From an uncultured Clostridia bacterium (GTDB lineage: Bacteria; Bacillota; Clostridia; Lutisporales; Lutisporaceae): 42,811 nt of DNA. Both the position numbers and the translations under genes were made by a program. Shown here piece by piece: positions 1 through 42,811 of this stretch (position 1 is the stretch's first letter; each line of letters opens with the position of its first letter). The stretch lies in NCBI GenBank assembly GCA_937930535.1, contig CALGKJ010000019.1, positions 1-42,811 on the forward strand, written 5' to 3'. Below the pieces are notes generated by a model, which was not told where the DNA came from, did not search any database, and worked only from the letters and a program-made list of their open reading frames with translations.

Positions 1-75
1 TAGTGATGTTTAAAAAAAATAGATTAATTTATCCTTTATTATACATATTTATAAAGACATACCTCATACATATAT

Positions 76-128
76 AGCAAATACACTTTTACCAGTTTTG
101 TTTAAATCACTATGTTTAAGTATTTGCT
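76..128. promoter_or_regulatory. Inverted repeat upstream of the mazEF-like pair (possible operator)
   Basis: A perfect 9-base inverted repeat, AGCAAATAC at 76-84 and GTATTTGCT at 120-128, lies 35 bases before the antitoxin start. MazE-type antitoxins usually repress their own promoter, so this could be a binding site. That role is inference, since no clear -35/-10 pair was identified here. Confidence 0.3.
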
Positions 129-163
129 GGATAAAGCCGTATTAATACTCAGGAGGTGCTAGT

Positions 164-439
164 GTGGCAGATATAAAAAGGATAGTTGTAAGTTTGCCGG
201 ATAGTTTATTAAAGGAAGTTGATGACATAGCCTGTTTGGAGTGTCGCAATCGAAGTGAATTTGTGAGAAACGCCATGCGTTTTTATATTAAGGAGCTGAA
301 GAGGATTAGTACTATGGAAAAGATGAAAAATGGCTATCTGGAAATGGCAGAGATAAATGCTACACTGGCGGAAATAGGGCTTACTGCTGATAATGAAACT
401 TTTTTGGGTTATGAAACAAGACTTGCGGAGTGTGAATGA
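164..439 (+). CDS. Ribbon-helix-helix antitoxin, MazE/EndoAI-like
   Basis: This 91-residue protein is likely the antitoxin of a type II toxin-antitoxin pair. It would bind and block the MazF-like RNase made by the next gene and repress the operon. The N-terminal part (about residues 4-45) has the ribbon-helix-helix pattern: a short strand [13 protein letters not shown], then two helices ending in [13 protein letters not shown]. The C-terminal half is a charged helix that would occupy the toxin cleft. The GTG start at 164 is supported by AGGAGGTG at 151-158. It ends one base before the toxin start, the usual Bacillota ndoAI-ndoA layout. The alr gene that often precedes this pair, if present, lies outside the window. 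Confidence 0.88.
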
Positions 440-440
440 T

Positions 441-797
441 GTGATTATAAAAAGAGGAGATATCATCTATGCAGACTTAAGCCCGGTAATTGGTTCAGAG
501 CAAGGTGGAGTAAGACCGGTACTTGTCGTACAGAATGATATAGGAAATAAATACAGTCCCACAGTAATAGTCGCTGCAATAACATCACAGATAAATAAAG
601 CAAAGCTGCCTACTCATGTGGAGATAAATGCTGAAGAATATGGAATACCTAAGGATTCTGTTATTTTGCTGGAACAAGTAAGAACCATTGATAAAAAACG
701 TCTTAAAGAGAAGGTAGGACATCTTTCCGACGATTTAATGAGACAGGTTGATGAAGGATTGCAAATAAGCTTCGGATTGGTTGATTACAGCTTATAG
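441..797 (+). CDS. mazF: MazF/EndoA-type endoribonuclease toxin (PemK family)
   Basis: Type II toxin expected to cleave single-stranded mRNA at a short sequence. I chose the GTG at 441, one base after the antitoxin stop, giving 118 residues. With this start the RGD near the N-terminus, Arg25 ([12 protein letters not shown]) and Thr48 (AAITSQ) fall at the positions known for catalytic residues in Bacillus EndoA. A longer reading frame begins at 393 inside the antitoxin gene, but it has no ribosome site and adds 16 non-family residues. GGAG at 427-430 precedes the chosen start. In Bacillota the pair is chromosomal and acts in stress or growth control. Target sequence specificity cannot be read from the DNA. 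Confidence 0.93.
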
Positions 798-814
798 AAA
801 TTTATAAAAAGCCG

Positions 815-839
815 CTGCTGAGAAATCAGCAGTTTTTTT
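815..839 (+). terminator. Intrinsic terminator after mazF
   Basis: A 7-base stem, CTGCTGA (815-821) and TCAGCAG (826-832), has a 4-base loop and is followed by seven T. It should end the toxin-antitoxin transcript. Confidence 0.85.
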
Positions 840-855
840 GTGTATGGTGATCAAT

Positions 856-1015
856 AAAGAGATTAGCAACTCTTAACGAAAAGCATTTTGAGTTTTAGAG
901 TTGGTTATCTATAAAGAGAAACAACTTCAAAATTTAAACTTTCCAGTTGTTTCTCACAAAGAGATTAGCAACTCTTAACGAAAAGCATTTTGAGTTTTAG
1001 AGTTGGTTATCTATA
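856..1015 (+). repeat. Dispersed hairpin repeat, tandem one-and-a-half copy
   Basis: Bases 856-913 and 958-1015 are an identical 58-base direct repeat, offset by 102. Between them (916-955) lies a second hairpin with perfect 11-base arms GAGAAACAACT and AGTTGTTTCTC. The 58-base part is itself an imperfect palindrome (arms GATTAGCAACTCT and AGAGTTGGTTATC, two mismatches). A full unit thus has two hairpins and TATAGA/TCTATA-type ends. Related copies lie at 2112, 9133, 9279, 14503, 20629, 25175, 25664, 29199, 35591 and 41290. No coding potential is seen. The right edge abuts the ribosome site of the next gene. Confidence 0.85.
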
Positions 1016-1032
1016 TGAAAGGAGGCGAAAGC

Positions 1033-2109
1033 TTGAATATACTACACCTTATTAATTATGCAGGCAAGGGAGGAACTGAACGATATATTGAGAATCTTAT
1101 AGATAATACACATGGAAGACTTGCAAACTGTTTTTTAGCATACAATCAGGAGGGGCTTCTGGTTCAAAAGGCACTTGATAGAGGGCTCGAAGTATATAAT
1201 ATTCAGATGAATAGTCCTTTTGATTTAAAAGCTGCAAAAAGAGTAGCCAAGCTGTGCCAGCAAGAAAAAATAGATATAATACATACACATTATCTTAGGG
1301 AAAACTACATAGCTTTACTATCCAAGCTATTTAATCCCAAAATCAAGGTTATTTATACAAATCATATAATTTTAAAAGACACTGCCGTAACAAAGCTTTT
1401 TAACACCTTCTTTACCCTGCTGCAAAGCAAGGTTATAGCAATATCAAACAAAGCAAGGGAAATATTAATAGAAAACAAGCATGCGGCTTCAAAAATCAAG
1501 GTAATTCATCATGGGGTCAATATCAATGACTACGAGTATTTAGCAAAAGAAAAACAGGGCGAGGATTTTATAATTTTTTGCGGCTCAAGATTTACAGCAG
1601 AAAAAGGACATATTTTTTTAATAAAGTCTATAGCTGAGCTAAAGAATACAACAAATCTGAGCTTTAAGGTTGTGCTGGCTAATGATGGTCCCATGTTAGA
1701 GCAGTGCAAGGTAATGGCAGGTCAGTTAGGACTTGAAAACTATATAGAATTTATAGGATTTACCGATAAAATATATGAGCTGTATAAAAAAATTGATATC
1801 TATGTAAACCCTTCCGAGGAGGAGGCATTAGGCTTTGCAAATCTTGAGGTGCTATCCTATGGAATACCGCTAATTGCTACGGATGTAGGCGGTGTCAGTG
1901 ATATAATAAACTCTGACACAAAATGCGGTTTGCTGGTTCAATATGGTGATGTATCAGACTTTGCAAAGGCATTGAACAAAATTATGACTGATGCTGATTT
2001 GCGTAAAAGCTTGTCATTAAACGCAAAGAAAGCTGTCGACACTATTTTCAGCATGGAAAACATGGTAAAAAAGACAGTTGCTCTTTATTGTGAAGCTTTG
2101 AAGCAGTAA
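1033..2109 (+). CDS. Glycosyltransferase family 4 (GT-B fold)
   Basis: A 358-residue cytoplasmic or membrane-associated glycosyltransferase that probably adds a sugar to a lipid-linked envelope glycan. It starts with the glycine-rich acceptor loop seen in GT4 enzymes (NYAGKGGTERYIENL). The C-terminal domain has FCGSRFTAEKGH and the donor-binding EX7E region (PSEEEALGFANLEVLSYG, about residues 260-280). I chose TTG at 1033 because AAAGGAGG at 1018-1025 precedes it. The longer frame from TTG 1003 would begin inside the dispersed repeat. The gene is isolated between a repeat pair in opposite orientation, which is unusual. Donor and acceptor sugars cannot be deduced. Confidence 0.85.
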   Translation: MNILHLINYAGKGGTERYIENLIDNTHGRLANCFLAYNQEGLLVQKALDRGLEVYNIQMNSPFDLKAAKRVAKLCQQEKIDIIHTHYLRENYIALLSKLFNPKIKVIYTNHIILKDTAVTKLFNTFFTLLQSKVIAISNKAREILIENKHAASKIKVIHHGVNINDYEYLAKEKQGEDFIIFCGSRFTAEKGHIFLIKSIAELKNTTNLSFKVVLANDGPMLEQCKVMAGQLGLENYIEFIGFTDKIYELYKKIDIYVNPSEEEALGFANLEVLSYGIPLIATDVGGVSDIINSDTKCGLLVQYGDVSDFAKALNKIMTDADLRKSLSLNAKKAVDTIFSMENMVKKTVALYCEALKQ

Positions 2110-2111
2110 CA

Positions 2112-2160
2112 AAATACTTTTCGTTAAGAGTTGCTAATCTCTTTGTGAGAAACAACTGGA
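2112..2160 (-). repeat. Dispersed hairpin repeat, truncated reverse copy
   Basis: Read on the minus strand, this stretch matches the middle of the unit at 945-990, including AGTTGTTTCTCACAAAGAGA. It lacks both outer ends. It lies 3 bases after the glycosyltransferase stop, so that gene is flanked by convergent copies. Confidence 0.8.
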
Positions 2161-2213
2161 CAAGCCTAAAATTTTATTTATTAAAAATATTAATTTGAGA
2201 AGGAGATTAAAAG

Positions 2214-2801
2214 ATGAAAAAATTTGGTGCAAAAAAATACGTAATATTAGCTTTAACAGCGGTATTGGCAGTGTCTTTTCTTATAGTGAGCTTTGCTGAC
2301 GGAACTACTCCGGGCTCCACTGGAGATCCGATAGTTACACAAAGCTATGTAACCAAGATAGCAGAGCAGCTAAGGAGCTATTTTGATAATAGTTTGTCAA
2401 ATGTATATCAGGATATTACTAAGTTAAATACTTCAATAACCACTAATACAGAAGCCGTAAACAATCTAAAAACACAATTGGATGCAAAATCTCAGGAAAT
2501 AGAGGCATTAAAGGCGCAGCTAAAAAACACAACTGCTGCAACCTATGAAGTAATACTGGTTAAAAAGGGCAAAACTCTTGTAGCAGGTCAGGGTACTGAG
2601 ATAATAGTAAGATCAGGAAAATGTACAGCAATAGCTACTGCTAACGGAGGCTTGGCAGATGCAACCGCAGGTAAGGATTTAAAGACTGATGAGGCGGTAG
2701 AATTTAATCATCTGCTGATTTCATCACGAAATGACGGCAGAGGACTAAAGGTGCTTGAGGATTCATATATGATAGTTAGAGGAGCTTATACTCTGAAATA
2801 A
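2214..2801 (+). CDS. Exported coiled-coil protein, function unknown
   Basis: A 195-residue protein with a signal-peptide-like start: Lys-rich residues 1-9, hydrophobic 10-28, then a possible cleavage after SFADG. Residues about 45-105 are a heptad-rich coiled coil (TKLNTSITTNTEAVNNLKT and onwards). The C-terminal 85 residues form a beta-rich domain with a GxxLVAGxGTEIIVRSG pattern and the ending MIVRGAYTLK. I do not recognise a named family with certainty. The start at 2214 follows GAAGGAGA. Its position between two envelope glycosyltransferase genes suggests a cell-surface role, possibly in glycan assembly or anchoring; that is inference. Confidence 0.75.
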   Translation: MKKFGAKKYVILALTAVLAVSFLIVSFADGTTPGSTGDPIVTQSYVTKIAEQLRSYFDNSLSNVYQDITKLNTSITTNTEAVNNLKTQLDAKSQEIEALKAQLKNTTAATYEVILVKKGKTLVAGQGTEIIVRSGKCTAIATANGGLADATAGKDLKTDEAVEFNHLLISSRNDGRGLKVLEDSYMIVRGAYTLK

Positions 2802-2806
2802 TATCC

Positions 2807-2850
2807 AAAACCGATGAAATTCACAAGGATGAATTACATCGGTTTTGTTT
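2807..2850 (+). terminator. Intrinsic terminator after the exported coiled-coil gene
   Basis: The arms AAAACCGATG (2807-2816) and CATCGGTTTT (2837-2846) pair perfectly, with further AATTC/GAATT pairing inside. A T-rich tract follows. Confidence 0.85.
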
Positions 2851-2877
2851 TATATAGTGTCCTAATACAGCTTCATG

Positions 2878-2886
2878 TGATATAAT
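2878..2886 (+). promoter_or_regulatory. Extended -10 promoter candidate for the glycan operon
   Basis: TGATATAAT (TG-n-TATAAT) ends at 2886, after the upstream terminator and before the next operon. The -35 region is weak. It would give an untranslated leader of about 160 bases before the gene at 3056. Confidence 0.45.
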
Positions 2887-3055
2887 GGTTAAGTATGTTT
2901 TAACTTCCAAACAGGCGGGGCTTGTAAAGACTAAAATCAGCTTATATGGCAATAATTATAAAGTGATTTCCTTTAACAAAAAAGCTTGAAGGAATAGCAA
3001 ATGTATATGTCGAAATATAATTAGCCACATAGCATGAACCTAGGGGGGATATTTA

Positions 3056-4180
3056 ATGTTGAAGGTCCTTCATTTAATTAGCGGCGGAGATACAGGCGGT
3101 GCAAAAACTCATGTACTTTCCTTGGTAAGCGGACTTCAATGCAAAGTTTATACTAAAATAATATGTTTCATGGAAGGCTCTTTTTATGATGAAGCAAAAG
3201 AACGCGGTATTAATATTAAGGTTTTAAACCAAAAGAGCAGATTTGATTTGAAGGTAGTAGACGAAATCATAAATACTATTAAAGATGAAAAATTTGATAT
3301 AGTCCATTCTCACGGAGCTAGAGCCAATTTTATTACTTCCTTTGTAAAGCGAAAGATAGATATACCATGTATAACAACAATGCATAGTGATTATCTTCAT
3401 GATTTTAAAGGGAATATTTATAAGCATATTGTATTTACAGCTCTTAATAAAATGGCATTGAAAAAGCTGGATTATTACATAGCCATATCTGATGATTTCA
3501 AGCAAATGCTGGTAAGAAGAAGGTTCAAAGAAAAAAAGATACTTATCGCATATAATGGTCTGGATTTCAATAGTGATATATCAGCAGAGCCTAGGGAGAT
3601 GTTTTTAAAGGAGCATAACCTATCATCAATAAATGACAGTATACTGGTCGGAATCATTGCAAGACTGCACCAAGTAAAGGGGCATAAGGTGCTGCTTGAT
3701 GCGGCAGCGAAGGTATTAAAAAAGCATAAGGCTGTTCACTTTATGCTGGCTGGGGATGGAGAAGAAAGACAAAACCTCGAGAAGTATGCTGAAGCAAAGG
3801 GAATAAGTGATAACATACATTTTCTAGGTTATCTTGATAATATTTATGGCTTTATTAATACCATTGATATTAATGTATTGACCTCTTATACTGAAAGCTT
3901 TCCATATGCACTGCTGGAGGGAGCCAGAATGTCCAAGCCCAGCATTGCCTCGGCAGTCGGAGGTATACCAAAGCTTATAATAGATAGAGAAACAGGCTTT
4001 TTATTTGAGTCAGGAAACAGCAGTCAACTGGCAGAGAAGCTTGATAGAATGCTTAATAACCCAGATATGAGAAACCAACTGGGGAATAAGCTTTATGAAC
4101 ATGCAAAAACAAATTATTCAGTAGAAAGTCTGGCTGACAGACATATGGAAATATATAAAACCATCTTAGGGGAGGAATAG
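3056..4180 (+). CDS. Glycosyltransferase family 4 (GT-B fold)
   Basis: A 374-residue GT4 enzyme and the first gene of a probable operon running to csaB. The N-terminal acceptor domain begins HLISGGDTGGAKTHVLSLV. The C-terminal donor domain has GIIARLHQVKGHKVLLDA, MLAGDGEERQNLEKYAEAKG and the EX7E motif region TESFPYALLEGARMSKP. These match the GT4 pattern of capsule and wall-polysaccharide enzymes. The ATG at 3056 has a strong GGGGGG ribosome site about 7 bases upstream. DUF4330 follows after 3 bases. The sugar transferred is unknown. It likely acts at the inner membrane face on a lipid-linked precursor. Confidence 0.88.
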   Translation: MLKVLHLISGGDTGGAKTHVLSLVSGLQCKVYTKIICFMEGSFYDEAKERGINIKVLNQKSRFDLKVVDEIINTIKDEKFDIVHSHGARANFITSFVKRKIDIPCITTMHSDYLHDFKGNIYKHIVFTALNKMALKKLDYYIAISDDFKQMLVRRRFKEKKILIAYNGLDFNSDISAEPREMFLKEHNLSSINDSILVGIIARLHQVKGHKVLLDAAAKVLKKHKAVHFMLAGDGEERQNLEKYAEAKGISDNIHFLGYLDNIYGFINTIDINVLTSYTESFPYALLEGARMSKPSIASAVGGIPKLIIDRETGFLFESGNSSQLAEKLDRMLNNPDMRNQLGNKLYEHAKTNYSVESLADRHMEIYKTILGEE

Positions 4181-4183
4181 CAA

Positions 4184-4690
4184 ATGAAAATAGTAGACGA
4201 AAAGGGAAAGCTTTTTGGGCTTATTAATATTGTTGATTTAATGGTAGTTATAGTATTGCTTGTTGTTGTTGTATTCGGAGCATACAAGCTAATGGGCTTT
4301 AACAATACAGGCAAGCTTGCTGAGATTGGAATAACAACCCATAAGGCAACAATAACATTTGAAGTCAGAGAGGTAAGAGACTTTACTATAAATTCCGTAG
4401 TTATTGGTGAAGCACTTAAGGACTACTCCAAAAACGCAGATTACGGAACTATAACAAAGGTTGATGTAAAGCCGGCAACAAGACTGCTTGAAACTGACGA
4501 TGGAAGAATCGTAGAAGCTGAGGTTCCGGGCAAATATAATATGGTCATATATGCTGAAGGTATTGCAAACGTTAGTCATACCTCAATATTAATGGCAGAG
4601 CGGGATGTAAGAATAGGATATGAGTTTGATATAAAGGGTAAGAAGTTTAAGACAAAAGGCACTATAATAGGCATAGAGCTTGCAGAATAA
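4184..4690 (+). CDS. DUF4330-type single-pass membrane protein
   Basis: A 168-residue protein with one N-terminal membrane helix (about residues 15-37, IVDLMVVIVLLVVVVFGAY) and an extracytoplasmic beta-rich domain. The start FDEKGKLFGLINIVDL-type segment (here residues 4-19) and the overall length fit the DUF4330 family, common in clostridial wall-polysaccharide loci. Its biochemical role is unknown. The ATG follows AGGGGAGGAA at the end of the upstream gene, so the two are translationally close. The context suggests a part in export or assembly of a surface glycan. Confidence 0.75.
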   Translation: MKIVDEKGKLFGLINIVDLMVVIVLLVVVVFGAYKLMGFNNTGKLAEIGITTHKATITFEVREVRDFTINSVVIGEALKDYSKNADYGTITKVDVKPATRLLETDDGRIVEAEVPGKYNMVIYAEGIANVSHTSILMAERDVRIGYEFDIKGKKFKTKGTIIGIELAE

Positions 4691-4736
4691 TGTAAATAAA
4701 AAATAATGCAAATAAAAAAGTAAGGTGTTGTTTATA

Positions 4737-5324
4737 ATGACAGCAATAATAAAAAATAGTATAGCATACAGATTGGTGAAAGTACTGCATACCAGCTATT
4801 TAAATAGCTCTCTGCTAAAACTTTCAAAAACATATGAGCAAAGCTGTACAAAAAGCTTTGTTTTATGGCTGAAAAAAGTATCCAGAAGCAGTCTTCTTTA
4901 TGCTCTTTTGCATTCTTTTTTGGATATAAGCGAGAACTTGAGCGATAAAAGCTTTATATACAAGCTATTTACATATCCATTTATGATGATTATTAAGCTG
5001 CTTCAAGCCTGGCCCGGAAGATTAGTATCAAGGTCAATAGATAACAGCAGCTTTTATAAAGTATTAGCTGATAATAAAAAGCATTTCATGGCTAATGCAG
5101 TTTTTTATTCTGGATTAGGAATGTTTGCTATGGCAGGCGTTTTGACTTTCGCTCATTTCATTTTTAACAGGACTTTAGACAGACACTTGTATATATATGC
5201 TGTTGTATCAGTAATGGGATTATTAGTAATGTGTGCCACAACAGCAGGTGTTAATAATAAAATCAAAAACAGTTGCATATACAGGATATCAAGTGGTCTT
5301 TTTCAAGGGTTTTGGAGGGAGTAG
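4737..5324 (+). CDS. Membrane protein of unknown function in glycan operon
   Basis: A 195-residue protein that I do not recognise. The N-terminal half is basic and amphipathic with many Ser, Lys and Leu. Two clear membrane helices lie in the C-terminal third (about residues 118-142, AVFYSGLGMFAMAGVLTFAHF, and 150-172, IYAVVSVMGLLVMCATTAG). I chose ATG 4737, with AAGGTG at 4722-4727 upstream; GTG 4725 would overlap that site. It lies between DUF4330 and the O-antigen-ligase-like gene in the same direction, so it is probably an accessory factor of polysaccharide polymerisation or ligation. That role is inferred from position only. Confidence 0.7.
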   Translation: MTAIIKNSIAYRLVKVLHTSYLNSSLLKLSKTYEQSCTKSFVLWLKKVSRSSLLYALLHSFLDISENLSDKSFIYKLFTYPFMMIIKLLQAWPGRLVSRSIDNSSFYKVLADNKKHFMANAVFYSGLGMFAMAGVLTFAHFIFNRTLDRHLYIYAVVSVMGLLVMCATTAGVNNKIKNSCIYRISSGLFQGFWRE

Positions 5325-5337
5325 AGGTAGTGTTTAC

Positions 5338-6684
5338 ATGAAAATTATTAATAATAAACTTAATATTATAATAGTAGCGGTTTTCGCTGCCTTGGCAGGA
5401 ATACTGATATTTTTTTCATCAGGCAGCATAGCTTTAAAGGCGGCTGCTGGTCTAGCAGTAATGCTGTTAACCTTTTTAGATCCTATATATGGTGTATATA
5501 TTATGATACTGGCTATACCAATTATAAGCTCAAATGTCAATATAGTAATGCTGGCGGCTGGTCTGCTTACTGCTTATACTGCAAGAATCATAATAAGAAG
5601 AGAAGATAAATTTGTCTCAGCACCAATTAATATGCCGATATTGGTTTTTCTGGGCATATTGACGTTAAGTACAGTTTTTTCTATAAGTCAAAGATCCAGT
5701 CTTAAGTTTTTAATATTTGCACTAGCTGCTTTTGGAATGTACTTTATGATCGTAAATGTGGTCAATACAAGAGAAAAGCTCAATAATGTAATAAAGCTGT
5801 TTGTATTTATTACCTTTATAATGGCATGCTATGGGATACTTCAGTATTTTATAGTTGCACCCATGGATGAGCTGTGGGGAGATATCAGTCTTCATCCTGA
5901 TTTAAAAGCAAGAACTGTAGCAACCTTTAGCAATCCCAATACCTTTGCTGAGTATCTTGAGTATATGCTGCCAGTTGCAGTTGCATTGTTTTTTGCTGCC
6001 AAAGGCATAAAAAAGAAACTTATAAATGGATTTGTAGCTGCAACCATGGTCATATGCCTTATACTCACATTTTCCAGAGGTTCATATATCGGCTTTGCTG
6101 CGGCTATGTTGGTTTTTGTTATTATCAAATATGCAAGGCATATACCTGTACTAATAATATCAGGGATTGCGGCACTGCCCTTTGCTGTCAGGCTAATGCC
6201 GGCGGCAGTAGTGCAGAGAGCCTCCAGTATCGGCTCCCTTGCAGATTCTTCAAATGCATATAGGGTATTAGTGTGGCAGGGAACTTTGAGAATGATAAAG
6301 GATTTTTGGATAAGTGGTATTGGATTAGGACATGAAGCCTTTCAAGTGGCATTTTTGGAGTATACCTTTAACAATTCCAGAGTAGAACATGCACACAATA
6401 CTTTGCTGGAAATTGCAGCAGAGAGTGGAATAACTGGTTTATTAGTGTTTCTTTGGATATTGGCTGTTTTTGTAATAAGTATCATTAAATTTTCAAATAA
6501 TACCAAGAATAGGCTGTACAGCTTTTTGTCAATAGGTTTGTTATGCTCCGTTGTTTCACTTTTAGCCCATGGTATAGCAGAGCATATATTTTACGAACCT
6601 AAATTGACAATAACCTTCTGGATTGTTGCTGGGCTTGCTATGGCAGTTAGAAATGTAGGCATTAGTTTAGAGAGTGAGTGTTAA
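5338..6684 (+). CDS. O-antigen ligase/polymerase-type (Wzy_C) membrane protein
   Basis: A 448-residue, multi-pass membrane protein with roughly 10-12 hydrophobic segments. The long extracytoplasmic loop near residues 320-370 holds GIGLGHEAFQVAFLEYTFNN and VEHAHNTLLEIAAESG; the HAHN-type motif is typical of the Wzy_C/O-antigen ligase family. Such proteins join or polymerise lipid-linked glycans outside the membrane. Gram-positive members act on wall polysaccharide, capsule or glycoprotein glycans. I chose ATG 5338 (GAGGT at 5324-5328) over the longer frame from 5233, which overlaps the upstream gene by 92 bases. It is followed 12 bases later by csaB. Confidence 0.85.
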   Translation: MKIINNKLNIIIVAVFAALAGILIFFSSGSIALKAAAGLAVMLLTFLDPIYGVYIMILAIPIISSNVNIVMLAAGLLTAYTARIIIRREDKFVSAPINMPILVFLGILTLSTVFSISQRSSLKFLIFALAAFGMYFMIVNVVNTREKLNNVIKLFVFITFIMACYGILQYFIVAPMDELWGDISLHPDLKARTVATFSNPNTFAEYLEYMLPVAVALFFAAKGIKKKLINGFVAATMVICLILTFSRGSYIGFAAAMLVFVIIKYARHIPVLIISGIAALPFAVRLMPAAVVQRASSIGSLADSSNAYRVLVWQGTLRMIKDFWISGIGLGHEAFQVAFLEYTFNNSRVEHAHNTLLEIAAESGITGLLVFLWILAVFVISIIKFSNNTKNRLYSFLSIGLLCSVVSLLAHGIAEHIFYEPKLTITFWIVAGLAMAVRNVGISLESEC

Positions 6685-6696
6685 GGGGATGTTAAG

Positions 6697-7794
6697 ATGA
6701 AAAGGGTTGTAATCTCTGGATATTATGGATTTGCTAACAGCGGTGACGAAGCAATATTAAGAACAATAATATCAGATTTAAGAGAATTGGAGCCGGACAT
6801 AAGTATAACAGTATTATCAATAGATCCTGAAGCAACAACAAAGCAGCATGGTGTAAATGCAGTTTATAGGTATAACCTTTTAAAGCTGCTAAAATGCATA
6901 AGAAAATGTGATTTATTAATCAGCGGCGGAGGAAGCCTCATACAGGATATTACAAGTACAAGATCACTAATATACTATCTGGCAATAATACGTATTGCTG
7001 CGGCATTAGGCAGAAAGATTATGCTTTATGCCAACGGAATAGGTCCAGTAACTGAAAACAAGAATCGAAAAAGAGCAAGGAAAATTCTTGATAAAATTGA
7101 TGTTATAACCTTGAGAGAGTCTGATTCCCACAGATTGCTAGAACAAATAGGGGTGAAAAAGCCTGAGATTACAGTTACCGCAGATCCAGTTCTCACATGC
7201 AATTATGCATGCGAGGAAAGGGTTAAGGAGATATTTAGACAGGAGGGGATACCCCTTGACAGAGACATTGTTGGTATAAATCTCAGAGAGTGGAAGTCCT
7301 TGGGAAGTCTTGAGGAGGAAATAACCGCCTCAATAAACTATATGTATGAGCATTACAATCTGCTGCCAGTTTTTATACCTATGGCAGAAGCGGATAAGGG
7401 AATATCTCAAAGGGTTATAAGCAAGCTTGACTTTAAAGCTTATATGCTGAAGCAGTTGTATGAGCCTGAGGATTTAATCGGTATAATAAAGAATATGAAG
7501 ATTATTATTGCAATGAGACTGCATACTCTTATATATGCATCAATAAACAGTATCCCGATGATTGGACTGGTGTATGATCCTAAAATAAAGGGATATATGG
7601 AATATATAAAGCAGACGTATACTGGTGAGGTAGATGTTGTTAAAACCACTGATATAAATAGCAGAGTAGACAGCATAATCAGCAATTATGATACAATAAA
7701 AAGCAGTCTGAACAGTATTATAGAAAAGCTGAAGCTTCAATCCAAGCGGAATGCCAAGATTGCGGTAAGGCTGCTAAATAAAAATAATGAGTAA
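6697..7794 (+). CDS. csaB: Polysaccharide pyruvyl transferase CsaB
   Basis: A 365-residue enzyme that transfers pyruvate from phosphoenolpyruvate to ManNAc-type residues of a secondary wall polysaccharide. The ketal made is the ligand bound by SLH domains of surface proteins. The sequence shows the family start VVISGYYGFANSGDEAIL (GDEA at 16-19), the GGGSLIQD loop near residue 77, NGIGPV and the late MRLHTLIYAS motif. It is the last gene of the glycan operon. Its final codons and stop lie inside the left arm of a bidirectional terminator. The window also encodes an SLH protein at 20729, a fitting client. Confidence 0.93.
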   Translation: MKRVVISGYYGFANSGDEAILRTIISDLRELEPDISITVLSIDPEATTKQHGVNAVYRYNLLKLLKCIRKCDLLISGGGSLIQDITSTRSLIYYLAIIRIAAALGRKIMLYANGIGPVTENKNRKRARKILDKIDVITLRESDSHRLLEQIGVKKPEITVTADPVLTCNYACEERVKEIFRQEGIPLDRDIVGINLREWKSLGSLEEEITASINYMYEHYNLLPVFIPMAEADKGISQRVISKLDFKAYMLKQLYEPEDLIGIIKNMKIIIAMRLHTLIYASINSIPMIGLVYDPKIKGYMEYIKQTYTGEVDVVKTTDINSRVDSIISNYDTIKSSLNSIIEKLKLQSKRNAKIAVRLLNKNNE

Positions 7795-7821
7795 GGTCAG
7801 TCGACCTTACTCATTATTTTT
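7780..7821. terminator. Bidirectional terminator between csaB and murA
   Basis: Two perfect 19-base arms (7780-7798 and 7803-7821) flank a 4-base loop, with A-tracts on the left and T-tracts on the right. The structure serves the convergent csaB and murA transcripts. The csaB stop codon TAA (7792-7794) is inside the stem. Confidence 0.92.
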
Positions 7822-7833
7822 ATAATAATTATT

Positions 7834-9093
7834 CTAATCCTCTTCAATCCTTCTTATCCTTGCGCCTACATTAATAAGCTTTTCTTCCAGTCTTTCGTAG
7901 CCCCTGTCAATATGACCTATATTGCTTATTACTGTTTTGCCGTCAGCAACCAAACCTGCAACAACCATGGCAGCACCAGCCCTAAGATCTGTAGCAGTAA
8001 TAGGAGCTCCTGACAGCTTATTTACTCCTTCAATTATTGCGACACGTCCCTCTACCCTGATCTTTGCTCCCATTTTTTTAAGCTCATCCATAAATTTGAA
8101 GCGTGATTCAAATATATTTTCAGTAACTATGGCAGTGCCTTCTGATAATGCCAGCAGTACGCACATTGGCTGCTGCATATCAGTGGGAAATCCGGGATAA
8201 GGCAGAGTCTTGATATTAACTGCTTTTGGTCTTGATAAAGCAGCTACTCTCACTGAATCCTCGTACTCCGTAACCTCAACGCCCATTTCTCTAAGCTTTG
8301 CAGTTATGGCCTCAAGATGAGTAGGTATTACGTTCTTTATGAGCACATTGCCCCTGCTTGCAGCCGCAGCAACCATGTAAGTACCTGCTTCCATCTGGTC
8401 AGGTATTATGGCATGCTCACAGCCGCCAAGAAAATCTACACCCTTGATTCTAATAACGTCAGTGCCGGCTCCTTTGATATTTGCCCCCAACGCATTTAAA
8501 AAGTTTGCAGTATCTACTACATACGGTTCCTTTGCTGCATTTTCTATTGTAGTAATGCCCTTTGCTCTACATGCTGCAAGCATTATATTTATTGTAGCAC
8601 CAACACTTACCACATCCAGATAAATAGGCGCACCTACCAGCTCTTCAGCCTTTGCCTTTATTACCCCATGGGTAATCTTTATTTTTACACCAAGTGCCTC
8701 CAGACCTTTTATATGAAGGTCTATGGGTCTCATACCTATTTCACAGCCGCCGGGGAATGGTACTTCAGCCTTTTTGAACCTGCCAATTAATGCCCCAATA
8801 AAATAATATGATGCTCTCATTCTTTTGGCCAATTCAGCATCAATTTTATGACTCTTAATTGAACTGCTGTCTATACAAATTTTATCTTGATCTATTATGT
8901 GAACTTTTGCTCCCAATTGCAAAAGCATATCCCTTAGATAAACAACATCCCGTATTGCCGGTAGGTTTTTAATGATACATTCCGAACCTGCAAGGATTGC
9001 AGCAGGTAATATTGCAAGGGCTGAGTTTTTAGCACCGCTTATACAAATTTCGCCTTCCAAACGTTTAGAACCTTCAATTACTAATTTTTCCAA
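7834..9093 (-). CDS. murA: UDP-N-acetylglucosamine 1-carboxyvinyltransferase MurA
   Basis: First committed step of peptidoglycan synthesis: adds enolpyruvate from PEP to UDP-GlcNAc in the cytoplasm. The 419-residue length is normal. Lys22-Asn23 (SGAKNSAL) and the catalytic Cys117 ([15 protein letters not shown]) are present; Cys rather than Asp implies a fosfomycin-sensitive type by established knowledge. The C-terminal [15 protein letters not shown] motif is also intact. Clostridia usually carry two paralogues; which one this is cannot be decided here. Transcribed alone leftward, with the start ATG preceded by a GGGGTCGAATT-like ribosome site. It stops at the bidirectional terminator shared with csaB. 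Confidence 0.96.
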
Positions 9094-9132
9094 TATAATT
9101 CGACCCCTTCATTTCGTATGTATTGTATCAAA

Positions 9133-9153
9133 TCTTGAATTGTTTCTCTATAG
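9133..9153 (-). repeat. Dispersed repeat, end fragment
   Basis: On the minus strand this reads CTATAGAGAAACAATTCAAG, close to the left end of the full unit at 35591. It lies about 40 bases upstream of murA. It may be a degraded copy or an outer end only. Confidence 0.5.
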
Positions 9154-9278
9154 TATATTTATAACATATTTTATTGCTATCTCACATTATAACATTGTTT
9201 AGCAGATTTGATAATATATTAACGCATAAATGGTAATAAATATTTTTTCAATGCTGAAAACAGCAAAATGTTATTATG

Positions 9279-9300
9279 CTTTAGAGTTTTTTATCTATAT
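9279..9300 (+). repeat. Dispersed repeat right-end fragment overlapping a promoter
   Basis: CTTTAGAGTTTTTTATCTAT resembles the unit's right end (TTTTAGAGTTGGTTATCTATA). A TATAAT at 9303-9308 follows directly, with TTTAGA (9280-9285) 17 bases before it, so the fragment may supply the -35 of the tagA promoter. The match is partial. Confidence 0.4.
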
Positions 9301-9302
9301 GG

Positions 9303-9308
9303 TATAAT
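9303..9308 (+). promoter_or_regulatory. -10 box candidate for the TagA-type gene
   Basis: TATAAT lies 48 bases before the ATG at 9356, with a poor -35 (TTTAGA) at 17-base spacing. Confidence 0.4.
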
Positions 9309-9355
9309 GATTTTTGATGCTGTTAAGGCACTAAAGAATTTTAGTAGGTGATAGA

Positions 9356-10096
9356 ATGAGCGAAAAAGTAGAAATAGTCGGCATAGGGATTAATAATATT
9401 ACAATGAATGAAGGCTGTGATATTATTAAGGATTTTTTGTACAGCGACAGCCTGAACATGATATTTACCCCTAATAGTGAGATACTACATGATGCAGTCA
9501 GAAACAAAGAGCTGGAAAAAATGCTTAATGATGCACAATTGGTTATACCTGATGGAATAGGAGTGGTTATTGCATCGAAATTTTATGGCGAGCCTTTAAA
9601 GGAGCGTGTTGCCGGTATAGATCTTATGAGGAAGCTTATAGAGCTTGCCCACAAGGAGAATAAGAATCTATATCTGCTGGCTACAACACAGGAGGTAATC
9701 GAGGAAGCTGGTAAAAAGCTAAAGGAACAATATGAGGGTTTAAATATAGTATGTACAAGAAACGGATATTTTGACGAAGCGGAAGAGGAACAAATAATTG
9801 AAGATATAAATAACAAGAATACTGATATACTTTTAGTAGGGCTGGGTTCTCCCAAACAGGAGAGATTTATATATAAAAACAGGCATAAGCTGAATGCAAA
9901 AATAGCAATAGGAATTGGCGGCAGTCTTGATATAGTGGCAGGAAGGCTAAAAAGAGCACCTGTATTCATGCAAAAAGCAGGCTTGGAGTGGCTTTACAGA
10001 CTCATAAAGCAGCCTAGCAGAATAAAAAGAATAATGAAGCTTCCTAAATTTATACTGCTTTCCTTTTATGATGCAAAAACTAAAGCTGACAAGTAA
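9356..10096 (+). CDS. tagA: WecG/TagA/CpsF-family glycosyltransferase (GT26)
   Basis: A 246-residue GT26 enzyme. Family members transfer N-acetylmannosamine (TagA) or ManNAcA (WecG) to GlcNAc-PP-undecaprenol, making the linkage unit of wall teichoic acid or related polymers. Conserved features: TPNSEI with Thr38 and Asn40, the catalytic-base region PDGIGVV with Asp66, and the VGLGSPKQE donor-site motif near residue 162. The basic C-terminal tail (WLYRLIKQPSRIKRIMKLP) is the known membrane-docking appendage. ATG 9356 follows TAGGTGAT. Given csaB nearby, a role in SLH-binding wall polysaccharide rather than teichoic acid is plausible but unproven. The symbol reflects family, not proven substrate. 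Confidence 0.88.
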   Translation: MSEKVEIVGIGINNITMNEGCDIIKDFLYSDSLNMIFTPNSEILHDAVRNKELEKMLNDAQLVIPDGIGVVIASKFYGEPLKERVAGIDLMRKLIELAHKENKNLYLLATTQEVIEEAGKKLKEQYEGLNIVCTRNGYFDEAEEEQIIEDINNKNTDILLVGLGSPKQERFIYKNRHKLNAKIAIGIGGSLDIVAGRLKRAPVFMQKAGLEWLYRLIKQPSRIKRIMKLPKFILLSFYDAKTKADK

Positions 10097-10137
10097 TATT
10101 TTTTATTTTATTTGAATTTTTGATTGGGGTGGCAAAA

Positions 10138-10983
10138 TTGAAAAAAACCATAATGTCATATATAGCAATAACTATTGGTTCTGTATTTATGGCACTTTCC
10201 ATTATTCTATTTATTAATTCCAACAAGATAGTACCGGGTGGGATAATGGGTATAGTAAACATTATAAATTTTTATACCGGATATCCTATTGGTGTTACAA
10301 CCTTACTTTTCAGTGTACCAATATTTCTTATAGGGGTACTTACTCTGGGTAAAAATGTAGGAGTAAAGACTATCTATTGTAATGTAGTTTACTCTATAAT
10401 AGTTGATATTATGGATAGAACCTTGCAGCCTATGACAGATAATTTGTTTCTCGCAACAATTTTCGGCGGTATTTTAATGGGTGTAGGGGTTGCTATAATT
10501 TTGGGTGTGGGCGGAACCTTTGGCGGTACAGATATGGCTGCAAGGATTATACATAAATACATTCCCTCCATCCCTACACAATGGATTATGTTTGCAGTAG
10601 ACTCTATGGTTATCGTAGCAGGAGGCATTGCTTTTGGACCCGAACTGGCATTGTTTTCTATAGTCACTATTTTCGTTATGACAAAGGTTATTGATGTTAT
10701 TCAGGAAGGTATAAACTATGGTAAATCTTTGTTTATTATTTCTGACAAGGCAGATGAGATTGCTGAGGCAATACTAAAAGAGCTGGCCAGAGGGGTAACT
10801 TCTCTGCAAGGCAAGGGGATGTATACAAGGCAGGAAAAAAACGTACTATTCTGTGTTGTTAAGAGAAGACAGCTTGTCAGCGTAAAGAATATGATATTAA
10901 GTATTGACCCCAAGGCATTTATAAGTATAGGAGACGTAAGAGAGGTAGTAGGAAGCGGTTTCGGAGATTCATTATTTTCATAG
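10138..10983 (+). CDS. YitT-family membrane protein (YitT_membrane + DUF2179)
   Basis: A 281-residue protein with five or six membrane helices in the first 190 residues. Glycine-rich turns (FNNKIVPGGIMG-like, residues about 24-40, and GVGGTFGGTDMAARI) are characteristic of YitT/UPF0750 proteins. A soluble C-terminal DUF2179 domain (about residues 200-281) includes RGVTSLQGKGMYTRQEKNVLFCVV, a ferredoxin-like ACT-related fold. Substrate and function are not established. The TTG at 10138 is preferred: GGGGTGG at 10125-10131 sits 6 bases upstream, while an upstream TTG at 10120 has no site. A terminator follows directly. Confidence 0.88.
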   Translation: MKKTIMSYIAITIGSVFMALSIILFINSNKIVPGGIMGIVNIINFYTGYPIGVTTLLFSVPIFLIGVLTLGKNVGVKTIYCNVVYSIIVDIMDRTLQPMTDNLFLATIFGGILMGVGVAIILGVGGTFGGTDMAARIIHKYIPSIPTQWIMFAVDSMVIVAGGIAFGPELALFSIVTIFVMTKVIDVIQEGINYGKSLFIISDKADEIAEAILKELARGVTSLQGKGMYTRQEKNVLFCVVKRRQLVSVKNMILSIDPKAFISIGDVREVVGSGFGDSLFS

Positions 10984-10992
10984 AGGATTAAT

Positions 10993-11020
10993 AAAAAAAT
11001 ACGCATGTGCGTATTTTTTT
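10993..11020 (+). terminator. Intrinsic terminator after the YitT-family gene
   Basis: The palindrome ATACGCATGTGCGTAT is flanked by seven A on the left and seven T on the right, 10 bases after the stop codon. The symmetric tracts could work in both directions. Confidence 0.9.
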
Positions 11021-11066
11021 ATGCACACATAGAATATTGTATAATCATATGGTAAAATTTAAGAAA

Positions 11067-11112
11067 GCTTTAAAATAAAGCAGCTTTACTTTAAAGCACT
11101 TTATCTAAAGTG
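11067..11112 (+). promoter_or_regulatory. Nested palindromes in the leader of the Lon-like gene
   Basis: Three perfect inverted repeats share a CTTTA/TAAAG core. They are GCTTTAAA (11067-11074) with TTTAAAGC (11090-11097), the 13-mer TAAAGCAGCTTTA (11076-11088), and CACTTTATCTAAAGTG (11097-11112). A TATAAT at 11040-11045 would place them in the 5' leader or as downstream operators. No known heat-shock operator (CIRCE, CtsR) was recognised. Confidence 0.45.
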
Positions 11113-11149
11113 ATAATTTTACTGGTGACCTTGGAAAGGGGGAAGAGAT

Positions 11150-13546
11150 ATGGGACTTTATAGGGAACTAGCTCCAGAAGAATTAATCAATAGGTGTGAC
11201 AGCAATAAACTAAACTTCCAAACAACCAAAGAACTGACACCTCTTGATGGAATCATAGGACAAGGGAGAGCCGCTTCATCAATGGAATTCGGTTTAACAA
11301 TAAAAAGGTCTGGATACAATATTTATGTTTCAGGGGAGACTGGCACTGGAAGAAGCAGCTATACAAAATCCATTGTCGGTAAAATTGCAGAGAATGAAAG
11401 AACTCCAGATGATTGGTGCTATGTATATGATTTTAAGAATCCTGATAAGCCGCGGGCAATTAACCTTCCTGCCGGCATGGGACATAAGCTTTTAAGAGAT
11501 ATGAAAAGACTGGTTAAAAGTCTTAAAATAAAAATACCCAAGGCTTTTGACAGCGAGGAGTATGGAAGCCAGAGAAGTCAGATTATGCAGGAGTATCAGG
11601 AAAAAAGCTCTACGCTTATGGAAGAATTTAATGAGTATGCAAAAGACAAGGGCTTCATTATGAAGAAAACCGAGCAGGGTCTCTTGGCTATACCATTGGT
11701 TGATGGTAAGCCTATGGAAGAGGAGGAGTACCTTGAGCTTACTCCAGAAGCAAAAAAGAAGCTGGAGGATGAGTCCTTTGTAGTTGAGAATAAGCTGGAA
11801 GAGATTATGAAGCATATAAAGGAAATAGAGAAGACAGCTAAGGATAAGATAGAACATCTTGAAGCGAAGATAGCCTTAGTAACCCTGGAGCAGCCGATAA
11901 AAGATTTAAAAGAAAAATATGATAAATACAAAAATGTGGTAGACTATTTGCAGGCAGTACAAAGAAACATCATAAACAATATATCAGATTTTCGTGGGAT
12001 GAACGAAGAATATGAGGAAGAAATGGATATTGTTGATAGAATCCGGGAAAAGGATTTTACAAAAAAATATCATGTAAATCTGATTGTAGACAATAGAGAA
12101 ACAAAGGGCGCACCTGTAATATTTGAAAATAACCCCAAATACTACAACTTACTGGGCAAGATTGAATATGAAAGCAATATGGGAGTTGTAACCACTGACT
12201 TTACCAAAATCAAAGCTGGTTCGCTGCATGCTGCCAACGGCGGTTATATAATAATAAATATGAATGATATAATAGCCAATCCTGAGACCTGGGAAGGGCT
12301 TAAACGCTCATTAAAAACAAACAGCGTAAGCATTGAAAATGTATTTTCCATTGCTGGAATTGTATCAGGAGGAATGAAGCCTGAGCCTATTCCATTGGAT
12401 ATCAAAGTAATAATAATAGGTAATGCTCACATTTATCAAGCTTTGTACAACTATGATGAGGATTTTAAAAAGCTGTTTAAGATTAAAGCAGATTTTGATA
12501 TAGATATGCTTTCAAGTGACGAACAAGTGCAGAAGTACGCTCAGTTTATTGCCTCTCATTGCAATAAAAAGGATCTTATGCATTTTGATAAGGAAGCAGT
12601 AGCAGCAGTTATTGAGCACAGCAGAAGGCTTGCTGAACATAAAAACAAGCTGACCACCAAATTTAATGAAATAGTAGAGGTGTTATACGAAGCCGATGCA
12701 TGGGCGAGAATAGCTAAAAGCGAGATTATAGATGCTGAACACGTAAAAAAAGCAATAGAGCAAAAAAACTATAGATCCAACAGGATAGAAGAAAAGCTTC
12801 AAGAGTATATTGATACAGGAGTTATTTTGATTAATACTGAGGATAAGGTTGTAGGGCAGTTAAACGGACTTTCGGTTATGAACTACGGTGATTATGATTT
12901 TGGAAAGCCTTCAAGAATCACTGCAACTACTTATGCCGGAGAAAAAGGAATAGTCAACATTGAGCGTGAAGTAGAAATGAGCGGCAGTATACATGACAAA
13001 GGGGTACTTATTTTATCAGGATACCTTGGTGAAAAGTTTGCACAGGATTTCCCCATGTCATTATCAGCTAACATCTGCTTTGAACAGCTTTATGACGGTG
13101 TTGAGGGTGACAGTGCTTCAAGTACGGAGCTTTACGCCTTGCTTTCAAGTCTTTCAGAAGTGCCTATAAAGCAGTATATTGCTGTAACCGGCTCAGTTAA
13201 TCAAAAGGGAGAGATACAGCCTATAGGCGGAGTAAATGAAAAAATAGAAGGCTTCTTTGCAACCTGTAAGGCAAGAGGGCTTAAGGGCGATGAAGGTGTT
13301 ATTATTCCCCATCAGAATGTAATAAATCTTATGCTTAAGGATGAGGTAGTAAAAGCGGTGGAGGAAGGCAAATTCCATATATACCCCGTTAAGACTATAA
13401 ACGAGGGCATAGAAATATTAACAGATGTGTCTGCCGGAGAGCTGGATGATAAGAACTGCTACCCTGAACAATCCATTTATTACAAGGTTCAAAAGAAACT
13501 AGAAAAATATGCAAGTATAATGGAAGCTTCAGAAGAAGAGGAATAG
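11150..13546 (+). CDS. LonB-like ATP-dependent protease (AAA_32 + Lon proteolytic domain)
   Basis: A 798-residue protease that unfolds and degrades proteins in the cytoplasm. The N-terminal AAA region has a Walker-A-like GETGTGRSS with Arg68 where Lys is usual. A long coiled insertion rich in Glu and Lys occupies roughly residues 130-290. The C-terminal Lon domain carries the Ser-Lys dyad: Ser655 in EGDSASSTE and Lys698 in GGVNEKIEGF. This layout fits the COG1067/AAA_32 group found in many Clostridia, not classical LonA (no N-terminal LAN domain). ATG 11150 follows AAAGGGGGAAG. It appears monocistronic. Substrates cannot be predicted. Confidence 0.92.
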   Translation: MGLYRELAPEELINRCDSNKLNFQTTKELTPLDGIIGQGRAASSMEFGLTIKRSGYNIYVSGETGTGRSSYTKSIVGKIAENERTPDDWCYVYDFKNPDKPRAINLPAGMGHKLLRDMKRLVKSLKIKIPKAFDSEEYGSQRSQIMQEYQEKSSTLMEEFNEYAKDKGFIMKKTEQGLLAIPLVDGKPMEEEEYLELTPEAKKKLEDESFVVENKLEEIMKHIKEIEKTAKDKIEHLEAKIALVTLEQPIKDLKEKYDKYKNVVDYLQAVQRNIINNISDFRGMNEEYEEEMDIVDRIREKDFTKKYHVNLIVDNRETKGAPVIFENNPKYYNLLGKIEYESNMGVVTTDFTKIKAGSLHAANGGYIIINMNDIIANPETWEGLKRSLKTNSVSIENVFSIAGIVSGGMKPEPIPLDIKVIIIGNAHIYQALYNYDEDFKKLFKIKADFDIDMLSSDEQVQKYAQFIASHCNKKDLMHFDKEAVAAVIEHSRRLAEHKNKLTTKFNEIVEVLYEADAWARIAKSEIIDAEHVKKAIEQKNYRSNRIEEKLQEYIDTGVILINTEDKVVGQLNGLSVMNYGDYDFGKPSRITATTYAGEKGIVNIEREVEMSGSIHDKGVLILSGYLGEKFAQDFPMSLSANICFEQLYDGVEGDSASSTELYALLSSLSEVPIKQYIAVTGSVNQKGEIQPIGGVNEKIEGFFATCKARGLKGDEGVIIPHQNVINLMLKDEVVKAVEEGKFHIYPVKTINEGIEILTDVSAGELDDKNCYPEQSIYYKVQKKLEKYASIMEASEEEE

Positions 13547-13563
13547 GCTGCTGTATAAACATT

Positions 13564-13600
13564 GCAAGAGGTATAGCTAAGCTAAATCTCTTGCTTTTTA
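13564..13600 (+). terminator. Intrinsic terminator after the Lon-like gene
   Basis: GCAAGAG (13564-13570) pairs with CTCTTGC (13588-13594), with an inner AGCT pairing and a following T-tract. Confidence 0.8.
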
Positions 13601-13685
13601 TATATTATAGAGAAGTGTCAAAGACTTTGCAATGTTGTATAATATAAATAGCAAATAATGAAAATACATACAGGGGGTTGGTAAT

Positions 13686-14414
13686 ATGGGTGCATTAGTA
13701 TATGCCCATAGAGGGGCATCAGGGATAGTGCCAGAGAACACTATGAGCGCATTTAGAAAGGCTGTGGAGCTTGGGAGCGGCGGCATTGAATGTGATGTTC
13801 AGATGACAAAGGATGGCAAGCTTGTAATATGCCATGATGAGATGCTTGACAGGACAACAGACGGCAAAGGTTTTATAAAGGATTTTACTTATGAGGAGCT
13901 AAGCAGACTTGATGCTGGAAGCTGGTTCTCCAGCGATTTTAAGGGAGAAAAGCTTCCTTTGCTGGATGAGCTTCTTGAGCTAGTTTCTAGTGCTGGTGTT
14001 TTAATTAATATTGAGTTAAAGAATGGTGTTATTCAATATCCAAACCTTGAGGCGTTAGTCATAGACGCAGTAAGTAATCATAAGCTGAGAGACAAAACCA
14101 TAATATCCTCCTTTAATCACTATTCCATTTATGAAATAAATAAGCTGGATAGAGAAATTAAGACAGGAGCATTATACATGGAAGGCTTATATGAGCCTTG
14201 GGACTACCTTTCTAAGCTGCAGTGTGAGTATGCGCATCCATTCTATCTGGCAGTAAAGCCTGAAATTGTTGTTGGCTATAAAAATGCTGGATACAAAATT
14301 AACACCTTTACAGTAGACGATCCTAATATGGCAGTGCAGTTTTCTGCTATTGGCGTAGATGGCATTATAACTAACTATCCTGATAGAATAATAAGTGCTT
14401 TAGCAGCAGTTTAG
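13686..14414 (+). CDS. Glycerophosphodiester phosphodiesterase
   Basis: A 242-residue GDPD-family TIM barrel that hydrolyses glycerophosphodiesters to glycerol 3-phosphate and an alcohol. The family signature is complete: AHRGASGIVPENT with His8 and Arg9, metal ligands Glu35 and Asp37 in GIECDVQMTKDG, and His50 in VICHDEMLDRTTDG. The C-terminal NTFTVDDPNMA and GIITNYPD segments match the end of the barrel. No signal peptide, so it is cytoplasmic. ATG 13686 follows an AGGGGGTTGG site. It stands alone, with a different intergenic context from the transporter 130 bases downstream. Confidence 0.92.
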   Translation: MGALVYAHRGASGIVPENTMSAFRKAVELGSGGIECDVQMTKDGKLVICHDEMLDRTTDGKGFIKDFTYEELSRLDAGSWFSSDFKGEKLPLLDELLELVSSAGVLINIELKNGVIQYPNLEALVIDAVSNHKLRDKTIISSFNHYSIYEINKLDREIKTGALYMEGLYEPWDYLSKLQCEYAHPFYLAVKPEIVVGYKNAGYKINTFTVDDPNMAVQFSAIGVDGIITNYPDRIISALAAV

Positions 14415-14502
14415 TGCTATAAGTTTGTGATTGTTTAATAGGTAATTTACACTAAATATATTATATGTTATGCTTTATATCAAACGACAGCATGGTACTG
14501 GA

Positions 14503-14521
14503 CTATAGAGAAACAACTTCA
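14503..14521 (+). repeat. Dispersed repeat left-end fragment
   Basis: CTATAGAGAAACAACTTCA matches the first 19 bases of the full unit at 35591. It ends about 13 bases before the AGAAAGGGTGG ribosome site of the transporter gene, so it lies in that gene's leader or promoter region. Confidence 0.6.
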
Positions 14522-14546
14522 TATATAACTAAGAAAGGGTGGTTAG

Positions 14547-15779
14547 ATGAACATTTCTAAACTGAACTATAGGAAAACCTTTTTGCTGGGCTTTGGTTTC
14601 TTTTGTGTAAGCTTGGTTTGGCCTCTTTACAATACCTTTGTACCTATTTTTTTGGATAAATATGTTTCCAGTACCTTTATGATTGGTATTATTATGACTT
14701 TTGACAACATTGCAGCAGTTACCCTTCAACCAATAATTGGAGGGCTAAGCGACAGAACAAATTCGAGGTTTGGAAGACGAATGCCTTATTTGTTAATTGG
14801 AATACCACTGTCTGCGGTATTTTTCACACTTATTCCCCTTGAATTCAACTTAATAACCTTAATATTATTTGCTATGGGCTTTAATATAGCAATGAGCATT
14901 TACAGGGCACCAACTGTAGCATTAATGCCGGATTTGACACCTGCCGTACATAGAAGCAAAGCAAATGGGATTATTAATTTTATGGGGGGTATAGGAACTG
15001 CTATAGCTCTTTTAGGTGGTTCTATCATATATGATATTGATAAGAGGCTTCCCTTCCTTGGAGCAGCGGCACTGCTGATAATTGTTCTTTTTATATTGTA
15101 TAAGACTGTAAAAGAGCCTAAAAACAACTTTGATAAGGAAGAAAGTACAGGTATAATTTCTGCTTTTATAGAAGTAATAAAGGATAAGGAAAAAAGCGCA
15201 ATACTGCTGCTTTTTGCTATATTCTTCTGGTTTGTAGGCTATCAGGGTATAGAAGCACTATTCAGTTTGTATGTTAAGAAATTCCTAGGCTTCTCTGAAA
15301 GCGCAGCAGGAATAACCCTATTCTTTTTCTCGGCGGCATTTATTGCCTTCTCAATACCAAGTGGGTTTTTGGCATCCAAAATAGGTCGTGGAAGAACAAT
15401 AAAGCTGGGCTTGATGGGGCTGATATTTGTTTTTGTTGCGATAGTTTTTGCAAAGACACTTTTACTGCTTAGAATATTAATGACAGTAGGGGGCGCATTA
15501 TGGGCACTGATAAACATTAATTCCTACCCAATGGTTGTGCAAATGACAACGGAAGGTAAGATAGGAGCTTATACAGGACTGTATTATTTCTTCTCCTCAA
15601 TGGCTGCCATTGTAGGACCTCCTTTGTTTGGAATATTCATGGACGTAGTAGGCTTTGGAGTAATGTTCGTTATAGCACTATGCTTTTTATTAATGGCATT
15701 ATTGTTTATGAGTGGTGTAAAAAAGGGAGAAGTTAAAAAGGAAATAATGGAAAATGCAAATGAAGATGCAAATGCATAA
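14547..15779 (+). CDS. MFS transporter, 12 membrane helices
   Basis: A 410-residue major-facilitator permease. The loop after helix 2 has the MFS motif [16 protein letters not shown], and a matching [16 protein letters not shown] loop follows helix 8. The long central loop ([14 protein letters not shown], about residue 190-205) separates two six-helix halves. The pattern is closest to the SLC45/GPH-like group of solute-cation symporters. ATG 14547 follows AGAAAGGGTGG. It is 25 bases upstream of S-adenosylhomocysteine hydrolase and probably cotranscribed with it and the deaminase. Import or export of a nucleoside-like compound is therefore a reasonable guess, no more. Confidence 0.85.
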
Positions 15780-15804
15780 TAATCAAAAAAATGGAGGGAA
15801 ACAA

Positions 15805-17055
15805 ATGAGAGAAAGTATCGTAAGAGATATTAATAAAGCGGAAGCAGGACACAAAAAAATTGAGTGGGTAAAGGGCTATATGCCCGTGCTTTCTGCAATT
15901 GAGCAGGATTTTATCAAGGAACAGCCCTTTGCAGGTAAGAAAATCATAATGTCAATACATTTAGAGGCAAAGACAGCATATCTGGCAAAGGTACTAAAAT
16001 CAGGAGGAGCTACTGTATCCGTAACCGGCAGTAATCCTTTGTCTACTCAGGATGATGTAGCGGCAGCTCTTGTAGAGGATGGTCTTAATGTATACGCTTG
16101 GTACAATGCAACTGATAAAGAGTATTTTGAGCATCTAAATGCGGCTTTAGATATAGAGCCTGATATAGTTATAGATGATGGCGGTGATTTGGTGCATCTT
16201 CTTCACGGAGAAAGAAAAGAGCTGCTTAAAAATGTTATAGGCGGCTGTGAAGAAACTACAACGGGAGTATTAAGACTACGTGCCAGAGAAAAAGAAGGCT
16301 TGCTGAATTTTCCGATGATATCAGTAAATGACGCATACTGCAAGTACTTGTTTGACAATAGATATGGTACAGGACAATCGGTATGGGATGGAATAATGAG
16401 AACAACAAACCTTATAGTATCAGGTAAAAATGTAGTAGTTATAGGCTACGGCTGGTGCGGCAAGGGTGTCGCAATGAAAGCAAAAGGACTTGGAGCTAAT
16501 GTTATAGTATGTGAGATAGACCCGATAAAGGCAATCGAAGCATATATGGATGGCTTTAGAGTTATGAAAATGGATGAAGCGGCTGCTATGGGTGATTTCT
16601 TTGTTACAGTTACAGGTTGCAGCAAGGTCATAACTGGCGAACACTACAAGGTGATGAAAAATGGTGCAGTGCTTGCAAATGCAGGACACTTTGATGTAGA
16701 GATATGGAAGCCGGATCTTGAGGCACTGGCAGTAGAAACCAAGGTTATGAGAAACAACATAATGGGTTATGTAATGGCAGACGGCAGGATTATCAATGTG
16801 CTTGCAGAGGGAAGACTGGTAAATCTTGCAGCAGGGGACGGACATCCAGCGGAAATAATGGATATGAGCTTTGCACTGCAAGCATTATCAGCAAAATACA
16901 TAAACGAAAATGCTTCCAAGCTTGAAAACAAGGTATACAATGTTCCAGATGAAATAGATAAGAAGGTAGCACTTATGAAGCTTAATGCACTGGGAATACA
17001 GATAGATGAACTTTCAGAGGAACAGGCGGAATACTTGAGAGGCTGGGGAGAATAG
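15805..17055 (+). CDS. ahcY: Adenosylhomocysteinase (S-adenosylhomocysteine hydrolase), short archaeal-type
   Basis: NAD-dependent enzyme that splits S-adenosylhomocysteine into homocysteine and adenosine, removing a strong methyltransferase inhibitor. Motifs: [12 protein letters not shown] near the N-terminus, [30 protein letters not shown], and the Rossmann [15 protein letters not shown]. At 416 residues it lacks the insertion of long bacterial forms. It ends [12 protein letters not shown] rather than the KPxxYRY tail of long forms; this is the pattern of archaeal and Thermotoga-like proteins. ATG 15805 has GGAGGG at 15793-15798. The deaminase gene starts one base after its stop. In some archaea a close homologue prefers S-inosylhomocysteine, so specificity is open. 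Confidence 0.92.
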
Positions 17056-17056
17056 A

Positions 17057-18349
17057 ATGAGGATACTGCTTAAGAATGCACAGGCTGTCACCATGAGTAA
17101 AGACAGCCAGGTGCTTCAAAATTGCTGTATAGGCATAAGCGAAGGCAAAATTGATTATTTGGGGCAGTGCAAGGAAGGGCTGGAGAACTTTTATACCAAG
17201 ATTATTGACTGCAAGGGAAAAACAGTTATGCCTGGACTAATAAATGCTCATAATCACGCTGCCATGACTATGTTCAGAAACTATGCTGATGATATGAAGC
17301 TAATGGAATGGCTGTTTGAAAAGATATTCCCACTGGAGGATAAGCTTACAGATGAAGCAGTATACTGGTCTACAATGCTTGCCATAGCAGAAATGCTCCG
17401 AAGCGGTACTACAACCTTTTCGGATATGTACTTTCTGATGGATAATGTAGTAAAGGCAGTAGAAGAGTCGGGAATAAGGGCAATGCTTTCCAGAGGCTTG
17501 CATGGAGATGCGCCAAATGCTGATGATTATAGATTCAAGGAAAATATAGAGCTGTTTGAAAGATATAACAATAGCTTCAACGGAAGAATAAAGGTAATGT
17601 TTGGACCCCATGCTATATTTACATGTACAATACCATATATCAAAATGGTATATGAAAAGGCTAAGGAGATAGGCACTACTATACAAATTCATGTTGCTGA
17701 GACAAAGGAAGAGGTTAGAGACTGCATTGAAAAGCATGGCGTAACACCAGTAAAGCTTTTATATGATGCAGGAGTTTTGGATGAAACAGTTGTAGCGGCA
17801 CATTGTGTAAATGTTACAGACGAGGATATCAGTATGCTTGCTGAAAAAAGAGTAAACGTAGTACACAATCCGGGCAGCAATATGAAGCTGGCAAGCGGTA
17901 TAGCACCTGTAGTTAAAATGCTGAACAAAGGAATAAATGTATGTCTTGGTACAGACGGAGCCTCCAGCAATAACAATCTGGATATGCTGGAGGAGGTACG
18001 AATGGCAACGTATCTGCAAAAGGTTCATACAGATAACCCTACAGCACTTCCTGTTGATACTGTACTGAGTATGGCGACAGTTAATGGTGCAAAAGCATTA
18101 GGAATAAATGCTGCTGGAATACTGGAAGTGGGCATGAAGGCTGACATAATAGTACTGAATACGGAGAAACCCCAGTATTATCCTAAGTATAATGTAAAGT
18201 CTGCTATTGTATACTCCGGTAGTTCTCAAGATGTAGAAACTGTTATTATTGATGGCAGGGTAGTAATGGAAAAAGGTGTTATTCTGACCTTTGATGAAGA
18301 AAGGGTACTGTATGAGACTCAGAAATGGTCGGAAAAGCTGACAAAGTAG
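17057..18349 (+). CDS. mtaD: 5'-methylthioadenosine/S-adenosylhomocysteine deaminase
   Basis: A 430-residue amidohydrolase that deaminates MTA and SAH, and often other 5'-modified adenosines, to inosine forms. The metal site is complete: NAHNHAAMTMF (HxH), QIHVAETKEE, AAHCVNVTDEDI and LGTDGASSNNNLDM. The C-terminal KADIIVLNTEKPQYYPKYN is typical of MtaD. ATG 17057 lies one base after the hydrolase stop, so the two proteins are translationally coupled. Together they may run a route SAH to S-inosylhomocysteine to homocysteine and inosine. The order of the two steps in this organism is inference. Confidence 0.92.
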   Translation: MRILLKNAQAVTMSKDSQVLQNCCIGISEGKIDYLGQCKEGLENFYTKIIDCKGKTVMPGLINAHNHAAMTMFRNYADDMKLMEWLFEKIFPLEDKLTDEAVYWSTMLAIAEMLRSGTTTFSDMYFLMDNVVKAVEESGIRAMLSRGLHGDAPNADDYRFKENIELFERYNNSFNGRIKVMFGPHAIFTCTIPYIKMVYEKAKEIGTTIQIHVAETKEEVRDCIEKHGVTPVKLLYDAGVLDETVVAAHCVNVTDEDISMLAEKRVNVVHNPGSNMKLASGIAPVVKMLNKGINVCLGTDGASSNNNLDMLEEVRMATYLQKVHTDNPTALPVDTVLSMATVNGAKALGINAAGILEVGMKADIIVLNTEKPQYYPKYNVKSAIVYSGSSQDVETVIIDGRVVMEKGVILTFDEERVLYETQKWSEKLTK

Positions 18350-18374
18350 TGGAAATATCAGCTTTAATATATCC

Positions 18375-18404
18375 TTGACAAAACCTCAATACAAGTATTA
18401 TACT
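18375..18404 (+). promoter_or_regulatory. Sigma-A promoter of the gltX T-box leader
   Basis: A consensus -35 TTGACA (18375-18380) and a -10 TATACT (18399-18404) are separated by 18 bases. Transcription would start near 18411, just upstream of the T-box structure. Confidence 0.8.
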
Positions 18405-18429
18405 TATTTTCAAATGCTAAATTATCAAA

Positions 18430-18699
18430 TACTGTGAAGAGGAAGAGTAAACAGCTAATGCATTTAAGAGAGCCGATGAGGGTGTGAATTCGGTAACTAT
18501 GCTGTTGAAGGAAGCCTTGGAGTGGCTGCTAAAATACATAAAGTATAAAGCAAGACGGATATCCCGCCGTTATCAGGGAAAGAGAGGGCTAATCAATCTT
18601 ATTTTGTAAAATTGCTTTGGCCAATTTAGGTGGTACCACGGAAATATGCTTTTCGTCCTAAAATGTTATAACATTTAGGATGAAAAGCTTTTTTATTTT
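18430..18699 (+). ncRNA. T-box riboswitch leader controlling gltX, with terminator
   Basis: The leader has the Stem I motif AGAGAGCC (18467-18474), a following stem CCGA/TCGG around GATGAGGGTGTGAA, and the antiterminator core AGGTGGTACCACGG (18628-18641). A long terminator hairpin (arms at 18648-18664 and 18675-18691) is followed by a T-tract. Uncharged tRNA binding stabilises the antiterminator and lets gltX be read. The UGGU bulge would pair with a tRNA ending ACCA. GAA and GAG triplets both occur on the 3' side of Stem I (18507-18522), consistent with tRNA-Glu; I could not assign the specifier uniquely. Confidence 0.93.
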
Positions 18700-18719
18700 A
18701 GCAAGAAAGGAAGATAACA

Positions 18720-20384
18720 ATGACAGACAACAAAAAACTAGCAGATTTACTATTTCCTCATATTACAAACACACCAGAATATTATGAGCAAAAATATCCA
18801 AAAAGAGATTTGTCAGAAGACGCTTGCGTTACAAGATTCGCTCCAAGTCCAACAGGCTTCGTGCATATAGGAGGTCTTTTTGTATCTTTAGTTGATGAAA
18901 GGCTTGCACATCAGACAGGTGGAGTATTTTATCTTCGCATTGAGGATACAGATAAAAAACGAGAAGTGGAAGGCGGCATAGAAAACATAATCAACTCCCT
19001 TAAAAACTTTGGAATCATGTTTGATGAGGGTGTGACAGGAATGGACAGTGAAAAAGGTATTTACGGTCCTTACAAGCAAAGTGAAAGAGGCGAAATATAT
19101 CAAACCTTTGTTAAGCATCTTGTAGAAAAGGGCTATGCATATCCTTGTTTCTGCACAGAAGAAGAGCTGGCAGAAATCAGAAAGGTACAGGAGGAAAACA
19201 AGCTTACTCCGGGCTACTATGGCAAATGGGCAGCTCACAGAGACTTTACTCTTGAGCAGGTTCAAGAGGAGCTGGCTAAAGGCAAGAGATATGTAGTAAG
19301 ACTTAAGTCAAGAGGAAATCAGGAAAATAAAATAGTACTGCACGATATAATAAAAGGTGATATAGAGTTTCCAGAAAACGATCAGGACTCAGTAATACTG
19401 AAATCTGACGGACTGCCAACCTATCACTTTGCCCATGCAGTTGATGATCATTTGATGAGAACCACCAACGTTGTAAGAGGAGACGAGTGGCTGTCCTCCG
19501 TACCACTGCATTTTGAACTATTTAAGGCACTTGAATGGGAGCTTCCTAAATATGCGCATATATCTCCAATTATGAAAATGGAAGGTACATCAAAAAGAAA
19601 GCTGAGTAAAAGAAAAGACCCCGAAGCAACGGTATCATACTACCATGAGGAAGGCTTCCCAAGTGAATCAGTAAGAGAATATCTCTTAAATCTTATAAAC
19701 TCCAATTACGAGGATTGGAGAAGGGAAAACCCTGATAAGCCAAATACTGATTTTGTAATTGAGACACAAAGAATGACAGTAAGCGGCTCATTGTTTGATA
19801 TAGTAAAGCTTACAGATATAAGCAAGGAGCTTATTTCAAGAATGACTGCGGAAGAGGTATATGATATGTCTTATAGCTGGGCAAAGGAATACGATGCTGA
19901 TTTTGCCGAGCTTATGAATAAGTATGCGGATTATACAAAGGATATTTTCAGAATAGAGCGAGGCGGCGAAAAGCCAAGAAAGGATATAGGCAAGTGGTCG
20001 GATGTGAAGCCTTATGCATTATATTTCTATGATGAGCTGTTCTATGAGCAGGTAAGCGGCGGCTATGACTTTGCTGAAAACATATCCAAGGACGAGGCAA
20101 AACGAATATTAACAGGATATTTGGAAATATATAATAAGGATGACGAGCATGAAGCTTGGTTCAATAAAATAAAGAGCTACTGCGACAGCCTAGGCTATGC
20201 AGGCAATATGAAGGACTACAAAAAGAACAAAGAAGCCTATAAAGGGCATGTAGGGGATATTATGGGTACTATAAGGGTAGCCCTGACCAATAGAAAGAAT
20301 ACTCCTGATATGCACCAGATAATGCATACAATGGGCTACGATAAAGTAGTTGAAAGATTAAAAAAAGCGGCAGAGATTATATAG
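18720..20384 (+). CDS. gltX: Glutamyl-tRNA synthetase
   Basis: Class I aminoacyl-tRNA synthetase that charges tRNA-Glu (and possibly tRNA-Gln in organisms using the amidotransferase route). The HIGH-type motif is FAPSPTGFVHIGG near residue 41, and the KMSKS-type motif is RKLSKRKD near residue 296. At 554 residues it is longer than the usual 480; the extra length is in the C-terminal part after the KMSKS loop, with a GHVGDIMGTIRVALTNRKNTPD segment near the end. This longer form is known among Clostridia. ATG 18720 has AAGAAAGGAAG upstream. Expression is set by the T-box before it. Confidence 0.95.
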   Translation: MTDNKKLADLLFPHITNTPEYYEQKYPKRDLSEDACVTRFAPSPTGFVHIGGLFVSLVDERLAHQTGGVFYLRIEDTDKKREVEGGIENIINSLKNFGIMFDEGVTGMDSEKGIYGPYKQSERGEIYQTFVKHLVEKGYAYPCFCTEEELAEIRKVQEENKLTPGYYGKWAAHRDFTLEQVQEELAKGKRYVVRLKSRGNQENKIVLHDIIKGDIEFPENDQDSVILKSDGLPTYHFAHAVDDHLMRTTNVVRGDEWLSSVPLHFELFKALEWELPKYAHISPIMKMEGTSKRKLSKRKDPEATVSYYHEEGFPSESVREYLLNLINSNYEDWRRENPDKPNTDFVIETQRMTVSGSLFDIVKLTDISKELISRMTAEEVYDMSYSWAKEYDADFAELMNKYADYTKDIFRIERGGEKPRKDIGKWSDVKPYALYFYDELFYEQVSGGYDFAENISKDEAKRILTGYLEIYNKDDEHEAWFNKIKSYCDSLGYAGNMKDYKKNKEAYKGHVGDIMGTIRVALTNRKNTPDMHQIMHTMGYDKVVERLKKAAEII

Positions 20385-20422
20385 TAAAATAATCTGAATA
20401 CAGGCTTGATTAGCGATATACG

Positions 20423-20457
20423 GCACTTCCATGGGTTATTGCATGGAGGTGCTTTTT
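20423..20457 (+). terminator. Intrinsic terminator after gltX
   Basis: GCACTTCCAT (20423-20432) pairs perfectly with ATGGAGGTGC (20443-20452), followed by TTTTTA. The rest of the 344-base gap before 20729 holds a TATAAT at 20602-20607 and a dispersed repeat copy. Confidence 0.88.
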
Positions 20458-20628
20458 ATATTGCTGAATATAATCACAGGTTGGGACATAGAGTATATCA
20501 TGGGGTGTAAAGCTAAGAACAAGCATAAAATAAAAAACCAAGCCATAGCTTGAAAAGAGTATTTTGCAATATGTGCAGAATTAAGAAAATCTTAATATTT
20601 GTATAATGGTTTTGATGTATAATTATTA

Positions 20629-20676
20629 TATAGAGAAACAACAGGAAATATTAATTTATAAAATTGATTCTCTATA
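20629..20676 (+). repeat. Dispersed repeat, diverged short copy
   Basis: TATAGAGAAACAAC at the left and GATTCTCTATA at the right bracket an AT-rich middle. This is the one-hairpin form of the element, with ends conserved and the core changed. It sits upstream of the SLH-protein gene. Confidence 0.6.
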
Positions 20677-20728
20677 AAAAGAGCAGTTTGGACTTTGATT
20701 TAAATTGATTTAAATAAGGAGAATTGCG

Positions 20729-22318
20729 ATGAAAAAGCTTAGGTATGCTGCAAAAACAATATCTACTATGATAATAATTGTTGCTTTGATTATACAAGTT
20801 GTATTTGCACAGTATATGTCAGGTGACACAACTCTGTACATCAAAAGGGATGAACAGACGTACAGACTGAGAAATACCTTTAGTATAACTAATACAGGTG
20901 CTTATTCTGCCTATAATGTAACAATAAAGGTTCGTATAGGCGCAGACAGCAATTCTCCATATCAGACTAATGGGAATTATATTATTGAACCTGCTGCAAG
21001 AACTATAAGAAGAGATCCCTCGGGAAATATATACGGGGAAATAGTATTAGATGAGCTTAAAGCAGGGGATAGTAAAATAATTACTATTGATAAATACTTT
21101 TTAAACTCGGGAATAAGCTTTAGCAGCGGCATCGCTGAAATGAATAATAATTATTCCATATTTAGGAGTAATCCACTGAATGCGATATATCTACAGCCTG
21201 GCGAAAAGCTTGAAAGCAATTCAAAAGAAATAAGCGGCAAGCTGAAGGACTTTAATACCAAAAATGGTATAGTTGGATTAGCAAAGGAAATATACAGCTT
21301 TGTAAATACCTATATAGAATATAATACAAATTCAGAGTATGCCAATAAAGGAGCTTTAAGTGCATTAATGAAAGGCAAAGGGGTCTGTGATGAATATGCT
21401 TCGCTATTTACGGCATTGTGCAGAGCGGCAGGAATCCCAGCACGCGTTGTTACAGGCTATTGGGTGGATGAAGTATTAAAACCGGGAGTATGGAAGAACG
21501 TAAACAGCGAAAGGCATGCATGGGCTGAGTTTTACTTGGAGGGTGCAGGCTGGATCATTGTAGAGCCTACCTTGCAATACACATATAACGGTATAAGGCT
21601 TCCCAATATGGATTATTTTGCAAACATGAAGCCCAACGACAGGCACTTTGTTACGGGATATATAGGAGGCAAATATATCAATGAAGTAAGCTTGTACTAC
21701 TCATTTTATAATGATACCAGCTTAAGCATCAAATATGGAGAAGAAAAGTTGATGCTTTTGGATACCTACTCAAATAAATCCTTTTTTAGTGATATAAGCG
21801 GCAGCTGGGCAAAAAGCTACATTGATAAACTATATAGTGGTGGAATACTATTTGCAAGAAAAAATACTTTGTTTGAGCCTGCATCAAATATTACCAGAGC
21901 TGAATTTGCAGCCTTTCTGGTTAATGCTCTTGGATTGGAAGCAGCTAATAATACCATTATATTCAGAGATGTTTCCTCTGAACATAAATTGATTGACTTT
22001 ATAAAAACAGCAAATCATTACGGCATTGTTAATGGTGATAATTTAGGAAACTTTCGACCAGAGGAAAATATAAGCAGGCAGGATGCGGCAGTAATAATGG
22101 AAAGAGCATTAACTCTCGTAAATAAGGCGGGGCGGTTTGAGACACTTGATTTTACAGATAAAAATAAAATCAGTTTATATGCCTATGACTCTGTAAGGCT
22201 CATATATGGAATGAATATAATGTCAGGCAAGCCCGGAAAGCTGTTTGATCCAAAGGGCTTTACTACAAGAGCAGAGGCTGCTAAAATAATAGACAATTTT
22301 ATAAATGCTATAAACTAA
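20729..22318 (+). CDS. Exported transglutaminase-like protein with three SLH domains
   Basis: A 529-residue cell-surface protein. Residues 1-27 are a signal peptide ending VVFAQ. Residues about 30-130 look like a beta-sandwich (FSITNTGAYSAYNVTIKVRI). The transglutaminase core spans about 185-285: Cys220 in GKGVCDEYASLF, His263 in SERHAWAEFYL, and Glu279 in WIIVEPT, where family members normally have Asp. Three S-layer-homology domains follow (about 350-405, 410-465, 470-528), each with an ITRAEF/ISRQDA/TTRAEA-type motif. SLH domains bind pyruvylated wall polysaccharide, the product of CsaB encoded upstream. The substrate is unknown: protein crosslinking, peptidase or inactive binding are possible. 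ATG 20729 follows AAGGAGAA. Confidence 0.88.
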   Translation: MKKLRYAAKTISTMIIIVALIIQVVFAQYMSGDTTLYIKRDEQTYRLRNTFSITNTGAYSAYNVTIKVRIGADSNSPYQTNGNYIIEPAARTIRRDPSGNIYGEIVLDELKAGDSKIITIDKYFLNSGISFSSGIAEMNNNYSIFRSNPLNAIYLQPGEKLESNSKEISGKLKDFNTKNGIVGLAKEIYSFVNTYIEYNTNSEYANKGALSALMKGKGVCDEYASLFTALCRAAGIPARVVTGYWVDEVLKPGVWKNVNSERHAWAEFYLEGAGWIIVEPTLQYTYNGIRLPNMDYFANMKPNDRHFVTGYIGGKYINEVSLYYSFYNDTSLSIKYGEEKLMLLDTYSNKSFFSDISGSWAKSYIDKLYSGGILFARKNTLFEPASNITRAEFAAFLVNALGLEAANNTIIFRDVSSEHKLIDFIKTANHYGIVNGDNLGNFRPEENISRQDAAVIMERALTLVNKAGRFETLDFTDKNKISLYAYDSVRLIYGMNIMSGKPGKLFDPKGFTTRAEAAKIIDNFINAIN

Positions 22319-22347
22319 TAAAATATCAATACTAAGGGGGTATATCA

Positions 22348-22962
22348 ATGAAAAATCCATTTAGACATGTGCAGTTATATAACTTCTTGTTTTACTGCAA
22401 TCAAAATCCTTTGGAAAAGGTGGTGTTAGACTGCGGAGCTGGGGGAGAACGTCCACCCCTTGCTTTATTTGCAGAATACGGCTATAAAACTTTAGGAATA
22501 GAAATTGATGATGCTCAGCTGGACAAAGCTGATAAATTTCAACAGGAAAACAATCTGGATTTAGGTATAGCTAAAGGTGATATAAGAGAGCTGCCCTTTG
22601 AAAATGAATCCATAAGCTTTATTTACTCCTACAATACTATTTTTCATATGACAAAAGCAGAAATCGGAAAGGCTATAGCTGAAATGAGCAGAGTCCTTAA
22701 GCCTGGAGGATACTTATTTGTTAACTTTGTTTCTACCGACGATATGGAATTTGGAGACGGAGAAAAGTCGGGTCATGGAGAATATATACAAAAGGAGCAT
22801 GGAACAACAGTACTTCACAGTTACTTTGATAAAAACGAAGCAGAAGGCTTGTTTGGAGAACTTAAGGTTTTATTTAAGGAAGTAAGAGTAAGAGAAGGAT
22901 ATATGCAGCAGCAAAAAGTCAGACGAGGATTTATTGATTATATATTAGAGAAAAGTAAATAA
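22348..22962 (+). CDS. Class I SAM-dependent methyltransferase
   Basis: A 204-residue Methyltransf_11-type enzyme. Motif I is VVLDCGAGGERPPLALF (residues about 26-42), the acidic end of strand 2 is GIEIDD, motif II/III is GDIRELPFENESISFIYSYNTIFHM, and MSRVLKPGGYLFVNFVS closes the core. The acceptor is unknown. ATG 22348 has AAGGGGGT. It begins 29 bases after the SLH-protein stop and may share its transcript, but nothing in the sequence links the functions. Confidence 0.85.
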   Translation: MKNPFRHVQLYNFLFYCNQNPLEKVVLDCGAGGERPPLALFAEYGYKTLGIEIDDAQLDKADKFQQENNLDLGIAKGDIRELPFENESISFIYSYNTIFHMTKAEIGKAIAEMSRVLKPGGYLFVNFVSTDDMEFGDGEKSGHGEYIQKEHGTTVLHSYFDKNEAEGLFGELKVLFKEVRVREGYMQQQKVRRGFIDYILEKSK

Positions 22963-22970
22963 AAATACTT

Positions 22971-23004
22971 ATAAAAGACCTAAAAATAGGTCTTTTATTT
23001 TTTG
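22971..23004 (+). terminator. Intrinsic terminator after the methyltransferase gene
   Basis: Perfect 11-base arms ATAAAAGACCT (22971-22981) and AGGTCTTTTAT (22988-22998) are followed by T6. Confidence 0.9.
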
Positions 23005-23020
23005 GAAAAATATGCTACGA

Positions 23021-23040
23021 TATAATCGAACGTATGTTCG
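23021..23040 (+). promoter_or_regulatory. LexA/DinR (SOS) box on a -10 promoter element
   Basis: CGAACGTATGTTCG (23027-23040) is a perfect match to the Gram-positive SOS operator CGAACrnryGTTCG. It directly abuts a TATAAT -10 box at 23021-23026, so LexA binding would cover the transcription start. It controls the small gene starting at 23093. The -35 is weak. Confidence 0.85.
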
Positions 23041-23092
23041 CATGAGGTTCATCTGCATTGATTATTGTTGAAAAGTCTAGGAGTTGATTTTA

Positions 23093-23356
23093 GTGAAGCT
23101 TTTGAGAAAGCCTATAGAGGTAATAGCATTGTTTGATGTAGAAGGCAATCCCGCACCTATAAGGTTCCGATATCTGGATGAAAATGAGGGTACTCTTGTA
23201 ATAAAGGTAGATAAAATAGTTAAAAAGGATTTAGACAAATATGCAGGCAACAAAATGATTCGTTATACCTGTGAAAGCTATATAAGGGGAGCGGTAAGAC
23301 CTTTCGAAATACGATATGAGATAGAAAGCTGCAAATGGTATTTATATAAAGTATAG
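23093..23356 (+). CDS. Small conserved protein, predicted SOS-regulated
   Basis: An 87-residue soluble alpha/beta protein rich in charged residues, with the pattern KPIEVIALFDVEGNPAPIRF, then IKVDKIVKKDLDKYAGNKM and a C-terminal ESCKWYLYK. From memory, similar small proteins occur beside Y-family DNA polymerase genes in Clostridia; here no polymerase gene follows. The GTG at 23093 is chosen because AGGAG (about 23079-23083) is at correct distance; the TTG at 23084 is too close to that site. The LexA box just upstream implies induction on DNA damage. Biochemical function is unknown. Confidence 0.8.
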   Translation: MKLLRKPIEVIALFDVEGNPAPIRFRYLDENEGTLVIKVDKIVKKDLDKYAGNKMIRYTCESYIRGAVRPFEIRYEIESCKWYLYKV

Positions 23357-23424
23357 TAAATTAAGAAAAAAGCAGGTATAATGAGGTAATAATAGTTAAT
23401 GACGGTTTACAGCCCAAATAAGAC

Positions 23425-23475
23425 AGAAAACGTTTTCTATAACCTGTGAAAAATTCCAGGTTAGTATGATATAAT
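23425..23475 (+). promoter_or_regulatory. galE promoter with two palindromic operator candidates
   Basis: A perfect 14-base palindrome, AGAAAACGTTTTCT (23425-23438), has the AAACGTTT core of LacI/CcpA-family operators. It is followed by the inverted repeat AACCTG/CAGGTT (23441-23446, 23457-23462) and an extended -10 TGATATAAT (23467-23475). The positions suggest a repressor or catabolite control site for galE. The regulator is not identified. Confidence 0.6.
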
Positions 23476-23576
23476 TTATATAGCTGATAAATTGATAACC
23501 AGCAGCTTGCAATTTATACAAACACCATTCATATATAGCAATTCAAACAATAAAATAATTTTAGGGAGGTAAATCT

Positions 23577-24563
23577 ATGGCTATTTTAGTAACAGGCGGA
23601 GCAGGATACGTAGGGAGTCATACTATAGCGGAGCTGCTTGATAAAGGGGAGGACGTAATAGTCGTTGACAACCTTGTGAAAGGACATAGGGATGCTCTTA
23701 TAGGCGGCAAGTTTTATGAGGGAGATTTGAGAGATAGTGAGTTTCTTGATAGAGTATTTAAAGAAAACGAAATAGAGTCTGTAATGCATTTTGCGGCTTA
23801 TTCCTTGGTAGGAGAAAGTGTAAAGCTGCCCCTTAAATACTACGAGAATAATTTGACATCAAGTATAAACCTGCTTAATAAAATGAACGAGTATGGCGTA
23901 AAGAGAATCGTATTTTCTTCCACAGCAGCAGTATATGGCGAGCCGGAAAACATACCAATTCTCGAATCCGATAAAACACTGCCTAAAAACCCTTACGGAG
24001 ATACAAAGCTGGCTATTGAAACCGCATTGAGATGGGCAGATGAAGCCTATGGAATAAAGCATGTTGCGCTGCGTTATTTTAATGCATGCGGTGCGCATAA
24101 GGATGGCATGATAGGTGAGGATCATACACCAGAGTCCCATCTTATTCCACTGGTTATAAATGTAGCTTTAGGAAAGATGGAGCATATAACCGTGTACGGA
24201 AACGATTATGAAACAGAGGATGGAACCTGCCTGAGAGACTATGTTCATGTAACTGACCTTGCTGATGCACATATACTAGCCTTAAACAAGCTTAGAGCAG
24301 GAGGCGACAGCAGTGTATATAATCTAGGCAGCGGAAAGGGCTTTTCTGTGCAGGAAATAATCGACAAGGTAAAAGAGGTTACAGGAAGAGATGTTCCACA
24401 GGTAATAGGAGCAAGAAGAGATGGAGATCCAGCAATATTGATTGCTTCTCCAGAAAAAATTAAAAAAGAGCTGAACTGGAAGCCTAAGTATGATGATATA
24501 ACTAAAATAATAGAAACTGCTTGGAAATGGCATAGTACTCATCCAAATGGATTTGAAAAATAG
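23577..24563 (+). CDS. galE: UDP-glucose 4-epimerase
   Basis: A 328-residue extended short-chain dehydrogenase that interconverts UDP-glucose and UDP-galactose (some also the N-acetyl forms), supplying sugar donors for surface glycans. The NAD site is TGGAGYVGSHT (residues 6-16). The catalytic set is Thr116 in FSSTAAVYG, Tyr140 and Lys144 in NPYGDTK. The C-terminal YNLGSGKGFSVQEII and RRDGDPA motifs are standard. ATG 23577 has GGGAGGT upstream. It is flanked by its own promoter and terminator, so monocistronic. Whether it acts in Leloir catabolism or glycan synthesis is undecided; no galK or galT is near. Confidence 0.95.
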   Translation: MAILVTGGAGYVGSHTIAELLDKGEDVIVVDNLVKGHRDALIGGKFYEGDLRDSEFLDRVFKENEIESVMHFAAYSLVGESVKLPLKYYENNLTSSINLLNKMNEYGVKRIVFSSTAAVYGEPENIPILESDKTLPKNPYGDTKLAIETALRWADEAYGIKHVALRYFNACGAHKDGMIGEDHTPESHLIPLVINVALGKMEHITVYGNDYETEDGTCLRDYVHVTDLADAHILALNKLRAGGDSSVYNLGSGKGFSVQEIIDKVKEVTGRDVPQVIGARRDGDPAILIASPEKIKKELNWKPKYDDITKIIETAWKWHSTHPNGFEK

Positions 24564-24579
24564 AGCTGAGTAAATAAAT

Positions 24580-24620
24580 TCCCCACTCTCATAAGTTGTG
24601 AGTGGGGAATAATTATTTTT
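24580..24620. terminator. Bidirectional terminator between galE and bactofilin
   Basis: TTCCCCACTC (24580-24589) pairs with GAGTGGGGAA (24601-24610). A T-rich tract follows on the right, serving galE. The right side reaches the 3' end of the leftward bactofilin gene, so the leftward transcript also reads into the stem. Confidence 0.85.
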
Positions 24621-25059
24621 TGGATTTCTGCTCCTCATTTAAAGCAAGTTCCTTCGCAGGCTTTGATTCAGCCGCGGTTTTTGAGGAAGCATCTTCTTTT
24701 TGAGCATTGCCTGCAACTGACTTGCAATTACCTATAAATACAGCACCCTCATCAATGATTACATTTTTAACGATTATATCTCCCAATACCTTGGCAGTGG
24801 ATGTCATATGAAGCTGGGAACCAGCAAAGATGTTTCCTTCTACAGTACCTGCAATCTGTGCATTGTCAGCCTTAATATTACCTTTAATAGTGCTGCCCTC
24901 TCCTACCATCAAATTGCCAGCTATTATAAGCTCGCCGGTCACATTTCCATCTACCCGCAAAGTGCCTTCCGCTCTTATAGTACCCTCAAAGCTTGTGTTT
25001 TTGCCAAGTATGCTATCCAGCCTGTCGTTAGATATTGTTTTTTTAGTAGTATTAAACAC
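24613..25059 (-). CDS. Bactofilin-type polymer-forming cytoskeletal protein
   Basis: A 148-residue protein of the bactofilin (DUF583) family, which forms beta-helical filaments beneath the membrane without nucleotide. The central region (about 15-105) shows the repeating Gly/Val/Ile/Asn pattern: GTLRVDGNVTGELIIAGNLMVGEGSTIKG and VEGNIFAGSQLHMTSTAKVLGDI. Short charged tails flank it; the C-tail is Lys-, Ala- and Glu-rich (KEDASSKTAAESKPAK). In other bacteria bactofilins localise wall enzymes or shape cells. No peptidase partner lies beside it. The ATG at 25059 has a GGGGGCG ribosome site on the minus strand. Confidence 0.9.
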   Translation of the reverse strand: MFNTTKKTISNDRLDSILGKNTSFEGTIRAEGTLRVDGNVTGELIIAGNLMVGEGSTIKGNIKADNAQIAGTVEGNIFAGSQLHMTSTAKVLGDIIVKNVIIDEGAVFIGNCKSVAGNAQKEDASSKTAAESKPAKELALNEEQKSKK

Positions 25060-25174
25060 TATAACGCCCCCTTATGTATATCTTATTTAAAAAGATCAAA
25101 TTTACCGAAAATAGTACACTTGTATATAAACCATTTTAAGGTAAAAAAATTTTTATGTACAGTCCTAAAAATTA

Positions 25175-25193
25175 ATAGTTGGTTATCTATAAG
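25175..25193 (+). repeat. Dispersed repeat right-end fragment
   Basis: ATAGTTGGTTATCTATAA matches the right terminus of the full unit (GAGTTGGTTATCTATAA at 35681-35698). The rest of the unit is missing here. Confidence 0.45.
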
Positions 25194-25288
25194 ACATTAT
25201 TGGGAATAATTATTTTTATTTCTCAAATACTATTATATAGTTAATAAACTTTAAATAAATACAAACGTGTACAAATGGAGGTATCAGA

Positions 25289-25549
25289 ATGAAAAAAGTA
25301 GCAGTAGAAAATACACTTAAAAATGTCAAGAATTATCTCGAAGAAAACAATATCAAAGTAGATGTACTTGATAGCAGAAACAAAGAATCACATAGAGCTT
25401 TAAACAAATATGATGCTATAGTAGTTACAGGTGCAGATGAAAACTTAATGGGAATGCAGGATACAATGACAGAAACTCGGGTTATAAATGCAGAAGGCAA
25501 GACAGCAGAGGAAATATTCAGAGAAATAAATGATAGAGACGTAAAATAA
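25289..25549 (+). CDS. UPF0180/YkuS-like small protein
   Basis: An 86-residue acidic protein. Start MKKVAVENTLKNVKNYLEENN, the central RALNKYDAIVVTGADENLMGMQDT and the VINAEGKTAEEIFREI ending match the UPF0180 (YkuS) family of Bacillota, whose function is unknown. There is no membrane helix. ATG 25289 has TGGAGGT. It is a single-gene unit with its own terminator. Confidence 0.8.
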   Translation: MKKVAVENTLKNVKNYLEENNIKVDVLDSRNKESHRALNKYDAIVVTGADENLMGMQDTMTETRVINAEGKTAEEIFREINDRDVK

Positions 25550-25552
25550 TAA

Positions 25553-25600
25553 ATAACGATTGAAAAGGAGGCGGATTCTTTTTCAATCGTTATAATTTTA
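25553..25600 (+). terminator. Intrinsic terminator after the YkuS-like gene
   Basis: ATAACGATTGAAAA (25553-25566) pairs perfectly with TTTTCAATCGTTAT (25580-25593), then an AT-rich T tract. It starts 3 bases after the stop codon. Confidence 0.85.
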
Positions 25601-25663
25601 TTGTCCTTTATACATCAATCTTGAAATTCAGTATGTTATAGCTAAGGTACTTTAAAGTTGAGA

Positions 25664-25692
25664 ATATTAAATTGTGAAGTTGTTTCTCTATA
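25664..25692 (-). repeat. Dispersed repeat, left-half reverse copy
   Basis: The minus strand reads TATAGAGAAACAACTTCACA then AATTTAATATT, close to the left half of the copy at 29199. It lies upstream of the DUF72 gene. Confidence 0.65.
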
Positions 25693-25816
25693 CATAAATG
25701 TATATCATATACTTAGTGTGATTTATATAGTAAAATATTAAATAGCTGTTTAATCAAGCGGCTATAGGTGGTTGCTATAAGTGCTGCAAAACAAAAAAGA
25801 AAAAGGGGGGATTAAT

Positions 25817-26587
25817 TTGCTGCATATAGGTACATCAGGCTACAGCTACAAGGATTGGATAGGACCATTTTACCCTGAAGGAACAAAGCAGGGAGACATG
25901 CTTTCCATATATTCAAACACCTTTAGCTTTACAGAAATAAATTCTACATACTATAAAATACCCAATCCATATCTTTTTTTTAATATGCAGAAAAAAACCT
26001 GCGACAACTTTATTTTTACTGTAAAGCTTCATCAGTCAATGACTCATTCCAGGGATGCTAGTGGAAAGGATTATTCTGACTTTACAGATGCACTTAACGT
26101 ACTTAAGGATGTGGACAAACTAGGCTGCATAGTGGCGCAGTTTCCGTACTCCTTTCACAATATACCAGAAAACAAAGATTATTTACTTAAGCTTAAAGAA
26201 AGATTTTTAGGCTTTGATATAGTAGTAGAGTTTAGAAATAACAGGTGGTTATCCGAGGATGTTTTCCAAATGCTCAGAAATAACGAGCTGGGGTATATAT
26301 GTGTAGATGAGCCTGGTATATCAGGATTGCTGGATAAAAGGGCTGCCAGTACCTCACACACAGCTTATCTGAGGTTTCACGGAAGGAACAGCTCTAAGTG
26401 GTATAACCATAATGAATCCTATGAAAGGTATGATTATTGCTATAGTGAAAATGAGCTTAAGGAATGGGCTGATAAAATAAAGCAGCTTGAAAGCAATAGC
26501 AAAAATTGCTTTGTAAGCTTCAACAATCATTTTAAAGCACAGGCTGTTTTAAATGGCATGATGCTGAGGTCTATGCTTGCGGATTAA
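25817..26587 (+). CDS. DUF72 (YecE-like) TIM-barrel protein
   Basis: A 256-residue protein of the DUF72/YecE family, whose reaction is not established. It has the family start IGTSGYSYKDWIGPFYPEG, the EINSTYYKIPN segment, KLHQSMTHS, AQFPYSFHN, VEFRNNRWL and the RFHGRNSSKWY motif. I prefer TTG 25817, just after GGGGGG at about 25804-25810, because family members begin close to the IGTSGYSY motif. A GTG at 25781 with AGGTGG upstream is an alternative adding 12 residues. No neighbour clarifies function. Confidence 0.88.
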   Translation: MLHIGTSGYSYKDWIGPFYPEGTKQGDMLSIYSNTFSFTEINSTYYKIPNPYLFFNMQKKTCDNFIFTVKLHQSMTHSRDASGKDYSDFTDALNVLKDVDKLGCIVAQFPYSFHNIPENKDYLLKLKERFLGFDIVVEFRNNRWLSEDVFQMLRNNELGYICVDEPGISGLLDKRAASTSHTAYLRFHGRNSSKWYNHNESYERYDYCYSENELKEWADKIKQLESNSKNCFVSFNNHFKAQAVLNGMMLRSMLAD

Positions 26588-26644
26588 CTGCTTGCAGATT
26601 AACTGTACACATATATCATAATTTAGAGCTTTGGAGGGAAAATA

Positions 26645-26980
26645 ATGAAAAGACTGTCATTGTATTTAATTTATTTTTTATTGATTATTGCTGTAGGTTT
26701 AGCAATACCCGCTGTTATTACACTTGTTACAAATGAGTTCAAGCTTGATGTTGTTAAGTTCGGCAACTATACATTTATTTTATCCTTTTTTGCATCAATA
26801 ACTGGTGGAGTGATGATTGTTGCTAAGTTTGCTGAATTTAGCAGAAAAGTAAAAAAGAGTCAAAAGGACGAGGAAATAAAAATAGAAACAAATGATAAAA
26901 GCTTATTTGCAAGGCTGGACTATATTCTGCTATTATCTGGTTTGGTACTTGCTGTTATATCTTACTATTTAGTTGCTTAG
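26645..26980 (+). CDS. Small three-helix membrane protein, unknown
   Basis: A 111-residue protein with three hydrophobic segments: residues about 5-27, 41-63 and 92-110. A basic and acidic loop (SRKVKKSQKDEEIKIETNDK) lies between helices 2 and 3. I do not recognise a family. The ATG follows TTGGAGGGAAAAT. A short reading frame with its own ribosome site follows after 20 bases, so the two may be cotranscribed. Confidence 0.7.
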   Translation: MKRLSLYLIYFLLIIAVGLAIPAVITLVTNEFKLDVVKFGNYTFILSFFASITGGVMIVAKFAEFSRKVKKSQKDEEIKIETNDKSLFARLDYILLLSGLVLAVISYYLVA

Positions 26981-27000
26981 CAAAGTGAAAGGAGTATAAA

Positions 27001-27156
27001 ATTGAGAAGCTAAAGCAGGAGCTTGATCCCGCTCTTAAGGCTGTAAAAGCTGCTCTAGTAAAAGATATAGCATTAATAAAAAGCCAACAGTTAAACGGAA
27101 AGCGAATATATACTCCTATATCAGTATTTCCCTTGAATAATACTCAGAATAGATAA
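27001..27156 (+). CDS. Possible 51-codon small gene with an ATT start
   Basis: An uninterrupted frame runs from ATT 27001 to TAA 27154-27156. It is preceded by AAAGGAG (26988-26994) with a 6-base spacer, an ideal site for the ATT; the overlapping TTG at 27002 leads to a stop after three codons. The product would begin [20 protein letters not shown] and include [17 protein letters not shown]. It looks like a helical N-terminal half and a short tail, with codon use like its neighbours. ATT starts are rare, so it could also be the trace of a decayed gene. No family recognised. Confidence 0.45.
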
Positions 27157-27199
27157 TATAAAGCTGACTACAGTACCTAAAACAGAAGGTTGTGATTAT

Positions 27200-29083
27200 T
27201 TGAATACAAGAGAAAAATATCTTCCAATTTCAAAGGAAGACATGCGAAAACGTGGAATCGAACAGTTGGATTTTATATACATAAGCGGAGATGCATATGT
27301 TGATCACCCGAGCTTTGGACACGCCATTATTACAAGAATACTTGAAAGCAGAGGGTACAAGGTAGGCATAATTCCACAGCCAGACTGGAAAAACCTAGAT
27401 TCATTTAAGATTCTAGGAAAGCCTAGACTTGGATTTTTAGTATCCTCAGGCAATATTGACTCTATGGTAAATCATTATACAGCAAGCAAAAAAAGAAGGC
27501 GTGAGGACTTGTACTCTCCCGGCGGACAAAAGGGAAAAAGACCTGACAGAGCAGTTATGGTATACTGCAACAGATTAAAGGAAGCCTACAAGGATGTGCC
27601 GGTTATCATAGGAGGCATAGAAGCAAGTCTTAGAAGATTTGCTCACTATGACTATTGGGATAATCGAGTCAGACGTTCTATTATTTTAGATTCCAAGGCA
27701 GATTTGCTGATATATGGTATGGGTGAAAAGCCGATAATACAAATAGCGGAAGCCTTGGATTCGGGAATGGAAATAAAATATATTACTTACATAAATGGTA
27801 CTGTTTATGCTACGTCCGAGCTGGATAACATACCAGAATCAATTGTTGTGCCAGGCTATGAAGAAGTAAGCAGCAGTAAAAGAAAGTATGCACAGGCGTT
27901 TATGGTACAGCATGAGGAGCAGGATTTTCAGACAGGAAAGACCATAATACAGCCTCATGGAGATAGATTTGTGGTACAAAACCCTCCAGCCAAAGCCTTA
28001 ACACAAATAGAGCTGGATGATGTCTACAATCTGCATTATACCAGACAGTACCACCCTATATATGAAAAGCAGGGAGGGATTCCCGCCCTTACGGAAGTAA
28101 AGTTCAGTCTTGTATCCCAAAGAGGCTGCTTTGGAGGCTGTTCCTTCTGTGCGCTGCATTTCCATCAAGGCAGAATAATACAAAGCAGAAGTCATGAGTC
28201 TATTATAGATGAGGCTAAGCAGCTTATAGAGGATCCAGAGTTTAAGGGCTACATCCATGACGTAGGCGGTCCTACTGCCAATTTTAGAAATGCAGCCTGC
28301 GAAAAGCAGCTGCGTGAAGGAGTATGTAAAAAGAAGCAGTGTCTGCATCCTTCACCCTGCAAGAAGTTGAACGTTGACCATAAGGACTATCTGGAGCTGC
28401 TGAGAAAGCTGCGGAATATGCCTAAGATAAAGAAGGTTTTTGTACGTTCAGGTCTTCGATATGACTATATTATGGCAGATAGGAATGATGAGTTTTTAAA
28501 GGAACTGTGTGAGCATCATATCAGCGGACAGCTAAAGGTTGCCCCTGAACATGTATCGGATAGAGTATTAAGGTATATGGGAAAGCCTGGGCGGGAGGTA
28601 TATGATCGTTTTGTGGGTAAGTATTTTAGAACTAACAAAAAGCTGGGCAAGGAGCAGTATCTTGTTCCATATCTGATGTCAGGACATCCCGGAAGCGATC
28701 TTAGTGCAGCAATAGAGCTTGCTGAATATGTTCGGGATATGGGCTATAACCCGGAGCAGATACAGGAGTTTTACCCGACCCCCGGAACTTTGTCAACCTG
28801 CATGTATTATACAGAGCTTGATCCAAGAACCATGAAGCATGTATATGTACCCAAAAGTGATGAGGAAAAGGCAATGCAGAGGGCACTTATACAATACAGA
28901 GATCCCAAAAACTACGAGCTTGTATATAAAGCCCTTACTATGGCAGGAAGAAAGGATCTTATAGGCTATGATGATAAATGCCTGATAAAACCATCCTCAA
29001 GGCAGCCGGGAAAAGGAACAAATGCAAAACCAGTAACAACAGGTAAAAATAATAAACCTAGAGATTCAAGAAGACACAGATAA
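27200..29083 (+). CDS. YgiQ-type radical SAM protein (UPF0313)
   Basis: A 627-residue protein of the YgiQ family. The radical SAM cluster motif is [18 protein letters not shown] (CxxxCxxC) near residue 310. An N-terminal cobalamin-binding-like half precedes it ([22 protein letters not shown]), and [24 protein letters not shown] is a family signature. Cys-rich [12 protein letters not shown] and LKVAPEHVS segments follow the core. The C-tail is Lys/Arg/Pro-rich. The reaction is not firmly known. The TTG at 27200 gives the usual start ([11 protein letters not shown]), though its ribosome site GAAGGTTG is only fair. Confidence 0.9.
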
Positions 29084-29143
29084 ACAACATCTAAATAGAA
29101 ATAATCAGAATAGTGATTTTATATAACAAAGCTGCCTTTTCTG

Positions 29144-29173
29144 TTTACTTTTATTAAATATGTTTGATAAAAT
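29144..29173 (+). promoter_or_regulatory. Promoter candidate for the hut cluster
   Basis: TTTACT (29144-29149), an 18-base spacer and TAAAAT (29168-29173) with an upstream TG form an extended -10 promoter. A repeat copy then occupies the leader before hutH. Confidence 0.5.
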
Positions 29174-29198
29174 AGAATTTGAATACTGCAAAAAATTT

Positions 29199-29262
29199 AA
29201 TAGAGAAACAACTTCATAATTTAATATTTTCAGTTGTTTCTCCCAAAGAGCTTAGAGACTTT
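29199..29262 (+). repeat. Dispersed hairpin repeat in the hutH leader
   Basis: The first hairpin is intact: GAGAAACAACT (29202-29212) and AGTTGTTTCTC (29232-29242). The second half (CAAAGAGCTTAGAGACTTTTAG) is shortened and changed. It lies between the likely promoter and the hutH ribosome site, so the mRNA leader may carry the hairpin. Confidence 0.75.
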
Positions 29263-29298
29263 TAGTTTAATTAATATTGTGAGGGGTGGGGCTATAAA

Positions 29299-30825
29299 AT
29301 GAAGCACTTAGTAATAGATGGAAATAATCTTACCATACAAGATGTAGTAAACGTAGCTAGAAATTTTTATGAGGTTACACTATCGGAGCAGGCAATACAG
29401 AAGGTAAGATATGCCAGAGAATACGTGGACCGTCTGGTTGATGAAGAAGCAGTGGTATATGGTATTACTACAGGCTTTGGTAAATTCAGTGATACCTTTA
29501 TATCCAAGGAAGATACCAAGGCACTTCAAAGAAACCTGATAATAAGCCATGCTTGTTCTTTAGGAGATCCATTACCAGAGGAAACAGTACGAGCAATGAT
29601 GCTTTTAAGAGCTAACGCTTTATCAAAGGGATATTCAGGAATAAGATTAGAAACCTTAAATACCCTTATTGAAATGTTAAATAAAGGAGTTCATCCCATA
29701 GTACCAGAAAAAGGCTCCTTGGGTGCCAGCGGAGATTTGGCTCCATTGGCAACTATGGTTCTCGTAATGCTGGGTGATGGAGAAGCCATATACAAGGGTG
29801 AGAGAATGCCTGGCAGAGAAGCTATGAATAAAGCCGGCATAGAAATAGTGGAACTGACCTCAAAGGAGGGGCTTGCACTTATCAATGGAACACAAGCAAT
29901 GACCGCTATAGGCTCTCTGGCAGTCTATGATGCTGAAAACCTGATAAAAAACGCAGACATAATAGCTTCAATGACCTTGGAAGCCTTAAGAGGTATAGTA
30001 AATGCCTTTGATGAAAAGGTTCACAAAGCAAGAGGACAAAAAGGACAGTTTATTACTGCTAAAAATGTACTTAGATTGGTAGAAGGCAGTGAGTTAACCA
30101 CTACACAAGGACAAATCAGAGTTCAGGACGCATATACCTTAAGATGTATACCACAGATTCATGGAGCCAGCAGAGATGCTATAAATTATGTAAAAAATAT
30201 AGCAGCAATAGAAATTAATGCAGCTACTGACAATCCCTTAATATTTGCCGATCAGGAGGAAGTAATATCTGGAGGCAACTTCCATGGGCAGCCTATGGCA
30301 TTAGCTATGGACTTTCTGGGAATAGCAGTATCTGAGCTGGCAAACGTATCAGAAAGAAGACTGGAAAGACTGGTGAATCCACAGTTAAATGATTTACCTG
30401 CTTTTCTTACAAGAAAGGGCGGTCTCAATTCTGGTTTTATGATAACACAATACACAGCAGCTTCCATTGTGTCAGAAAATAAGATATTGGCACATCCAGC
30501 AAGTGTTGATTCCATACCTTCGTCGGCTAATCAGGAAGACCATGTAAGCATGGGGACTACTGCCGCCAGAAAAGCAAGAGTTATGCTGGATAATGCACAA
30601 AAGGTAATCGCAATAGAAGCCTTTGCAGCATCACAGGCACTAACCTTTAGAGGAGATGTGAAGCTGGGAGCAGGTACTGCCGAGGTATACAAGGCGATAA
30701 GAAAAGAAGTGCCCCCAGTAGAGGAAGACAGGATAATGTATATAGATATGAACAAGCTTGACAAAATGGTAAAAAACGAAGTGCTGATTAAGGCAGCGGA
30801 AGAAGCTGTTGGGGAATTGGAGTGA
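29299..30825 (+). CDS. hutH: Histidine ammonia-lyase
   Basis: Converts L-histidine to urocanate and ammonia, the first step of histidine breakdown. The 508-residue length is typical. The Ala143-Ser144-Gly145 triad in GSLGASGDLAPLA forms the MIO electrophile. Other conserved segments are YGITTGFGKF, FHGQPMALAMD and the late QEDHVSMGTTAARKA. ATG 29299 has GAGGGGTGG. It overlaps or abuts hutI. Urocanase (hutU), the next enzyme, is not in the cluster or elsewhere in the window. Confidence 0.96.
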   Translation: MKHLVIDGNNLTIQDVVNVARNFYEVTLSEQAIQKVRYAREYVDRLVDEEAVVYGITTGFGKFSDTFISKEDTKALQRNLIISHACSLGDPLPEETVRAMMLLRANALSKGYSGIRLETLNTLIEMLNKGVHPIVPEKGSLGASGDLAPLATMVLVMLGDGEAIYKGERMPGREAMNKAGIEIVELTSKEGLALINGTQAMTAIGSLAVYDAENLIKNADIIASMTLEALRGIVNAFDEKVHKARGQKGQFITAKNVLRLVEGSELTTTQGQIRVQDAYTLRCIPQIHGASRDAINYVKNIAAIEINAATDNPLIFADQEEVISGGNFHGQPMALAMDFLGIAVSELANVSERRLERLVNPQLNDLPAFLTRKGGLNSGFMITQYTAASIVSENKILAHPASVDSIPSSANQEDHVSMGTTAARKARVMLDNAQKVIAIEAFAASQALTFRGDVKLGAGTAEVYKAIRKEVPPVEEDRIMYIDMNKLDKMVKNEVLIKAAEEAVGELE

Positions 30826-30830
30826 AGATA

Positions 30831-32072
30831 ATGAAAGCGGATATGATTATTATAAATGCCTCCAATATAGTAAGCTGTTCAGATGTACAAGGCAGCGGAA
30901 TAATAAATGACGGATATATTGCTGTAAAGGATGGCATAATACTTGACGTAAGCTCTGGAAATGCTCCAAAAGAGCTTAAAGGAGAAAATACAACAATAAT
31001 TGACGCACATGGCAAAACTGTTACTCCCGGCTTGATAGATGCACATACCCATCTTGTGCATGGCGGCTCACGTGAAAAAGAGCTGCCTCTTAAACTAAAA
31101 GGAGTACCCTATCTTGAAATATTAAAAATGGGTGGGGGAATACTAAGCACAGTAAGAAATACCAGAAGTGCGTCTAAAGAAGAACTTAAATCAAAAGCTG
31201 TGCAAAGCCTCAATCAAATGCTTTTACATGGAACTACAACAGTAGAAGCAAAAAGCGGCTATGGCTTGGATTTTGATACAGAGATTAAATGTCTGGAGGC
31301 GGCTAAGGAGCTGAATACAACACATCCAGTAGACATAATATCTACATATATGGGCGCACATGCCATTCCAGAAGAGTATAAAGGAAATACTCAAGGCTAC
31401 ATAAGCTTTATGGTTGACAAGGTTATGCCCTACGTTGCTGACAAGGGACTTGCTGAGTTTTTGGATGTTTTCTGTGAAGAAGGCGTTTTCTCACCAGAGG
31501 AATCCAGATATATTATGAAGGAAGCCCAAAAGCTGGGCTTTAAATTAAAGATACACGCAGATGAAATAATACCACTAAATGGAGCAGAGCTTGCCGTAGA
31601 AATGAAGGCAGCCTCTGCGGATCATCTTTTGGCTGCTTCGGATGAAGGTATAGCTGCAATGGCAAAGGCAGGGGTAACAGCAGTAACTTTGCCGGGAACA
31701 TCCTTTTACCTTATGCTGGGTAAATATGCACAAGCCAGGAAAATGCTTGACTGTGGTGTAAGGGTGGCTATAGCTACAGACTATAACCCGGGAACCTGTC
31801 CTACAGAAAACTTGCAGTCAATTATGACCTTTGCCTGCTTTGGCATGAAGATGACTCCAGAGGAAATAATCAAGGCAATGACATTAAATGCAGCCTATGC
31901 CATTGATAGAAACACTGAAATAGGAAGTATAGAAAAGGGTAAAAAAGCGGACTTGGTTATTTTTAACGCACCCAATATTGATTATGTAGTATATCACTTT
32001 GGTATAAACCATGTTGAAAAAGTTATAAAGAATGGTAATATAGTAGTAGAAGAAGGCAAAATTATAATATGA
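30831..32072 (+). CDS. hutI: Imidazolonepropionase
   Basis: Metal-dependent amidohydrolase that opens 4-imidazolone-5-propionate to N-formimino-L-glutamate, the third step of histidine breakdown. Metal and substrate motifs: DAHTHLVHGGSREKE, YMGAHAIPEEYK, KIHADEIIPLNGAELA and ATDYNPGTCPTENLQ. The length is 413 residues from ATG 30831, which has GGAG at 30819-30822. A GTG at 30822 that overlaps the hutH stop by 4 bases is an alternative start. Tight spacing with hutH and the downstream gene indicates one operon. Confidence 0.95.
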   Translation: MKADMIIINASNIVSCSDVQGSGIINDGYIAVKDGIILDVSSGNAPKELKGENTTIIDAHGKTVTPGLIDAHTHLVHGGSREKELPLKLKGVPYLEILKMGGGILSTVRNTRSASKEELKSKAVQSLNQMLLHGTTTVEAKSGYGLDFDTEIKCLEAAKELNTTHPVDIISTYMGAHAIPEEYKGNTQGYISFMVDKVMPYVADKGLAEFLDVFCEEGVFSPEESRYIMKEAQKLGFKLKIHADEIIPLNGAELAVEMKAASADHLLAASDEGIAAMAKAGVTAVTLPGTSFYLMLGKYAQARKMLDCGVRVAIATDYNPGTCPTENLQSIMTFACFGMKMTPEEIIKAMTLNAAYAIDRNTEIGSIEKGKKADLVIFNAPNIDYVVYHFGINHVEKVIKNGNIVVEEGKIII

Positions 32073-32082
32073 GGTGGTACAA

Positions 32083-32727
32083 ATGAGTTTATTAGTGGAT
32101 AAAACAGTAAAAGACTATTGTGATATTTTAGCAAGCAAAGAGCCTGCTCCTGGCGGCGGAAGTACTGCTGCACTTTCTGGAGCACTTGCTGCATCTCTGA
32201 CCATGATGGTAGTAAATCTTTCTGTGGGCAAAAAAGCATATGAAGCATTGGATGAAAGCATTAAGAGTAAGTTTGTGGCTGACGGCGAAATAATCCAAGA
32301 CCTCAAGGATCAGCTTACAGGACTGGTTGATGAGGACACCAATGCATTTAATAAATTTATGGAGGCTATGAAGCTTCCAAAGGATACAGATGAGCAAAAA
32401 GCTGAAAGAAATGCCAAAATGCAAGAAGCAAGCGTATACGCTCTTCAAGTTCCCCTGACTACTGCACAAAGATGCTTTGAAATACTTCAAAATCAAGAAA
32501 CAATAGCTGCATATGGAAATAAAAATGCTGTATCGGATGTAGGAGTAGGAGCACTTCTTGCTTTAGCTGGATTAGAGGGTGCGGTACTTAATGTAAAAAT
32601 AAACCTTCCTGGTATAGAAGACGAAGCAATCAGGGAGCTGGCAGCAAGCAGCTGCAAAAAACTTTTAGAAGAAGGAAGAAAGCTTCAAAGCAAAATAATG
32701 GATATTGTAAATAGCAAAATTGGATAG
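32083..32727 (+). CDS. fchA: Formimidoyltetrahydrofolate cyclodeaminase (FTCD_C family)
   Basis: A 214-residue helical enzyme that releases ammonia from formimidoyl-THF to give methenyl-THF; the homologous clostridial FchA acts as methenyl-THF cyclohydrolase. Family marks: EPAPGGGSTAALSGALAASL near the N-terminus, VNLSVGKKAYE, VPLTTAQRCFEIL and the ISDVGVGALLALAGLEGA-like stretch. ATG 32083 is preferred (GAGGTGG 32071-32077); GTG 32074 lies inside that site. It is coupled to hutI, so the cyclodeaminase role in histidine degradation is the natural reading. The formiminotransferase that loads folate is not present here. Confidence 0.88.
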   Translation: MSLLVDKTVKDYCDILASKEPAPGGGSTAALSGALAASLTMMVVNLSVGKKAYEALDESIKSKFVADGEIIQDLKDQLTGLVDEDTNAFNKFMEAMKLPKDTDEQKAERNAKMQEASVYALQVPLTTAQRCFEILQNQETIAAYGNKNAVSDVGVGALLALAGLEGAVLNVKINLPGIEDEAIRELAASSCKKLLEEGRKLQSKIMDIVNSKIG

Positions 32728-32736
32728 GATGGTTCG

Positions 32737-32925
32737 ATGATTACAAAAGAAATGATAGACAGAATAAATTTTCTTTCAAAAAAATCAAAAAATGAAGGGC
32801 TTACAGAGAACGAAAAGCTGGAGCAGCAAGAGCTGCGCAGAAAGTACATAGATTGTATTAAAGGACAGGTAAGACAGCAGCTTGACAGTATAAAATATGT
32901 AGAAGATGAAGAAAAGCCTAACTAG
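32737..32925 (+). CDS. DUF896 (YnzC-like) small protein
   Basis: A 62-residue charged, helical protein of the DUF896/UPF0291 family: ITKEMIDRINFLSKKSKNEG, LTENEKLEQQELRRKYI and the end KGQVRQQLDSI. In Bacillus one member, YneB's neighbour family YnzC, is small and of unclear role. The start ATG 32737 lies 9 bases after the cyclodeaminase stop, so it is probably read from the hut transcript, though a functional link is not implied. Confidence 0.85.
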   Translation: MITKEMIDRINFLSKKSKNEGLTENEKLEQQELRRKYIDCIKGQVRQQLDSIKYVEDEEKPN

Positions 32926-32934
32926 CAGTAATAC

Positions 32935-32966
32935 GAGTGATGCATAAAACATCACTCTTTTCTTTT
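32935..32966 (+). terminator. Intrinsic terminator ending the hut-DUF896 unit
   Basis: GAGTGATG (32935-32942) and CATCACTC (32950-32957) form a perfect 8-base stem followed by TTTTCTTTT. Confidence 0.88.
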
Positions 32967-33074
32967 GAATTTTCGAACATTTAGCTTTAAATTTACCAGA
33001 CCATGATGGTATAATAGAAATATATACAGATATGAAATTTATAGGAACTGATAATTTGCAAAGGGGGAATAGTC

Positions 33075-33530
33075 TTGGCTGAAATACAACTGGTGATATT
33101 TAAACTGGGTCATGAGGAATATGGTGTAAACATAATGCAAGTTCAGGAAATAGGGGAATATAAGCAGCCTATAAAGGTTCCCAACGCACCTGCATTTATA
33201 GAAGGTATTATCAATCTCAGAGGTGACGTTATTCCAATAATAAGCTTGCACAAGAGATTTAATATTCCAAAATCAGAGCTTAGCGATCTTACTAGACTAA
33301 TCGTTATAAATGTTGAAGATAGAAAGGTAGGATTCGTTGTTGATGATGCTTCTGAGGTGCTGACAATAAACAGCAGTAATGTGGAAGATGCACCGGCTAT
33401 GATAGCGGGCGCAGATAGAAAATATATTTCTGGTGTTGGCAAGGTGGGCGAAAGAATACTGATAGTACTTGATTTAAACAAGCTATTTAATGAGGATGAA
33501 CACAGCCAGATTCAGACATTAGAGGTTTAA
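33075..33530 (+). CDS. cheW: CheW-type chemotaxis coupling protein
   Basis: A 151-residue single-domain CheW protein that normally links chemoreceptors to the CheA kinase. The fold marks are IFKLGHEEYGVNIMQVQEI, the IEGIINLRGDVIPIISLHKRF core (residues about 46-66), VGFVVDDASEVL and GVGKVGERILIVLDLNKLF. The TTG at 33075 follows AAAGGGGGAAT at a good distance, and the family begins near this residue. It is an orphan: no cheA, receptor or motility gene is in the window, and a terminator closes it. Confidence 0.92.
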   Translation: MAEIQLVIFKLGHEEYGVNIMQVQEIGEYKQPIKVPNAPAFIEGIINLRGDVIPIISLHKRFNIPKSELSDLTRLIVINVEDRKVGFVVDDASEVLTINSSNVEDAPAMIAGADRKYISGVGKVGERILIVLDLNKLFNEDEHSQIQTLEV

Positions 33531-33574
33531 AATCAATTATTGCAGTGGTTGGATTTTTCGAGTATCAGCTACAT

Positions 33575-33600
33575 AAAAGCGGCGTATGCCGTTTTTTTTT
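33575..33600 (+). terminator. Intrinsic terminator after cheW
   Basis: A short GC stem, GCGGC with GCCGT around a GTAT loop, is flanked by A4 and T9. The rest of the gap to 33762 is AT-rich with several TATAAT-like boxes. Confidence 0.85.
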
Positions 33601-33761
33601 GCAAAATTGTAAAAAATCTATAAAATTCATTACTAATTATACATTAAAAATGTAGTTTTTATAACGAATTATATTATAATATAGTATAATGATTATAGTT
33701 ACAACAATACACAAAGGTAAGACATGCTGTTTGTTTCTGAAGGAAAGCATTTATTATAACG

Positions 33762-34919
33762 ATGAAAAAGGGGTTGTTCAATATAGATAGAATTAATGAA
33801 ATAATTCAGAATACAATAGATGTAATAGACAAAAGCAGAGGCGAGCTGTTTGATATTGCTGAAAGTACAAGAAGAGAATGTAAGCTGATAGAGGATGAGC
33901 TTGCGCAGGTAAAGCAGCAGACCAGTGAAATTATTAAGCAGGTTGATGCCCTTGAAGCGTCAGAAAAGGAAAGCCGTCAAAAACTAATGGAGGTAAGTCA
34001 AAATATCAAGGATCACACTGAACAGGATGTACGCATAGCTTATGAAAAGGCAAGAGATTTACAGGTGCAGAGTATGATAAAAAAAGCAGAGGAGCAGCAG
34101 TTGATACAAAAACGCAGTGAGCTTGAAAGAAGACTGCGTATGGTTTCCGAGACTACAGCAAAGGCGGAGTCTCTTGTATCAAGGGTAGGTATTGCTATGG
34201 GATATTTAAGCGGCGGCTTGCAGGACTTGTATATACAGCTTGAGGACATAAAGCAGAAGCAGTTTTTAGGCATAAAAATCATAAAGGCTCAGGAAGAAGA
34301 ACGTAAAAGAGTAGCTAGAGAAATACACGATGGACCGGCGCAGCTTATGGCTAACTTAGTAATAAAGACTGAGCTGTGTGAAAAGCTTGTAGATATGGAT
34401 ACGGAAAAAGCAAAGTTGGAGCTTGACAATCTTAGGGAGACTGCTCGTTGCAGCTTAAGAGATATAAGAAAAATAATATATGATTTAAGACCCATGTCCT
34501 TGGATGATTTAGGTCTTATTCCTACAGTGCAAAGGTTTATAGCAAATTATATTGAGGAAACCAGAGTTAATGTAGAGTTTCTTGTGCTTGGGGAAGCTAG
34601 GGAGTTAAAGCCAATAATCGAGCTGGCTATATTCAGATTAATACAGGAAGCTTTAAATAATGTAAAAAAACATGCTTTTTCTAAGCTTGTAAATGTAAAG
34701 ATAGAGTTTATGCAGGACTTTATAAATATTATAGTAAATGATGATGGTAGAGGCTTCGATAGGGATAACCTGGTTATACAAGGAGAAAACTGCGGTTATG
34801 GGCTATTAAGCATGAGAGAGAGAGTAGAGCTTTTAAATGGTAAGTTTGAGCTTAAATCTAATATAGGCAAGGGAACCAGGATTTTTGTAAACATACCTTT
34901 GCAAATAAATGAGGAGTGA
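33762..34919 (+). CDS. degS: Two-component sensor histidine kinase DegS
   Basis: A 385-residue cytoplasmic kinase, the same length as Bacillus DegS. The N-terminal half is a sensor coiled coil (about residues 20-130). The HisKA_3 motif is EEERKRVAREIHDGPAQLM with phosphoacceptor His189, the known position in Bacillus. The ATPase domain has NNVKKHA, DDGRGFD and GYGLLSMRERVELLNG. Target is DegU, encoded 4 bases downstream. The ATG at 33762 has only a distant GAAGGAAAG; a TTG at 33774 is an alternative, but the numbering favours 33762. There is no membrane segment, so signals are sensed inside the cell. Confidence 0.95.
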   Translation: MKKGLFNIDRINEIIQNTIDVIDKSRGELFDIAESTRRECKLIEDELAQVKQQTSEIIKQVDALEASEKESRQKLMEVSQNIKDHTEQDVRIAYEKARDLQVQSMIKKAEEQQLIQKRSELERRLRMVSETTAKAESLVSRVGIAMGYLSGGLQDLYIQLEDIKQKQFLGIKIIKAQEEERKRVAREIHDGPAQLMANLVIKTELCEKLVDMDTEKAKLELDNLRETARCSLRDIRKIIYDLRPMSLDDLGLIPTVQRFIANYIEETRVNVEFLVLGEARELKPIIELAIFRLIQEALNNVKKHAFSKLVNVKIEFMQDFINIIVNDDGRGFDRDNLVIQGENCGYGLLSMRERVELLNGKFELKSNIGKGTRIFVNIPLQINEE

Positions 34920-34923
34920 TTAT

Positions 34924-35568
34924 ATGAATAAAATACGTATACTTATTGCTGACGACCACTCGATTGTGCGAGAGGGGTTAAAGCAGCTTCTAGAGCTGGA
35001 AAGTGATTTCGAGGTGGTTGGACAGGCGTCTAATGGCTTGGAAACAATCCAAAGTGTTAAGAATTTAGACCCAGATGTACTTCTTCTAGATATAAATATG
35101 CCTATTATGAATGGAATAAAGGCATTGAAAAAAATAAAGGAAGACGGTCTTAGAACAAGGGTGGTAGTACTGACAATACATGAGGATAGAGAATATCTTC
35201 TGGAAACCATGCAAATAGGTGCTACTGGTTATATACTCAAGGATTCTGACTCAGCCAGCTTGTATAAAGCAATAAGGGATGCGCACAATGGACACTCTTA
35301 TATACAGCCAAAGCTGGCGGCGGAGCTTGTAAAGGAATTTAACAAGCCTAAGGTAAACAAGGATAAAAGTGAAAACGAGCTTACTCAGCGTGAGTACGAG
35401 GTATTAACACTAATAGCTGAGGGACTGAATAATAAGGATATAGCAGATACACTATATATAAGTGAAAAAACCGTAAAAAACCATGTATCCAATATATTTA
35501 GAAAAATAAATGTAAATGACAGAACTCAAGCAGCTATTTACGCCTTTAGGAATAATATCAAAAGATAA
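34924..35568 (+). CDS. degU: Response regulator DegU (NarL/LuxR family)
   Basis: A 214-residue DNA-binding regulator. The receiver domain (1-120) has the acidic pair IADDHSIVREG and the phosphoacceptor Asp56 in LLLDINMP, the same number as in Bacillus DegU. The C-terminal LuxR helix-turn-helix is LTQREYEVLTLIAEGLNNKDIADTLYISEKTVKNHVSNI. ATG 34924 has GAGGAGTG at 34910-34917; an upstream ATG at 34909 overlaps degS and sits within that site. In Bacillus it controls secreted enzymes, motility and biofilm; targets here are unknown. Confidence 0.95.
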   Translation: MNKIRILIADDHSIVREGLKQLLELESDFEVVGQASNGLETIQSVKNLDPDVLLLDINMPIMNGIKALKKIKEDGLRTRVVVLTIHEDREYLLETMQIGATGYILKDSDSASLYKAIRDAHNGHSYIQPKLAAELVKEFNKPKVNKDKSENELTQREYEVLTLIAEGLNNKDIADTLYISEKTVKNHVSNIFRKINVNDRTQAAIYAFRNNIKR

Positions 35569-35590
35569 ATAGTTACAACAAGTTATAAAG

Positions 35591-35697
35591 TTATAGAGAA
35601 ACAACTTCAAAATTAAATTTATCCAGTTGTTTCTCACAAAGAGATTAGCAACTATTAACGAAGAGTATTTTGAGTTTTAGAGTTGGTTATCTATAAA
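35591..35697 (+). repeat. Dispersed hairpin repeat, complete copy
   Basis: This is the clearest full unit, about 107 bases. It runs from TTATAGAGAAACAACTTC at the left to GAGTTGGTTATCTATAAA at the right, with imperfect terminal inverted repeats of 14 bases (two mismatches). Hairpin 1 has arms AGAAACAACT/AGTTGTTTCT; hairpin 2 has GATTAGCAACT and AGAGTTGGTTATC. It lies 23 bases after degU. No reading frame is inside. Confidence 0.9.
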
Positions 35698-35726
35698 GCA
35701 ATTATATAATTTATAAATTATATTCA

Positions 35727-35750
35727 AAGCCACGGGATTACCCGTGGCTT
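35727..35750. terminator. Stable hairpin after degU repeat
   Basis: AAGCCACGGG (35727-35736) pairs perfectly with CCCGTGGCTT (35741-35750) around ATTA. The following tract (CTAATATAATT) is only partly T-rich, so termination is likely but less certain. Between this and 35885 I see nothing further except AT-rich DNA. Confidence 0.7.
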
Positions 35751-35884
35751 CTAATATAATTGCTGTAATTTGCTTAAGCGGTTGTAAATAATTTTTTAGT
35801 TATGGTACACTATATATAAACAGCTCCAATATAAGAATCACAATAATAGTATAAATAAAGTAGTATCTGAGGGGAGTGAACAAT

Positions 35885-37039
35885 TTGGATAAACAAAAGC
35901 TTATTGCTTTACTCCAAAAGACTGAAGGAACAAAGTTGGATTTTAAGCTTCAACTATCCTTGAAAACTGATTCGGAAAAAAAGGAACTGGCTAAGGATGT
36001 AATTGCTATAGCAAACTCCAGAGGTGGAAGAGGTTATATAATATTTGGCATAGAGGATAAAACAAGAGAAATTATCGGAATAAATGGCAATACTTATAAA
36101 GAAGAGCAGATACAGCAGATAATAAGCCAGAGGTGCGAGCCCCCTGTACCTGTAGACTATGATATTATTTATTTGGATAATAAAGCAGTAGGGGTGCTGA
36201 CAATATACAAAAGCAGTCAAAAACCCCATCAGGTACGCCAAACAGGTGCATTTTATATAAGAAGAGGCTCGACAACTGATATAGTAAGGCGTGAGGAGCT
36301 TGCAAGCATGTTTCAGGAAGCAGGTATGCTTGAATTTGAAAGAATCGTTGTAAATAAAGCTGGCATTAGCGAGCTTGATACAAAGGTTATTGATGAATAT
36401 ATTTCAATGGCAGGTTTGATAAACAATCCGAATAATTATTATGATATACTTGAAGGCTTAGGTATAATAGGCAGAGATGAGGATTCCAGCAAGTATTATC
36501 CTACCTTCGGAGGACTGCTTGTATTTGGACACGACCCACAACGACTTTTGTCAAATACAGGTATTAGAATAATAGATAATTTTAGCAGTTGTGGAAACAA
36601 ATATTTTACGGGCTCTATAATCAAAATGCTGGATAATATAGAGGCACATATTGGAGACATGATATTAAACAAAAGCTATCCTTTGTATGCACTTTCAGAA
36701 GCTATTGCTAATGCAACAGTCCATAGAGATTATTTTATCCGTGGCAGAGAAATAGTGGTTGTACTGTCAAAATCTATGGTGGAAATCAGCAACCCAGGCT
36801 CAGTGTGCGGAGAATCTGATGATACAGTAGTTTTTGATGAAAGCAATCCCTGTATCAGGAATCCATGGTTATACCAAAGACTTCTGACTCTGGACAATAA
36901 AGGACGGTTCATGAAAACCGGTATGGGAATAAATCGGATAAAGCAAGCCTTTAAGCATATAGGAGAAGTGAAATTGGTCAACAATAACAAAAGAAACCTG
37001 TTTAAGGTAATACTGCCGGGGCTGGAGCATGGACTGTAG
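35885..37039 (+). CDS. AlbA_2/Schlafen-type ATP-binding transcriptional regulator
   Basis: A 384-residue protein of the COG2865 type. The N-terminal AlbA_2 domain (about 1-125) begins EGTKLDFKLQLSL and has AIANSRGGRGYIIFGIED and FYIRRGSTTDIVRREEL. A C-terminal HATPase_c_4-like region (about 260-384) shows LSEAIANATVHRDYFIRGREI and GTGMGINRIKQAF-like MKTGMGINRIKQAFKHIG. Such proteins are predicted regulators with DNA- or nucleic-acid-binding AlbA domains. TTG 35885 is chosen with GGGGAG at 35871-35876; an in-frame GTG at 35876 overlaps that site. Ligand and target are unknown. Confidence 0.82.
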   Translation: MDKQKLIALLQKTEGTKLDFKLQLSLKTDSEKKELAKDVIAIANSRGGRGYIIFGIEDKTREIIGINGNTYKEEQIQQIISQRCEPPVPVDYDIIYLDNKAVGVLTIYKSSQKPHQVRQTGAFYIRRGSTTDIVRREELASMFQEAGMLEFERIVVNKAGISELDTKVIDEYISMAGLINNPNNYYDILEGLGIIGRDEDSSKYYPTFGGLLVFGHDPQRLLSNTGIRIIDNFSSCGNKYFTGSIIKMLDNIEAHIGDMILNKSYPLYALSEAIANATVHRDYFIRGREIVVVLSKSMVEISNPGSVCGESDDTVVFDESNPCIRNPWLYQRLLTLDNKGRFMKTGMGINRIKQAFKHIGEVKLVNNNKRNLFKVILPGLEHGL

Positions 37040-37069
37040 AAGTAAAAGGAAAATCTATAGTTTTTAATA

Positions 37070-37098
37070 TCGACTTTCGAATATTTTCATGTTATACT
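37070..37098 (+). promoter_or_regulatory. Promoter candidate for the TPR gene
   Basis: TCGACT (37070-37075), a 17-base spacer and TATACT (37093-37098) preceded by TG give a plausible sigma-A promoter. It leaves a leader of about 150 bases before the gene. Confidence 0.55.
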
Positions 37099-37110
37099 AA
37101 AAAAACATTA

Positions 37111-37156
37111 TAGGGTTTTTGGCTCAAAACTCAAATTATACCAAGCTAAAAACCTA
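37111..37156 (+). promoter_or_regulatory. Leader hairpin before the TPR gene
   Basis: TAGGGTTTTTGGCT (37111-37124) pairs imperfectly with AGCTAAAAACCTA (37144-37156). A second pair, GGGAAGC (37160-37166) and GCTTCCC (37202-37208), follows. No known riboswitch consensus was recognised; structured leader only. Confidence 0.4.
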
Positions 37157-37254
37157 GAAGGGAAGCAATAACTGACCCATGAATAAGTTAAATTATTATG
37201 GCTGCTTCCCAATATCTGCAATGGTGGTATAGAACAAAAGAAGCTGGTGATAAT

Positions 37255-38934
37255 ATGAAGCTAAATAATATTATACAATTTGAGAGAAATGCAGAATTTT
37301 ATTTTGATTTGGGGTACAAATACATTCAAAAGGGAAACTTAAAGGTTGCTTTAAGGCATATTGAAAAGGCAACCAAGTTAAAGCCCAATGATGGTTTTAT
37401 TCTTTTTAATTATGCTGGACTTTTGGCAGAGCTGGGAGACATATCCCTTTCTACTGAGGTACTAGAAAATATAGTGGAAAATATAGATCCAAACTATTCG
37501 GAGTGTTTCTTCGGCTTAGGTTGTAATTATTTACAGCTTCAAAAGATTAAAAAGGCAATAGAGTATTTTAATCAATATCTGAAGATTGATCCAGATGGAG
37601 AGTTTTCAGAAGAAGCTGAGGATTTACTTGAAATGCTCATAATGATAAAGGATGCAAATAACGACCTTGATGATGATGAGCTGGATAAACTATATGAGCT
37701 TGAAGAAGAAGCAATAAACCATCTTGAAAAGCGTGAATATGAAACAGCGGTGAAAAAATTTGAAAGAGTTGTTCAGACTCTTCCTAATGCTGTGCCTGCA
37801 AGGAACAACTTATCTCTGACCTACTATTATATTGGAAATATTGATAGGGCAATTGAGTTGGTAAAGGAAGTACTGCAATATGAGCCGGAGAATATACATG
37901 CCAATTGCAATCTGGCAATATATTACAGCAAACAAAAATCAAACAACTGGGTAGATAAGCAGGTAAGAGAAATAAAAAAGCTGACAACAGATAATAGTGA
38001 ATATATGTATAAAATCGCAGATACCCTTGGCTGCCTGCGCAGACACAAGGATGCGTACAAATATTATAAAAGACTTATAGGAATGGACTCAAGTAATACA
38101 CTTTATTTACATTATGGAGCTATAGCAGCTTATAATAGCAAAATGTATACAGAAAGTATAATCCTATGGGAAAAGCTAGAGGAGCTGGAGCCTGATAATT
38201 TTTTGACTGATTATTATATAAATAAAGCGCAAAATTCTATAGAGGATACAGATTCTTATAATGAACTCTTATATGTATATCAACTGCCCAAGGATGAAAT
38301 AACCAGCAGGCTAGACAAGATATACAGGATAATAGAGCTGTCAGAGGAGAAGTGCAAGGAGCATTTGAGGCTGCACCCAGAGGATAAAGATATAATATAT
38401 TTTGGAATGAATTTTGATAAAGCCTTCTTAAGAGTAATTATTTATACCAAAATAAAGCACTATCGGATAAATGCTTTGGAAGCACAGCTTCTGCAAATGC
38501 TGTTAAGGAAAGATGTAGAAGATCACATTAAAATTGAAACAGTATTTATGCTGGATTTAATAGGTGCTGAAAAGCCTTATAAAGTGCAAATGCAGGAAAA
38601 AGAAATTTATATAATTGAGGAAGCATTAGAATATTTCGAACTAAAAGACAGGGAATTGTTGGAGGATATTAAAAATACAGCTGTAGCCAATATGAAAGGA
38701 AGATATGAAGATAATTATGCTGATGAAGTGCAAAAACTATGGTATGATTTTATAAAATATTCATATCCAGAACTTCCATCCTTGTTAAATGCTGATGCTT
38801 GGGCTGGAGCATTGGAATATGCTTACTGCAAATGCTTCAAAATAAAGAATACACAGGCAGCTATCGCTAAGCGATATGGAACTTCTGCTGCTACCTTAGG
38901 GGAAAAGTATAGAAACATAAGCAGGATGCTATAG
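37255..38934 (+). CDS. TPR-repeat protein with HTH-like C-terminus
   Basis: A 559-residue soluble protein. The first 330 residues hold about seven tetratricopeptide repeats; clear ones are YKYIQKGNLKVALRHIEKAT, CNYLQLQKIKKAIEYFNQYL and LTYYYIGNIDRAIELVKEVL. An acidic linker (DDDELDKLYELEEEAI) separates two blocks. The C-terminal 30 residues, KNTQAAIAKRYGTSAATLGEKY, resemble a helix-turn-helix. TPRs mediate protein binding; a regulatory or scaffold role is inferred. ATG 37255 (MKLNNIIQFE) is preferred, with GGTG upstream; an ATG at 37198 lacks a ribosome site and lies in a leader hairpin arm. Confidence 0.82.
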   Translation: MKLNNIIQFERNAEFYFDLGYKYIQKGNLKVALRHIEKATKLKPNDGFILFNYAGLLAELGDISLSTEVLENIVENIDPNYSECFFGLGCNYLQLQKIKKAIEYFNQYLKIDPDGEFSEEAEDLLEMLIMIKDANNDLDDDELDKLYELEEEAINHLEKREYETAVKKFERVVQTLPNAVPARNNLSLTYYYIGNIDRAIELVKEVLQYEPENIHANCNLAIYYSKQKSNNWVDKQVREIKKLTTDNSEYMYKIADTLGCLRRHKDAYKYYKRLIGMDSSNTLYLHYGAIAAYNSKMYTESIILWEKLEELEPDNFLTDYYINKAQNSIEDTDSYNELLYVYQLPKDEITSRLDKIYRIIELSEEKCKEHLRLHPEDKDIIYFGMNFDKAFLRVIIYTKIKHYRINALEAQLLQMLLRKDVEDHIKIETVFMLDLIGAEKPYKVQMQEKEIYIIEEALEYFELKDRELLEDIKNTAVANMKGRYEDNYADEVQKLWYDFIKYSYPELPSLLNADAWAGALEYAYCKCFKIKNTQAAIAKRYGTSAATLGEKYRNISRML

Positions 38935-38962
38935 AGTTTTTAGTTGATATATATGTAAAAAT

Positions 38963-38999
38963 AAAAAAAGTAAAGTCATGAGTATGGCTTTACTTTTTT
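38963..38999. terminator. Bidirectional terminator between the TPR gene and a small leftward gene
   Basis: AAAAAAGTAAAG and CTTTACTTTTTT arms, with CAT/ATG continuing the stem around a GAGT loop, form a strong symmetric hairpin. It ends the TPR transcript rightward and the 34-codon gene leftward; the latter's stop codon lies in the stem. Confidence 0.88.
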
Positions 39000-39094
39000 G
39001 GTTTCAGGGTTTTTTCGCTTTTATTATTGTTTGAGGATGATTTTGATGTATTATGATTTTCGAACATATTATTTGCGATGTTAACGAATGGCAT
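38990..39094 (-). CDS. 34-residue small protein with full expression signals
   Basis: A complete 35-codon frame on the minus strand from ATG (39094-39092) to TAA (38992-38990). The predicted product starts MPFVNIANNMFENHNTSK, then is Ser-, Asn- and Lys-rich and ends LKPKK. The ribosome site AAGGAGGTGG is perfect, 6 bases before the ATG. A near-consensus promoter lies upstream (39156-39184) and a terminator at the stop. It is hydrophilic, without membrane helix or Cys. No family is recognised. It could be a small regulatory or spore-related peptide; function is unknown. Confidence 0.75.
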   Translation of the reverse strand: MPFVNIANNMFENHNTSKSSSNNNKSEKTLKPKK

Positions 39095-39155
39095 TAAATC
39101 CACCTCCTTGACTTTATTATTAGAATTTTCTAAAAATATATTCTTTTACAATAAT

Positions 39156-39184
39156 AATATAAAATTCCAAGTAAATAAAGTCAA
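39156..39184 (-). promoter_or_regulatory. Sigma-A promoter of the 34-codon gene
   Basis: On the minus strand, TTGACT (39184-39179), a 17-base spacer and TATATT (39161-39156) fit the housekeeping consensus closely. Transcription would start near 39149, giving about 55 bases of leader. Confidence 0.8.
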
Positions 39185-39247
39185 AAAAGTATAGTTATTC
39201 AATAATTTTAATGCTTAAAAATTTAGTTTAAATTCTAGTTTAAAACC

Positions 39248-39832
39248 CTAGCGTTCTCTTTTCAATTTAGCTTTTTTACGAATAGAGTAGCCAAAATGCC
39301 CTAGTGTATCAGCAAGAGTTCTGTATTCTCCATGATTGTAGCAGATTAAATCTGCACTATTTAGCTGGAGCTTTCCAGTGCTGTCTATCAAGCTTTCTTC
39401 TACATTGACACACATAATTTCTGCAATAAACATATCATGACTCCCCAGCTTAACAATATCCTTTAACTTACATTCAAGGTTTACAGGACACTCGGATATA
39501 TAAGGTGAACTTACTATGTTAGATTTGACAGGAGTAAGCTTAAGGTGTTCAAATTTGTTAACATCTCTGCCGGACTTTACTCCACAGAAGTCCAATGCAA
39601 AGGCTAAATCTCTATTAGGTATGTTGACAACAAAATCCCCTATTTCCTTTATAAAATCATAAGAGTATCTTTCGGGTCTGATGGATACATAGAGCATAGC
39701 TGGATCGGAACATACTATTCCTGTCCATGCGATTGTAATAATATTACTCTGCCCTTCTTTATTAATACAAGATACCATAACTGCTGGAATCGGATACAGC
39801 ATAGTGCCTGCTTTCCACATCTGCTTAGCCAT
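39248..39832 (-). CDS. Flavin reductase-like FMN-binding protein
   Basis: A 194-residue split-barrel flavoprotein of the flavin_reductase-like (RutF/DIM6) group. Key stretches are MLYPIPAVMVSCINKEGQSNIITIAWTGIVCSDPAML (residues about 11-47), IRPERYSYDFIKEIGDFVVNIPN and GVKSGRDVNKFEHLKLTPV. Members bind FMN and reduce flavins or unknown acceptors. Two copper-free Cys residues (41 and 83-type positions) occur in the barrel, as in several anaerobe homologues. The ATG at 39832 has GGGAGG on the minus strand. No partner oxygenase gene is near. Confidence 0.88.
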   Translation of the reverse strand: MAKQMWKAGTMLYPIPAVMVSCINKEGQSNIITIAWTGIVCSDPAMLYVSIRPERYSYDFIKEIGDFVVNIPNRDLAFALDFCGVKSGRDVNKFEHLKLTPVKSNIVSSPYISECPVNLECKLKDIVKLGSHDMFIAEIMCVNVEESLIDSTGKLQLNSADLICYNHGEYRTLADTLGHFGYSIRKKAKLKRER

Positions 39833-40078
39833 TTATAAACCTCCCTTTATTAAAGCTCAAATATCTGTAAATAAATATCCCATACAACTTGTTACCAAGG
39901 TATAAGATATTATATGCATATTATAACATATTTTATTATGGATGCTTAAATTAACTAGCACAACAAGTTTACCTAATAACATGTGTTATAACTCATGTAA
40001 CCAAAAACAAATTTAGGAATATTATAAGAGTAGAGAAGAAAATGTTTTAATAAATTGTTTTATGGGGAGGTTATTGAT

Positions 40079-40261
40079 TTGCAATTAGGACATGAAGATG
40101 GTTTTGTCTGGTTGTTGCTGCTTGTTTTTGCGTTTACAACTTTATATGGAAAAAAAGAATGGTCACCAGTAAATAAAGCTGCATGTACAAACAAGGAAGA
40201 ACCAGTGTATATATACAAAAATCCCAAACGTGATAGACCAAGAAGGAGACTCGTATATTAG
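40079..40261 (+). CDS. Small membrane-anchored basic protein, unknown (first of three)
   Basis: A 60-residue protein with one hydrophobic helix (about residues 7-24, DGFVWLLLLVFAFTTLYG) and a basic tail ending KNPKRDRPRRRLVY. TTG 40079 is preferred: GGGGAGG at about 40063-40070 is 8 bases upstream. The upstream frame to 40055 begins before that site. The pattern of a short 'DGFxWLLLLVF' helix recalls small sporulation-linked clostridial proteins, but I cannot name a family. It is followed by two more small genes in the same direction. Confidence 0.65.
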   Translation: MQLGHEDGFVWLLLLVFAFTTLYGKKEWSPVNKAACTNKEEPVYIYKNPKRDRPRRRLVY

Positions 40262-40294
40262 CAGCTTATAATATTTTAAGAAAGGAGGATGTAT

Positions 40295-41038
40295 ATGCCA
40301 TACGGTAACAGCAAAGGGATAGAACAGGAAATAAATAGAGTGAAAAGTAAACTGGCAGAAGAGAGACCAGGGCTAAATGTAGATAGTCTATCACAAAACG
40401 ATATGACGAATATTGTAATTGATGAAATCAATAAAAATCCTAATATTGACCCTATAGTCAAGGAAAAAATTAACAGGGGAGATATTGACGGATTAAAGCA
40501 GGACATAATAAACTATCTAAGCAATAACAAATCGGGTGATGGAACCTCCGATGTACTTGTTAATATGCTTAAGAATAATGATATGGATGGTTTGAAGAAC
40601 CAGTTGATGGGCATGCTCTTTGGAGGCATGAACCAGCAAAAAAAAAATGAAATAAATAACGCAGCAGTAAACAACCCAGTACCAAACAATCCAATAGTAA
40701 ATAGTTCAATACCAATTAATGGGATACCAAATAATCCGATGCCAAACAGCTCAATACCTATTGATGGAATACTAAACAATCCAGCAGCGAACAATCCTAC
40801 GTCAAATAACCCAAATACCTTCGCTGGTTTATCCAGTCTGCTTGGCGGGCTAGATTCCAGCGGAGGATTAATGGGTATGCTGATGAATGGAATAGGTCAG
40901 GGAAACCCAGACGACAGCAGAATAGCATTACTGAACTCTATGAAGCCATTTCTATCGGATGTAAGACAGAAGGGCATAGATGATGCTATTAGAATTATTA
41001 GTATGATTGGATATTTCGAGAAATTCCGATTAAGGTAG
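40295..41038 (+). CDS. Asn/Pro-repeat protein, unknown (second of three)
   Basis: A 247-residue soluble protein. An N-terminal helical region (about 1-120) with NMLKNNDMDGLKNQLMGMLFGGM is followed by an Asn-Pro-rich low-complexity stretch (about 123-170) containing two tandem 15-residue units starting NSSIPI (codons 40700-40744 and 40745-40789). A Gly/Leu/Met-rich segment (LLGGLDSSGGLMGMLMNG) precedes a C-terminal helix SRIALLNSMKPFLSDVRQKG that ends RIISMIGYF. That last helix pattern is seen in several clostridial hypothetical proteins. ATG 40295 has AAAGGAGG at 40281-40288 at proper spacing; an ATG at 40289 touches it. No function known. Confidence 0.75.
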   Translation: MPYGNSKGIEQEINRVKSKLAEERPGLNVDSLSQNDMTNIVIDEINKNPNIDPIVKEKINRGDIDGLKQDIINYLSNNKSGDGTSDVLVNMLKNNDMDGLKNQLMGMLFGGMNQQKKNEINNAAVNNPVPNNPIVNSSIPINGIPNNPMPNSSIPIDGILNNPAANNPTSNNPNTFAGLSSLLGGLDSSGGLMGMLMNGIGQGNPDDSRIALLNSMKPFLSDVRQKGIDDAIRIISMIGYFEKFRLR

Positions 41039-41047
41039 GTAGGTAAC

Positions 41048-41272
41048 ATGAATGCGCTAAGTTTCCTAAATAGGGCAATGCTTTTTAACAATACAGGATT
41101 TATCAACAGCGCAATGGTTCTTGACTTTGCAAAGTCTCTTAAAACAGAGGAAATAATGCTGCTGATTATTATTGTAACCCTATGCCTTGGAAGAAAATGT
41201 GATATATATTTTATAATTATGCTGATTGTAATATTTTTTTGTGATTTTAAAAAAGGTCTACGTAAGCCTTAG
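41048..41272 (+). CDS. Small membrane protein, unknown (third of three)
   Basis: A 74-residue protein with a polar N-terminus (NALSFLNRAMLFNNTGF) and two hydrophobic stretches (about 36-47 and 52-66) around GRKCD. The ATG at 41048 follows AGGTAGGTAGG, only 9 bases after the stop of the preceding gene. Its final codons lie in the terminator. Tandem arrangement with the two genes before suggests a shared pathway. Confidence 0.65.
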   Translation: MNALSFLNRAMLFNNTGFINSAMVLDFAKSLKTEEIMLLIIIVTLCLGRKCDIYFIIMLIVIFFCDFKKGLRKP

Positions 41273-41290
41273 GGTGTAGACCTTTTTTTT
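41249..41290 (+). terminator. Intrinsic terminator ending the three-gene unit
   Basis: AAAAAAGGTCTAC (41249-41261) pairs with GTAGACCTTTTTT (41276-41288), then more T. The left arm is inside the last codons of the upstream gene. Confidence 0.88.
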
Positions 41291-41337
41291 ATAGATAAAC
41301 AACTTCAAAACTAAATTTATCCAGTTGTTTATCTATA
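41290..41337 (+). repeat. Dispersed hairpin repeat, minimal one-hairpin form
   Basis: A 48-base element with perfect 15-base terminal inverted repeats, TATAGATAAACAACT and AGTTGTTTATCTATA. Its loop (TCAAAACTAAATTTATCC) matches the copy at 35591. It lacks the second hairpin. It lies directly after a terminator, between operons. Confidence 0.9.
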
Positions 41338-41425
41338 ATAAAAAAATGTTTAAATAATTATTTGAATTGAACATGAAATAAATAGTATAATATTAGTAAA
41401 TAATTTTTTAGGGGGAATTTTTTTA

Positions 41426-42757
41426 ATGGACGGAGACTTATGGACGCAAATGCTGGTGATATTTCTACTGATAGGAATAAATGCTTTTTTTGCAGCATCA
41501 GAAATGGCGATTGTATCTGTAAGACAATCAAGAATAAAGCCTTTAGCAGATGAAGGTAACAAGTCTGCTATTATTGTCAGCAGGTTTTTGGAAGAGCCCA
41601 GCAAGCTTTTGGCTACAATACAGATCGGCATTACTTTCGCAGGCTTTTTAGCAAGTGCAATAGGAGCACAAACATTAGCTAATAGCTTGGCAGAGCTGTT
41701 TAGACAGATAAATATTCCTATTGTTTCAAAATCAGCAGGTGCTCTGGCTACTTTTTTGGTTACTGGAGTTATAGCCTTTGTTACTTTGGTGTTTGGCGAG
41801 CTGGTACCAAAAAGATTAGCCTTGGAAAAGTCAGATAAGATAGCGATGTCAGTTGCCAGAACAATAAACGGATTATCAATGATAACCTCGCCAATAGTGA
41901 GATTTCTTACCTTCTCTACAAATTTTGTGGTAAAGCTTTTTGGCGGAACGAACACTGTAAGCGGAGATCAGATTACAGAAGAAGAAATAAGATTGATGAT
42001 AAATGTGGGTGAAGAAAAGGGTATATTTCAGGAAACAGAAACAGACATGATAAATAGCATTTTTGAATTTGATGATACAGTTGCAAAGGAAGTGATGACA
42101 CCAAGAACAGATATAGTTGCAATAAATTCAGATGCTACCTTGGAAGAAATATTAGATGTAATAGTAGAAGAAAATTTTTCTAGAATCCCTGTTTATGAGG
42201 AATCAATAGATAAAATAATTGGGATTTTATATATAAAAGATCTTTTTGGCATGATTAAAAAGAAAATGGAGTGGGAAGTGTCCCTTAAGGATATTATTAG
42301 ACCCGCATTCTTTGTACCAGAATATAAAAAGATTGACGAGCTCTTTAAAGAAATGCAAAAATCAAAAACACATATCGCAATCGTTATAGATGAGTATGGA
42401 GGCACAGCAGGATTAATAACCATCGAAGATTTATTGGAAGAGATAGTTGGTAATATTTTTGATGAATATGACGAAGTAGTAGAAGATTTTGAGCAAATAG
42501 ACGAAAATACATATATAGTTAGCGGTATGCTGAGCATTAGTGAAATCAATGATATTATGGATATAGAAATTACTGAGGAAGAGTTTGATACAATCAGTGG
42601 AATGGTATTAAGCTTATCGGGAAAGATTCCAGATGTAGGAGACGAAGTTTGGTTTGAGAATATTAATTTTAAAATAGAAGAGGTAGACGATAAAAGGATA
42701 TCAAAAATACGTATTCAGAGAACAAATGGAAATATAACAAACAATGAAGACGTATAA
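41426..42757 (+). CDS. CNNM/DUF21 membrane protein with CBS pair and CorC domain
   Basis: A 443-residue membrane protein of the hemolysin-C/CNNM group, thought to transport or sense Mg2+ or other divalent ions. The DUF21 domain (about 1-190, four helices) begins LIGINAFFAASEMAIVSVRQSRI. Two CBS motifs follow: VMTPRTDIVAINSDATLEEI and the IDEYGGTAGLITIEDLLEEIVG segment (about 215-335). The C-terminal CorC_HlyC domain begins IDENTYIVSGMLSISE. ATG 41426 follows AGGGGGAATT. A strong palindrome follows the stop. Confidence 0.93.
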   Translation: MDGDLWTQMLVIFLLIGINAFFAASEMAIVSVRQSRIKPLADEGNKSAIIVSRFLEEPSKLLATIQIGITFAGFLASAIGAQTLANSLAELFRQINIPIVSKSAGALATFLVTGVIAFVTLVFGELVPKRLALEKSDKIAMSVARTINGLSMITSPIVRFLTFSTNFVVKLFGGTNTVSGDQITEEEIRLMINVGEEKGIFQETETDMINSIFEFDDTVAKEVMTPRTDIVAINSDATLEEILDVIVEENFSRIPVYEESIDKIIGILYIKDLFGMIKKKMEWEVSLKDIIRPAFFVPEYKKIDELFKEMQKSKTHIAIVIDEYGGTAGLITIEDLLEEIVGNIFDEYDEVVEDFEQIDENTYIVSGMLSISEINDIMDIEITEEEFDTISGMVLSLSGKIPDVGDEVWFENINFKIEEVDDKRISKIRIQRTNGNITNNEDV

Positions 42758-42759
42758 AT

Positions 42760-42804
42760 AAAAAAGCTGCTGTCATTTTAATTTAAAATGACAGCAGCTT
42801 TTTT
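42760..42804 (+). terminator. Intrinsic terminator after the CBS membrane protein gene
   Basis: A long near-perfect palindrome: AAAAAAGCTGCTGTCATTTT pairs with AAAATGACAGCAGCTTTTTT. It can act in both directions. Confidence 0.9.
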
Positions 42805-42811
42805 ATTTATA

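Follow-up and report, generated by a model that had tools for sequence, protein, structure and literature searches.

In the window, by which we mean the whole 42.8-kb stretch of DNA analysed here, a 34-codon gene lies between a gene for a TPR-repeat protein and a gene for a flavin reductase-like protein. The features of this locus are:

37198..38934, plus strand: TPR-repeat protein of 578 aa, convergent neighbour (Pfam TPR families)
38965..38998, both strands: bidirectional intrinsic terminator common to the small gene and the TPR gene, overlapping the last codons and stop of the small gene
38990..39094, minus strand: 34-codon small-protein gene (frame, nine homologues with open frames, excess of synonymous change)
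39059..39088, minus strand: conserved amphipathic helix FVNIANNMFE, codons 3-12 (helical moment; identical in congener G001)
39100..39109, minus strand: ribosome-binding site AAGGAGGTGG (match to AAGGAGGTGA and spacing to ATG)
39156..39184, minus strand: candidate sigma-A promoter TTGACT-17-TATATT, not above chance by itself
39248..39832, minus strand: flavin reductase-like protein, upstream neighbour (PF01613, 1.1e-30; synteny)

Reading frame and expression signals

The leftward 34-residue frame proposed in the first-pass annotation was recovered at 39094-38990 of the minus strand (MPFVNIANNMFENHNTSKSSSNNNKSEKTLKPKK), from ATG (39094..39092) to TAA (38992..38990), and a gene this short would normally be overlooked by automatic annotation. 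A GTG in the same frame at 39103 is not credible as a start, given that its position falls within the ribosome site. The ribosome site claimed for this frame is near-perfect and well spaced, matching the ideal site AAGGAGGTGA at nine consecutive positions and leaving 8 nt from AGGAGG to the ATG. The sequence AAGGAGGTG occurs once in the window vs. an expected 0.27 occurrences, and among the window's ATG frames of 25-60 aa this is the sole one with a ribosome-site match of at least 7 nt at the correct spacing; the random-sequence expectation for such frames is 0.375 at a 7-nt match and 0.125 at an 8-nt match. The small gene thus has a ribosome site at the right distance, beyond chance.

The promoter claim stood only in part: TTGACT-17-TATATT is present, but it does not rise above chance in this AT-rich DNA, where 8 promoter-like sites were found vs. 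6.2 ± 2.3 in shuffles, and the match therefore carries no weight alone. The shared terminator, on the other hand, withstood scrutiny, as its hairpin has U runs on both strands and is stable on both (−10.3 kcal/mol on the minus strand, −14.6 kcal/mol on the plus strand; z about −5.8), with the stop codon of the small gene inside the stem. An automated terminator scan missed this element, probably because the T run lies within the stem. We also observed an inverted repeat, TTGACTTTATT / AATAAAGTCAA, at 39108-39119 and 39174-39186, whose two arms link the −35 region with that of the ribosome site, possibly by chance. A hairpin around the ribosome site, predicted for the stand-alone copies of the gene described below, was discarded, being no better than in shuffles and lacking in the window.

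A lineage-restricted family under protein-level selection

Homologues were sought in 61 relatives and then in the 22 genomes of the organism's own family, with single-sequence and profile queries. These searches gave a protein family of ten members, each 33-38 aa long, spread over seven genomes from two neighbouring genera of one uncultured Clostridia family; carriers include Clostridiales bacterium GWB2_37_7 and relatives. Genus g1 comprises the window genome and G001, and genus g2 comprises G002, G008, G011, G014, and G017. Besides the window copy, which is the only one found in its own genome (97% complete), there are nine homologues, of which five share the site of the window copy (site A) and the other four occupy a separate, stand-alone locus (site B). 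All ten members start with Met-Pro, and the conserved N-terminus, MP[F/I]VxIANxxxE, provides a clean signature for finding and testing the family.

In agreement with the initial statement that no family is recognised, profile searches of Pfam, NCBIfam, PHROGs, and PADLOC returned no match above curated cut-offs. No match was found by Rfam in 38500-40100, nothing significant was retrieved when PDB sequences were searched with the family profile, and tblastn yielded no convincing match in phages and plasmids. The same held for the profile against 391 genomes of the class and 398 of the phylum, the sole hit beyond the family being 21 residues within a frame of 777 aa. An exact-motif scan of 84,980 species, which would miss divergent relatives, found none outside the clade: of 31 stretches, only eight, all from the known clade, were short frames with a charged tail, while the others were parts of longer or unrelated frames. 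Four motif matches in viral contigs were judged to be chance. The start 'MPxVxI' resembles that of 4-oxalocrotonate tautomerases, a likeness that we set aside given that the 34 residues hold nothing more of that fold.

Stops or frameshifts in homologues had been named as the outcome that would speak against the gene; when this was examined, all homologues had open frames and their length differences were multiples of three. Relatives outside the two genera are without the gene altogether, rather than carrying a broken frame. Between the window copy and that of G001, residues 1-12 are identical (12/12), their codons differing by 7 synonymous and 0 non-synonymous changes. Third positions dominate the differences between site-A copies of genus g2 (by codon position, e.g., 4/2/14 for G017-G008, and 5/3/17), and dN/dS was 0.10-0.23 in unsaturated full-length pairs from both sites. 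Given that relatives hold the protein sequence while silent positions change freely, the frame is, on comparative sequence evidence, a genuine protein-coding gene, and the initial suggestion of an undescribed small protein gains support. An alternative, that the frame is no gene and arose by chance in an AT-rich gap, could draw on its shortness, a promoter not above chance, and its absence from most of the family, but it is very improbable in the face of the ribosome site and the protein-level conservation, and the open homologues, dN/dS values, and synonymous-only N-terminal changes, a synonymous excess seen between independent copies, rule it out.

Judged from these sequences, the family is undescribed but of a known kind, that of lineage-restricted small proteins, for which annotation has a large blind spot. 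As this case shows, signals alone were enough to pick out a 34-codon frame that belongs to a genuine gene family absent from the main family libraries.

Conserved helix, variable tail, and possible partners

The product had been described as hydrophilic and rich in Asn, Ser, and Lys, which applies to residues 13-34 alone. The segment of residues 3-12 is amphipathic, and half of it is hydrophobic. In the window copy, this segment has a helical moment of 0.57 (P about 0.02 vs. shuffles), and in all ten members values were 0.48-0.62 (P 0.007-0.022 vs. same-residue shuffles, these P-values not being independent as the sequences are related), with no strand-like periodicity in any of them. AlphaFold, run with a nine-row alignment, placed a helix at residues 6-19 and left the rest of the tail unstructured, in a model of low confidence (mean pLDDT 63.5, pTM 0.21) with pLDDT about 78 in residues 1-10. 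Together, moment and low-confidence model indicate an amphipathic helix, as in small proteins of the SpoVM type. The polar face of this helix is formed by N5, N8, N9, and E12, without Lys or Arg. The tail, 0-12% hydrophobic, varies in sequence and length, and net charge is +3 to +6 in site-A copies and 0 to +2 in stand-alone copies. By eye, no transmembrane or signal segment was apparent.

SpoVM, a basic 26-aa protein conserved across endospore formers, consists almost wholly of an amphipathic helix. Like SpoVM, the clostridial protein is tiny and built on an amphipathic helix, but its family is restricted and has a tail predicted to be disordered. SR7P of Bacillus subtilis, a genus-restricted protein of 39 aa made from an antisense RNA, binds enolase, and its 20 N-terminal residues are conserved, near-identical, and presumed to form the enolase-binding surface; its gene lies downstream of another gene and has its own promoter while also receiving upstream transcription (PMC8152036). 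The clostridial protein matches SR7P in its similar size, taxonomic restriction, and conserved N-terminus as a putative binding surface, and its gene likewise lies downstream of another gene with a candidate promoter of its own and may also receive upstream transcription; however, the two share no demonstrated sequence relation, and the enolase target and antisense-RNA origin belong to SR7P. VcdP of VcdRP, a 29-aa protein of the gammaproteobacterium Vibrio cholerae, activates citrate synthase (PMC8672173). It too is very small and comes from a short transcript with a possible second role as RNA, but it has no sequence relation to the clostridial family, and the citrate synthase target and gammaproteobacterial host are its own.

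Our preferred reading, to which we give slightly less than an even chance, is that the gene is translated into a lineage-restricted soluble protein whose N-terminal helix docks on a partner and whose disordered tail is free, tuning the enzyme or complex bound. Transcription would start at the gene's own promoter and/or reach it by read-through out of the flavin reductase gene, and the transcript would end at the terminator shared with the TPR gene. A short amphipathic helix formed by the first 12 residues would bind the partner, which is most likely a protein; the tail, hydrophilic and variable, would stay disordered. By analogy with SR7P, SR1P, and VcdP, the small protein would probably tune the activity of what it binds.

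A peripheral membrane protein similar to SpoVM, with the helix resting on the surface of the membrane while lipid head groups are bound by the Lys-rich tail, would account for the amphipathic helix and for the net positive charge of the copies at the window's site. We consider this unlikely, as the helix makes only about three turns, its polar face is neutral or acidic, and the stand-alone copies are nearly neutral. Given that this face is devoid of Lys and Arg, a protein partner fits better than a membrane. The SR7P-like pattern of a conserved short helix, variable tail, and lineage restriction also leads us to favour protein docking, with the membrane second.

Two loci with different contexts

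Site B is present in four genomes (G001, G002, G008, and G014) as a stand-alone gene with a strong GGCCAACATC-type terminator. The stand-alone homologues are located as follows:

L025, 4354-4640
L026, 4295-4580
L022, 1180-1466
L028, 360-640

In these copies, an ATG or TTG lies two codons before the invariant ATG and varies between copies, so the invariant ATG is the likelier start. All four carry a promoter, TTTACA-17-TATGAT or TATCAT, within an aligned conserved block that spans from about −105 to the terminator; outside it, identity is 20-46%. Within the block, the 3' untranslated part and terminator are 76-90% identical vs. 62-83% for the coding sequence past codon 12, AGATAGCnACATTATT is kept although the G001 frame is shifted there, and the terminator stem shows compensatory changes. 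The window copy differs at its 3' end, where the conserved RNA part of the stand-alone loci was not seen. Apparent extra copies of the upstream element, G000:C123 and G010:C32, were AT-rich chance matches. In the three g2 genomes with both sites, the site-B gene is near a gene beginning MWTR..LK.RAKEVLK, and beside the G001 homologue lies a gene (L002 638-823) whose 61-aa product is Met- and Cys-rich and looks secreted.

The stand-alone transcripts may also act as RNA, their sequence pattern being one that would fit a dual-function RNA of the SR1 or VcdRP type, and at this locus experiments could tell a coding function from one at the RNA level. The transcript could matter as a regulatory or dual-function RNA with the peptide as one of two products, since site-B conservation runs from promoter to terminator and is higher across genera in the 3' untranslated part and terminator than in the coding sequence past codon 12, even where the G001 frame is shifted. 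We hold this to be improbable, given that this 3' end is not shared by the site-A copies, which in genus g2 are second genes of an operon, and that protein-level selection is clear; moreover, a conserved terminator needs no further role, and transfer between lineages could also hold DNA alike. A lineage-specific dual-function regulator, in which site-B copies combine a conserved 3' regulatory RNA with a docking peptide while site-A copies, including the window's, provide the peptide alone under new control, has in our view a rather small chance of being correct.

At site A, in the window and all five g2 genomes, the small gene is flanked by the TPR gene and the convergent flavin reductase gene, except that the G014 contig stops before the TPR gene would be reached. 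The distance from the reductase stop to the small-gene start is about 20 nt in genus g2 and 154 nt in the window. Where the small gene is missing from this spot, as in G001 and in genera g3, g5, and g7, hardly any DNA separates the reductase gene from the TPR gene. G003, which is without the small gene, has the same AAAGTAAAG...CTTTAC terminator between both flanking genes, and every site-A gene ends in Lys-Lys-stop, read from the start of the terminator stem, which indicates that the small gene makes use of a terminator that was there before it. Although located at site A, the window copy is closer in sequence to the stand-alone copy of G001, with its identical N-terminus, than to the g2 site-A copies. 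It may have originated by relocation, old duplication with loss, or independent insertion, which look alike on 34 columns.

The position between both genes in six genomes, five of them with about 20 nt from the reductase stop, might suggest an accessory subunit specific to the adjoining flavin reductase or TPR protein. We find this quite improbable: most members of the bacterial family, including G001, g3, g5, and g7, have both genes without the small one, and the second locus lies elsewhere. Given that the four stand-alone copies are not beside TPR or reductase genes, the neighbourhood names no target for the docking protein that we favour.

Throughout most of the family, the TPR and flavin reductase genes are neighbours that point towards each other and in many cases almost overlap, and the C-terminus of the TPR protein (37198-38934) resembles a helix-turn-helix by eye. 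Further along the window, 40289-41038 encodes an Asn/Pro-rich protein of 249 aa (MPYGNSKG...), with no significant Pfam match, whose relatives (MPYGKS...) occupy the same locus in genus g2 (L021 3126-3719 and L027 4514-5107).
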